From Eimeria necatrix (Eukaryota; Apicomplexa; Conoidasida; Eucoccidiorida; Eimeriidae), in contig NW_013654981.1 of NCBI RefSeq assembly GCF_000499385.1, positions 3,252-67,251 on the forward strand: 64,000 nt of DNA, written 5' to 3'. Within the stretch, counting starts at the first letter, position 1; every line of letters starts with the position of its first letter. The notes under the pieces were generated by a model that saw nothing but the letters and a program-made list of their open reading frames with translations, made no database searches and was not told the origin of the DNA. Made by a program: the position numbers and the translations under genes. Shown here one piece after another: positions 1 to 64,000 of the stretch.

Positions 1-57
<57 letters not shown>

Positions 58-144
58 TGCTGCTGCAGGGGGGGGGCGGGCGGCGGCGGCGGCGCGGCGG
101 CCGCCGGCGCGCCGGGAGGAAGAACTGCTGCGGGAGCAGCAGCA

Positions 145-179
<35 letters not shown>

Positions 180-619
180 CTCCGCAGCACCCTGCATGCG
201 GAACGCGACGTCCCCGCCGGGGACCCCCACCGCACTCGGCTGCTGCTGCTGCTGCTGCAGCTGCTGCAGCTGCTGCAGCTGCTGCAGCTGCTGCAGCTGC
301 GTCTGCAGCGCAGCAAGTCGCCCCGCCGCCACGGGCTGAGACACACACACCAGCAGCAGCAGCAGCAGCATCAGCAGCAGCAGCAGCATCGGCAGCAGCA
401 GCAGCAACACGCAACTCAGCAGCAGTCGGGGAGCTTCAGACTCGGGCCAGCCCTGCCAGCGGTGCTGCACTTACATCTCGTCTGCCGCTGCTGCTGCTGC
501 TTGCTGCTGCACTTCCTGCTGCAGTGGCTGCTGCTGCTGCTGCTGCTGCTGCGTACGAAGACGGAGAAAGGCACCTTTCAAGGCCCCCAATCGGCCGGGA
601 CACGAGCCACGAGCTGCTC

Positions 620-661
<42 letters not shown>

Positions 662-1102
662 AGCTTCGCTGCAGCAGCTTCCTGCGTCGTCAGCAGCAGC
701 TGCAGCTGCAGCAGCGAAGCAAATGAGTGCCACAGCCGCAGCTGCCCCTCATATATCTCAGCCATCATTAATGCATGCGCATGCTGCTGCAGCCAAGACC
801 CTTCTTGGGGGCCCCCCTCTGTACCCCCCAAGGTGAAATGGGGGCCCCCGGGGTCCCCGGGGGCCCCGGGGGCCCCCCGGGGGCCCCCGGGGGCCCCTGC
901 GGGCCCAGCAGGCGCCCCAGGAAAGGGGACAGGGGCCCTCCCACTTGGGCCAGCTGCTGCTGCTGCTGCTGCTGCAGCTGCTGCTGCTGGCGTTTCTGCT
1001 GCTGGCGGCTCTGCTGCTGTGTCTGCAGCTGGCGCCGCCGCAGCTGCTGCCTCTGCATCTTTGGGCAAAGGCGGCCCCTCAAGGGGCCTCTGGCTTTCGG
1101 CT

Positions 1103-1135
<33 letters not shown>

Positions 1136-1506
1136 AGCATCTGTTGCTGCTGCTGCTGCTGCTGCGCCAGTGCGACTCGGTGAAGGGCGGAGAGCTCCTG
1201 CATGCGCTGCAGGAGCTGCTGCCGGACTGCTGCGAGCTCCACGCCGGCCGCGCCCGGCGCCGCTGCTGCTGCTGCTGCTGCAGCAGCAGCAGCAGCAGCA
1301 GGCAGCTGCTGGCCGGCCTGTTCAGACTCCGGAGCAGCAGCAAAAAGGGGGCAGGGCTCTACTGGGGGAAACACCAAAGGCAAAGGGGTGAAGGAAACCC
1401 CAGAAGGGTTTGGAGGCGTCTGCATGGCAGCAGGTGTCCATACACTGCCAGTGCAGCAGCTGCGAGGCAATCCACTCTGCTGCAGCAGCAGCAAAGCCTT
1501 TGGCAT
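1..1506 (-). CDS. Gln/Ala-rich protein, partial (runs off left edge)
   Basis: I do not recognise this gene. The model is two exons on the minus strand, 475-1506 and 1-335, joined in phase 0. The donor is GAT|GTAAGT (intron starts at 474), and the acceptor is a TG-rich tract ending TCTCAG just before 335. An ATG lies at 1504-1506, but the frame stays open upstream to about 1570, so the start may be elsewhere. Visible parts are a helical stretch (AAVRQQLLQRMQELSALHR), poly-Gln, poly-Ala, a Gly-Pro-Ala collagen-like segment at about 830-920, a helix reading HALMMAEIYEGQLRLWHSF, and then LAALQTQLQQLQQLQQ in the second exon. The competing plus-strand frames are poly-Leu, poly-Cys or poly-Ala and look like shadows. 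Function is unknown; a transcription or RNA-binding scaffold would be typical of such composition but is a guess. Confidence 0.5.
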
Positions 1507-2400
1507 CCTTTCAGACGCGCTGCTGCTGCTGCTGCTGCACTGCTGCTGCAGCTGCTGGCGGCTCGGAATGCCACGGAGGACACGCAGCAGGGACCCCTTC
1601 GCAAGGAAAAGAACAAAACTGGAGCAGCAGCTTTGGAGGGTTTGCGCGGTCTGCTGCTGTCGAGTTCAGGTGTATGTACCCTCCAGCAGCCAGCCTGCAA
1701 CTGAGCAGCAGCTGCTGCTGAGCCCGTCGGCTCTCTTCTCGGCCTTGCAGGCGCTACAGCGGAGAATAAGAAAAGGGAAAAGAAGCAGAAAACAGGTGTA
1801 GCGGAATGGGACGGGCTGTGGGTACGGCGGCGCAGCTGCTGCTGCTGCTGCTGCTCTTGCTGCTGCTGCTGCTAGCTGGCAGAGAGAAGCCTATGCGCAT
1901 GTCTGTCTCTGCCCGTCGCCCCAGCCTCTTCTTTGCATCTTTTCAAATAAATCCAAACAATTATAAATTAATGGACTTCTCTCGCGGCCGCGTCCTCAAA
2001 GAGCCTCCCGCGCCGTAAAGACAGCCGGCCGCCGCCTTTCGCCTCTCCAGGCCCCACCCAACTTCTTTTCCGGAAACACTCAAAGACCATTTCCCATTTG
2101 CTGCTCATTTGAAAAAGAAGTTTTTCCAAAAGACAAGCCAGGCTCTTTGTCTCTTTCTTCTCCTCTGCTGCCCCCCAAACTCTGGGCACCAAACCCCAGC
2201 CGCGGCTTCCTAGAGCAGCAGCTGGCGGCCCCAGCGCTTCAGCTTCCCCCCAGAGCTTAGCAGAGCAAGCAGCAGCAGCAGCGGCAGCAGCAGCAGCAGC
2301 AGCAGGCAGTACAAGGAGGCAGTGGGGGGTCTGCTGCACCGCAGCAGCAAACTCGCCCCAGCAGCACTTGGGCAGTTTTAGGCAGCTGCTGCTGCTGCAG
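1507..2400. other. 5' flank of the left-edge gene; no supported gene
   Basis: The stretch holds short CTG/CAG runs (1516-1560, 1833-1872, 2270-2305). A minus-strand open frame at 1968-2339 starts with GTG rather than ATG. It could be an upstream exon or 5' UTR of the left-edge gene, but nothing in it is recognisable. Confidence 0.3.
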
Positions 2401-5400
2401 CTAGTCGCAGCAAGCTAGAGTAGAAGGACTTCGTCTTAGCTCAAAGGCCGCAGGGGCCCCACGGGGGCAGCAGCTAGCTGGGGCAACGCAGGGGGCCCCC
2501 AGCGCAGCAGCAAAAGTGCTGGGGGCTTTGCCCCCGGCTAGCCATTAGATCTCTTTAGCTTTTTAGTTGTCTTGCAGAGGCTGTGGGGCCCCTCGGGGCC
2601 TTTCAGCGCAGTGCTGTGGAACGAAGTTGAGGCTGTGGCCTAAGACAAAGCCCCCCGGGGTTAAGTTCAGATTGTAGATTGGGGGTAAACAGCCAGTTTA
2701 TGGGCGAAGCCAGAATTGGCTTGAAAGGCAGACCCAGTTGGCCCACTTAGCTTCTTAATAAGGCTGTTTTCTGCTGCAGTGTTGACTGCCCCTGTCTTCG
2801 CCGCAACTGCTGGGCATTCAAGACATTTTAGGCTCTCAGGGGGGCCCATGAACTTGCTTTTGCACTTTTTTAACACTCTCAAGCCATTCCAGTCTTCAAG
2901 TTTTGGACTTTAAGATATGCCTGAAGCAGACCATTTGGCGTTTTCTTGGTATAGGCCAGACCTCTTCGCGCCGGGCTGCCTAGAAGCTGTCATAATGGAA
3001 GACTTTTGAAGTATTTGTTGCGATGAAAGGGATATTGTTTGAGGGGTTTCCGTGATCATATCAAAGTGTAAGGAAGCAGCACGTTATGCTGCACAAGCCT
3101 GACAGCTACAGCAGCACAGTGGTGCAATATTCTTTGTACTTAAACTGGCTCGCTAGCCTGCTGCTGCAGGAGGCCCTAAGGACTATCCCTTTTCATGAGC
3201 AAAGCAACTTTAGCTATTCAGTTATCAGCCTGGAAAGGCACGGCTGCCCCTTCTCAGCTTGAGCTATACGGCTAGCAGACTTTTCTTGCATATCTTCCCT
3301 TGCCTGTGCCTCTCGGGCTACAAGAGCGTTTATCTTCACCAGTTATTCGCAAATTGGAGAAATCATATCAAGCTCTCAGATTTAAGCAGGGCCAGATCGC
3401 TGGCCCTGTTCACGCTAAAAATGGAAGAATTGGCTCTGGCCAGCAAAAAGCCTTGGAGCGTCTTCCAGCAATGGAATGTTTTGAGCAAAAGGCAAATCAC
3501 ATTCTCGTGTTCGTGGCGAGGCATAAGCTAGCCTGTCTGCCTTGACGACGCAGGCACAAAGGTATTAAGCCAACTGCCGCAGTGCTGGAGCTTAAAAGCG
3601 AACCCGTACAGCAAGCCACTCGGGCGCGTAGACTTCCCTGTGGGGCCAGTGCAATCTCTTGACTTACTGAAATCACGTTTTTACTTTATAGTTAAAGTAG
3701 TAACGTAATTATAGTAATGAAAGGAAGAGGGAACGAGCATATGTATGAGAACATCGAAATCCTTCGCCGTACCACTCCGTTAAAACAAGGGAGTGGGTCT
3801 ATGATTTGCACATACATGCATCAAATAGCCCATTGCGCACGGGAGGAATGTTTCAGGGAAACATTCCACTGCACTCAGAGAAGTCAATTTCCAGGTTCTT
3901 CCTCGAATGCGAAGGAGGAAACTGGCAAAAGAGTCACTGCATTGTGCAGCACTCCAATGCCGCGCATAAATGGACTTGAGGGACTTATAATTCAGAATGT
4001 GTAGATCGGCGTAATAAAAGAAGGCATTTATTGTGCAAAGCGACTCAATCCTTAGGCGGAAAGGCCTCTTGTGCTCTGCAGTTATGCCTAGGGTTCTGGG
4101 TTGGCAAGAGGTAGTGTTCCGAAAACCAGGACATATAGTGCTGTTGTCTTTGGTAAGTAACGATAGGTACGAGACTATGTAGCCAGAACAGGACAGATAG
4201 GCGTAGGAGCCTTTCCACGTTGGAGCGATACACGCCAAGTGCGGCCGCCTCTTAGGCAGTGATGCAATTAGAACCATGGGCTCAAGTCATGCATTTCATT
4301 TCGCTATTCTCTTGAGCTGTACGGTTGATCAGAAATAAGAAGACGCATACAAGGCATGAAGTCACCACAATGGGCGGCTACACGTCTCAACACATTACAG
4401 GAGCTCATCCTCGTCACTTACATTCCCCGGCTTTCTCCCCTGCTGTCCCCCGCAGATATTATCTTGTCACGTATGCTACTTTCCACAGCACTCACGGCCA
4501 TTAAAGAGTACACGTTGTTGCAATCCGTATTCTCCTCTCATTCAGCAGTTCCAGCAGCAGGTTGGCACTCTGGTTGGACTTCAGCGCCCGAGACTACGGG
4601 CCCGCAGACCCAGGCAGAGTTAGCACTCACTCCGTAGGAGCCTTTCTACCCACCCTCCAGACGGCCCCGCTTGTCTGATCAGCGAGGCTCTCTCTTGCCG
4701 TAACATCTAAAATGCAAAAGGACAATTTCGTGGCAGGAACGCCTGTTTTCAAACAGCTCAAAATCAGGGGAAAGAGCAAAAATTCCGTCTAGCGAGAGAC
4801 AGCGAATTCAGCGAAAAGACGCATCTTTCAGACAGCCTTCTACTTCTTGATGGCAACGAGAGGCCCCCCAAATACCAAAATTGAGCAATCATATCTTTTC
4901 TGACAGACAGCCTCCCACGCTGCAGATCAGGCTTCTGGGCAAATGCCAAGAATGCGGGGCCGAGCAACTTGCGTCGCGCTGCCAGCTGAAGTCAAAAAGA
5001 GCGTTTCCGTCAACTAGCATGGTATGGTGAGCCAGCAGTTGTCACTTCACCTCTTATGACCCATCAACATACGCTTTGCATGCCTCAGCTATATTGTTAT
5101 ATAAAGCTACAGAAGAGTTGCCCAGAGGATTGCAGTGGCCCCAGCTCCGAAGCGACAAGAACGCATTTGCCCCCGCCTGAAGCGGAGAAAATGCTCCTTA
5201 ACGTTCCTCCTTTAAGATTGCAGCTGACTCTTTTTTCTAGAGTTTTGTTAGACCAACCAAAAATGTATGGTCAGTCTGACGAAACAAGATGCTGTGGGTG
5301 TCACTGAAGAGCGGGTACCGTTCTTGAGGGTGGCTGGGACTCACCTGCTGCAGAGCAGCAATTGATAAGCGTGAAGGGCCCCCAGCTTCTGCCGGGAGAG

Positions 5401-8400
5401 CCGACGAAAGCTTCCCCCAGAGGGCGCAGGCTAGGAAGGACCGACCTTGACCTGAAAATGAGAATTTTTCAGTGAAATAGACTGACCTTCTGGGGGAAAG
5501 ATGTACTACTGTAGCTCGCTCGCCCCTCCTCACCCCTGCGCATTAATTTAAACTTGTTACCTTGGTATGTCATATCGCCTTTGCTCCTATAAATACAAGA
5601 AACTCGCAAGAGGCTCGCTTGCTCTACAGTTCACGACCCTTTCCAATTCACAAAGAGAGAGGAACTGCCAGTCGTGTAAAGGGCCTACATCTGGTGATGG
5701 CCATGCAATGAATCGTAACACACAAGCATGATGCCACTAGTTTGGTGCCACTACATGCCCCAGATGGGCTGCTCATTGATGAGTCCCGTTGCAGATGTCC
5801 ACGTGCTGCGGGCTATGACTTTGCAACGCTCTGTTCTTCTCTAGGCTAAGTCTATCTAAACGACTGTAGCGAGTGCGTTTTGGTGGATCTACGTAGGAGG
5901 AGCTAAGGGATTCAACTTCGGAAGTACGGGTCACAAGTGCTATTATTTAGCCCACCGCAGATAAAATTGCGAAGGGAAAGGCGGATTTACAGAATGATAC
6001 ACATCCTGAGACTTTGGCTTTCTGGGCCGGTAATGGTGCATCCGCCTGCAAGATCATATCCTACTAAGAGGCGCAGACTGGTTGGCTGATCTTTTATGCA
6101 GCTGTGCAACTTCCTTGCACATAAAAGCCTTTGATGTGGCAGGATAAAGGTAGCGAAGGACAACTGCGAAAAAGTACTTCAGTAGATGATATTTCCCGCC
6201 ACGATGTCCCTACCGGTAATAATGTTGACCTCAGGAACGTCAGTAGAGAATGGCTCCCAAACCATGCAGCGCCCGGTGCCGACACCTCATGTAAACTGCC
6301 TGGAAAATCGGGTACACTTCTTACCTTAGTGAGGCAGATTTCACTGCGTTCATTCGAATTCGTCTAAAATTCAAAGCGTTGCTTGCAAAGAGGCCTTATT
6401 CCACATTGGCTGCCCGGGAAGCAGCAGCTGCTTAAAGGCGTACTTGCACTACTTCAATACAGCGAAGCCCAGCATCGCTCATCACAAGCGGCACTGCCAC
6501 GGGCCTGTGGCGGATAGAAGAGCTACAGGGCTGGCGCTCCGCTGCAGCTAGCCTTTCCAGTGGTTAATATTTGTCGCCTTCATTAGCGCTGAACAGTTGC
6601 AGACCTCTGAGGAACACTTTTCTGGCCCTGTTCCTCTACTGACAATGCGGGGTGTACAGGGATGCCTTTTAATGCACTAAAGAGCGGCGCACAGATGCAG
6701 CACGCATCCTTTGATGTAGCGTTCCCACTAGATTCAGTACCCATTAGCGTTCACAATTCCCCGTGCGCAATCTACTTTTTTGCCAAACCGTCTACAAACT
6801 CATTAAATGCATGACAGAAATGTTTGAAAATGGCCCAGTGGAGCCCTTTTCAGAGACTTGCACTATGCTTAACGCATAAATGTCTTCATTGCGTATGGGA
6901 GGCACTCTTCTCTAGCAAAACTCCTGTTGACTGCGACCTTGCTGTATCAAGCCGACGGGTAAGTGGACTTCTCCAGCCTTTCCTGGAGTTTCTGCAGGCG
7001 TTTCGGCCGCCATTTCTAGCAGAGTTCCCAAGCTTCGCCGTAAGTCTTGTTAGTTGTTCCTGTTGCTGTCCATTCGATGGAAACGGAGTGAACTGCCACT
7101 GCTTCTTGGAAAGCAGCAGCCAAAGCGGCTGCGATGCTCTCGGTCGTGGGACAATGCTCTTTCTCCCACAGTAACCCCCCCATTTACTCAGAGCTGACGG
7201 CCAAGTGCTTCCCTTATTGGCATTCTGCAATCACGGATTTATGGCTAGAACCTTGCTTGATCGAAAGCCGCCTTTACTTTTATTCTTAGAAGCGCCTCCT
7301 TCCTAGCTGCAACAGACGCAGGAAATCTGGGTCTTTGTCCTCGTCTGTTGGTGCTAAAAGGCATTTCTTTCACCTGCTCGTCTCCTCGTTCATTGCTGCT
7401 CATCCCTTTCTCCTGCACTCGTATGCTCACTGCGATAGACTGTAAAGGCGACTACTATTTCAAGTTTTGCTTGTTGCACCTTTTGCTCTGGTTCCCCCTC
7501 CAGAAATAAGGCTGACGCGCCTTCGTTCCACTGCAGCATATTCTGCGGCTTGTGCACCTGCCCATAAGTTCTTGTTTAAAATTTCTGTACTTTACGTGCC
7601 TGTCTCCTAAGCTGAGAGGCTGGATGTCTTCAATGCATCAAAGCGGCCGTTTTTGACATTATCTTGTAATTTTCTCTCCAGCTTTTCCATATAAGAGGCT
7701 AGATGGCGGGCTGAAGCTTTTCCTGGGTTATCCCCATAGCCCGGCAGAAGTACAGTTCTATCTTGGAAACAGTCCCAAGTACATTTAGAAAATTTTTTGT
7801 GATTATAAGATTGAGGGCGTGTGGCGTTGGGGTCCCGGTGAAGAAAAGCTTTTCATCTACTTCAGTAAATTTCTTTGGCCTACACACCAAAGAGCCAGTC
7901 ACTGCTCCCCTACTAGAGACGCGCGCGAGACGTATCTATAAAAATGATGAAATTGTTGCCACAGATCTACAGTGTCGGGCCATGCGCGCAGTTATCTGAA
8001 TAAATCGAATTTTCTGGTGAAATGCTGTGGATCCAAAAAGCTCTCAGGCTTGGCAAGAAAGATATATTTGACCTCACGCTACCTACTGCGCATTTGAATG
8101 CCTAGCATGAGTCTTAGGCTCTCCCTAAGGCGCTTCAAAAAGGGCTTTTTTGAATGACCTAACAACTACAACCAAAGGGTCCCCACTGTTCAACTTCAGC
8201 CCCACCCAAACGGGCCCTCTCGAGTTAGTCTGCTGCAGCTCAGCAGCAGCTAGCCCCCTATTTATCCCCCCCACAAGCTGCGCTACAGTGTAAGTATTCA
8301 AGCAGCGCCAATGGCTGTGCTGCAGCACAATGAGGGTCAATCTGAGGGGCTAAGGCTGCCTCCTTGGCAGCCTGCCTGTTGCACCAGGGCCTATTTATCT

Positions 8401-8690
8401 AGTATAATGCGTTTAATAATAATGCGTTTCTCAAGTCCGACAAAAAGTCAAACTTCGAAAAGCAACATACACATGAGTTGCACGAGAATGCCTTCGTGGG
8501 CCCCTATGGAGGAAAGCTGAAGTGTCTATACAGCCCCTAGCCCGTACCGGGGAGCTTTAACAAACACTCACTCCACTTTTCTCTTTTCATCCTTCAGGCC
8601 AACACATCAAAAATGTGAAGCATATTTCTTCATACAGACACACTCCACTCACTCAAGCAACATACCTACCAGCCCCTGCAAATCTTCGCG
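2400..8690. other. repeat-poor unique segment, no supported gene
   Basis: This block has almost no CAG runs, telomere-type tracts or GGGGCCCC blocks and has a more balanced base composition. The longest ATG-initiated open frame is 165 codons on the minus strand (4277 to 3780), with ordinary composition but no motif I recognise. A plus-strand frame at 3300-3545 contains a charged, helix-like stretch that could be an exon. Neither is strong enough to call. The block matches the repeat-poor P segments known from Eimeria tenella chromosome 1. Confidence 0.55.
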
Positions 8691-8983
8691 GCACCCAGGG
8701 GCCCCCGGGGGCCCTCCGGGGCCCCCAGGGGCTTCCACGGTCCCCCAGGGGCCCCCGGAGCCCCTGCAAAGGTAACTGGAGTCAGCTGCAGAACTCTGAG
8801 GGCCTCTGAGAACATTTCGCCCGCTAAAAGGGACACACGGGAGCTAAAAGGGACACAGAAGAACCAAAAAGGACTCCTGAGAGGCCCTGGGGAAGACCTG
8901 ACGGCCCAAAACCCGAGGGCATTTTAGTGAACTCCGGGTCACCTGGGGCCCCCCGGAGGCCCCGCGCATATTAATGTGTCGAA

Positions 8984-10874
8984 CTATGAATTGCTTGTGT
9001 CTGCAGCAGAAGCAAAAAGGTCTTCTATGATGGGGGGAAGCAGCTGGAAACAGGGGGAAATAAGGGGCAGGTGCTGCAGGGGGAGGTGGAGGCCGTCAAA
9101 GGCGTACAAAACGTGGGGCTTGGGGGGCCCCTCAGGGGACCCCTCAGGGGCCCCCTTAGGGGCCCCCTTGGGGTCCTCAGAAGGGTTTGCGGACCCCCGC
9201 TCGCTGAACCGAATGTGCGGCAGCTGCAACAGACAAAAACAAAAACTTTTTAAATGCAACTAATAAGCACTCGTGGCAGCGAGATAGAGAACCCTTACGA
9301 GGGCTCCAAGGGCCTCTAAAAGCCTCAAAAACTGTATTTTACAGCGTTTAAGCCTTACACTCCAAACCCTAAACCCTAAACCCTAAACCCTAGATAGCCG
9401 CTCCCAGCTAAGAGCTGGTGCAAAGGCCCACGCACCCGGGGATAGCGCTGGCTGAAATGAGTCAAAATGACACTCTCGCATCCGCACTCAGCAGCTGCAA
9501 ACCACAACAACACCAAACCCCCAAAGCCCGAACCCTAAACCCTAAGCAGCATCCCCTAGCAGTTGAAACTGTAGCAAACGAGCAGCAAATGTATCTCCCC
9601 GAATGCCCCACACAACTGCATGCAAGGGGACTTTAGAACTCAAACAGCTCTTTTGGGGGCACCAAGTGAAGCCCCTGAAGGGCAGCAGGGGGCCCCTCTA
9701 GAGCGAGGCCCTTTGCTGCGTTTTGCTGGCTCCTTAGGTGCCCTTTGGAGGCCCCTCAGGGGCCCCCTGGGAGCCCAAGAGACCTTTTCGGGGCCTGCTG
9801 AGGGCCCCCTTAACTGTCCTTTGTGGGCCCCTTAGGGGCCCCTGGAAGCCCAAAAGAACTGCCGGGGGCCTCCTGGGGCCTCCTTAGGTTCCCTTAGGGG
9901 CCCCCTTAGGGGACCCACAGGGGCCCAAAAGAGCTTCTAGGGGCCCCCGTGGGGGCCCCTGGGGGCCCCCTGATGTACTTCTGGCGCACCTCCCTTGAGG
10001 ACTTCGGATACACAAGAATGCTTTTTATCGACTGCCTCTGAGTGAAGTGCATCTTCAAAAGTGGCTGAGACAAAAGGCAACGAAAAGAAAGAAAAAAGAG
10101 AAAAAGAGGGGATCACTGACATGGAAAAAGATAAAAAAGAAGAAGCCAGAGAGTCACAAAAAGCCGAACTGCTGGCCCACAATGAAAAAAAAACGAAAAA
10201 GCAAAAATAGAACAAGGAGATAAAAACACAACACCAGTAGCACAAAAACTTCACCCATAACCTCGCGCAGCAAAAGCGCCGCTGCTGCTAATAAAAGATA
10301 TGGCCTAAGGGGCCCAGCGGGGCCCCAGGGGCCCCCAGGGGGCCCCTGGGGCCCCTAAAGCCCTGCTGCTCCTAGGCAGCAGCCACGGGGGGCCCCCAAC
10401 TACTACTGCAGTGGGCCCCTAGGGCCTGTGTGCTTTTCGCTGGGCTTTTCTGCTGCTGTTTGTTGGCCACTTGCTGCTGCTGCGGTTCAGTTTGCTGCTG
10501 CGGTTCAGTTTGCTGCTGCTGCTGCAGTGCTCACCTTCGTGCAGCAGCACAGTGCACTTGTGCGCCAAGTTAAAGAGCTGGCTGCAGGGCCTCGTGTCTC
10601 CAGAATAAACAAAACTGAGTTTTTCGAAATCCACGCGGAGGCCAAAAGAGTCGGGGATATGGTCCACCTGAGCCACAAAGAAGCTGCGCAGTGCATGCAG
10701 TCTGGCGCAGCAGCAGCAGCGCAGCAGCAGCACTAGCCGCAGCAGCAGCTCGCCTGCGGCAGTAGCAGCAGCAGCGCCGCTAGCACTTGCAGCAGCAGCA
10801 TCGCTGCCAATAAAAAAATGAGACAAACAGCGCGCCAGCCACGGCAGCGCCACGGTCAGCCCGCCAGCAGCAGA

Positions 10875-10925
<51 letters not shown>

Positions 10926-11284
10926 CCGGTGCGATCCTCAGTTGCATCTTCTGGGCCTCTCCAGTCCAAGCCATTGCTGCTGCTGGCTGCAGATGTTCAA
11001 CGCTAAACTTTTCGTCTAAGTTGCAAACGAGAGACTCGCAGCAAACAAATAAGTGGGGCATTCGTGCGATCTCCCGGTCCAGAAACTCAAACCACTCCTG
11101 CAAAAATAAACCCTAAACCCTAAACCCTTAACCCTAAACCCTAAGCCCTAAACCCTAGAGATTCGATAAGCAAACAGCAGCAAAAATCCCTTCAAGCGGC
11201 AAAGCTACAGGCCGGCACACCTCACGAGCCAAGCACAAACGCAGGTCAGAAGCAGCAGCAACTGCAGCAGCTAGAGCAAAAGCT

Positions 11285-11326
<42 letters not shown>

Positions 11327-12078
11327 CCTGTAGGCGAGCTGGAGCAATCAGCAGGGGTGGCCTGGCATCGGGCCAAAGTGCTGCGCGGCACTGCAGCAGC
11401 GACATGAGCCCCAAGTGATGGTCCGCGTGACAGTGGGAAACGAAGATGAACCTGAAGAATTGCAAACCCTAAACGCTAAACCCTAAACCCTAAAGGCTCC
11501 TAAACCCTAAAGCATAAGTCCTGAAGCGGTGAGGGGACTTTTCGTTCAAATGGACAATCACCACAGGCACGCAGACACGGAAACAGCAGCAGCAGCTGCT
11601 GCAGCAGGAACTGCAGCACTGCTGCAGCAGCAGCTGCTGCAGCAGGAACTGCAGCACTGCTGCAGCTGCAGCTGCTGCAGCAGGAACTGCAGCACTGCTG
11701 CAGCTGCAGCTGCTGCAGCAGGAACTGCAGCACTGCTGTAGCTGCTGCAGCAGGAACTGCAGCACTGCTGCAGCTGCAGCTGCTGCTTCTGGCCCAGTAG
11801 CAACGGCAGCACCTGACGCTTCAGTGACAAAACCCCAGCGAGCGCCCCTCCAGCAGCAGCAAGACAGCAGCAAGGCAGCAGCACAGCAGCAGCAATGCAG
11901 CAGCACAACAGCAGCACAGCAGAAGCAAGCAGCAGCACAGCAGCAGCAACCCAGCAGCACAGCAGCAGCAGACGCACTGGATCGAGAGCAGCAGCTGCAG
12001 AAACTCCTCTTCGCTCTCTGTGGCACCCCGCAGCTGCGAGAGAGAGCCTTCCCCAAAGTCAAGAACAACACCTGCGAC

Positions 12079-12114
<36 letters not shown>

Positions 12115-15100
12115 TTGCGTTCCTGCTTGTTTTTTGTTTTGTTTCTGTTTGTTTTTACTTTGCTTTGTTTCCAATTTTGCTTCTTTTGCACCTCTTCGTC
12201 CGCCTTAGTCCTCTGCTCCTCAGGGTTTAGGGTTTAGGGTTTAGGGGAAACGGGGAGCAAACCGCAGCGAGGCCTTTTTAATTTAAAAAGACAGAATAAA
12301 TAAAGCATCAAACAAAAGACAAAAAGGAAAAAAAGACAAAAAGAAAACAAAAATGAAAGAGCAGCAAAACTTACTGAGGCCCTCCGTCAGCAAAAGAACT
12401 GCAGCAGAAACGTTGCGGTAGTGAGAAGGAGCAGCAGATCCAGTACCCAAAATCTTGAGAGCGGGGCCCCCAAAGCTGGGGGCCCCCGGGGGCCCCCCGG
12501 ATTGGGGGGCCCCCCGGGGGCCCCCCTGCGGGGGCAGGTGCTTGGCGAATTCCTCTTGGAGGTTTTTGAGGTCTTCGGGTTTGAAAAGAGACTGGAGAAG
12601 ACAAAAAGACAAACAAAAAGAAAAATTTTAAAAGATTTCGGCAGCAAAAGAACAAAAAGAAACAAATAAAATGAAGTTGTACGAAGATATGCATCAGGCA
12701 GCAGCCGCAGCAGCGCACCAGCACAGCAGCAGACTTCTTGCAGTGCAGCAGCTGCAGCAGACTCGCAGCAGCGGCAACTGCTGCTGCAGCTGCAGCAGGA
12801 GGTTTGCTGCTGCTGCTGCGCTTCTGCAGCAGCAGCAGCAGCAGCAGCAGCAAATGCCCTTTTGTCCTTTAGCCTCACTTCAAAGAAATCCACAGGGTGT
12901 TCTGCTCGAGGGGGAGAGTCGTCAACAAAGGCCTAAGACAGAAGACAAACGAAACGCAGAAAAATAAGCAAAAGCGGGGGGCCCCCGGGCCCCCTGGGGC
13001 CCCCAAAGGGCCCCCGGGGGGCCCCCAGGGGGCCCCCAGAGGGCCCCCTTGGGACCCTCGGCGCGACCCTAAGGGGCGCCAGGGGGGCCCCTGCAGCGCT
13101 CACGGGGGCCCCAGAAGGGTTTGCGCACGCCTGGTTAGGGGCCCGTGGGGGCCCCTCGAAGTGGAAAAGACAGAAACGGAGAAGTTGAGGAAAAATGACA
13201 TAAAAGGGGGAAAATAAATAAAGACCTTTGTGGGAAATAATTCAAAAGACCCACTCGAGAAGGGGGAGACAGCCAGAGCTTCCGCAAAGGTTCAATCTCA
13301 ATAACAGCATCCGGCTCGCACCCCAACGGGGTCATCTCCTGGGGGGCCCCTGCCTCCTTGGGGGCCCCTGTACCCTGGGGCCCCCCTGGGCCCCCACCCT
13401 TTGTATCTTTAGGGGCCCCTGCATCTTCGGGGGCCCCTGTACCTTCGGAGGCCCCTGTGCCTTTGGGGGCCCCTGTGCCTTTGGGGGCCCCTGTGTCTTT
13501 GGGGGCCCCTGTGTCTTTGGGGGCCCCTGTGTCTTTGGGGGCCCCTGTGCCTTTGGGGGCCCCCGAGAACCTTGTTGGAAAGAGAGGGGGCATTAAAACC
13601 CGGAGGAAATGAGTGAGTCTGGCTGCATGCATAAAGGGGGTGGACAAAACGGGGCTGTCGGACCTGCAGCCACAGAAGGCGCAGCAGCACGAAGCAAAAC
13701 CTCATGCTGCTGCTGCTGCTGCAGCTGCTGCAGCAGCTCCTGCTGCAGCGGCTGCTGCTGGGACTGACGCAGCTGTTGCTGCCGCTGGCCTTGCAGCAGC
13801 AGCAGCAGCTGCTGCTGCTGGCAGTGCTGCTGTGGCTATGCAAGATGCCCTTTAATCTTTCAAGGGACAACGGCGCTCTCAGCCCCCTAAGGCCCCATGG
13901 GGCCCCTAGGGGCCGTGGGGCCCTGCGGGGGCCCCCTGGGGGCCCCAGAAGCTTTGGGTCCCCACGAGGGCCCCCTGGGGGCCCCAGAAGCCTTAGGGCC
14001 CCGTGGCCCCACGGGGACCCTGGGGCCCCTGGGGGCCCCAGGGCCCCCAATTCTTTGGTAATTTGTTATTGGGGTTTTGCTCACTTGTTGCAGAATATGT
14101 GTTTAGTGTCTTTAGAAGACAAGGCTTTAATAAGGCTGCGGTACTCGGGAGTTTGCGTGATCTGTAGGGGCACCCGAAGCCGCACTAGGGTTTAGGGTTT
14201 AGGGTTTAGGGTTTAGAGCAGAGAGGGGCGCAGCGCAGAAGAGCGGGAAGGGGCACAGGGGCGCAACAGGCGGAGCAGCAGCAGAGACCCATGGCAGCAA
14301 AAACAGCAGCAGCAGCAGCAACGCAACAGAAAAGGGAGATGGAAGGGGAAATAAAAGGAGATCAAGAAGCAAAAAGCAAACTGAGGAAAAGACAAAAAAC
14401 ATGAACAAAAAGACAACAACGAGAGAAACAGAAGTGCTAGCTAGCAAACAGCAGCAGCAGCAGCAGAAGCAGCAGCAGAAGCAGCACCAGCTCGCCAGCC
14501 CGAGAACTGACTAGCTACCTATCTAGCTAGCTATCCAGCTAGACAGACAACTACCTATCTAGCTAGCTAGCAAGTTAGGTAGACAGATACCTATCAAGCT
14601 AGCTATCCAGCTAGCTAGCTACCTACCTAAGTCCTACATTTCTAGCTAGTTACCTAGCTAGAAATCTAGGTAACTACCCAGCTCGCTAGCTAGCTAGCCA
14701 CCTTGGCAGCTAGCTAGCTAGCTACATAGCAGAAAGAAACAGAAAAGCGAGGATTACCTGGGGAGAAGTCAAGTGGAAAACAGCCGAGATCTTGTCTGCA
14801 GAAGAAGTCTCAAGGAGCTTTCGCTGCAGCAGCAAAGCAGAAGACAAAAAGGACTTTTAGCAGCTCAATTTAACTTTCTAGCTGCTTCATTCTTTGCCTA
14901 TTTCCTTTTCCTGTGTCTCTGTCTCTGCGCTGGCTCTGGCCCGGTCTGCTGCTGCTGTTGCTGCTGCAGCTAGCTCAGGCCTTTTGCTGACCCCGTACAT
15001 CCCTCCCCAGCAGCAGCAGCAGCGACGACAGCAGCAACAGCAGCCGCCCCAGCAGCAGCAGCATCTGCCTCTGCAGCACCCGCCCCAGCAGCAGCAGCAG

Positions 15101-15195
15101 CACCCGCCCCAGCAGCAGCAGCACCCGCCCCAGCAGCAGCAGCAGCACCCGCCCCAGCAGCAGCAGCACCCTCCCCAGCAGCAGCAGCACCCGCC

Positions 15196-15242
<47 letters not shown>

Positions 15243-16747
15243 TGACCGCGTGGACTGCTTGCTGCTGCTGCTGGCACTGGAGGAAGACAAAAGCCTTTCC
15301 CTCGATGGGTTCGCTGCAAACTTGCGAAGGGTCGATCCAGCGGCCGTCGGGCAGCTGCACTTTTTGCCCGTTTTTGAGTTGTGCGTAGAGCGGGCCAGGC
15401 GAGATCTGCAGCACGCACAGCCACTCAACTAGCTAGCCAGCTAGCTAGCCAACTAGCTAGCTAGCCAGCTAACCAGCTAGCCAGCTAGCTGGGCATGTAC
15501 GGGGCACACAGCTAGCTAGCTTGCTAGCTAGTCAGCCAGCAAGGGAACCAGCTAGTCAACTTGCTAGCCAGCTACCTAGTCAGCTAGCTGGCCAGCTAGA
15601 CATCCATCTAGCTAGCCAGCTAGCTCGCTGGCTGGCTGGCTAGCCAAAGAGCCAGGGGGCGAGCTAGCCATGGAGAAGCAAAGCCAAAAGGAAGAGGAGG
15701 GCGAGGGCCAGCCGCCAGCTAGCTCGAATGGCCCAGCAGTGGGCGCCCTGAAGGCCTGTTAGCTAGCTAGCTAACTAGCTAGCTAGCTAGCTAGCTAACC
15801 AACGTGCAGAGCTAGCTAGCTGCGGGCAGCAGGTTGGCTAGCTGGCCAAACGCGGGGGCGCTTGGCTAGCTTCCCGCGGGCCTCAGCGCAGGCGCAGCAG
15901 AGGTGACAGCCAAAGAGACAGAAAAAGTAAAAAAAGGAAACAACTAAAAGAAATATATAAAAGAAATATGTAAAAGAAATAAATAAAAGACAGGGACCTC
16001 ACTCCTAAAGCTTTTGCCTTCTCAGGAAAGAAGCGGCCTCTCACTGTGGGGCACTGCAGCAGCAGCAGCAGACAGTCGGAGGCGTCGCCGTAGTCCCCAA
16101 AAAGAGCAGCCTTTGCTGCTTCCATGCTGCTGCTGCTGCTGCGGCTTGCTGCTGCTGCTGCTGTTGTTGCTGCCGCTGCTTGGCACTTCTGGTTAAACTT
16201 GCCCTGCAACTGACAGACAGCAAGACAGCAGCAGCAACTGCATTTGCTGCAGCAGCAGAGGTGGACACCACTGCAGCAGCAGCAACACTTGCTGCAGCAC
16301 GGACCTCCAAAGCGCCGGCAGCGCAGCTAAGAGCAGCAGCAGCAGCCACATGGTTGCCAACAGGGTGAACCTATGGCACCGGCAGCAGCAAAAGTGCAGC
16401 AGCAGCAGCAGCTGCTGCAGCAGTGGCGACTGCAGCAGGTCCTCACCTCCTCTTCAAGTTTCCGCCTTTTTATGCTGCCATTTTTTTCTGCAGCAGTAGG
16501 GCTGGAAGCTGCTGCCGCTGCTGCTGCTGCTGCTGTTGTTGGCTCATATGTGTCGCCGTAGTTGTTATTGCCGCTGCTGTTGCTGCCGGTGGTGCTAGTG
16601 CTGCTGCTGCTGCTGCTCAAGAGAGGGTTATCTTCGTGCTGCTGCTGCTGCTGCCTGCTGCTGTGGGGCAGGTAGAAGGCCTCCACAGGGATGCCGCTGG
16701 CTGTGCCCTTCACCGAGGGGCCATAGGAGCACGCACAAGTGCGGGGC

Positions 16748-16791
<44 letters not shown>

Positions 16792-17635
16792 TGCGCTGCC
16801 ACGCCGGCGGCAGACACCCCTGCAGACTCCGTCTGTACAGTAGCGCTCGCCCAGAAGAGACGGGGGGGCCTCGGGGGGCCCCATGAGTCTGTAGTTAATC
16901 TCCAAATGGTTGCTGCAACAAAGCGCCACAAAGTTGCTGCCGCTGCTGCTGCAGCAGCTGCTGCTGCTGCTGTTGCGAACTAAGCTTTGTTTGCTCATGA
17001 GACCAAACGCAGGCCGGGAAGAAGCCTCTTTTTCTCGTCAACAGTGCAGCTAGCTAGCTGGCTACCGGAATAGCTAACTAGCAGTTAGCTAGCCAGTCAG
17101 CTAGCTAGCGAGCTGGCTAGGCAGCTATCTCGCTAGCTAGCTAGGCGGCTTGCTAGGCAGCCGTCTAGCCAGCTAACTAGCCAACTAGCTATCCAGCTAG
17201 CTCTGCAGCTATATAGGCAGCTCGCTGGGCTGGGCAGCTAGCTAGTAGGCCAGCTAGCCAGCTAGCGGTGCAGCTAGCTGGGCAGCTAGCTGTGCAGCTA
17301 GCTGGGCAGCTAGCTGTGCAGCTAGCCGGGCAGCTAGCTGTGAAGCTAGCTGTGGAGCTAGCTGTGCAGTTAGCTGTGCAGCTAGCTGGGCAGTTGGCTG
17401 TGCAGCTAGCTGTGCAGCTAGCTACAGCTAGCTCAGTGGCCTGCGAAGGTCCTCATGGCTAGCTGCAGCAAAGGCCTGAGCCCGTGGGGGCCCCACAGGG
17501 TCACTGCTGCGCTGCCTGTGCCTTCGAGAGATAAGAGAAGGCCAATTAGCCCAGCAGCAGCAGCAGGAGAAAGCGAAGTCAAGAAAATGTCACTTATCCG
17601 GTGAATGTGCAGCTTCTTCTCCAAGTGGTACCTGC

Positions 17636-17692
<57 letters not shown>

Positions 17693-18889
17693 GGTGAACG
17701 GGCAGCCCGCTAGGGGGCGCCAGGCCACCGAAAGCAGCCTGCGTGCTGGGCGCGATAACAGCTAGCTACCTAGCTGGCTAGCCACCTAGCTAGCTAGTTA
17801 GCTGGCTGGCTAGCTAGCTAGCTAGCTAGGCATCCGGATTCGACTGTGGCTAGCTGGCCGGCTCCTTCCGCAGCTAGCTGCCTCGATTTGCAGCTAGCTA
17901 GCTAGATCGCTATACAGCTAGCTAGACAAATAGATATACAGCTAAGCAACTAAATGGCTAGTCGGAGCAGGGGCCACCTGGCTAGCTGGCTAGCCAGGCG
18001 GCGGGTTGACAGCTAGCTCTTCGACTTTGGCGAATTCAAGAGTTGACCAGCTAGCTAGCTGTCTAGCTAGCTAGCGAATGCACTGAATAGCTGGCTAGCT
18101 AGCTAGCTAAACAATGAACCGGCCCAATGGCTGCATTGCAGGGCAACAGGCTGCTGGCCAGTACCTGGGCAGCTAGCCATTTAGCTAGCTAGCCAGCCCT
18201 TCAGCCAGCTCACCATCTAGCTAGCTAGCTAGCTATCCAGCCAACTCACTAACCAGCTAGCTAGCTTGCTAGCTATCCAGCTAGCTCGCTAGCTAGCTAG
18301 CCAGCTAGCTATCTGGCTAGCTCCCTATCCATCTAGCCCACTAGCTAGCTATCTAGCTAGCCATTTGGCTAGCTAGCTAGCTAGCTAGCTAGCTAGCTAG
18401 CCCGCGGGCCCTCACCTTTGCACATTTTCCCCCGCATTAATGAGAAGCCGAGAGCCCTCATAAAATATGTGGAGAGAGGGAGCCACCGAAAGGCGGTGGG
18501 AGCCCAGCAGCTGCAGCAGCACAACCAGCCCCAAACCCTAAACCCTAAACCCTAAACCCTAAACCCTGGGGCCCCCGGGATGTCTGAGCCCGCGCTCTTG
18601 AGGGCCCCTTCTGGGGCACAGGGGGCCCCCGCAGGGGCCCTGCAGCAAATTGGATTTTAAGAAGTTGAAGAGACAGAAAAGGAGGGGGAAGAAGCCCACT
18701 AACCTGGGCAGTGATGCTCATCGTGCTGCTGCAGCTGCTGCTGCTGCTGCTGCTGCGGCGGTTGCTGCTGCTGCTGCTGTGCTGCTGGCGCTCCTGAGCC
18801 AAAAGCAGCTGCAGGAAGCAGCTGCTGTTGTCCGGGTGAAGTGACAGCGCAGGGGCGGGGCCCCTCTCGTCGATGCTGGGGGCCCCCGC
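8984..18889 (-). CDS. ELAC2: tRNase Z, long form (ELAC2/TRZ1 type), about 17 exons
   Basis: This endonuclease removes 3' trailers from pre-tRNAs. Exons, 5' to 3': ?18889-18704, 18510-18416, 17631-about 17450, about 16911-16447, 16203-16003, 15405-15247, 13829-13600, 13570-13255, 12932-about 12640, 12591-12375, 12071-11978, 11451-11328, 11097-about 10930, about 10794-10535, 10064-9990, 9494-9436, 9223-8984 (stop TAG at 8984). Where both ends are defined the phases agree. The N-terminal, non-catalytic half shows [25 protein letters not shown] in place of [30 protein letters not shown] and [12 protein letters not shown]. The catalytic half shows [32 protein letters not shown] (HxHxDH zinc motif), HIPDSFG, SGDTRPC, HEATFED and THFSQRYPR, in family order. 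All key zinc and phosphate ligands appear present. Low-complexity inserts include poly-Gln, poly-Ser and a GAPKDT hexapeptide array. The start codon is not fixed, the donor after exon 3 lacks an obvious GT, and both edges around 12640 are uncertain. Nuclear or organellar location cannot be read from the sequence. Confidence 0.92.
9362..9394 (-). repeat. telomere-type tract in tRNase Z intron
   Basis: About four AAACCCT units lie between the two last exons of tRNase Z; on the gene-sense strand this reads TTTAGGG. Confidence 0.9.
9640..9985. repeat. GGGGCCCC-rich intronic block
   Basis: A dense run of self-complementary GGGGCCCC-type words fills most of the intron between the HEATFED exon and the THFSQRYPR exon of tRNase Z. 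Confidence 0.75.
11107..11158 (-). repeat. telomere-type tract in tRNase Z intron
   Basis: Five or six imperfect AAACCCT units sit just upstream, in gene sense, of the exon beginning at 11097. The acceptor follows the tract within about 10 bases. A second short tract lies at 11464-11515. Confidence 0.88.
11600..11785. repeat. 38-bp minisatellite in tRNase Z intron
   Basis: The word CAGGAACTGCAGCACTGC recurs at 11605, 11643, 11681 and 11719, exactly 38 bp apart, then at 11751 (32 bp). The unit is built from CTG/CAG words and is rich in PstI-like CTGCAG palindromes. It lies in the intron between the LDFGEGS exon and the SHCHADHH exon. Confidence 0.85.
12220..12246 (+). repeat. telomere-type tract in tRNase Z intron
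   Basis: Three to four AGGGTTT units on the plus strand, so CCCTAAA in gene sense. This is the opposite orientation to the 9.36 kb and 11.1 kb tracts of the same gene. Confidence 0.85.
12960..13165. repeat. GGGGCCCC-rich block
   Basis: GC-palindromic block in the tRNase Z intron between the 13255 donor and the 12932 acceptor. Similar words occur inside the adjacent exon 12375-12591, where they are translated as Gly-Pro-Ala. Confidence 0.75.
13405..13570 (-). repeat. 18-bp minisatellite translated as GAPKDT array
   Basis: About nine 18-bp units of the form GGGGCCCCTGTGTCTTTG (plus strand) run through the tRNase Z exon 13570-13255. In the gene frame they read GAPKDT or GAPKGT hexapeptides. 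The array is directly followed by the conserved-looking segment [20 protein letters not shown] in the same frame, so it is probably translated. It would sit in the inter-domain linker of the enzyme. Confidence 0.8.
13880..14055. repeat. GGGGCCCC-rich intronic block
   Basis: GGGGGCCCC words at close spacing in the tRNase Z intron between the 15247 and 13829 exon ends. Confidence 0.7.
14187..14216 (+). repeat. telomere-type tract
   Basis: Four AGGGTTT units in the large tRNase Z intron. Confidence 0.88.
14505..14735. repeat. CTAG/GCTAGC tetranucleotide array
   Basis: Imperfect runs of CTAGCTAG words on both strands. It lies in the same large tRNase Z intron as the 14187 tract. Confidence 0.8.
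15060..15205. repeat. CCAGCAGCAGCAGCACCCGC minisatellite
   Basis: Tandem 18-21 bp units made of a CAG run capped by CACCCGCCC, adjoining a (CAG)15 run. It lies just downstream, in gene sense, of the tRNase Z exon ending at 15247, so it is intronic. The antisense frames read as poly-Cys, poly-Ala or poly-Leu. Confidence 0.75.
15425..15860. repeat. CTAG/GCTAGC tetranucleotide array
   Basis: Over 400 bp of degenerate CTAGCTAGC words interrupted by short unique stretches, in the tRNase Z intron between exons 16203-16003 and 15405-15247. Confidence 0.8.
17045..17450. repeat. CTAG array with GCAGCTAGCTGT-type 12-mers
   Basis: This is the start of the longest CTAG region. Around 17268-17430 it organises into 12-bp units (GCAGCTAGCTGG or GCAGCTAGCTGT). 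It abuts the tRNase Z exon that begins at 17631 and hides that exon's donor. Confidence 0.8.
17640..17690 (+). repeat. (CAG)n microsatellite
   Basis: About 17 uninterrupted CAG units directly upstream, in gene sense, of the tRNase Z exon starting at 17631. Gene-sense it reads (CTG)n, ending in the acceptor GCGCAG. Confidence 0.85.
17758..18408. repeat. CTAG/GCTAGC tetranucleotide array
   Basis: About 650 bp of CTAGCTAGC words fill the intron between the tRNase Z exons 18510-18416 and 17631-17450. The run ends within 10 bp of the 18416 donor. Confidence 0.82.
18533..18568 (-). repeat. telomere-type tract upstream of an acceptor
   Basis: Five AAACCCT units (TTTAGGG in gene sense) about 25 bp upstream of the tRNase Z acceptor for exon 18510-18416. 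Confidence 0.9.
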
Positions 18890-19201
18890 TAGGGTTTAGG
18901 GTTTGGCTGTGGGGCCCCGGGGCAGCAGCAGCAAACTCTTGAGGGTTTTGCTTTTCTCCCTTTCAAAATATATTATTAATTGCGCAGCACAAACGGGGGA
19001 AACAAACGCGGGAGCAGAGAGAGCGGGCCGGACTGGGGGGATGTGGGGCCCCAGCTAGAACTAGGGTTTAGGGTTTAGGGTTTAGAGTTTAGGGTTCCTG
19101 GCGTCTGATCGCCCCAGTTGACTTCTTGGGCTTAACCCATTAAACAAAGCCTACTTATTTTGTATTTGTTTTGACTTTTAGCGTTTCTGTCTGTAAGCCT
19201 A

Positions 19202-19238
<37 letters not shown>

Positions 19239-19412
19239 CTGCTGCTGCTGCAGTGGCGAGTCATTAGCAGCGGAGGCGTACCTGGGGTGTATGCGCACCC
19301 GGGGTTAAACGCAGCAGCAACTGATGTAGCAGCAAAGTTTACAAGCAGGATTCATAGGCAAGGTAGCAGCTGCTGCAGCAGCAGCAGCTGCAGCAGCAGC
19401 AGCAGCAGCAAG
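18890..19412. promoter_or_regulatory. divergent intergenic spacer, tRNase Z / YVH1-type gene
   Basis: About 520 bp separate the 5' end of tRNase Z (-) from the ATG of the YVH1-type gene (+), so a shared bidirectional promoter is inferred. The spacer holds an AT-rich stretch with TATATTATTAATT near 18970, telomere-type tracts at 18894-18906 and 19062-19098, and a (CTG)n run at 19203-19258. No specific factor site is recognised. Either gene could have an extra upstream exon that would shrink the spacer. Confidence 0.35.
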
Positions 19413-19870
19413 ATGCCAGCGGTGGGCAATTTCGAGCTGCAGGAGCAGCAAAACCCGCAGCAAGTAGCTCAGGCGTCGGAGCAGCCACAGCCACAGCAGC
19501 AGCAGCAGCAGCAGCAAAAGCTGCAGCCGCAGGAGCAGCAAGACAGGGCACAGCAAGAACGGCACACGCAGCTGCAGACGCAGGGGGAGGAGCAGCAGCA
19601 GCAGCAGCAGCTGCAGCAGCAACAGAAGCAGCAGCAGCCTCAGCAGCTAGCTGCTTCGTCCTCAACCTCTCCAGGAACTTCTGACTCCCAAGCCATTGTA
19701 TACTGCTGCAGGTGCGCGTCTTGACGGGCCATTGCGCGGGGTTTAGGGTTTAGGGTTTAGGGTTTAGGGTTTAGGGTTTAGGGTTTTGGACCTCGGGTCT
19801 AGCTCTGCCAAGTGCTGCGCTGAACTCTCCTAGTAGCCTGGGCATACATTCACCACCTCTCTTCAGCTTG

Positions 19871-19920
<50 letters not shown>

Positions 19921-20108
19921 AGGTGCTGCCGGCACAAGCTGTTCTACGAGTCGCAGCTGTACCCTCACGAGCCCAAGGGGCCCCCCCCGGGGGCCCCCCG
20001 GGGGGCCCCCAGGGCCAAATGCACCAGTGCCTTTGTGGAGCCTTTGGGGTGGATGGGGGGTTTAGAGGAGCAGCAGGGAAGGCTTTGCTGCCCCAATCCA
20101 GCAGTACG

Positions 20109-20155
<47 letters not shown>

Positions 20156-20714
20156 ATCTGCTGCTGCTGCTGCTGCAGTTGCTGCTGGTGCTCTGCTGCT
20201 GCTGCTGTTGCTGCTGCAGCCGCTGCTGCTGCTGCAGCCGCTGCTGCTGCTGCTGCTGCGGAGGCTGTAAGGGCTCGGGCCCAGTTAGGGTTTAGTTAGG
20301 GCGTGCTTGAAGTTTGAGTAGGGTTTGATTGTGGTTTAATTAGGGTTTAATTAGGGTTTAATTAGGGTTTAATTAGCGTCTAATTAGGGTTTAATTAGGG
20401 TTTAATTAGGGTTTTGGAGAGCTTATTAGGGTTTATGATTTGCTGCGGGAGGTTTTCAGTGCGGCTGCAAACTTGGCAGCTGGAGTTGGGTGGGACTTAA
20501 GTGCTCTTGCGGCCACTGGAGCTCCCCAGCTTTCCAAGTAAACCCTAAACCCTAAACCCTAAACCCTAAACCCTAAACCCTAAGCACTCGACCTTGAGAC
20601 CTAGACCCTAAACCCTAAACCCTAGCTTCTACCGCCCGCAGCTCGGGTGACTCCCCTCTCTCAAAGCAGCCGACGCGAGGTGCAGCGGCAGCAACCACAG
20701 CCACACCAGCAGCA

Positions 20715-20773
<59 letters not shown>

Positions 20774-20873
20774 TGCTGCTGCGTCTTGCCTGCCGTAGGT
20801 GCACCTTTCTCGCATTGACAAACTGACGGCCCCTCACGCCAGCAGGGGCGCAGAGCCTTCTCTTCTCTTTTGA
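19413..20873 (+). CDS. YVH1/DUSP12-type zinc-binding domain protein without phosphatase domain
   Basis: Four exons join with agreeing phases: 19413-19711, 19923-20103, 20460-20537, 20799-20873 (stop TGA), giving 210 residues. The first exon, from ATG 19413, is Gln-rich. Then follow, in family order, YCCRCCRHKLFYESQLYPHE, a Gly-Pro-Ala insert, CTSAFVEPLGWMGGLE, GRLCCPNPACGCKLGSWSW, KCSCGHWSSPAFQ and VHLSRID. These are the cysteine pairs and the terminal (Q)xxxSRxD motif of the C-terminal zinc domain of YVH1/DUSP12. In yeast that domain is the part needed for 60S ribosome maturation (Mrt4 release). The HCxxGxxR phosphatase domain normally present upstream is not found: only about 520 bp separate this ATG from tRNase Z. 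The product is therefore either a stand-alone zinc protein or a gene whose phosphatase exons are missing or misassembled. Donors are GTGCGC, GTACGT and GTAAAC. Confidence 0.88.
19739..19787 (+). repeat. telomere-type tract in YVH1-type gene intron 1
   Basis: Seven TTTAGGG units lie between the donor at 19712 and a (CTG)n run that leads into the acceptor at 19922. Confidence 0.92.
20283..20432 (+). repeat. variant telomere-type array TTTAATTAGGG
   Basis: Intron 2 of the YVH1-type gene carries about eight units of an 11-bp variant, TTTAATTAGGG, flanked by TTTAGTTAGGG and TTTATTAGGG forms. The unit inserts ATTA or GTTA into the canonical 7-mer. Confidence 0.85.
20537..20626 (-). repeat. telomere-type tract in YVH1-type gene intron 3
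   Basis: AAACCCT units begin at the donor itself: the exon ends CAA and the intron begins GTAAACCCT. The orientation here is CCCTAAA in gene sense. Confidence 0.88.
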
Positions 20874-20893
20874 ATTATTTCTCATTTCAATAA

Positions 20894-20954
<61 letters not shown>

Positions 20955-20960
20955 GCAGCG
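20894..20960 (+). repeat. (CAG)n microsatellite downstream of YVH1-type gene
   Basis: An interrupted (CAG)n/(CAA) run starts about 20 bp after the YVH1-type stop codon, in its presumed 3' UTR. Confidence 0.8.
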
Positions 20961-21204
20961 GCAGCCAGGGGCCGTTTTGGGGCCCCCACTTCATGGGGGC
21001 CCTACCAGGGGGCCCCTGGGGGCCTCCCTGTGGGGCCCCTTTGGCGGCCCTTTACAGCAGAGAAACCCGGGCTTTATTCTTCGGGGCCTCGCTTGCAGAC
21101 TAAACCCTAAACCCTAAACCCTAAACCCTAAACCCTAAATTTTCTGTCTTGTTTTGCGCCATCGCCACAAGACGCACTCTTCTCGAGGCCCCTGACGCAT
21201 CTCC

Positions 21205-21440
21205 CAGTACCCCATTCTGGGGGCCCTTCTCAGGGGGGCCCCCCTATGGGGCCCCCCTTTATGGGGCCCCAAAGGGGGCCCCCCAGTGGGGCCCCATGGG
21301 GGCCCCCTTTTACAAAGCCTCCCAACGCTTGACATCCCTGTGGACCCTTCTATGGGGCCCCCTGTGGGGCCCCCCAAGGGGGCCCCCTATGGCGCCCCCC
21401 AGTGGGGGCCCCTGTGGGGGCCCCCAATGGGGCCCTCACA
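21205..21440. repeat. GGGGCCCC-rich block
   Basis: Some fifteen GGGGCCCC-type words at close spacing, with open Gly/Pro-rich frames on both strands that I read as shadows. Confidence 0.75.
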
Positions 21441-21734
21441 TGGGCTGGCTGTTTAGTTAGTTGATGGTTTGAAAGAATTGAGGGGCTAAACCCTAGGGTT
21501 TAGGGGTTTAGCCCACTGGGACTCAACCCTTAAACCCTAGGGTTTAGGGTTTAGGGACTGTAGGGTTCTTAGGCAGAGGTTTTGAAGCCGCTGGGTTTCT
21601 TCAACAAGCCATTTTCCACTGCGGACGAAACAAGCCTCTTTCGAGGGTTTAGGGTTTAGGGTTTGAGTTAGACTTGTCCCTGGCTTCTGCAGCTCCAACT
21701 CATCCAAACGTATGCATGCGGCGTACGCCCCATA

Positions 21735-21915
21735 GGTAGTTGTGGCTAGCTGTGGCTAGCTGTAGCAAGCTGTGGCTAGCTATAGCTGACGCTGGCTAGC
21801 TGCGGCTAGCTGTGGCTAGCTGCGGCTAGCTGCGACTAGCCGGGTTTAGCTGTGGCTAGCCGTGGCTAGCTGTGACTAGCTACGGCTAGCTGCGGCTAGC
21901 TGTGGCTAGCTGGGG
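21735..21915 (+). repeat. GTGGCTAGCT decamer array
   Basis: About seventeen imperfect 10-bp units (GTGGCTAGCT or GCGGCTAGCT), more regular than the other CTAG regions. Confidence 0.82.
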
Positions 21916-23059
21916 CCCTCCGCAGCAGCCCTGGTGTAGCTCTTTGCCCGGAAAAGGCTTTTGGTGGCTTGATGGCTAGCTGGCGGGCCATTTGGCCTGG
22001 GTTTTCTGGACTTGGGACGCGCGTTCTGGGGGTTTTTGAGTGCCAGAGGCCCCAATTGGCAATTAAATGGTTAAATACAATTAATGTCTTTAATTTAAAT
22101 CAAAACAATATGCTTTTAAGCGGCGTTTGAGCACGAGACACGGCAGAAGACTAGGGAAGGCGGGAAAGGCAGCAGCAGCGGCAAAGTGAGCAGCTCATGG
22201 TCTCGAGGCAGCTCCCCCGTCGCCCGCCCTCGGGAAAAAGGACAAAAATGGCATTTAAATGATTAAAATGATTAATTTGAAACAAAGAAGTTCTTAAAAT
22301 CAAAAAATAATCGAGAAAATGACTCGAACTGCCGCTGCGGTGCCCTGACGGGGCCCACAGAGCTCCCGACAGATCTGGAGGCCGGACGCGGCTGAGGTGC
22401 GGCTGAGGCGGAAGCAACAAATGCGGAAATAGACATAATTAACTCATTAAAGTTGCCTTTTAATTGTTTTTAATTCTTTATTTCAAAAAAATATAAGTCC
22501 TTTCCGACTCAGTCATGCACTGCAGGCCCCCCCAGCCCCCCACGGCATCGGGGCCATCCGAGAAGCTGCTGCTCGTGGCGGCGAGGCGCTAACTTTCCCT
22601 TCTTTTTTTCTTTTAAACTTAAACTGCAGCTTCATATTCATCATTTGCAGACTTTCTGCAGGCAGAAAGGCGCAGCAGCAGCAGCAGCAGCAGCAGCGGA
22701 ACGAGACTGAGAAACCGCAGCAGCGCCTCAGCAGGCGGCAGCTGCAGCACGAGATCTCAGCTGTACGTACACCCCGCGAGGCACACACAGGCAGGAATTG
22801 AATTGGCAGCAGCAGCAGCAGTGGCAGCAGCGGACCTGTGCCCTTCGGGGCTTCAGCTGATAGCGCAGGCAGCAGCAGCAGCTGCTGCAGCAGCAGCTGC
22901 AGCAGCAGCAGAGAGAACAGCGGCAGCAAAACGACCAGCCGGAAGGTTTCTCAGCGGCGCTCTGATTAGACAGCCATTTCAAGGCAGGAGAGGCCCTATC
23001 TAGGGTTTGGGGCCAAGGGTTTAGGGTTTAGGGTTTAGGGTTTGCAGCTAGGAGGCACC

Positions 23060-23298
23060 ATGGGAAGGTTGTGCCTCTTTGGAGCAGCAGGCATTGCTCT
23101 CCTTCTGCTGCTGCAGCCTCTTGCCGCAGCAGCAGCAGCAGCACAGCAGCAGCAGCAGGAAGATGAAGTCCACGTCTGCGAAGGCCGCGTGCTGCTCAGC
23201 AGCAGCAAAAGGAAAGATGGAGAAGAAGCTTTAGATCTCTCGGCTGTTTCTGTCAGACTTTTGACAAAGAATGGAGCTCTTTTAGATTCGCAGGTAGC

Positions 23299-23329
<31 letters not shown>

Positions 23330-23478
23330 TTCTGTTGCTGCTGCTGCTGCTGCTGCATCTGCCGCCTTTGCGTTTCCACCACTGCAACTGCTGCTGCATC
23401 CTCCGTTGCCGAAGAAGCAGCAGCGGCTGCTGCTGCTCCTTGTGCTGTTCGGGCCCCAGCCGCAGCAGCACCCATCTG

Positions 23479-23534
<56 letters not shown>

Positions 23535-24124
23535 GCAGCCGTGCTCGCCGTCAGGCCTGTACATCATTCCGCTGCCGCCGGAGGCCCTGGGGGCCCCCCT
23601 GCTGCTGCAGGTTGTGGGGCCCCCCGAGTTTGTGTTTGAAGAAGAAACAAAAATAATTCAAACTGGAAAGTGCACTCAAGACAACAACTTCGTCATCAAG
23701 GGTGGGCAGCCTGCGCTGCTGCTGCTGTGGCTGCTGCTGCTGCTGCTGCTGTGGCTGCTGCTGCTGCTGTGGCTGCTGCTGCGGCTGTGGCTGCTGCTGT
23801 GGCTGCTGCTGTGGCTGATGCTGCTGCTGTGGCTGTTGCTGCTGCTGTGGCTGCTGCTGCTGCTGTGGCTGTTGCTGCTGCTGTGGCTGCTGTTGTTGCT
23901 GCTGCTGCTGGGGGCGGTGGCGCTCTGGCTCTTCGAAGGACTGCAGCGACTGCGTGGCAGCTACAAGTCTGGTAGCCCTGAAATTTAGGGTTTAGGGTTT
24001 AGGGTTTAGGGTTTAGGGTTTAGGGTTTGGGGTTGGTTGCGTTCCAGGGTTCGGCATATCTGGCGAGGTTGTCTCCTTCGGCACAGGCCAAGGGGTTGAG
24101 GGTGTGCCGCTGCTGCTGCAACCC

Positions 24125-24173
<49 letters not shown>

Positions 24174-24510
24174 TTACAACTAAACGAGATGGCTCATTTC
24201 GCCTGGCTATGCCCACCCAGGGCCGTTTCGTCCTGTCTGTGTGGCCCCCAGAGGCCCCAGGGGGGCCCCCTGGGGGCCCCTCTGGGGGCCCCCCTGGGGG
24301 CCCCTCTGGGGGCCCCTCTGGGGGCCCCCCTGGGGGCCCCCCTGGGGGCCCCTCTGGGGGCCCCTCTTGGGTTTTGTCTCCGCAGCAAATAGTAGTTGAA
24401 GTGGATGCAGCAGGACGCGTGTCTCCTAGTAGAGTCAGCTTTAAGGCTGTTGCTGCGCGGATTGAGGGCGAGGGTAAGAGTGCTGCTGCTGCTGCTGCTG
24501 CTGCTGCTTG

Positions 24511-24541
<31 letters not shown>

Positions 24542-24669
24542 GCTGCTACTGCTACTGCTAGCGGTGCAGCTTCTGGTGTGGCCGGAACATGAGCTGGAAA
24601 CTCTCGTGCTGCTGCTGCTGTTAGCGGCTCTGCTGCTGCTGCTAGGCTTGGTGGACTGCGAGCGAAGAA

Positions 24670-24714
<45 letters not shown>

Positions 24715-25024
24715 GCTGTTTTACAGGACCCGCCGGGCTGGAGGTTACCGCTGCAGCAGTTCTGCTGCTGCCGCCTGACTGCCCCGCTGCGTCTGCTGCC
24801 AACTGTGGGGCCCCGCCGCTTGAGGCAGCAGCAGCAGCAAAGTTGCTGGCTCCTGCTGCTCTTGCTGCTGCGCTTCCTGAAGCAGCAAAGGGCCTCGTGG
24901 AGAGCAGCAGCAAACCTCCTCTTTGTGCTGCTGCTGTCGACAGAAAGACAGGCAAATTTGCCTTTCCTGCTGCTCCCCTCTGCAGCAGCTGGCTGCTGCT
25001 CTCGCCCCTGGCGATCCCCCACCC

Positions 25025-25076
<52 letters not shown>

Positions 25077-25538
25077 GCTGTGCACCTTTTCTTTTCACCT
25101 GAGACGCAGCAGCTGGTTCCTTCCCGCGGAGTCTTCAGCCCTGAGCCATTCAAGGCAAGGAGACAGCACGATTTTGTTTTTGATTTTTTCTCTTTTTCTT
25201 TTTTCTTTTTTTTTCATTTTTTCTTTTTCTTTTTCATTTTTTCTTTTCCTTTTTCTTTGCCTCTCATTAGCGCTTTCTGTCTTCTTTGCCTGCCTTCCGC
25301 CAGGACGTATAGTGCTGCTGCTGCACCTGCTGCTGCTGCTGCTGCTGCACCTGCTGCTGCTGCTGCTGCACCTGCTGCTGCTGCTACTGCTGCTGCTTCA
25401 CCTGCTGCTGCTGCTGCTGCTCGCGTATGTCCCCAGTCTCCTGCTGCCTGTTTGCTGCGCTGGGCCCTCATCGGCTCTGCAGCAGCTATTGGCTGCCAGC
25501 TGCTGCTGCCTCTCTGTCCCTCTGCCTCTCTAATTGCC

Positions 25539-25573
<35 letters not shown>

Positions 25574-26511
25574 GCAGCTGGCTGGCGTGAGCCTCTCCGG
25601 GCGAGTGACTTCGGGCTCCGGAGAAAAAGAAGTGGCAGTTGGAGGCGCTCGTTTGCTGCTGAACGGCGCAGATTCAGGTGTACGTACAGCTCAGGACGGC
25701 AGCTACACCCTGACTCGCGTGCCCCCTGTGGGGCCCCTCCAGTTGGCAGCAGCAAAAGAAGGTTTTCTTTTCGAAACCCTCCGACTCGTGAGCTCGCCAA
25801 CAGCTAGCTAGCTAGCTAGCTAGCTAGCTAGCTCGCCAGCTAGCTGGCTGGCCGACTAACTAGCTAGCTAGCCGGCTAGCTGGCTGGCTAGCTCCCTGGC
25901 CAGGCTGCTGGCTCGGTAGCTAGCCAGCTAGCTACGTAGCTGGATAGGTACCTAGCTAGGTAGGGAGATAGCTAGCTGGGTTGCTAGCTAGGTAGCTAGC
26001 TGGCTAGCTAGCTGGCTAGGCGGCTAGCGAGCTAGCTAGCTAGCTAGCTGGGTGGCTAGCTGGTTGCCTAAGCCGTGCCTTTTTAAAGCAGGGCACGCTG
26101 TTGGCAGCTACCTGAGTTGCCGCTGCTGGCAGTTAGAAGTTCTACAGGTGCTGCTGCAGTTGCTGCAGCAGCGGCAGCAGCAGCAGCAGCAAGGAGCCCA
26201 GTCGCGTGCGGCGTCAGTGCATCTTTTGCTATTTCTCTCTTTGTCATTTATTTCCTAATTGGCGCTGGCTGCTGCTTCGTCTTTTTTTCTTTTTGTCTTC
26301 TTTTTTGTTTCTTTTGCTGCTGCCTCAAGGTCTCTTTGCATGCGCTGCTGCGCTGCAGGAACGGCTTGCTGCTGCTGCGGTGCTGCCGCCCCTGAGAGCT
26401 GCTGCTGTTTCTCTCTGCGCCCAGCTGCCGCCAGAGGTCACGGCGGAGTTGACAGAAGAGCAGCAACGCAAGCAGCTGCAGAAAGATGCCAATGTCAGCT
26501 GCTGCTGCTGC

Positions 26512-26548
<37 letters not shown>

Positions 26549-27024
26549 CATCGGGTGGCGCCGCTGCTGCCGCTTATTGCAGTTGCCGTTGCTGCTCCTG
26601 ACGCTGCAGTTGCTGCTGCCGCTGCCGCACACGCGATTCTGCTGCTTCTTTTGCTGCTGCTGCTCACGCTGCTGCTGCTTCTGCAGCAGCAAACATGTCT
26701 TGTCTTTTGCCTTTCAGGGAAGAATCTGCATCTACGCGGCCCCACACTCCGAGGTGTCTGTACAGCTGAAGCCCGGCCCCCTGCGGCTGCTGCGCATGGG
26801 CGCAGAGCCAATTGAGAATGCGCAGCTGCTGCGCACATCTTTTCCCATTCGTGGCCGTATAAGCTGCAGCAGCAGCAGCAGCAAGGGCAGCAGCAGCAGC
26901 AAAGACGGCAGCAGCAGCAGCAAGGAAGACTCAGTGGCGAGCCTCTGCAGTCCCGACCGCCTGCTGCTGAGACTCACGCCCATGAAGTCGCCGGCTGCTG
27001 CTCAGGAGGTGCCCTTGAAAGTGG

Positions 27025-27070
<46 letters not shown>

Positions 27071-27362
27071 CCTAGTCTTCAGCCTGGAAGACGTGCCTGA
27101 GGGTACATACACTCTGACGATTGCAGAGAAAGGAGAAGGAGAACACGCAGAAAGAATCTGCTGGAAGAAGCAGTCTTTCACGGTGTGCTGCTGCTGCTGC
27201 TGCTGCTGTTCATGTTGCTGCCGCCGGTGCTACTGATGCTGTTGCTGCTGCTGCTGCTGTCCTGCTGGCAGCTTCCATGTTGTTTTCGCAGCTGCATTGT
27301 AAGTCCATGCTGCTGCATGGTGCTTGCACGTTGCCTCTGACTGCTGCATCTTGCGTTTGTCT

Positions 27363-27393
<31 letters not shown>

Positions 27394-28276
27394 TTGTGTG
27401 CGCAGCTGTCTTTGCCTTTCGAGTCTGGGGAGGGCGACTTGGAGCCAATAGAGGAGGGCGGCGTCTTCGTCCCGTTTGCTGCTGCAGGCTTTAAGGTGTG
27501 GGGCCGCAGCAGCAACTTCTCATTTGTTTCTCTCTCTTCTGCTGCTGCTCCTGCTGCAGCAGCTGCTGCTGGAGAGGCCCCACATCCCCTTAACTACGAA
27601 ATCCCCCAGGGCCCATTTGCCCTTTGTGTCCCGTGTCTGAGGTGTACGTACACCTTGGCTTTGCCCCCGTGGCTGCGGGCCGAGATAGCCCCAGCTGCCT
27701 TCACAGCAGCAGCAGCAGCGGCAACCCAGTTAGCTGTGGGGCCGCTGCAGCAGCAAGTTGCTGCTGCACTGTCCGTGCTGCTGCGTCCCCGGGGGGCCCC
27801 TGGGAGCAGCAAAGTCGATCCCAAGCAGCTGCTGCTGCAGGTTGCAGCGGAGCCGATCTCTAATGGGGGGCCCCCCCTCAGCTTCCCGTGTGCGTTCAGC
27901 AAGACTGCTGCTGCTGCAGCAGCAGCATCAGCAGCAGCTCAGGTTGCTGTTTACGAGTGCCTCTTGTGGCTGCCTAACAGCCACGGATGGCACATTTCAA
28001 TAGAGACACAAAACACCGAGAACCTCCCGCTGCTGCTGCAGCCGCCGCAGTCCGTGGCTGTCCAGCCGTGGGCGCAGCAGCAGCAGCAGCAGCAGCAGCA
28101 GAGGGGGTCTGGAATGCATGTGCTGCACCCAACAGCAAAAGAAGTTATTCCTGCTGCTGCCCCTGTGCAGCTCAAGGCCGAGATTGGCTGCAGACTGAAG
28201 GGCCAAATCAACCCCCCAGTGGAAGGTGGGTTTTTGTTTTTTATTTTCAGCTTTCTGCTTCTCCTGCTGCTCCTTT

Positions 28277-28308
<32 letters not shown>

Positions 28309-28674
28309 TCTGTGTGTATCGCTTCTCTTAGTTTTGTGGAGCCGAAAGGTACCGCCAGCTCTATGCAGGCCCCAAACCCTAAACCCTAAACCCTAACACT
28401 GCTTCTGGCTGTGCAGCTGAGTGGTGTCTATACGGCTTGCGCGTCGACAAGGCTGGTATTCTCTAGCTGCTGCTGCTGCTGCTGTGCTGCTGCTGCTGCT
28501 TGTGCAGGTGCTGCTGTCGAGTTTTACTGCAGCAGGACAGAGAAAGTGCTGGCTGCTGCTGCTTCAGCAGCCACAGGAGATTTTGCTTCTCCTGTCATCA
28601 GCTGCAGCGCGCTGCCCCCCAGAGACCAGATCCGGGTTAGGGTGCAGCGCGAGGGTTTTGCCTTCAAGGAAGTC

Positions 28675-28713
<39 letters not shown>

Positions 28714-28993
28714 GCAGCAGGAAAGGGTGGCGAAGAACATTTCCGCGTGGTTTCCACGAAGTGAGCATCTGCATCTACTTGTGCTGCGCTGCAGCGGCGG
28801 CATCGCTCAGTCGTACCCACACGATAAGCGTCGAGGGTTTAGGGTTTAGGGTTTAGGGTTTAGGGTTTAGGGTTTGGAACTGTCGGCGTGTCTTTGAGTT
28901 CAGACTGGCCACTGTGATGGTCTCTGTCTCTCTTAATGAGACCGGCGCTCCACTAGGGGGCGCCGTGGTGACTCTGACAGAGAAAGAGCCAAC

Positions 28994-29031
<38 letters not shown>

Positions 29032-29284
29032 CGGTTCAGCGGCAGCGCCGCCGCAGCAGCGCCAGCGGGAACGCCACCTTCCCGCTGCTGCCTCCAGGTG
29101 TCTATACACTCCGTGCTGCACTCCGCAGCCACGCCTTTTCGCCTCCCCAAATGGACTTGGAAGTGGCTGAGGGCCAGGAGCTGTACGTACACCTGAAAGC
29201 CACCAAGACAGCATTCGACTGTACAGGCACTGTCCGCATTGTGGGGGGCGCGCAAGACGCGCACCAAGCCGTCACAGTCTACGT

Positions 29285-29341
<57 letters not shown>

Positions 29342-29463
29342 GACAGCAGCAGCTGCAGCAGCATCAGCAGCCACGCCGCCACACACAGGCCCAGCCACTA
29401 GCTCGCGTCTCTCCTCGAAGAGCCGTCTGCAGCCTCACGCGGGCCCGCACCCTCTCCACTGCC

Positions 29464-29508
<45 letters not shown>

Positions 29509-30161
29509 GCAGGCAGCAAGCTCCAGTGGGGATCGGGAGACGAGTGGAGTAGACGTGTGGGGCCGTTTTGCGCTGCGGGGACTTCGGGGAGGGGCGGACT
29601 ATGAAGTGGGGTTGGAGGGCCCGTGGGGTGTACAGACAGCTGCTGTGCAGCCGCCCAAGAGGCAGATTGTCCTGGGCAAAGAAGACAAAGAAGGCTAGTT
29701 TGCTGCTGCTGCTGCGGCCTGTTTTGCTGCTGCTGCTGCGGCCTCTTTTGCTGCTGCTGCTGCGGCCTCTTTTGCTGCTGCTGCTGCGGCCTGTTTTGCT
29801 GCAGCTGCTGCTGCCTGTTTTGCTGCTGCTGCGGTCTGTTTTGCTGCTGCTGCGGGCTGTTTCGCTGCTGCTGCGGCCTGTTTTGCTGTTGCTGCTGCTC
29901 GCCGCCGCCGGGCGTTGCTTTTAATGAGTAGTTGCTTTTAGTTGTGGATAATGGATTTATTTTCTTTTGGGATTTTATTTTCTTTTTTCTCAAAAAGTTT
30001 TCCTTTTCTTCTCTACCTTTGGTTGCTGCTTCTGTCATCTGTTCACCTTTTTCCTCTCTTATCTTTGCCCTGGGTCCCAGATCTTTTGTATTTTGTCATT
30101 TACTCAATTGCTATTATTATTGTTGTTTTTGCTGTTATTATTTGTCATTATCATTATTGTT

Positions 30162-30224
<63 letters not shown>

Positions 30225-30286
30225 TACTATACTATTATTATTATTATTATTTGCTATTACTATTATTATTACTGTAATTATTACTA

Positions 30287-30326
<40 letters not shown>

Positions 30327-31272
30327 TATTATTAGTATCATTGTTGCACTGCCATTTTATTTTCTCCATTCATGTGCGCAACTTGCAAGCGATGCAAATA
30401 AATGGCTGAGCCTTCGAAGGAGCCAAAGAACCGATCTAATATTTATTTATATATATATTTTATTTATAATTTTATTTATTTATTTTATTATTTTCATTTT
30501 ATTTTTTATCCCCTTTCATTTTTGATGCTAAAGAGGGAAAGCCGCGGCTTGCTCCTGTGGCTTCTCGCCGCTGCAGCTGCTGCACAGCTTTTGTTGCACT
30601 CTTTCTTTGCCGCTGTTTTCTGTCTTTTCTTTTTATTTCTGTTTCCCTTTTTATCCGTTTTTGTTTTCCTTTTGTTCTTGTTTTTCTTTATTTCAAATGT
30701 CTTTTTGTTTCATCGCGAAGCGCATTATTTCTGCATCTTTTCTCCAGTTTTTTTCACTCACTGCTGCTGCTGCTTTCATTTTTGCTGCTCTTCACTTTGC
30801 TGCTGCTTTCTCTTTTGCTGCAGCACCCGCGGCTGCCCTCCATTTTGCTGCAGCTTTTTCTTTTGCTGCAGCAGCCAGGGCTGCTCTTCATTTTGCTGCT
30901 TCGTGCCTTTTTGCGTTTGCCTCAGGCCTGGACTTCTTGCTGCTGCTGCCTCCAGCAGCAACTTTGTCCGTGTCTGCTGCTGGCCTGCAGACGGACTTGT
31001 CTTCAGTTGCTGCAGGAGAGGCAGCCTTAGTGCTGCTGCTGCTGCCAGTGGAGCCGCACCGGGCCGAAGCCCACGCAGCAGCAGCTGCAGAAGCAGCAGC
31101 AGCAGCAGCAGCAGCAGAGAAGCCCCTGCTGCTGCCCCCAGGCACCCTGCTGCTGCGGCTGCTGCCAGCAGGCTTCGGCGTCTTCTCAGGATTAACTCCA
31201 GGCAGCTACAGAGGGGCCCTTTTGCTGTCGCGGACTTCCCCAGGCTCTTTGTGGCCGCTGCAGGGCAGCAAG
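23060..31272 (+). CDS. NOMO: NOMO homologue (ER beta-sandwich membrane protein), C-terminus unresolved
   Basis: NOMO is a large ER-lumenal protein of serial Ig-like or carboxypeptidase-regulatory-like folds that works with nicalin and TMEM147 at the multipass translocon. Exons with agreeing phases: 23060-23293, 23539-23701, 24048-24473, 24727-about 25154, 25578-25787, 26425-26493, 26718-27182, 27406-28225, 28508-28760, 28904-29282, 29513-about 29697, and probably about 30930-31272. The start is ATG 23060, followed by a hydrophobic signal peptide ending near LAAAAA. NOMO-like landmarks are GLYIIPLPPEA with NNFVIKGFGISGEV, repeated DGSF/DGSYTL strands, PEGTYTLTI, CWKKQSFT, CRLKGQINPPVEG, LPPGVYTLRAALRS with EGQELYVHLKA, and RFALRGLRGGADYEVGLEG, in the same order as in animal NOMO. 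Poly-Gln, poly-Ala, poly-Ser and Gly-Pro inserts sit between strands. The terminal membrane segment is not securely placed; candidates lie at 31440-31800. Confidence 0.85.
23720..23915 (+). repeat. CTGCTGCTGTGG minisatellite in NOMO intron 2
   Basis: Degenerate 12-15 bp CTG-based units with TGG caps fill the intron starting at 23702. Confidence 0.75.
23985..24029 (+). repeat. telomere-type tract upstream of NOMO exon 3
   Basis: Six TTTAGGG units end about 18 bp before the acceptor GTTCCAG at 24047. Confidence 0.92.
24250..24370 (+). repeat. GGGGGCCCCTCTG array translated as Gly-Gly-Pro
   Basis: About nine 12-15 bp units lie in frame inside NOMO exon 3 and encode GGPPGGPSGGP-type collagen-like sequence. 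Flanks on both sides (RFVLSVWPPEAP and SPQQIVVEVDAAGRV) are normal NOMO-like sequence. Confidence 0.8.
25800..26070. repeat. CTAG/GCTAGC array in NOMO intron
   Basis: Starts 12 bp after the donor GTGAGC at 25788 and runs about 270 bp. Confidence 0.82.
28372..28398 (-). repeat. telomere-type tract in NOMO intron
   Basis: Three AAACCCT units between exons 27406-28225 and 28508-28760, in antisense orientation relative to the other NOMO tracts. Confidence 0.85.
28834..28876 (+). repeat. telomere-type tract in NOMO intron
   Basis: Six TTTAGGG units between the donor at 28761 and the acceptor at 28903. Confidence 0.92.
29700..29895 (+). repeat. 24-bp minisatellite GCGGCCTGTTTTGCTGCTGC
   Basis: About eight units of 21-24 bp, each a CTG run plus GCGGCCTGTTTTG, follow the NOMO exon ending near 29697. 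Confidence 0.82.
30160..30342 (+). repeat. (TTA)n microsatellite in NOMO intron
   Basis: About 180 bp of TTA/ATT triplets with sporadic C substitutions. It is the only AT-type triplet expansion in the window and is embedded in a 1.2 kb T-rich intron. Confidence 0.9.
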
Positions 31273-31805
31273 GTGCTGCAGCACTTTTTGCATTTTTGTC
31301 TTTTGCTGCTTCTTATTTTGCTGCTCTTCTTTTCTTTTATCTCTTTCCTCTTTTCTCTGTTGTGTCTTTAATACATTCTTTCCTCTGTTCGCCCTTCCTG
31401 CTGCTTGTGGGGCCCCACACCTGCCGATGCCTCTGCCCCTGCTGCAGCAGCAGCAGCAGCAGCAGGGTTTGCTGTGTGCTGCACGTTTCTGCTCCTCCTA
31501 CTGCAGCTATCTACTCCCTCTTAAGATCCGCCACCGCTGCTGCTGCTGCTGTTGCTGCTGTTTGCTGCAGCTGCTGCTCGTGGGGTCCGCCCCCTTGTCT
31601 ATCTCGACTGGGGGCCACCACCACTTGTCGCTTGCTGCAGCAGCAAATAGCGACGCTGGCCTTCCTCCGTTGCTGCTGCAGCAAGTGGCCCCCGCAGCAG
31701 CAGAAGAAGGGGGCCTTTCCCATGCGCTGCCTCTTGTCTTTGTTATCTTCCTTTTAGCTTGTCTTTATTTCAAAGACAAGACTCAACTGCGTAAGCCACC
31801 ACACA

Positions 31806-31843
<38 letters not shown>

Positions 31844-32172
31844 GTTTCGTTTGCCTATTCATTTGTTTGTTTGTCCTTGCTTTTTGTCTTTTTGTCTCTT
31901 CTTTGCGCCTCAGTCAGTAGTTGGTTCAGCAAGAGCAGCATGAACTCGAAGCGATAGTCATCAAGGTCGCGCGAGCAGCAGCAGCTGCTGCTGCTCCTGC
32001 AGCAGCAGCAGCTGCTGCTGCTCCTGCTGCTGCGGCAGCAGCAGCCGACAGCGCTTGCAGCGGCAGCACCAGCACGTCCTCTCTTTTGTGTCAGCCTGCA
32101 AGATGTTGCAGCAGCAACGTTGCTGCTGCGTGTGCATCTCTTGGCAGTGCCGCAAGACACAGAGCAGCAGCA

Positions 32173-32213
<41 letters not shown>

Positions 32214-33664
32214 TGCTGTATGTTGAACTGGCTTCAATTCTGTCAGTTCCCCTTTTCCATTTGTCTTTGGCCCCCTCTTTAGCTGCAGCAGCAGCTGAAG
32301 CTTGAGAAGCTGCTGCAGCAGCAGCTTCTGCAGCAGACACTGCTGCTGCATGTCTTTAGACTTATTTATCTTTTGATGAATATAAAATGTATTTGTCTAT
32401 TAAAAAGCATTTCCAAACTTAAATTTCTTTTTACTTTTACAATTTACACAAACTAGAGAGCTGGGGACCTTTAGCGGCTGGGCTAAACCCTAAACCCTGA
32501 AAGCGCTAAACCCTAAACCCTCGGTTTCAGCTGTCGAGGCCAAACTCTAAACCCTTGCCTCGTATTTGTTGAGCCAAACCCTAAACCCTCCTTTTCCAGT
32601 TGTTGAGGACAAACCCTAAACCCTCAAAACACCGCAGCAGTTTCTGCTGCTTCTGTTTGCAGCAACAAAAGTGCCGCAAGCCAATGCATGCACAAAGGGC
32701 ATGAGGCGTTCGGCTATTCTCAGCTAGCAGCTAGCTGGCTAGCTAGCTAGCTAGCCAGCTAGGCAGCTACCTAGGTAGATAGCTAGCTAGCTAGTTAGCT
32801 AGCCATCTAGCCAACTAGCTAGGTAGCCAGCTAGCTAGCTAGCTAGCTAGCCAGCTAGCTAGGTAGCTAGCAAGGGGCTCAGTTCCCAGTTAGGCGAGGC
32901 AGCTAGCTAGCTCCACAGCTAGCTAGCGCTGCAGCTAGCTGAGGGCCCAGCTGTACAGCAGATGAGCGCAAATGAGGGTTTAGGGTTTAGGGTTTACGCT
33001 GACCGCCCCCAACAGCAAAAGGGCCTGCTGTGCAGCTCGAGCCATAACCCCAAAACCCCAAACCCTAAACCCCAAACCCTGAACCCTAAACCCTAAATCT
33101 AGCCAACAAAGATCCAGGTGGCAGAAGCTTCCACACATGCAACCGTAGCTGCTTGCCGCTGCAGAGGACGCAGCCAAGGGTTTACGCTGCCGCTTTAGGG
33201 TTTAGGGTTTAAGGTCTAGGGTTTCTGGCGTCAATGAAAAACAGCATATTTTTGCATAAAATGGTTTATTTAGATTTTTCCTCCCATATTGCAACAAGCA
33301 TAGAGGGTCACTCGGGGGGCCCCTGGGGGCCCCCGTGAAGGCCTCAGTGGGGCCCCCAGCAGGGGCCCCCCAAGGGCTCCGGAGTGTATGTACTGCTGGT
33401 AGTGTTTGCGATATTGCTCAGAAATGGAAAAAATGTTCATTTTTGGCATCGAGACACAGATCTAGACTGTAAACCCTAAACCCTAAACCCTAAACCCTAA
33501 ACCCTAAATGTACGCAGGGGCTGGGCGCTCGGCGGTAGCGCTCTTTTGCTCTTCTCTTTTTCATCTTCTCTTGATATCTGCTGCCTTCAACTTTCAAGGG
33601 ACATTCCCCAAGCCCTAAACCCTAAACCCTAAACCCTAAACCCTAGCTGCAGCCCGGCTTTACA
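31273..33664. other. NOMO 3' region and intergenic; coding ends unresolved
   Basis: Between 31273 and 32340 several short frames could be terminal NOMO exons. One includes a hydrophobic stretch near 31470-31500. Another at 32042-32170 reads ARPLFCVSLQDVAAATLLLR. None can be tied to the upstream donor with certainty. A minus-strand frame at about 31900-31980 (DDYRFEFMLLLLNQLLTEAQ) is also coherent. From 32470 onward the sequence is telomere-type tracts, a CTAG array (32720-32945) and AT-rich spacer. Confidence 0.4.
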
Positions 33665-34001
33665 ATGGCTTCTTTCTTGCCGGGGGATCTCACCAGCTGC
33701 GCGTCGCCCCACGCCCAGCGTCTTCTGCAGCTAAACATTGCTGCAGAAAAGGTTTTATTTCTAAACAAGGTGGGGTTTAGCTAGGCTTTAGGGTTAGGGT
33801 TAGGGTTTAGGGTTTAGGGTTTAACGCAAGGGCTAGGGTTTAGGGTTTGTGGCCTGCTGCCCCGCTAGCAGAGTTGAGAGCAGACTGGGCGGGCAGTTTC
33901 GTGTTCAGCATTTCCTCTGCAGTCTAGGGTTTAGGGTTTGAGGTTTACATTTCATGGATCTTCTCGGTGCTAGGGTTTAGGGTTTAGGGTTTAGGGTTTG
34001 T
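32483..34001. repeat. cluster of about ten telomere-type tracts in both orientations
   Basis: AAACCCT tracts at 32483-32620, 33058-33100, 33468-33510 and 33612-33647. TTTAGGG tracts at 32974-32997, 33193-33222, 33778-33850, 33925-33945 and 33971-34000. This is the densest cluster in the window and lies around the 5' end and intron 1 of the prefoldin-like gene. Confidence 0.9.
32720..32945. repeat. CTAG/GCTAGC array
   Basis: About 220 bp of degenerate CTAGCTAGC words in the NOMO to prefoldin-like intergenic region. Confidence 0.8.
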
Positions 34002-34278
34002 GTTCGCTGCAGCTGTTGATTGCTGTCGGGGAGCAGCTGGAGAAGCTGCGGGAGGCCCTGGGGGCCTACAGAAGGGGCGAAGCCGGCCGTGCGCTCCCCA
34101 GCAGCAGCAGCAGCAGCAGCAGCAGCTGCAGCAGCAGCAGCAGCAGCAGGATGGCAGAGACTTGCGCGCTGACGGAGGACTGGTATTTATTTGGGGAGAC
34201 TTTTGTTGCTGTTGACTCCGAACAGATTTGTTCTTTTCTTTTTCAGGTGTGTTCCATTGTTGCTGTCTCTTTTCCTGC

Positions 34279-34326
<48 letters not shown>

Positions 34327-34581
34327 CGCTGCTGCCGCTGTTGCTCTTGGGCTGTGTTAGCTTCCCCATTGCTTCTCCCTCCCTAGCAGCTTCTTTTGTC
34401 TTCTTTTTGTTGTTTTTATTTATCTTCATTTATTCTTTTTGTTTTTTTATCCTTTTAAATCAATTTCGAGATTCTTTATTTCCTTTTTGTCTTTTTCTGT
34501 TTTAGTTGTTTCCACTTCCTCTATGCTATCTTCCCCCTTCTCTCCTTTTTTGTCTCCTTTGTCTCACATGTCTCTTTTGTG

Positions 34582-34619
<38 letters not shown>

Positions 34620-34798
34620 AGCGCCGCGAGCGCCTGCAGCAGCGCCGCAGCCGTTTGCTGCAGCAGCGGCGGGGGGCCCTCAGGGCCCTTTTGGCTCTTT
34701 CCCCTTCAGCAGCAGAAATAGAAAGCAGCGACTGGGGCTTTCTTTTGAGGGACTCGGAGGCCAAGCAGCAGGCAGCAGCATCATCTGACAGTGAATAG
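33665..34798 (+). CDS. small helix-hairpin-helix protein, possible prefoldin beta-type subunit (subunit 4-like)
   Basis: Three exons join in phase 0: 33665-33769, 34013-34246, 34622-34798 (stop TAG), giving 171 residues from ATG 33665. The donor AAG|GTGGGG and acceptors TTCGCTGCAG and (CTG)n-CAG are plausible. The protein has an N-terminal helix (SPHAQRLLQLNIAAEKVLFL), a second helical part (GEQLEKLREALGAYRRGEA), a poly-Ser insert, and a hairpin-like segment ALTEDWYLFGETFVAVDSEQ. It then has an Arg/Gln-rich helix (RRERLQQRRSRLLQQRR) and an acidic tail. Coil, beta hairpin and coil with a FGETFV-like strand resembles prefoldin subunit 4, which helps deliver nascent actin and tubulin to the CCT chaperonin. 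No residue is diagnostic, so the family call is tentative while the gene model itself is better supported. Confidence 0.5.
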
Positions 34799-34914
34799 CA
34801 GCAGCAGCAGCAGCTGCAGCAGCAGCAGCAGCTGCAGCAGCAGCAGCTGCTGCTGCAGCAGCAGCAGCAGCAGCGCGGCTGCAGCAGCGCCCGCTGCGCC
34901 GTGTCCCAGGCCCC

Positions 34915-35250
34915 AAACAGGGGCCCCCTGATGGGGCCCCTAAAGAGGGGCCCCAAAGCAAGGGCCCCTTTAGGGGGCCCCCCAGTGGGGCCCCAGAAGC
35001 AAAGTGGGGGCCCCAAATGAAACCCAATGGCTGAGTTCCTTCAATGCAGGGGGGCCCCCCGAGGGGCCCCTGAAGTAGCAACCCCCCAGGGGGCCCCTTG
35101 GGGGCCCCCTTTTAGTCAGCTATTTGGGGGCCCCCAGGCTAGGGGCCCCTGAGGAGGGCCCCCACAGGGGGGCCCCGTGGCTAGGGCCCCCACTCCGGGG
35201 GCCCCCAGCCCACCAGGGGGCCCCCAGGGGGCCCCCAGGGGCCCCTGGTT
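34915..35250. repeat. GGGGCCCC-rich block
   Basis: About 25 GGGGCCCC-type words in 335 bp downstream of the prefoldin-like gene. Confidence 0.78.
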
Positions 35251-35622
35251 CTTTAGGTTTGTTTGCTAGGCTTTTAATCTGCAGAAAAGTTAAAAGTAAT
35301 TATTTTAATTTATTTAAAGAAATGGAAATGAGTAATGGGGCTGAGTTCAGGTGTACAGACAGCTCTGGGCGCGTAGGTAAGGCGGGCAGCAAAAGAAAGC
35401 AAAAAAGAAATAAAAATAAATAAAAATAAACGAAAAAGAAATTAAAAAGAGATAAAAAACAAAAATAAAACACAAAATAAACAAGAGGAGACAAAAAGGA
35501 AGCAAAGTAAAACAGAAAAGCAGCAAAAGAGTCACAGGGGCCCCCAAAAGACCCAGCAGCAAAAGAGGCAGCGCCAGAGGCGGCCGGGGGGCCCCTTCGG
35601 GGCCCCCGGGACAGGCCCACTG

Positions 35623-35672
<50 letters not shown>

Positions 35673-35824
35673 AGGGGGTTTTTAATGAACTGAAAAACGA
35701 AAGCAGACACAAGCTGCTGCAGAGACAGCAGCAGCAAATCCCTCGGAGTCTCCTTGGGGAGGCAGCAGCAAGGAACAGAGCAGCAGCAAAAGACCAAAAT
35801 GCTGCAGGCAAAGCTGCAAGGGCT

Positions 35825-36225
35825 GTGGGGCCCCTGGGGGCCCCCCAAGCCCTGCAGAGCCCGGGGGCCCCAGGGGCCTTCGGGGGCCCCCCGGGCCTTG
35901 GGGCCCTCCTATGCCTTCTGCCCCAGTATGGGGGCAGCGCTGGGGCCCCGGGGGCCCCTCTGGGGCCCCCGAAGCCCCTTATGGGGCCCCTGAACCACCG
36001 GGGCCCCCGTTGGGGCCTCCAGGGCCCCTAGAGCAAACTGGGGGCCCCTGAGCCTTTGATGGAGAAGACTGAAGCTGCAATTGCACAAAAGTAGCCCTGT
36101 GGGGCCCTTAAAGGGCCCCAAAGATATGGGGGCCCCCGGGGCCCCTGGGGCCCCTGGGGGCCCCAGGCCTGGGGGGCCCCCACTCTGTAGGGCCCCAGGG
36201 TGTGGGGCCCACGTGGGGCCCCACA
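35825..36225. repeat. GGGGCCCC-rich block
   Basis: A second dense block, upstream of the IPI1-like gene. Confidence 0.75.
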
Positions 36226-36815
36226 GGGCAGCAAGAGGGTCTTTGGGTTTCATTGTTTTTCACAAAGAAGTAAAAGAAATAAATTAATTTAAAATAAAAT
36301 CTGAGTTTGATATTTCAGGGCCAGCAGCAGCTGCGCTGTTTGCTGCTGCTCAGTACCCAGGGCCTCGCAGAAGGCCTTTTGGGGGCCCCCTGCAGCAGCT
36401 CAGGGGCCCCTGCTGCTGGCTTGCATGCGCTATTCTGTTTCTTTTCTTCTTAATTGATTTGCTGCTGCTTTGCTGCAGCAGATTAGCAGCAGCAAGGGGC
36501 CCCCCAGCGGGCCGACGATTCTTTGGGGCGGGGGGCCCCCCTGCTGCTGCAGCGAGCTGCAGCAGCAGGGGCCCCTTACGCAAGGGGGCCCCCCTTCTTA
36601 GTGGGCTGCTGCTGTGAGTTAGCTGTGCCAGAGCCTCTGCTGCAGCAGCAGCAGCTGCTGCTGCGTTGGGTGCAGCAGCAGCTGCAGTTGTAGCGGCGTA
36701 CCCTGCAGCAGCAGCAGCAAGAGCGAGAGCAGCAGCAGCAACTTGCGCAACAGCAGCAGCACCTGCTGCTGCAGCAGCGCACCCTGCAGCAGCAGCAGCA
36801 GCAGCAGCAGCAGAG

Positions 36816-37699
36816 ATGGCGAAAGACCGCAGCAAGTACCGCACCAAGAGGCCCCAGCAGGCCTCCGACTTCGGCCCCACTAAGAAGCAAAAAGTGGGGG
36901 CCCCCAAGAGGCCCCCCCCCTCCCACACTCAAGTGGAGGTGAAGGTGAAGAAGCATTTGCTGGCAGCAGCAGCAGCAAGGGCGGAGCAGCAGCTGCAGCA
37001 GTGGGAGGAGGAAGCAGCAGCAGCTGCAGCAGGGGCCCCCCTTAGTCATCTCTGCACCCCCACTGCTGTTGAAGAGGCGCTGCAGAAGGTAATAACCAAC
37101 AGGGGCCCCTTTAGGACTTCATAGGGGGCCCCCCGGGGGGCCCCCTTAGGGGCCCCCTGGGGGGCCCTAGGGGGCCCCCAAGGGCCCCCTGGGGGCCCCC
37201 AGGGGTCCCCTTGAGTTTCCCCTCAATTAGTTGGGGCCTTCCAGTGCCTTTCTAAGTAGCAACTTGCCATGAGCTGCAGGCGAGGGAACAAGGCCCTGCG
37301 GCAAGCAAAAGAATTAGGGTTTAGGGTTTAGGGTTTAGGGTTTAGAGTTAGGGTCTAGGGTTTAGGGCTTGGGGCTTAGAGGGGCCTGGTGGGTGTTGCT
37401 TTCAGCTGACTCTTTCATCTCCTCTGCAGCGGCTGCAGGGCCTGAAGAGAGCTACTGCTTGCTTTGCAGCGCTTCGGCAGCAGCAGCAGCAGCAACAGCA
37501 GCAACAGCAGCAGCAGCAACAGCAGCAGCAGCAACAGCAGCAACAGCAGCAGCAGCAGGATGCTGGGACTTCTAAGGGGCTCCAGATGGGTCCTCTGCTG
37601 TCACAGGCGCTGCCTGTGTTGCTGGGAGCAGCAGCAGATGAAGATCCGGAATGCCGGCAGCAGCTTTTGCTTTGCTGCTGTGCCATAATACAAGCCGTA

Positions 37700-37743
<44 letters not shown>

Positions 37744-37890
37744 AGGGGAGGAGCAGACACCAGAAGCCAGAGCTACGACGGCCTTGCTGCCTTTCCGGAA
37801 GCTCATTGCTGCCACATTTCTTAAGTAAACTTATCTGTTGTTGCTGCTGCTGTTTCTTGCTGCCGTTTCTTTTCCCGCTGCTGCTGCTAC

Positions 37891-37946
<56 letters not shown>

Positions 37947-38236
37947 CTGCTGCAGCCTAGCAGGGCTTCACCGAGAGCTGCCGCCGAGCTGCAGCCACTA
38001 TTTGATGTCTGTGTGTCTGGCTTCGCCTCCCCGTTTGACTTTGAAGGATTTATTTTTAATTTTAAATTTATTTTTTTAAATTAAAAATAAAAACAAATTT
38101 TTCTTTTTCCTGTTGCAGCTGCTTAGCAGCAGTTGACAGCCGCACGCGCTCTGACGGCCTTCGCCTCGTGTCGGTCTTTCTCTTGCGGCTGCCCCGCCTC
38201 ACCCTGTCTTTGCCTGATGTAAGCTGCTGCTGCTGT

Positions 38237-38273
<37 letters not shown>

Positions 38274-39978
38274 CGTGTCCCTGCTGCGCTGCTGCTCGCG
38301 TTGCTAATGCTGCTGCTGCTGCTGCTGTTTCTTTTCGTGTCCCTGCCACGCTGCTGCTCGCGTTGCTAATGCTGTTGCTGCTGTCGCTGTTGCTGCTGCT
38401 GCTTCTGATCGTGGCCCTGCCGCGCTGCTTCTCGCGTTGCTGCTGCTGCTGCTGCTGCTGCTGTTAATGTCTTTTGTCATGCTGCTGCTTCTCTCGTTGC
38501 TCCCGGCGCTGTTGTCGCTGTTGCTGCTGTAGCTCTTGCGGCGCCGCTTTGCTGCTGCTGCTGTTGCTGCAGCTAGCCATCCACACACTCCGCGTGGTTG
38601 TTGCTGCTGCTGCTCGGGGGCCCCAAATGGCACTGGCTCTCCCGCTGCTGCTGCGGCTGCTTCCCCCGTGGCTAAGGAGGGAAAGGGCCCTAGGGGCCCC
38701 CCCGGGGGCCCCTCTGGGTACTGGAGAAGTCTCAGGCTTGTCTAGTGCGCAGCAGCAAGCCTTGCAGCTCAGCAGCATGCTGCAGCTAGAGGGGTTATCC
38801 CCCGATGCTGCTGCTGCTGCTGCTGCTGCAGACGGGGAGAACCACATCGCGCTGCTGATGCAGCTTTTTAGCTGCTGCTGCAACTTCTGGCTGCAGCAAA
38901 TCCACGACCTCACTGTGAGCCGCCTCTGCTGCCGTGCTGCTGCTATGCTGCTGCTGAGCTGCTGCTGCAGCTGTGGTGCTGCTGCTGCTACTCCGTTGCT
39001 GCTACTGTTATTGGAGCTCTAGGGCTGCTGCTGCTGCTGCTGCAGGACGGCAGCGGCAACCGGAGTGTGTCCATCCTGAACTCCAAGAGAGAGGGCAGCG
39101 ACCTGCAGCAGCAGCAGCAAAACGAGAACACAGTGCAGCAGCTGCAGCAGCTGCAGCAGTGCTGCTGCATTCTCCATTTGCTGCTGTTTGGGGACACTGA
39201 CGGCTGGGGAGAATCTGAGAAACCCGCTGGGGATGCAGCAAAGGTGGGGCCCCTCTTGGAGCCCCTTGTAATGCAGCTGGCAGCAGCAAATGAGTGGAAG
39301 AGGCAGCAGCAGCAGCAGCAGCAGCAGCAGTCCCAGCTGCAGCAGCCTCCTGTAAGTCCGAACAGAACCCGACAGAGTTCCAAAGCCCAGGGGTGTAGTG
39401 CTCAAGAGCTAGGGTTTAGGGTTTAGGGTTTAGGGTTTAGCGCTTGGCCTTGCCAACGGTTCAGTGCAGCATTACATTTCCTGGAGAGTTTCTTTGCGGC
39501 ATGCCATTGCTGCTGCTTGTGGTGCTTTTGCTGCTGCTGCTGCTGCGCTGCAGCTGCTGGAGTCGTTTGTGTCGCACGTTTTGCCTTCTCTGCTGGACCT
39601 GCTGGACTACGAGGGGCCCCCCTCGGTGCAGCAAGCAGCAGCAGAAGCAGCAGCATGTCTTGTGTCTCTGTTGTGCCGCTTTCTAGCGGTTCCCTTGGGG
39701 GACCTTGTGGGCCCCAAGGCTTTGGGGGCTCTTGACAAGGCAGCTGCAGCACGCCAAGACAGCCAGGAGGCCCCTGGGGGCCCCCCTGGGGGCCCCCCAG
39801 GGGGGCCCCCGGGGGCCCCCCCGCCAGGGCCCCACAGGGCGGGAGACCCCGCAGTGGGGGCCTTGAGAGTGCTGGGGCCCCCGCTGCGCGCTGCGCTGCT
39901 GTCAGCTGCTGCTGCTGCTGCTATTTATGTGGCCAAGGCCGCGGCGAACTACCAGGAGCACCTCCTAGCAGTGACGAC

Positions 39979-40024
<46 letters not shown>

Positions 40025-41169
40025 GAGGGATACGTGCCTCTGCACGTGGGATCCAAGAAGTCTTTCGTGCTGTTTGCAGTCGAAGCCCCGAGGCCCTCAG
40101 CAGCAGCAGATGACCCTAGGGGGCCCCCAGGGGCCCCCCAGGGGCAGCTGCAGCACTTTTCCTGTCCCCGGCAGCTCCGTCATTTACTGCAGCAAATCCT
40201 TTTTCTTGCCTTAGCCTTAAAAGCTCCGTCTCCCCAGGGGGGCCCCTCAGGGGCCCCCAGCCCTAGGGCCTCGTGCCTTCTTACTCATCAGGTGTCTTTG
40301 CTGCAGTGGCTGCTCACGGGGCCCCACAGCTACGCGTGCTGCTGCTGCAGCAGCGGCACCGGCCGGCTGCTGCTTCACTTGTCTGCAGCAGCACTGCAAA
40401 GGGGACTCGGGAGACTGCAGCGCTCCTCCTTTGTGAAAAATGCTGCGCTGCTGCTGCAGCAACAGCAGCATGAGCAGCAGCAGGAACTTCAAGACACAAT
40501 GCAGCAGACGGTGATTCGCAAGGGATCTCCCCAGCTGCAGCAGCAGGGAGAGCGGGCCAAGACACCGGCGTGCGGCCTCCAGAAGCATCAGCAGCAGCAG
40601 AAGCAGCAAGGCGGCGCCAGCAGCAAACCTTCCTTGGCTATCCTGAGTTGTCTGCAGCGGCTGCAAGCCTCGCTTGCTGCTGCAGCAGCAGCAACACACC
40701 AGCGGACCCCAGGGGACACCTCTGTGCCTCTCCACGCTCTGCGACAGATGAGCAAAAAGAAGCAGCAACGGATTTTACAGCGACAGCAGCAGCAGCAGCA
40801 GCAGCAGCAAACAGCGGCAGCAGCAGACGAGTTCGGGGCCCCAGCAGATACCCTCGCCGCGTATGCTGAAGAGCTTGAGGCCCTGTGGCAGCAGACTTTC
40901 GAAACGTTACTGCAGCAGCAGCAGCTGGCACTGAAGTGCAGCAGCAGCACCATCAACCAGCTGCTGTTGCGCGGGAACCGCGGAGAAAGCAGCGACGAGC
41001 ATGATTCAGCAGAAGCAGCAGCAGCAGCAGCAGCAGCAGCGGCAGCAGCAGCGGCAGCAGCAGCAAAAACAAGCACCATAGCGGCCCCCGCGGAGGCTAC
41101 CGTTGCTGCGGCCGTTGCAGATTCTGTTGATCACATTTCACTGTCTGAACACAGTCTTTCTAGCAGCGG

Positions 41170-41206
<37 letters not shown>

Positions 41207-41433
41207 GAGGTTTCGCCACAGCTTTCGAACCAGCAAGAGCCTCTGATTGTTGAGATCAGCGACGATGGCAGCGAAGATGAAGTGAAGGCGAAGGAACCGA
41301 ACGGTGCTGCTGCTGCTGCTGCTGCTGCTGCTGCAGCAGACGAGGCAACTTCTGGCTGCCCCAACCTTTCTCCTTTGACTGAGCCAGTGGACTTGACGGC
41401 AGATGCAGATAGCGTCTGCGCCAGTGACGAGAC

Positions 41434-41467
<34 letters not shown>

Positions 41468-41656
41468 GGCGCTGCGATGTACGTGCTGCAAGCACCTGCC
41501 CTGCTTTCCCCGCTGCTGCTGCTGCTTCTGGGCTACGATGCGCAGGCGCTGCAGCTGCAGTTGCCTGCTGCTGCTCTTTCGCTGCACAGCAGAGTGCTTG
41601 CTGAGGCTGTTAAGGCGCAGCAGCAACTGCCTCCGTCTGCCTGGGCAGGCCCACTC

Positions 41657-41690
<34 letters not shown>

Positions 41691-44172
41691 TTGCAAACCC
41701 CCCAAAGCTGCAGCTCTGGACGCGGGGACTGTCCCTTGTTGCGGCGGGGTGTTTAGCTGCTGCTGCCTCAGCCGCTGCAGCAGAGGGCGAAAGTGCTGCT
41801 GTCCCATCTTCCACAGCAACAGCAACAGCAGCAAATGCGAGTTGTGCTGCTGCTGCTGCTGCTGGGAGGCAGCAGCGAGCTGCAGCAGAAGCTGCCGCCT
41901 GGTGCCGCTTGTTTCTATATGCCGGGCGAGCAGCGCTGTCTTCTCCCACACGAAAGTATGTTATTAATTACTTTTATTTTGGGTTTGATTTTCTTCTTGG
42001 TTTTTCTTTTGTCTCTTTTTGCTGCTGCTGCTCCCCCTGGCTTGTGCTTCCGAGTCCCTGCTGCAGATCCTGCGGTGTTGCTGCTGCCAGCTGCTGCTGA
42101 TTGCCTTATTTGTGTCAGTTTAAAGGCATGTGCGCTGGGGTGTATGTACACTTCTGCTGCCCGCCAGCCCCGCAGCAGCTGCCTGCTGCTCTCTTGGGGT
42201 GTATCTGCAGCTCCCTCGTCATGGCCTCGGTCTCCTCCTTGTTGGAAGTCATTTATTTTTGTCCTTTTGTCCCTTCCCAGAAGTCCCAGCCGATCGTCAT
42301 GCGCCTGCCTCCCTGCTGCAGGGAGGCGGCTGCCTGCTGCGTGTCTGCTGCAGCAGCAGCAGCAGCAGACGCAGACGCAGCAGCAGCAGCTGCATTGCCA
42401 ACAGCAGCTCCTACAGAGGCGTTGGTGCGGCTGGTCCCCCACGCCATTCGGTGCTGTCTCTTCCCCTTTGGATTTGGCCGTCTCTACACCGTGAGCAGCA
42501 GCAGCAGCAGCAGCTGCAGCAGCAGCAGCAGCGCTGAAGCTCCCCGAGATTTCCCCATCTCCCTGGAGGCGTACCCTGCTTCCTACAACCCGGCATCTGC
42601 TGCAGCAGCAGCTACCGCAGCAGCAGAAGCAAAACAAACTTTGGAAACTTCCCCTTATGCTGCTCTCAGCTGCTCAGCGCCCCTAGCATGGGGGGCCCCT
42701 GAGCCAGGGGCCCCCCTGCGGCTGATGCCTGGCTCTGCAGCAGCAGCAGCTGCTGCAGCAGCTGCAGCAGCTGCAGCAGCGGAGTGGGTGCCTCCGGGGG
42801 CCTCTGCTGATTCTCGCCTCTTGGGGGCCTCGCACTTTGCTGCCCCCCTTCTCAGCAGCCTCCTGAAGCTGAGGGGGCAGGGGCCCATTGGGGGGCCCCC
42901 TTTGCAGCAGGGGCCCCCACGGGGGCCCCTGCTTCCCCCAAAAGGGCCCATAGCTAAGGAAAGGGGGGCCCCCCCTACGGGAGCTGCGCTCGCCTGCCGG
43001 GTCCTGGCAAGCCTTTTGCTAGAGGGAACAAAGCCATTCTGCTTGCTTCAAGGCCCAACTGCAGCGCAGCAGCAGCAGCAGCAACAGCAGCAACAGCAGC
43101 AGCAGCAGCAGCAGCAGAAGTGGCTGAGCTTCAAGGGCCCGTTGTGCTTGGAGTTGCTGCTTCAAGAAACAACAACTTATTTGTTGGGAGACCCCCAAAG
43201 AAGACAAAGCCTAATGCAATCTTTGGGGATTTCTGGGGGGCCCCCAGGCCTTTCAGAGGCTGGGGGGGCCCTTGCAAGTTTTGTGCTGCCACTTTGCCTC
43301 CAGACGTGTTCCCCTGTGGGTCCCGCTGCTGCTGCAGCAGCAGCAGCAACAACCGCAGCAGCAGCACCTGCAACGACTGCAGCAGCGGCAGCAGCGACCG
43401 CAGCATCAGCAGAAGCAGCAGTGACGACTGCAGCAGCAGCAGCAGCAACACGAAGAAAAGGGCCTGAGGAGACGATGAGCTGGCACGAATCTGTTGCAGC
43501 AGCAGCAAGAGACGGGGCCCGAGTCTCAGCCTCGCTGTCTTTCTTTTGCTGCGCTGCTCGCGAGATGCTGCCTCCCCTTTTACTTATTCCCGAAGCTTCT
43601 CCAGGGGCCCCCCTTGGGGGCCCCCCAAAGGGGCCCCCCGCAGCAGCTAAATGCGCAGCAAGCTGTGGGGCCCTGGAGGGGGAGAGCTGCTCTCTCTTTT
43701 GCTCGCCTCCTGCATCATTTGCTGTTGCTTTGGAGTTTCTTTTTTGCCACTTGGGGGCCCCAGGGGCCCCTTTGCTGGTTGCTTCGCAAGGCCGCAGCAG
43801 CAGCAGCAGCGAGGCAGCAGCAGCAGAGGCAGCAGCAGCCAGAGCTGCTGCAGCCTCTCTTCAGGGCAAAGCCCTTTTAATGGAGGGGCCCTTATGTGCT
43901 TGCTGCTGCTGCCTCCCTTCTGTCTCAGAGCCACAGGGCTTTTCTAGAAAGCCTCGCAGCAGCAGTGCAAGAGGCCTGATCTCTGCTGCATGCACAGTTG
44001 CCGCGTTTGCTGCTGCTGCTCCACAAGAGCTAGCAGCAGCAACTGCCGACAGCAGCACCACCCGCAGCAGCTGCAGCACCAGTAACGGAAGCAGCGGAGC
44101 TTCTGCGCTGTCACGAGTCTCCGCCTTTGTTGTGCTATGCGACAAAGTTCTTCAGAGGGTTGCTGCTTCATT

Positions 44173-44206
<34 letters not shown>

Positions 44207-44282
44207 GAAGCGGAGTCGGAGGCAGGGTCTTGGGGCCCTCAGTTTGTTCCTGTGGAATTGCGCAGATGGTTCTTAGGCATCT

Positions 44283-44316
<34 letters not shown>

Positions 44317-44765
44317 GGCGCCCCTGTTACCTGCAGCAGACGCCATGGCCAAGCGGGAGGCCCTAAGAACTGTACGTCGGGTGACCACTGGTCTCTTGCT
44401 GCTGTCTGTTGCTGACATTAATTCCAAATTGTATTTTAGACTTTGTTTTTCTTTTTTCTTCAAACAAATCTCCTTCTCTGCCCCATCGCTTTCTCCTGAT
44501 TTATTAGTTCCCTGTCTTTCTACTTTGCTGACGCTTTGCTGTCTTCTCACTGCAAGACTGCTTGCTGCTGCACTGCTGCTGCACTGCTGCTGCACTGCTG
44601 CTGCGCTGCTGCTGCAGTGCTGCAGCGCTGCTGCTGCACTGCTGCTGCGCTGCTGCTCTGTTGCTGTGACATTGCTGCTGCTTCTGCCGCTGTGTCGCTT
44701 GTGCAGCTCGTTCTGGCCTTGAGAGAAAGTCTCAGCAGCCTCTCTACGTGTCTGCTGCGCCTCGC

Positions 44766-44798
<33 letters not shown>

Positions 44799-44916
44799 CG
44801 CAGCACCAGGGGGGCTCCCAGCAGATTGCTGCTCACCAGAATATGGGAGCCCCCCTTCTATCTGTCCTCCGCTACTCAGAGAGCTGCAGCGCGTTGCAGC
44901 GGCTAGCCCTAGTTGA
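36816..44916 (+). CDS. IPI1: IPI1/TEX10-like pre-60S ribosome assembly protein
   Basis: IPI1 (TEX10 in animals) is a HEAT-repeat subunit of the Rix1 complex that binds pre-60S particles in the nucleoplasm. Eight exons join with agreeing phases: 36816-37088, 37430-37824, 38119-38218, 38573-38914, 39046-39351, 39470-41955, 42211-44371, 44707-44916 (stop TGA), giving about 2090 residues from ATG 36816. The basic N-terminus (SDFGPTKKQKVGAPKRPP) matches the family DFxKxKxKVG start. It is followed by helical repeats RLQGLKRATACF, LLSQALPVLLGAAADED, RKLIAATFLNCLAAVDSRTR and DGLRLVSVFLLRLPRLTL, in the family's N-terminal order. Joining exons 2 and 3 rebuilds FLNCLAAVD across an intron. The large exons 6 and 7 hold helical segments separated by poly-Gln, poly-Ala, poly-Ser and Gly-Pro tracts; homology there is not visible by eye. 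At 42248-42280 a 33-nt T-rich GT...CAG stretch could be a tiny intron, with the frame kept either way. Confidence 0.82.
37120..37210. repeat. GGGGCCCC block in IPI1-like intron 1
   Basis: Begins about 30 bp after the donor GTAATA at 37089. Confidence 0.75.
37316..37385 (+). repeat. telomere-type tract in IPI1-like intron 1
   Basis: Four TTTAGGG units followed by degenerating copies (TTAGGGTC, TTTAGGGC), ending about 45 bp before the acceptor at 37429. Confidence 0.9.
39411..39441 (+). repeat. telomere-type tract in IPI1-like intron 5
   Basis: Four TTTAGGG units, about 28 bp upstream of the acceptor GTGCAG at 39469. Confidence 0.92.
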
Positions 44917-46475
44917 TCTTGCTGCGGGCTACCTAGCCGCAGCTAGCTGCACTAAAGTGCAGATCTCTGCAGCTAGCTGTAGCTAGCTGTATCTAGCTGC
45001 GACATTTGTTTAATTTGATTTTGTCAAGACAGAGACAGAAACTGAGACATGAGAGGAAAAAGGACACAGCGAACAGGCAGCAGCAGAAAGGCCTCTTTGG
45101 CCTCTCCTGCGGAATGTATGGGACAGGCGTTGCAGCTGTTGCAGCAGTTGCTGCTTATGCTGCTACTATTGCTGCCGTTGCTTCTGCTGCTACTGCTGCT
45201 CTTCCTGCTGCTGCTGCTTCAGCTGCTACGTGTACTGTTTCTGCTGCTGCTGCGGCAGTACTATTTCTGTTGCTGTTTCTGCTGCTCCTACAACTGCTTC
45301 TTCCGCCGCTGCTGGTGTTTCTGCTGCCCCTACTCTACTGCTTCCTCCGCTGCTGCTACTGCTGCTGCTTCTGCTGCTGCTGCATTGTTGGGCTGTGCCC
45401 TCTCTGCTCCCACGATGGTGTAAACAGGCACACAGAAGCAGCGCGAGCTTGCTGCTCCTGCTGCTTGATTCTTGCCCGTTTGAGCCTCTCCGCGTGTATC
45501 CCACCAGCTAGCCACAGCCACCCGCAGCTAGCCACTGCTGAACAGATGGCCTCAATGGTGGCTAGCTGCAGCTAGCCAGGGCGGGGAGCCGCTGGGGGAT
45601 CGGGAGGGGGCACAGCAGCAGAGGCAGCGGCAGCAGCAGCACGGAAAAGAAGAAATAGATATGCCTATTTTGATTTGTGACTGAGACACAAGCAAGTGAG
45701 CTGCTCACTCAAACTTTCGAGGCCTCTTCGAGAAGCTTCCAGAAGTTTTCCGAGTTCAGTGTTTGCAGTTTGGCGCTTAGGATCAAAATTTTAATCCTTT
45801 TTAGGATGAGGGACCCAAAAAGAAGCAAAAAATACCAAGAAGATGGCCAGGAGAAAACCCTGAGCTGCGAGACATGACTCCTCTCAGCAGCAGCAGCAAC
45901 AGCAGCAGCAGCAACAGCAACTGCAGCAGCAGCGGGCCTTGGCCGACCTTGGGACTGCAGCGCCAGTGGTAGTAAGAGATCTTGCTGCCTGCACACTTCA
46001 ACATTATTTTTTAAGTTTGTTTCAAGGAAGGCAGAAGTAGAGGCCCCTGAACAGGTTGATTTATTGTTGACTGGCGGCAGCAGCTGCAGCAGCAGCAGCA
46101 GCGGCAGCAGCGGTCCACAGCTCGTGCTGCGCTACATCTGAGGTGTATGAAGGCCTTCTGCAGCAAATCGTTTAGGATTGAATCGGCTTTCGAAGTATGA
46201 AAGATAAAAGATAGGCGTGAGAGGCCAGAGCTGCTGCGGTGTCTCCTCACACCGTCGCCGGTGTCTCTGCAGCAGCAGCAGCAGCTGCTGCAACGGCAGC
46301 AGGAGCGCTACAATGCGGTGTTTCTCGGGTGAAAGCTTCATCTTTGAGTAGATCTAGGAGCCACTTTTGAGTCTGCTGCTGCATTTTGCGTCTTCTGTAA
46401 ACAGTGGCAGCAGCAGCTGCCGCAGCAAGGGCCAGCCGCAGCAGGGTCACCTCGAGGCCCCATCACTGCGCGCTC
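44917..46475. other. intergenic; degenerate Ala/Leu-like triplet tract; no confident gene
   Basis: After the IPI1-like stop there is a short TAGCTG/CTAG patch (44925-45003). A tract of mixed CTG/CTA/GTT triplets follows (45125-45400) in which all three plus-strand frames are hydrophobic. Plus- and minus-strand frames of 60-190 codons are present, but none shows a motif or a convincing start. Confidence 0.45.
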
Positions 46476-49400
46476 ATGAGCAGCAAGGCCCCAGCAGCAG
46501 CAGCAGAGACAGCAACAGTCTCTGCTGCGCCTGCTGCTGCTGCAGGGGCCCCCTACAAGGGCCCTTTGCTGCAGATTGGGTCTCCCCTCTTTTCTCTTTC
46601 TAGGGACCACACAGCGGCAGGGGGGCCCCCGAGGCCCCCCAGCTCCAAGCTGCTGCAGCTGCTGGAAGAGGAGGCTGAGGAGGCGGCCTTTGGCGGCCAG
46701 TCGCCGCTAGATTTGAGGAGCAGCAGCAGCAGCAGCAGCAGCCCCAGCGACAAGTGCAGCAGCGGCCGCTCCAGCAGCAGCAGCAGAGGCTCTGTGGCGG
46801 CCGACGGTGCTCAATTCTCAGATTCCTCAGCCCCCAACAGCACAGTACCCTCTCCAGTTTCATTTTCGCCGTCTCCTGTTTCCTCAGCAGCCTGGGGGCC
46901 CCCGAGGGCCCCCGAGGCCCCCAGGGGCCTCCGAGGGCCCCCTGACCTCTGGAGGCCCCCTGACCTTTGGGGGCTCCCCGGGCCTCCCCGGAGCAGCAAA
47001 CTGCTGCAGGAGTTGAGGGCGACGCTGCAGCGCCTACGGACTTCAGGGGAAAGGCCCCCGAAGCAGCAGCAAGCGGGGGGGCCCCTTCTCTCTCTTTACC
47101 GCCTCCAGGCCCGCTGCCGGGGGCCCCTGACCTCAGCTTCTGCTGCTCTGAAGGCAGCAGAGAGGGGGGAGCCTTATAGGGGGGCCCCCCTCGCTGAGTC
47201 TGTAAGAGGGCCCCCCACCTCTGGGGCCAGGCTGCGGGCCAGGGTCCTGCCCCGGGCTTCTCAAGAAATTCTCCCGCCCTTGGGCCCTCCCCAGGGGCCC
47301 CCGGGGCCCCAGGAGCCAGGCTCAAAGGGTACCCCGGGGCCCCTTGAGCCAGACATTTCCCACAGCAGCTTTGAGGGCCCCTCCGGAGCTCAGGGGGGCC
47401 CCGGGTCTCTGAGGGCGCAGCGCCCATTTACCGAAGAGGAGCAAAGACCCTGTGAGGCCCCTGAAAGAGCAGAGGCTGGGGCCCCCAGGGGCTCCCAAGA
47501 GGGGGCCCCCAGGGGCCCCCAAGAGGGGAGCCCCAGGGGCTCCTGTTGGGCACAGGAAGGGTCTTCAAGCCCCAGGGGGGGCCCCAGGGTGACTTGCTGT
47601 GGAGAGCCTCCAGGCTCCAGGCTCCCCAAGCCCTGTGGGGCGGGGCTGCAGGGCCGGGAAGCATTTGCTGCTGCTCTTCTGGAGGCGCAGCAGCGGCTGG
47701 GGGCCCGGGGGCCCCCCAAAAGCCCTTCAGCAGGGTTGGGGGCCCCTCTGCCTGACTCTGAGGGCACTGGCACGCGCAGACGGAGCTTTCAGCAGCAGCT
47801 GCTGCGCTGCACGGGGGCCCTCAGGGCCCCCAGGGTACAGCGGGAAGACAGGGGGCCCCGGAGTTCTGTGCCCAGCGGTTCTGGGGGCCCCCAAGAGGCA
47901 GCTGCTGCTCATCTGTACCTTTCGGGCCCCCAGGTGGGGGGCCCCCCTGACCCCGCAGAGGCCCCGGAAGAAGTTCCTTTGGAGGGGCCCTTGCTGGCAG
48001 ACTCCAGGCCCCCTCAAATTGTAGACTTAACAGAACTCGAAAGCAACAAGACCCTAATTCAGCAGCTCCATGAAAAGCAATTTGGGGCACTTAAAGAGAC
48101 AAGTAGAGCTTCTTCTCCTGTGGAATCTGCTCTGGAGGGCTTCCCTGGATGGGGTGCCCCCGGAAGGCTGGGGGCCCCCGAGGGGGCCCCCCGCGAAGGG
48201 CTTCGAAGGACCCACAGCCAGGCGCAGCTGTCTCCTCAAGGCAGCAGCAGCATTACCTATTTCAGGCAGAGGCTGCAGCAGGAGCAGCAGCGCCTGCTGC
48301 TGCAGCAGCAGCAGATGCAGCAGCAGCAGCAGATGATGCGCAGCAGGCTCCGAGCCAGCAGTGTACAGCACAGGATGCAGCCGCAGCAATACATAAAGCA
48401 GCAGTGGCAGCGGCTGGCAACTGCTGCGCATTTCGAGGAAAGGGGGCCCCCTAAGTGGTACGCTGATGGAATTCCGTGGGGGCCCCCCTCTTCTTTGTGG
48501 AGGGCCCCCCAGCTCCAGCTAGCGGGGCCCCATACTGCTTGCTGCAAGGAGACTCTTGGGTGGGCCCCTCCTGCATCTTTGGCCTCCACCACAGCATTCA
48601 GCTGCAGCAACAGCAGCAGCAACGCATGCAGCAATAGCAGCAGCAACAGCAGCAGCGCGTGCTGCAGCATTGCGCTTGCTGTCCCGGAAGAGGTTAGCAG
48701 GGGCCTCGAGCGTCAGCGGAGTCTCCTTTACAAGCGGCTGGAACAGCGCTCCAGCAGCTTTGTGGTTGCTGCTGCTGCTGCTGCACTACGGCAGCAAAAG
48801 CAACAGCAGCAGCAGCTGCAGCAGCAACAACAACAACAACAGCAGCAACAGCTACAACAGCTGAACCAGCAGCAACAGCAGCAACAGCAACGAGAGCAGC
48901 AAGAACAGCTGCTGCAGCGGGACAGCTCCAGCAGTGCTGCGGAAGGCGGTTCCACTTTAAGGCCCAAAGAAGAGGAAACAGAAGCATCAAAAGAGACAAG
49001 TGAAACAGAGGACCCAAGTCACCATTTTACCCTTCGGATGCAAAAGCAAAATGTAGGTGGGGGGCTCCCTAGGCAGCGAGGGAGCCGGAGAAGCCCTCCT
49101 CCTCCTTTGCAAGAGTCTCTGGTTATCACAAACGCGTTTGAGACACTTCAGCAGCAGCTGCAGCAGCAGCAGCAGCAACAGCAGCTGCAGCAAAAACGCC
49201 TGCAGCATCAGCAGCTAAAGCTCCAGGGCGGCCATCAGCGCACAGCTGGAGCGCAAGGGGGCCGCTTCGAGGGAACTCGCATGAATGTTTTATCTGGAGT
49301 GAGGCCTTTCTCAGCTGACGGGCCTCGATGTTCTCCTGCTGCTGCTGCTGCTGCTGCTGATGCTGCTGCTGCTGCTGCGGCTAGGGCTCAGCGGCTCCAA

Positions 49401-49622
49401 AGGGAACGCCTCTGGGCCACCGCTGCTGCTTTGCAGCCCCACAACAGCAGCACCAAACCAGAACCAGAAACAGCAGCAGCAGCAGCAGCAACTACCGAAG
49501 CTGCAGCAGCGCCGACCAGACTACAGGAAGCAGCAGACACAGAAGCTAGCCGGGGACAGGCAGCTAGCTTTGTACAGCCAACTTCTCCCGAAAGCAGGTG
49601 CTTCACAATTACTTTAAATTAG
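46476..49622 (+). CDS. large low-complexity Pro/Gly/Gln-rich protein of unknown function
   Basis: I do not recognise this protein. An uninterrupted 3.1 kb frame runs from ATG 46476 to TAG 49622 (1048 residues). The frame is open to 46404, and a pyrimidine-rich tract ending TTTCTAG at 46601 could be an acceptor, so the first 40 residues may be intronic. Order: a Leu/Glu helix (SSKLLQLLEEEAEEAAF), poly-Ser, Gly-Pro-Arg-rich sequence from GGGGCCCC words, then PPQIVDLTELESNKTLIQQL. After that come a Gln-rich coiled region (RQRLQQEQQRLLLQQQQ), ERQRSLLYKRLEQRSSSF, long poly-Gln, and an Ala/Thr-rich end with SPESRCFTITLN. Around 48600-48660 the frame reads Ser/Asn/Cys, whereas a neighbouring frame reads Gln, so an unrecognised intron there is possible. 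The length without stops and the non-repeat islands argue that it is real. Confidence 0.6.
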   Translation: MSSKAPAAAAETATVSAAPAAAAGAPYKGPLLQIGSPLFSLSRDHTAAGGPPRPPSSKLLQLLEEEAEEAAFGGQSPLDLRSSSSSSSSPSDKCSSGRSSSSSRGSVAADGAQFSDSSAPNSTVPSPVSFSPSPVSSAAWGPPRAPEAPRGLRGPPDLWRPPDLWGLPGPPRSSKLLQELRATLQRLRTSGERPPKQQQAGGPLLSLYRLQARCRGPLTSASAALKAAERGEPYRGAPLAESVRGPPTSGARLRARVLPRASQEILPPLGPPQGPPGPQEPGSKGTPGPLEPDISHSSFEGPSGAQGGPGSLRAQRPFTEEEQRPCEAPERAEAGAPRGSQEGAPRGPQEGSPRGSCWAQEGSSSPRGGPRVTCCGEPPGSRLPKPCGAGLQGREAFAAALLEAQQRLGARGPPKSPSAGLGAPLPDSEGTGTRRRSFQQQLLRCTGALRAPRVQREDRGPRSSVPSGSGGPQEAAAAHLYLSGPQVGGPPDPAEAPEEVPLEGPLLADSRPPQIVDLTELESNKTLIQQLHEKQFGALKETSRASSPVESALEGFPGWGAPGRLGAPEGAPREGLRRTHSQAQLSPQGSSSITYFRQRLQQEQQRLLLQQQQMQQQQQMMRSRLRASSVQHRMQPQQYIKQQWQRLATAAHFEERGPPKWYADGIPWGPPSSLWRAPQLQLAGPHTACCKETLGWAPPASLASTTAFSCSNSSSNACSNSSSNSSSACCSIALAVPEEVSRGLERQRSLLYKRLEQRSSSFVVAAAAAALRQQKQQQQQLQQQQQQQQQQQLQQLNQQQQQQQQREQQEQLLQRDSSSSAAEGGSTLRPKEEETEASKETSETEDPSHHFTLRMQKQNVGGGLPRQRGSRRSPPPPLQESLVITNAFETLQQQLQQQQQQQQLQQKRLQHQQLKLQGGHQRTAGAQGGRFEGTRMNVLSGVRPFSADGPRCSPAAAAAAADAAAAAAARAQRLQRERLWATAAALQPHNSSTKPEPETAAAAAATTEAAAAPTRLQEAADTEASRGQAASFVQPTSPESRCFTITLN

Positions 49623-50150
49623 ACTCAATTAAATTCTTTTAAGGCCTTCGAATGGTACTTTTATAAACCCTTCAGTCACTGGCTGCCTCTCTGTAGGTTT
49701 TAAAACCCCGCAAAGAGGCCCCTGGGTTTGCAGCAGCAAAAGCAGAGAAGTAGGGCACAGCTAGTTGAGGTGTACAGACAGTTGTAGAAAAAAGAAAAAC
49801 AAAAGCAAACAATTCTTTAAAAGTGAAAGAAACACAAACGCAGCAGCAGCACACGCACACATCAGAGGGACCGGCATCCAGAGATGAACGAATTTCTGAA
49901 AAAACAAAAAAAGAGAAAAAGTGACACAAGACACACACAATTCAAAATGAAACTTTAAAAGAAAAAAGGGGAAGAAACACGCAAAAGAGAATTAATATCA
50001 CAACACTTAGTATCACAACACTCCACGGAGTCAGGCCTTACTTAGGCTTCTTGAAATGACGAAGCACTCACAAGTGGATTACAAATCAACTTTGCTGCTG
50101 CTTCTGCTGCTGTTGCTTTCATTTGTAAAGACATCAGGGGTTTAACATTA
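49623..50150. other. AT-rich intergenic spacer
   Basis: A/T-rich sequence following the low-complexity gene. It holds one copy of the GAGGTGTACAGACAG dispersed motif at 49768 and no supported gene. Confidence 0.5.
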
Positions 50151-51518
50151 TTTGCTGCTGCTGCTGCTGCTGCTGTTACTGCTGCTGTACAGAGATGCCA
50201 GCTCAGTCGTGAGCTCAGAGGAGAGGTGGCTAGCAGCAGCAGGAACGGCTAATGCTGCCCACGCTGCAAGTGCTGCTGCGGCAGCTTCTGGTATTCCGCA
50301 GCAGCAGGGAGAACAGCAGCAGCAACAGAAGCAGATGGGGTTTTCCCCAGCCTGTGAGTCGCCGCAGCAGCAGCCTACTGAAATGAGCAAAATAGGATGG
50401 GGCAGCACTTCAGTTGGCAGCTGCAGCACAGGAGATTCGCCAGCAGCTTTACCTGCAGCAACAGCGGCGGAAGCCGCTGCTGCTGCCAAGCAAGGAGCTG
50501 CAGCTGTTCTACTCACGGCGCATGCAGCAGGCGCTGCTGCTGTAGGAGCCACTGCCGATGTAGCAGCTGCAACAGCAGCAGCAGCAGCAGCAGAAGCAGA
50601 AGAAGCAGCCGCAGCAGCAGAGCTGTTGTCCTTGAGCTATTTGGCTTGTCCTCTTTATGCTTCATCTCCCTTAAGTGCGGAAGAAGAGATTTTGGCAAAT
50701 TGTAAGGGGGCACAAGTTTAGAAGCAAATACAGCTTAGCCTCCGCTTTTTTGTCAATTAGATAATTATTTTTACCTCTTTTATTGTTTTCTTCTTATGTG
50801 CCTTTGTTTCTAAGTGCAGCGATTATGTTCTCTTTCGTGCATCCCCGTTAAATTCATTTTGTGGTGTTTCATTCGGTTTTCGCTCCTGTGTTCGTTTGTT
50901 TCTTTCTGTGATCCCTTTGCTTTTCCCAAATTCTTCTGTCTTCTGTCTTTTTCTCGGTTTATCGCTCCCGCTTTCTTTGTTTATTTGGGATTTTTCCTTC
51001 TTCTTTCCCCCCCTTTACTTCGCCTTGACCTTTTTCGTTGGTCTCTTTTAGTCTTACTGCCTTCATTGCTGCTGCTGCTGCTGCTGCCACTGCTGCTGTA
51101 GCATGCCCTTTCTATCTCTCGCTTTCAATCCTCTCCTTACGAAGGACAGAGCCCCTGTTTCTTTTGGCATTTTGACGAGGACAAAAGCCAGGAGTTCTAG
51201 TTTTTCCCTGTTTTGACCTGACCCTCATTTGCTTCTGTAATTTCTTTCATTAAATTTCCCTTTTACGGTCATGAACAGTAGTGAGGGTTGAAGCAGTAAC
51301 AGCAGTAACAGCTGCGAAAAATTCTGCTACCGCTTGGTGCTCCCGTAGTGCTGCTGCTGCTGCTGCTGCTGCTCGGTTTGCTATCGTATTTGCTGCTGCT
51401 GGTGTTGCAGCTCGCGTTTCTGTTTTCCGCTGCTGCTTACATTGCTGCTCGTTGCTGCTGCCGCTGCTGCTGCGCGCAATTACTCCATAGGGCGTTTTTC
51501 TGTGTTGCGCAAGCAGCA
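50150..51518 (+). other. coding-like fragments of an unresolved gene
   Basis: Two overlapping plus-strand frames compete at 50152-50721. One is a long Ala-rich frame. The other, at 50396-50544, reads QEIRQQLYLQQQRRKPLLLP followed by SKELQLFYSRRMQQAL and ends at CTG|TAG or at a donor GTAGGA. From 50730 to 51270 the sequence is T-rich and intron-like. I cannot join the fragments to a family. Confidence 0.35.
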
Positions 51519-52328
51519 ATGGAGAGAACAGAAGCAACTGGAGCACCTGTAGGGAAGATTCCTCTGCAAGGTGGGCCACATGAAACCGAACAAGACACAG
51601 AATTTACACGATATGGAGCTCCTATTAACTCTACAGGCGGCCTACGGAGGCTCTCGAGGGAAAGTCCTCGTGCTGCTGCAGCAAGAGAAGTATCTCCTGC
51701 AGAGAGCGAGTTCACTTTTGCTGCTGCGTCACCCCCGCCTCCCGCAGCACCAGCAGCAGCTGTTGCAGTGCGAGCAGCAGATACCGAAGGCACAAGGCAC
51801 GCCGAAGGGAGCAGGAGCAGCAGTAATAATAACAGCAGGGACGAAGACGAAAATCGAAGTGAGCCCTATAGTTGCTGCTGGTGGTTCCCAGCAGGCAGCA
51901 GCAGCAGCAGCAGCCCTGGAGACGGGGACACACGCCACTGCCAGCTGCAAACAGTAACAGGGACAGAAGAAGCAGCAGCGCCACTGTGGCTCCCCAGAAG
52001 ATTAGTCGTAACTCCTGGGGGCCCCAAACGCCTGGTTTCCTGGAATCTCTTGCCCCTGCCTGCCGAAGACCATCACCAGCAGCAGCAGCAGCAACAGCAG
52101 CAGCGTCGCCACAAACAGCAGCAAGCGCAGAAGCAGCAGAAGCAGTCACCAGCCTCGGGACCCTCGGAAATTTCGCTTTGCTTGAGGTCGCAAAAGTGTA
52201 GAGGGGGCTCCCCAGGTCCCCAGGCAAGGCAACGTTTGAAAGCTGTTGTCTTGGGGGGCCCTTTAAAGAAACCCCCACCCCCCTCCGGCTTTTTTCTACC
52301 CTTACTGCAGCACCTTTTAGCTTCTTAA
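51519..52328 (+). CDS. candidate CDS, unknown; two competing frames
   Basis: An ATG frame (MERTEATGAPVGKIP) runs 269 residues from 51519 to a stop at 52328. It passes through Ser-, Pro/Ala- and Gln-rich stretches. A second plus-strand frame, 51559-51957, is also very protein-like: KVGHMKPNKTQNLHDMELLL, then GKVLVLLQQEKYLLQRASSL and HQQQLLQCEQQIPK. Only one of them can be the main product. The second shows GHMKPNK, reminiscent of TAF1-type zinc knuckles, but the required cysteines are not present. Neither frame can be tied with certainty to the fragments at 50.4 kb. Confidence 0.28.
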   Translation: MERTEATGAPVGKIPLQGGPHETEQDTEFTRYGAPINSTGGLRRLSRESPRAAAAREVSPAESEFTFAAASPPPPAAPAAAVAVRAADTEGTRHAEGSRSSSNNNSRDEDENRSEPYSCCWWFPAGSSSSSSPGDGDTRHCQLQTVTGTEEAAAPLWLPRRLVVTPGGPKRLVSWNLLPLPAEDHHQQQQQQQQQRRHKQQQAQKQQKQSPASGPSEISLCLRSQKCRGGSPGPQARQRLKAVVLGGPLKKPPPPSGFFLPLLQHLLAS

Positions 52329-53058
52329 AGCTGCTGCTGCTGCGGACCTAGTTGTTTCCTCTTTTTTGAGGACTTTTGCCACTGAGGCACCAAAGACTGC
52401 CGCAGCAGGCAGGCAAGGCAGGGCTGCAGCAGCAGCAAACTTGAATTATGAATCTCCATAGAACCGCAGGTGGCACTAAGTTCTGAACTCTTGGCATTAA
52501 AAGCACAAAGGCGCAGCAACTTCTAAGAGGGTCCCTAAATGGCCCTTCAGAAAACCCTAGAGAGGCCTCAAAGGCTCAAGAGGGCACTCAAGAGGGCACT
52601 AAAGACCATTTTTTATGCATTTTGCCAAAATGATTTCTCCGAAATCGAAATGTTTGTCGGACAGCGATGTAATTTATGAGCAGAGTACACATTTAGGGTT
52701 GTGTAGGTCGCTAGAGTAACCTGCATGCACTGCGAGAACAGCAAATCAGAAAAGAGGCCCCGTGAATGACTTTAGAAGGCTCCTAATTTGGGAGCCTCCA
52801 TTACTGTACGGGCCCTGAGCAGAAGAAACTGCGTTAAAGGGGGGCTGCGGATTCCCAAAACACGATTTTTGTGTTTACCCCGCTAGCTGCAACAAGGGGG
52901 TCTCGCTGCTCACAAAAGGAACAAAAGAGACTATTCTATCAGCCCGAATTGTTTCCCGGGCCTCCAAGAGTCTTCTGAGCACCCCGGGGCCCCTCAAGGC
53001 CCCGGGGCCTCTAGATATGCAAAGCTCTCCATAATATGTCTCAAGCTTTCCTCTCGGG
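52329..53058. other. intergenic; no gene seen
   Basis: Mixed-composition spacer, with short CAG and GGGGCCCC words at its edges. Nothing further is recognised between the convergent gene ends at 52328 (+) and 53059 (-). Confidence 0.5.
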
Positions 53059-56000
53059 CTAGAACCACCCTGAGAACCAGCCGCCTCCTCCGGTTTGTTC
53101 TTCTGGGGGAGTTGAAGCCCCGCTGCGGGGAGTGTCTGGCTCCTTCGATGCATCTGCTGCTGCTGCTTTTGCTGCTGCTGCTGCTTCAGACATTTTGCTC
53201 TTGTCGTCTTCGGAAGAAGGAAAGGCTCCGCTGCGACGCGGCGGCGGGCGCGAACTCTTCGAAAGGGCTCTTTTGAGGGCCCCCGTGGAGTCTTCCTTCG
53301 AAGCCCTTTCTTTTTTCTTGTCTTTGTTGTCCCCCTTAGGGGTTTCTTGGGGGCTTTCCTTTGAATCCCCTTGGGAATCTTTCTTGGAACTTTCCTTGGG
53401 AGTCTTTTCTTGAGAAGATCCCTTGACACTCCAGGAAAAGGTGCCTGAGGCCGCCTGCAGCAAACTAGTGTTCCATCCTTCTGACTTGTTTGTTTTGTAT
53501 ATTGAAGTCCACACGCGATCTATGGTGGGAGACCTGAACAGAAATAGACACAGAACTGAGGGAACTGAGAAACTCGAGAGAAAGAAGTCAAGCGTGCATG
53601 CAACATGCATGCATGCGCAAATGCACTCGCAGGTGCACATACGCAAATATGAGCTCACATAATATTACACTTATTATGAGAATATAATGCACACACAAAG
53701 TCTGCATAGACGTGTTGCACACATATCCTGCGCATGCATCTTTTTTGTGCAAATGTGACAGGCAAATGCAATAAATATGTCCATCTGTAAGCACGCCACA
53801 TCTACATAATACAAAGCAGGCGCGCATGTGCGTACAGTATGGCCGAATATGTATTTTACTTTATTTATATTCTGTGAATGCCACAATCGCATGCACATAT
53901 GTGCGGACGCTGCATGCACATACGTGCCATACATATGTAGAAAATGTACATGTACAGAGACAAGCGAGAAAGAAAGGGCTGATTAAAAAATGAATAAAAA
54001 GGAACCAAGAATGCAAGGAGTCGAGAAAAAATAGAAGGCCACCAACAGCAAAATAGAGACAGACACTCAGGCGCGAAAAAACCGCAGGAGCAGCAGCAGC
54101 AGCAGCAACAGGAGCAAGAACAGTGGTAGCACTAGAAGCAGCGCCTGCTTGCTGTTACCTGACATTAGGGTCTCTGATGAACTTTTCAAGATCATCTAGA
54201 AGAGTATTGTATTTCTGCACAAGTTTGTTGTATCTCTCGACCACCTCCATATGCCTATCCCTTGCTTGTCTGAATCTTTCATTCTTTTTTTCTATTATTT
54301 GGCTAAGACCCTTTATGTCCTCTGCTGCCATTGCTGCTGCTACTGCTGCTGCTTCCTCCGCATCCTGCTGGTTGTCTGAGGACTCCCCCTCTTTCTTTTG
54401 CTGCTGTTGCTGCTTCCCTGCAGCTGCTGTTGCTGCTGCTGCTGCTGCTGCGCTTGCTGCGGCTGTGGCAGCAGCTTCCTTGGCCTCCTGCAGTTGCTGC
54501 TGCTGTTGCTTGAGCTGCTGCTGCATCTCAGCTAGCTTTTTTTGCAGGTTCTCCTTCTCTGCTGTCTGCTGCTTCAGCTGCTGCTGCAGCTCTGCCTTAG
54601 CGGCAGCTTCGGTCTTCAAAATTTCATTGGATGATGATGCCTTGGTAGCTGCTTGTGAGGCTTGCTCTTGCAGCTGCTGCTGTTGCTGCTGCAGCTGCTG
54701 CACCTGCTGTTGCAACTCCTTGCGCTCCTTCTCACGCTTTTCCGCGTCCTTATTTGCAGCATCTTTATGCTTCTTTAGTTCCTCCTTCACGTTTGCAGCC
54801 TGCTGCTGCTGCTGCTGAAGCTCTTGCTGGAGCTGCTGTTTCTGGTGCTGCAGTTCCTCCTGCTGCTCCTCCGCTTCCTTCAGCTTCTTGTCGGCAGCAT
54901 CTCTCTCTCCCTGTAATTGTGTGAGGCGTTTTTTCAAAGAAGAAACCGTATTCTTGAGCTGCTGTACTTCTGTTCCCATGGCTTTGGCTTCCTCTGCTGC
55001 TGCTTTCTGCTGCTGCTGCGCTTCCTCTGCTGCTGCTGCTGCTGCGCTGCTCTCTGCTGCCTTTTCGTGCTGCAGCGCTGTCAAGGCTGCCTCGGCAGTT
55101 TTGGTCTTCTGCTTTTCACTGGCCAGCTGTTGCTCTACCTTGCCAATTTGTTGCTGTGCCTCCAGCTGCTGTTTGTGCAGCTGCTGCTGCAGCTGTTGCT
55201 GTTGTTGCATTGCCTCGCGTTGCTGTTGCTGCAGCTCCTGCTGCTTTTGAAGTTCTTGTTCGCGCAGCTCTTGCTGTTTCTGCAGCTCTTGCTGCTGCAG
55301 TTGCTGCTGCAGCTGGGCTGCTTTGGCCTGTGCTTGCCGATGTTGCTCCTGCTCCTGTTCCAGCAGCTGCTGCAGCTGACGCGCGTGCTGCTGCTGCTGG
55401 AGCAGCTCGTGAGTGGCGTTTTTAAGCTTTTCCTGTGCCGATCTCAATGTGTCTTCGACCTTGCTGCGGTCATCTAAGTGCTGTTTCAAGTTTTGGCTCT
55501 CCCTTTCTAGTTGCTCTTGCTGTTGTTGCCGTGCTTCCTCTCTCAGTTTCTGTTCACGTGTCTCTCCATCTGTTATGCGCTGCTGCAGTACCTGCGCGTG
55601 CTGTTGCAGCTGCTGAAGCTCAGCCTTTGCTGTTGCTGCTTCGCGCTGCAGCAAATCGCGTTGCTGTATCGCCTCTCCCTTTTCAGTAAGGGTTTGTTGC
55701 AGCAAATCGTAATCTCTTTTTCTGGCGTGTTTTTCAGCAACTAGTTGGGCTTCAGCCTCTGCATTGGCAGCGCGAAGTGCATCTTCAGTGCGCTTCAGTT
55801 GCAATAGCCGCTCCTGCTGCTGCTGCCGCAGCTCTTTGTCCTTCGCTGCTGCTTCCTCCAGGGCCTCCCGCTGCGCTGTCTGCTGTTGCACCTGCCCCTG
55901 CAGGCCGCTGACTTGCAGCAGCAGCTCGTCGATTTGCGTCTCTTTCCTTATGAGTGTTGCTGCTGCAGCTGCTGTTTCCTGCTGGAGGGCCTCTAGCTTC

Positions 56001-57928
56001 TGCTGCAGCTGCGCACACGTCTGCTGGTGCCTAGTCTCTGCTGCTGCTGCTGCTGCTTCAGCCCTATTTTTGGCGCGTTCTGCTTCTCTGCGCGTCTCCT
56101 CCTCTCTCCGCACAGCCGCAGCTAGCTGTGTCTCTGCCGTGGCTAGCTGGCTAGCTGTGGTGTCTAGCTTTTCCTTTATCCTGTCTGTCTCTGCATCAAG
56201 CTTGATGATGTACTGCGCCTGCCTCTGTCTCTCAGCCTCTGCCACTGCTAAGTCTCTTTCTGTCTGCTGCTGCTGCTTCTCCAGGGCCTCCAGCTGCTTG
56301 ACACAAATTGACTCGTTTGCCCGCAGGCGGTCCAGCTCGGCGTTAACTCCATCACGAGAAGCTTCCACCTAAAGAAACAACACCCTGAGCCCTAAACCAC
56401 GATTTCTCAACAACACTTCAAGCTTTAGGCACTAAAACAAAACAGTTTCAAGCCTTAGGCACTAAACGTGAAACAATTTCATGTTTTAAGCACCAAAATG
56501 AAAACGATTTTAAGATCAAGACACTCAAACGTGCAGGGAAAGATGGAAGCAGAGCCAGTGGTTTCAATACCGAGTGTGTGACTCAGGGATAGTTGCAAGG
56601 CAAATATCTGCAATATATTAAAAATAAAAGGGCTGCTAGACAAATCTCTGCAATATCTTAAAGCTGCGGGCTCAAAGTGAACAACTAGAACTGCTAGACA
56701 CATATATGCAATATCTTAACGCTAAGGACTCACGGTATACAAATGGGAATGCCAGGCACATATCTGCAATATCTTAAAGTTAAGGACTCACAATAAAATC
56801 CTAGGACTGCTAGGCCAATACTTGCAATAGGTTAAAGCTCAGGAATCAAAGTAAACAACAAGGAGCTCACCGCCTCGAGGCGAGAGGTGGCCTCTGCTGC
56901 AAGGGTCTGAGCCTCCTGGGCAGTTCGATGCGCAGCGCCTCTGTCAATCTCCAGGTGCCTCTGGAGCAGCAGCAGCGAGAGCAGCAGTAGCAGCAAATGG
57001 AGCACAAGCAGCAGCAGCTGCTGCTATGGGAAAGCTTGGTGAAAGAAACACACCCAACATCAGAGATACTACTGCTCGAAACTCCTGATCCTAAACATTC
57101 AAATTCGTGTAAACTGGGGACTCAAAGAACATCCAGATTGTTAGAATGCAACAAAGGGTTTAGGGTTTAAGACTAAATCTTTAGGGTTTGTTACACAGAG
57201 AGTCGTGAGCTCCTCTACTTGGCGCGTCAGCTGCTCTACTCGCAGCTGCTGCTGGGCGCATTGCCCCTCTAGCTCCAGCAGCTGGTGCTGTCTGCGGTCC
57301 GCCTGCAGCAGCAGCAGGAAAAATAGGAAAAGACAGCACCAGATGCAGTACCAGTCAGCAGCAATAACAGCAACACCACCACAGCCACCACCAAACTCCA
57401 GGCTACCTCAGAAAACCCCCGAATAGCCCTCAAAGCAGCAGCAAAGTTTACCGGGTCCCCCTAACAAGGCCTGTTAATAATGAAGGACCTGTTAGGAGGC
57501 CCTGGAGGATCCCTAGGGGCCCCCACAGTGTCCTTTGAGACACCATGTGGGCCTACTCGGACTCCTCAGGTCCCCTCTAGGGGCCCCCGGAAAGGCCGTA
57601 ATAGACTCTTTGGGTCTTAGAGCCTTTGAAGGACCCCACGCAATATCGAAAGCACCTCTTTTGGTCACTCATGGTGGCCCCAAAGGAGCAATTTAGAAGC
57701 CCCTCCAAAAAATCTAAGTCGCCTTCATAAACGGCTCTCAAGGGCCATCAAAAAGATTTTCAGAAGCCTCTGAGGCGCCCTTGGGGGGCCTCAAAGCGAA
57801 CCCCCTAGGGCCCCTTGGGGGCCCCTAAAGGGCCTTCAAATGTGGCTTAGGGGCTTTCGTTGGCTTACAAGGTGCTGCAGTCCACATTCTTGCCTCAGCT
57901 TTGCTGCTACTTCTTCCTCGAGCTTCAT
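53059..57928 (-). CDS. long Gln-rich coiled-coil protein with C-terminal GWFSGWF
   Basis: I do not recogn ise the family. Five exons join with agreeing phases: 57928-57869, 57302-57195, 56960-56871, 56368-54159, 53533-53059 (stop TAG), giving about 980 residues from ATG 57926-57928. The reading is continuous coiled coil: KLEEEVAAKLRQECGLQHL, then DRRQHQLLELEGQCAQQQL, VEQLTRQVEELTTLCRHLE and VEASRDGVNAELDRLRANES. About 700 further residues of Glu/Lys/Gln/Arg heptads end in VVERYNKLVQKYNTLLDDLE, FIRDPNVR. The last exon encodes VWTSIYKTNKSEG, a Lys/Ser/Asp-rich low-complexity tail and a glycine/aromatic C-terminus GWFSGWF. Such architecture suggests a filament, centrosome, Golgi tether or inner-membrane-complex scaffold, but nothing in the sequence decides. 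A possible upstream exon at 58165-58085 (ATG, MQQQQVQQKQDRDLQQKQQK, donor GTATGT) has the right character, but its phase does not join directly. Confidence 0.75.
56413..56526 (-). repeat. 31-bp minisatellite in coiled-coil gene intron
   Basis: Three to four degenerate 31-bp units containing TTTCAAGCCTTAGGCACTAA lie in the 502-bp intron 56369-56870. No CAG or telomere-type words are involved. Confidence 0.75.
56590..56866 (-). repeat. 58-bp minisatellite in coiled-coil gene intron
   Basis: About four and a half units of 58 bp, each with ACTGCTAGGCACATATCTGC followed by AATATCTTAAAG and a GGACTCA segment. The array ends within 10 bp of the donor GTGAGC at 56870. It shares the intron with the 31-bp array. 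Confidence 0.85.
57152..57190 (+). repeat. telomere-type tract in coiled-coil gene intron
   Basis: Three imperfect TTTAGGG units immediately after, in gene sense, the exon ending at 57195. Orientation is CCCTAAA in gene sense. Confidence 0.82.
57430..57868. other. intron of coiled-coil gene
   Basis: Unique sequence with scattered GGGGCCCC words and no open frame of note, between the MKLEEE exon and the second exon of the coiled-coil gene. Confidence 0.5.
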
Positions 57929-58084
57929 GCTGAAGTAACAGATAAAGGGGGCCCCGGAAATGAGATGTAAAGGCACTTCTTTGTCGCAGGTATTGGGTAA
58001 AAGCAGCAGCAGCAGCACCAGCAAAAGCGCAAAACTAATTACAAGCTACTAGTTGAGGGCGACACAGCTGCGGGTGTCACATAC

Positions 58085-58820
58085 GCAGAGAGGAAGGCAT
58101 AGGCGTTTTTGCTGTTTCTGCTGCAGATCGCGGTCTTGCTTTTGTTGCACTTGCTGCTGCTGCATTCACTCTTGCTTTTGTTCGTGAGCCTCCGGCGCTG
58201 CTGCTGCTAATGCTTTGGCAGCTGCGTTTTCTGCTGCAGCTAACTATCCTGTTTCTGTTGTTGCTTCTGCTTGTGCTGTTGTCACTGCTGTTCTTGCAGA
58301 AGTTTCTAATGCAGCTTCTCGTGATATTGGAGCTGCCGCTGCGGTTGCCGTAGGTGCTGTCTCCGTTGCTGCTGCAGCAGTCCCTGCTACAGCTACTGTA
58401 CTTCTCACTGCGTCGAATCCCCTTTGCTGGTGCTACTGCTGCTCCCGTTGTTGTGCGTGTCTTCACACGGCAGATGCAACAGGGGAGGTCCCTGCTCCCG
58501 GCGGTGGGCATTTGTCTTATATACCCTGTCTGTTTGGGAGGCTGCAGCGCCTTCGCTAAAGCGCAGACAGGCCTAATCGCTGGCAGCAGCTGGACCTTGC
58601 TGAAGTCGCGGTGACTGCAGCAAGCAGCCGCTAGCCACAACGGAAGCAGAAGCAACAGCAACTGCCGCCGCTTTTGCTGCGGCGGCAGCAGCTGTTGCTG
58701 CTGCCGCTGCTCCCGCAGTAATTGAGTCAAAAAAGGCAAAAAGAAGCCGGAGCACAAGCTAAGAAATATGTCGTAGTGGAAAGAGCAGAGCCAAGCAGCC
58801 CGCAGGTGTACCGGCACAGG
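58085..58820 (-). other. possible 5' exon and degenerate Gln-repeat tract upstream of the coiled-coil gene
   Basis: The minus strand at 58165-58085 encodes a short Gln/Lys coiled segment from an ATG, with a good GTATGT donor. Further upstream (58165-58330) the frame continues to read Gln/Lys/Glu but is broken by several stops. It looks like a decayed CAG-repeat coding tract. Mixed GCN triplets in the plus strand at 58215-58560 give a long Ala-rich shadow frame. Confidence 0.35.
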
Positions 58821-58899
58821 CTAATCGGGGCCCCCTTCCCCAGAGGCCTATCGATTGTGTTCGATTGTATAGGACGAAAAACAAAAACTTTAACACTGA

Positions 58900-61800
58900 T
58901 AAGTTGTAAGCAAATAGTTAAATTTAATAATAAGCAAATAATAACGGGAAAAGGCAGAATGGCCGGAGCCGCGACCGCTGGCGATGCAGAGGGCCCCTAG
59001 GGCATCGGACGAGGGGCCCCTGGTGTGTGCTTGTCATCTTCAGCTCGCCATAAATATTCCGCCATGTTATTTAGCAAATTCTATGAGTGAAAAATTATTA
59101 CTACATTACCAGTGCAGGTTTCGTTTTGATTGAGCTCTACACATGTTTCCTGTGAGTCCGTGGAGCTGGAGGGACTCTCACCTTTGTCCCTTTACCACAT
59201 TTCCTTGGGACACTCTTACAGACCCTGGCTGAGATTTATGAGCCACGTACACTAAAGTTCTTTCCCTATATTCTAAGCCCTAATATTCAAGTATCATCAC
59301 GCGAAGATGCCTCGCGAAGGGCTGCTGCTCCCAAGGCCACATCTAAGGTTGAGAGGCTACCACAGTGAATCCACGAGCCCCTAATCTTTAATCCTAAGCC
59401 GCAAAGGCCTTGCAAAAAACTCCTCTGTGGAAAACCATTTCAATTCATTGAGTCATTGAAGGTGGTTGAAATCGCTTTTATCACCTGCGGAAGCAGACTG
59501 TCAAACTTTCCGTGAGCTACGGCCATTGAATGCCCACAGTCAGAGCGAAGCGCCCTGCATGGGCAACACTGGCCACTGTAAAAATAAAAACACCTTCCAA
59601 TGAAGAGGTCGACTGAATTGCTGCAATTGCTGCATGGTAGTGCAAAAATGCTCCTACTACAAGGGGAATTTTAAACAACAGGAGCAAGGGAAAAGTCAAG
59701 GCACTGCATTGAGGCCCTATATGATTTAATGTACCAACTTTCCATGGAAAATTGTGGGCTAGTTTGAGTAGTACTACAAACATCTGGCCCATAAGGGACC
59801 CGTGAGAATTCCAGCTTACCTACTGCAGATGCACCCAGCTGTTATAGTTCGAGCCCAAGATGCTCGCGTGTTCATCCATAGATATAAACCTTACTATGCA
59901 GCCACAATCAACAGATTCCCGAATATTCGCCTGTCTATTTGAGTGTTGGCTCCTTTCTTCACCTTTCAAATCTTGGCCAGAGCTTCTGGCGGAAGTGTCG
60001 GTGTCAAAGGCGACAGATGAGACAGCTGCTGGTGTCTAAAGAAGCTTCCTACAATTAACACAAATTCATCTCGCCACTAGGACAATCGTTACTGAGCCAT
60101 TTTAAGGAAATCCGCATCTTTATTCACCCAGTTCATAGTGAATGAATGAACACTTGAGGTTGCTTCACAGAATGCCGATTGCACTGTCAGAAGGAAACAA
60201 CTACTTGGCAAATTGCTGCAAGCAAGATAATCAGCTACATATAAGACCGATAAAATCATGATCCCATGTTAAATATGCCCTCGATAAACTAACTGTAAGC
60301 TTGACGCGCCTTGCCCAATCAAAGTAAGCGTTCTAGTCGTGAATTGCCGTTCCTTGGGAGAGTACCACCATATGGCGCTTCATGTTTGAAAGGACACGAG
60401 AATGACATTTCTGTGTGGCCGTGTGTTTTGCATACAGCGGGTGTCAGTACAATTGCTCGCAGGACGACTTTTTTGCGTTAAGATATATGCCGGCAGTAAG
60501 CAAATATGTAGCGAAAGAATGCGACTCAGAGGACAGCCAGGTGCCCCAAAGGTTATACAGACGCACAACACTTGGCATTTTACACGCAGAACGCAGTTCT
60601 TATGGTACGTTTGTACGTGAAATGCTAGGCTTCAAGTCCAAGCCGCAGTGAGCTCGCCGTCGTAAGCAATCACATTTTGTAAAATCATCTTCCAGATATA
60701 GGAACACTCAGCGATTAACCGCACCACCTGAAAGAGAGCAAAATTTAAAGACACAACTCATCGTCAACTGAAACCAACTCTTAATTCTAACACAGAAAAG
60801 AGCACTGGTTGAAAAAAATTCAGAATGGACACGCACGATATCGCTGACCAACAACGCCACATCCTTGAGAGCACCCACCGTGCATACTGAAACATCGAGC
60901 AATCCGCTAGACCCCAAGAGTTTGCAATAGGAAGACTTTCTCTGCCGTTATATACAAGGCGGAGAGCAGACACATTGAGCCCAAAACCGTAAAGAGTAGG
61001 TCCTAAAAATGGTGCTCCTAGACTCTAGTGCCAGCAAACCAGAAGACGTTGGTTACACTATGTTTGAAAGCCAAACAATATTTTGCATGGGCAGAATCAA
61101 CAAGCCTTGCATTAAGCCGCAAAGCCTCTCAGACAGCTACGTTAAAGCCAACAAGTACACAGCACCTTTCCATTCGCTTTTGCTTCCAAGTGAATGGCAG
61201 TATGCTCACGTTTATATTGGAAAAATTGAAGACAAGATGCCTCAAATGTGATTTACTAGCTGCATAGCACCCAAAGAGAAGCACTGAGAATAGACAAGGC
61301 TAATGTTAGTTTGGTTGCTTACAGCTCGAGCGAAGTTGGATACACGCTCTTCCTTATGTAAAAACACAAAAAACGCACTAGGCGTCTTGCACTGGACTAG
61401 ATTACGTGTCTACGTGGTGTCCACGCTGCAATAGGTTTGCTGGAGCATTTAAAATAAGTGGCGTTTGGCAACAACATTCGTCCAAAGCGCGCAAGCACAC
61501 GCATAGAGGCGTGTTTCAAAAAGCATGAGCTCCCTGAAGCGACACATTCGTGAGCATACTTAGTAGCGCTATGCACGAATCCTGCCTGCATAGACAGACC
61601 ACGGCCAGCCAAGCAACACAGACACAGCTTGAAGCACGCAGGGCATGTAGATTAAGCAAAATAAAGATTTAGTACATTAAACGCTAGTGCGTTTTGGTCA
61701 CATCAAGATGTTCGCTAAGATCCACAGCAAAAGTTGTCATGCTGAGATTAAAAAGGTCTTTGGCAACGAAGCGTGCCAGTACTAAATGCGAATAGGCAGT

Positions 61801-64000
61801 CAAAATCCTATAACAAGATCTAAGTACAGGAATAGACGAATGCGTGCGTCGTCAAGGCAAGGCATTGTCAAGCTGAGGCATCTTCAAGGCCAGGACTACA
61901 GTGCAGCTATTTTGAGAGACACCGACTCTCAGCACCTGCCGTTTCACGCACAAGCTGATGTTTGGCTCCCGTAAAAAAAGCACGTGCAACAACCACTTGG
62001 CGTATATCGATATGTGCTCGTGAAATATGGATAGATACAGCCTAGCAACACACAGTGCGTCCCACAGAAGTATAGTTGGCTAGTGGACTTGTGAAAATGA
62101 GCTGACGATATCCTAAAGCAACTATGAAGACTCACTAAGGTTGTCAGACACAACGTAAGTGTTGGTAATGTGATGTTGAAATGTTAAATATTCAGGATTG
62201 AAGCGCATCAGCATTGTTGCATAACTTGGTTATTGTGGGTACTGAGAACAAGCACGACAGGAGGATTTCCATAGGAGTTGGCATAAAGAAGGGAAGAGCC
62301 CACAAGCCTGTGCACCGTTTAATTGGTTCCATATTTGTATTCCAAAAAGTAAACACTGGCAGGCCGTCGCTGTCACAGACAGTCGCCCTGTAGTTTACCC
62401 AGTCGCATTTATGCGGCGTAGCGACAAAATCCAATTTCGAGCAGGCCAGAAATGCAAAAGGCCGTTCTACAAACGGGAATTTAAAACCAATGTGGCAACA
62501 ATACGCGTCATCGTTGCATGACGCGCAGCGCAGTATTTAGAAATGCAGGGTGGGTTGTCTGCAGGGAGAGGCGCTCTTCTCATCCAAGTATTCTACGGAT
62601 GGATGAATTGCCAGCATATACGCAACCGCCAGCAAAATCTCACAACAAGCCCGCATGCATATGGTCGGTCTAAAAGGAAATATCAGCAAGGTGTACAAAC
62701 TCGCTAGCGCACAAAAGCGTCAAAACGGGCGTACTATAGGCGATTTTGCAGTAGCGACTCTGAAAAAAGATAACCCAACGGATGTCTGCATACTTACTGC
62801 AGCAAAAGCTCAAGTGCATGATAATTCAGAAAAAACAGAAGCCAATAGTCAGTTTGCAGTCTTCAGTACGCCTGTCCACTCGGCTGGCTTTACCCAGGTC
62901 AGCCACGATATCCGGCGCCAATACTCGGCTGCACCGACGAATATTGTAACAAACCCGAAATATGCGTCACGCACAAACTGCATTGCACTCAGTTTGAGCT
63001 GAGAAGCAAAGCAACCACTCTTTTCCTGCTCGGACCAATATATATAGGCATAGCTTGTCAGCAGGGAGCGCAATCGTACTGTAGCCACGTCACGAACCAA
63101 ATTGCGTAGATGAGCCAAACACGTCCTCATGAACAACATGATGATTATCGTTCCTTCCTACAGCCGAACACTTGCATTATAAATGAGAAACTTCCGTAAT
63201 CACTACCAAATAAATGATTTGGTTAGAACTTGATGAATTATTACGAGCATCTGCACAAGCATACTGCAAGCGAGCGTGCTGCTATGTTTCGTGAATCACT
63301 CAGCTCGCGGATTGACAGCACCCCGGCTCGGCGCATTATTCCTGTGACATTTGCACGCTCACAACGTTTTGGCCATGTTCATTGAAGTGCAAAAATGCTT
63401 TGATGTATTTTGAGAGCCTACTCTCTGCGGCGCATCGACGTTGGGTTGGGCCAGTGCAAATGCAAGCCCTGCTGTATATACCTTTCTACGTTGAGCTGGC
63501 AGGCCAGCAACGAGCTACGCACTCCTCACGCCAGCCATCTGCTTCAAAGCACTGAACTGTGTGCACAGCATGTAAAGGCAGCACAGCAATGCGTACGGCC
63601 TACGAGGGGCCTGGCAAGCCAAACAAAGTGATCACATGGAGGAGCAAAAAGCCAAGCACTCAGAAACTTACCTTGGTCTCCAGCTACTTCGGCGAACGTA
63701 GCCTGGGAGTACCTCAACTTCTGGATTCTACGTCAAGACACTTTACTTGAGGTACAATGAAGGACACGCGACGGTAAAGCGTTAGACCCGATTGCAACCA
63801 TTTGCGTCAGCTTCCAACACGAACAAAATGTTTCATCACACCATCCAGCCCACAAAAAAGCTTTGACCAGGCAGCGGATGTATGTTGCTTGTACTTCGTC
63901 TTTCACCCGAAGTACCCAAACCAAACTCCGGGATATCAAAAGAAGGCTGAGGACGCAATGCGTCTCAAAGCGCTTACAAATGATAAGCTCGCTGCAGCCA
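58900..64000. other. repeat-poor unique segment, no supported gene
   Basis: No CAG, telomere-type, CTAG or GGGGCCCC arrays occur and the composition is balanced. The longest ATG frame is 115 codons (62655-63002, +) with no motif. Others of 60-80 codons are within chance expectation. I find no reverse transcriptase, transposase, rRNA or tRNA signature. It resembles the 2.4-8.2 kb block and would be a second P-type segment. Confidence 0.55.

What the first reader, a model, noticed from the sequence alone, without database searches (positions are those of the whole stretch)
19413..20873. A YVH1/DUSP12 zinc domain encoded without a phosphatase domain
Four short exons with agreeing phases rebuild the whole YVH1/DUSP12 C-terminal zinc domain after a Gln-rich leader. 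No HCxxGxxR phosphatase signature lies upstream before the divergent tRNase Z gene. In yeast the zinc domain alone supports the 60S maturation role of Yvh1. A natural stand-alone version would be a lineage that kept only the ribosome function.
Basis: partly seen in the sequence, partly recalled or inferred. Interest (0 to 1): 0.85.

Follow-up and report, generated by a model that had tools for sequence, protein, structure and literature searches.

The report
Phosphatase-free YVH1 ribosome factor in Eimeria
A chicken parasite, Eimeria necatrix, appears to carry only the zinc-binding half of a two-part protein that in yeast helps finish the large ribosomal subunit; the enzyme half seems to have been lost, and the public gene model hides this by reading one exon in the wrong frame.

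Summary
Confirmed with refinement. Four phase-compatible + strand exons (19413-19711, 19923-20103, 20460-20537, 20799-20873) encode 210 aa: a Gln-rich leader plus the complete YVH1/DUSP12 zinc domain. Best solved relative: yeast Yvh1 from pre-60S particles (E 5.7e-12). Deposited models for E. necatrix and E. tenella (P0001, P0002) read exon C in a wrong frame and lose most of the second zinc centre; all four E. tenella differences visible in exon C are silent in the YVH1 frame. HCxxGxxR occurs 0 times in six frames of the window; a YVH1 phosphatase profile finds only noise there. Upstream lies an opposite-strand tRNase Z. Six phosphatase loci were found elsewhere in the assembly; the two best tested rank as other DUSP classes, four were classed by eye. 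E. tenella and Cyclospora relatives also lack the phosphatase, as do two longer relatives, one from Amoebophrya. Mrt4, eIF6 and (by eye) P0 sequences are present. Likeliest function, inferred: Mrt4 release in P-stalk assembly. The Cyclospora protein already bears a plant-derived name, so: new variant of a known kind. Toxoplasma was not reached; the 5' end and assembly completeness are unproven.

The parts
19413..19711 (+). Exon A: start codon and Gln-rich leader (MPAVGNFELQ...), ending in YCC plus two bases of the next codon (AG|G), i.e. inside the first Cys-x2-Cys
   Evidence: leader conserved from the same Met in E. tenella P0002
19923..20103 (+). Exon B: rest of zinc centre 1 (Cys ... His ... 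Cys), EPLGWM and the first Cys of centre 2; a Pro/Gly-rich loop stands in place of the yeast loop with F260 and R269
   Evidence: (E 2.8e-30)
20460..20537 (+). Exon C: CGCKLGSWSWVGLKCSCGHWSSPAFQ, rest of zinc centre 2 and the Trp aligned with yeast W329; public model reads 20410-20537 in another frame
   Evidence: (E 1.5e-11)
20799..20873 (+). Exon D: VHLSRIDKLTAPHASRGAEPSLLF and stop, matching the tail of yeast Yvh1 (HLQTSKVDQF)
8996..16935 (-). Divergent upstream neighbour, ELAC2-like tRNase Z; leaves 16936-19412 as the stretch in which a hidden 5' phosphatase exon could lie without overlapping it
   Evidence: nine pieces found; five tested by PDB search, four, including both ends, by eye

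Best explanation
The locus encodes a phosphatase-free orthologue of YVH1/DUSP12, reduced to a Gln-rich leader and the two-zinc C-terminal domain. It most likely joins late cytoplasmic pre-60S particles, wedges between eIF6 (Tif6) and the P stalk, bends the stalk rRNA and so releases the placeholder Mrt4 for P0. Shown here: the gene structure by sequence, domain identity, presence of the conserved Cys and His, no detectable phosphatase in the window, and Mrt4, eIF6 and (by eye) P0 sequence in the genome. Inferred: expression, zinc binding, ribosome binding and Mrt4 release; also that the phosphatase was lost, not moved elsewhere in the genome.
Against: The loop that in yeast carries F260 (sarcin-ricin loop) and R269 (H89) is 17 aa, Pro/Gly-rich and without aromatics, against 31 aa in yeast, so only W329 of the three contacts named in PMC6393466 is clearly kept. 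Yeast F283, whose F283L change fails to complement, is Ala here, although that position also varies in relatives. No expression evidence. The assembly search is imperfect: the L10-domain search returned only Mrt4 and no P0 although a P0-like C-terminus is there, so absence elsewhere is not proof.
Confidence: 0.74

Rival explanations
1. Hidden exon: the phosphatase is encoded by divergent or tiny exons further 5' on the + strand (within 16.9-19.4 kb or nested in the tRNase Z gene), and the protein is an ordinary full-length YVH1.
For: The leader frame is open upstream to 19203; the exons here are short and the region is full of repeats; the 5' end is not proven. The profile search used open segments of 20 aa or more, so tiny exons could escape.
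Against: No HCxxGxxR in six frames of 64 kb; no YVH1-phosphatase profile hit above noise in the window. The E. tenella model begins at the same Met, and the Cyclospora model about 36 residues before the first zinc Cys. The 3251 contig bases before the window are withheld, so they were not tested.
Confidence: 0.1
2. Gene fission: the YVH1 phosphatase domain survives as a separate gene (the candidate would be C531, 484-aa frame) and acts in trans.
For: C531 is the best match in the assembly for YVH1 phosphatase queries (42.8 and 53.2 bits; 72.5 bits).
Against: Against the PDB, C531 prefers DUSP10 (77.4 bits); human DUSP12 is not among the 60 rows shown of 75, and 57 rows (many of them repeats of the same DUSPs) precede yeast Yvh1 at 34.6 bits. 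Controls: a plant YVH1 domain puts DUSP12 first and second at 85 bits, a second YVH1 domain puts it second and third. Yeast Yvh1 is a poor yardstick: it is only 36th for the plant control (52.7 bits) and fifth for the other, so the argument rests on DUSP12. C815 prefers DUSP2/4 (48.1 bits) over DUSP12 (26.0).
Confidence: 0.08
3. Decaying pseudogene or misassembly: a broken remnant of YVH1 with no function.
For: Public models are mis-framed; the leader is low-complexity.
Against: All aligned zinc-centre Cys/His and the splice sites are intact; E. tenella shows only silent visible changes in exon C; a Cyclospora relative is 57% identical; one copy found.
Confidence: 0.04
4. The domain has been co-opted for a non-ribosomal role.
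For: No aromatic residue in the loop that contacts rRNA in yeast; a Gln-rich leader instead of the enzyme.
Against: It is the only YVH1 zinc domain found, while Mrt4, eIF6 and P0 sequences are present.
Confidence: 0.08

Closest known systems
YVH1/DUSP12 (yeast Yvh1, PDB 6n8m chain Y)
   Same: C-terminal zinc domain with the same seven Cys and one His, EPLxWM, CSCGxW and tail
   Different: No N-terminal dual-specificity phosphatase; 17-aa loop against 31 aa, no F260 equivalent; Gln-rich leader instead
Plasmodium falciparum YVH1 (PF3D7_0309000, 575 aa)
   Same: Apicomplexan YVH1 with zinc binding (title of Kumar et al. 2004, seen only in reference lists; length)
   Different: Reported as an experimentally proven phosphatase (passage of PMC4094981); its sequence was not reached here
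Plant At4g18593-type 'probable inactive dual specificity protein phosphatase-like' proteins
   Same: Name borne by the Cyclospora relative P0003; the stand-alone layout of the plant protein is recalled, not tested
   Different: Plants are unrelated to coccidia, so losses would be independent (inference); one paper reports an At4g18590-At4g18593 fusion transcript said to encode a dual-specific phosphatase (passages of PMC8827149), which may tell against a plain stand-alone form
Amoebophrya P0009 (580 aa) and P0005 (502 aa, source organism not given)
   Same: YVH1 zinc domain, no HCxxGxxR, no DSPc at E <= 5
   Different: Long N-terminal regions sharing a stretch of their own (BLASTP 2e-7); P0005 keeps aromatics in its loop

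Membership tests
YVH1/DUSP12 family (whole, with enzyme) | C-terminal zinc domain with seven conserved Cys | tested here: met
   the count of seven is from passages of PMC9404827
YVH1/DUSP12 family (whole, with enzyme) | N-terminal dual-specificity phosphatase with HCxxGxxR | tested here: not met
   none in the 64-kb window; the 5' end is not proven by transcript
YVH1 zinc-domain orthologue (domain level) | Best match among solved structures is the Yvh1 zinc domain | tested here: met
YVH1 zinc-domain orthologue (domain level) | rRNA contacts named for yeast: W329, F260, R269 | tested here: inconclusive
   W329 kept; no aromatic for F260; loop too short to place R269
YVH1 zinc-domain orthologue (domain level) | Releases Mrt4 from pre-60S | not testable with these tools
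   Mrt4 sequence present; function needs experiment
Separate YVH1-type phosphatase in the same genome | A phosphatase domain whose closest class is DUSP12/Yvh1 | tested here: inconclusive
   6 loci; C531 and C815 tested by PDB ranking and not DUSP12-like (controls 49, 50); the other 4 judged by eye; searches score only the best candidates and the assembly may be incomplete

The most novel reading that the evidence does not exclude
In eimeriid coccidia, and separately or by an older event in lineages such as Amoebophrya, YVH1 has been rebuilt as a ribosome-only factor: the enzyme is gone and, together with it, the loop that in yeast reaches the sarcin-ricin loop and H89 has been cut back. Of the 10 proteins compared, all 5 without HCxxGxxR (E. 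necatrix, E. tenella, Cyclospora, P0005, P0009) have loops of 12-20 aa, and all 5 with the enzyme (P0004, P0006, P0007, P0008; yeast, by the literature) have 24 aa or more; P0001 was dropped as the same gene. Three of the five short-loop proteins are close relatives, and P0005 still has two aromatics. If real, phosphatase and loop would work together in a step that these parasites skip, leaving a minimal stalk-bending wedge.
Probability: 0.35. Interest if true: 0.68.

Novelty: new variant of a known kind. Interest (0 to 1): 0.5.

Why it matters
Yeast work showed that the Yvh1 phosphatase domain is dispensable for Mrt4 removal, and the function of that domain is described as unknown. A lineage that has naturally discarded it would be evolution's own version of that experiment and would show a minimal factor that suffices. 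The finding also corrects two public gene models that lose most of the second zinc centre. The loop difference makes a parasite-specific ribosome contact testable by structure.

Tried and rejected
Considered and rejected: the public exon C (20410-20537). A degenerate phosphatase in P0005: its start looks phosphatase-like by eye, but the profile gives 2.2 bits (E 16) and Pfam finds no DSPc at E <= 5, so I do not claim it. TFIIA, LAG-3 and TBP hits to the leader look like Gln-repeat matches. Pfam gave no hit to the zinc domain, so it cannot be used to count such proteins.

Led nowhere: finding Toxoplasma or Plasmodium YVH1. The word filter is strict, so this absence says little. Literature: searches paired YVH1 or DUSP12, or 'dual specificity phosphatase', with apicomplexans, Toxoplasma, Eimeria, Plasmodium or a lost phosphatase domain; in their listings, and in the passages read of PMC4094981, PMC8949495 and PMC4256932, I saw no description of a phosphatase-free apicomplexan YVH1. 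'Eimeria' with 'YVH1' gives one paper, a Plasmodium phosphatome. Only open-licence papers are held. No paper was read whole. VIA-align: Mis18, MsrB, cereblon and RIG-I C-terminal folds follow yeast Yvh1, the nearest within one Z unit, i.e. tied.

Full report
WHAT WAS CHECKED. The window lies on contig C34 (68,165 bases) of an assembly of 44,016,600 bases in 1148 contigs. P0001, deposited as an Eimeria necatrix hypothetical protein on a contig of the same length, matches exons A and B exactly, so the organism is taken to be E. necatrix. I rebuilt the gene from the raw sequence: exon A 19413-19711, B 19923-20103, C 20460-20537, D 20799-20873, all introns GT-AG, 210 aa.

PUBLIC MODELS ARE WRONG IN EXON C. 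P0001 and E. tenella P0002 start exon C at 20410 (E. necatrix coordinates) and read it in another frame, losing the rest of zinc centre 2, and then end in CTFLALTN. Four E. tenella differences are visible inside 20460-20537; each has one single-base explanation, and all four fall on third codon positions and are silent in the YVH1 frame. Under a simple model with transitions weighted fourfold, 35% of visible changes would be silent, so four of four has a chance of about 0.015. Three further differences lie in what the corrected model calls intron. Changes silent in the public frame cannot be seen this way; the E. tenella DNA itself was not seen.

IS THE PHOSPHATASE REALLY MISSING? In the window: HCxxGxxR 0 times in six frames of 64,000 bases. 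A profile built from the phosphatase domains of four full-length YVH1 proteins was run with filters off over 2279 segments (six-frame open pieces of 20 aa or more from the window and loci L001-L006, plus the fetched proteins): its four source proteins score 210-284 bits, one frame in each of the six phosphatase loci of this genome scores 13.5-72.5 bits, and the best window segment has 6.2 bits, E 0.98. Upstream stands a tRNase Z on the other strand, nine pieces from 16935 down to 8996; five pieces joined give ELAC2 at E 3.2e-20, the other four, including both ends, are by eye. Elsewhere in the assembly: the DSPc family gives six loci. By PDB ranking C531 is DUSP10-like (77.4 bits; DUSP12 not in the 60 rows shown of 75) and C815 DUSP2/4-like (48.1 bits against 26.0 for DUSP12). 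Controls: a plant YVH1 domain puts DUSP12 first and second; another YVH1 domain puts DUSP12 second and third behind an unnamed 225-aa protein. Yeast Yvh1 itself is only 36th and fifth, so its low rank for C531 means little; DUSP12 is the telling row. The other four loci (C31 laforin-like, C943 capping-enzyme-like, C720 PRL-like, C942 CDC14-like) are named by eye from their motifs, not by a test. Two single-protein searches with YVH1 phosphatase domains returned no locus outside these six (5 and 2 hits). Caveat: the L10-domain search returned one match, the Mrt4 locus, and not P0, although a P0-like C-terminus (identified by eye) is at C868; short exons and missing contigs can hide a gene. The 3251 contig bases before the window are withheld.

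RELATIVES. E. tenella (210 aa) and Cyclospora (217 aa, 57% identical over the domain) share the stand-alone layout; Pfam finds no family in the Cyclospora protein at E <= 1 and no DSPc in the E. tenella one at E <= 5. Of six longer proteins found, four carry HCxxGxxR and a DSPc domain (P0004, P0006, P0008; P0007 as precomputed; motif); two do not (P0005 of unstated origin, P0009 Amoebophrya), and these two share a stretch of N-terminal sequence (BLASTP 2e-7). Plasmodium falciparum YVH1 is reported as a proven phosphatase (passage of PMC4094981). So the enzyme is likely ancestral and was lost in some lineages (inference); when, relative to Toxoplasma, is unknown, since no Toxoplasma sequence was reached.

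HOW IT PROBABLY WORKS. [quoted passage not shown] Mrt4 removal needs neither phosphatase activity nor the phosphatase domain (passages of PMC9404827). The Eimeria genome has Mrt4 (C66; best PDB row 'mRNA turnover protein 4 homolog', E 1.4e-21; 6 of 8 rows named Mrt4, 2 named uL10), eIF6 (C483) and P0 (C868, by eye). The inference that the Eimeria protein does the same is good but untested. A difference to watch: between the zinc-centre-1 His and the third Cys yeast has 31 residues, with F260 and R269 among them, E. necatrix 17 (EPKGPPPGAPRGAPRAK) and Cyclospora 19, neither with an aromatic residue. Yeast F283, where F283L is a loss-of-function and dominant-negative allele, is Ala in both coccidia, but that position also varies in relatives with the enzyme.

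VERDICT. Observation confirmed; interpretation largely right, but the function is inferred and the idea is not wholly new, because a plant-derived name for an inactive relative is already attached to the Cyclospora protein. I score the interest at 0.5.

Noticed in passing
window 20410-20537; P0001, P0002: Deposited E. necatrix and E. tenella models use a wrong acceptor for exon C and lose most of the second zinc centre.
   Followed up: yes
window 8996-16935, minus strand: ELAC2-like tRNase Z gene in at least nine recognisable pieces; its 5' end was not settled.
   Followed up: partly
G000:C66 (L014): Mrt4 gene in pieces reading MPVSKRAKVVPLSKTKK..., FYGKNKVLQVALG... and FPHSMEPRLRSLGLPT.
   Followed up: partly
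P0005 and P0009: Two longer YVH1 zinc-domain proteins without a phosphatase motif share an N-terminal stretch that looks PDZ-like by eye; the PDZ idea was not supported by Pfam.
   Followed up: partly
P0003, after PAFQ: The Cyclospora model reads on as VSPTQ, which could be an intron donor read through; its tail may be an annotation artefact with the same intron position as in Eimeria.
   Followed up: no
window 15420-18410: Dense GCTAGCTA-type tracts, long CAG/CTG runs and internal telomere-like AAACCCT arrays around the gene and within introns.
   Followed up: no
window 23060-23290, + strand: Start of another + strand gene with a signal-peptide-like N-terminus ([49 protein letters not shown]...); not identified.
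   Followed up: no
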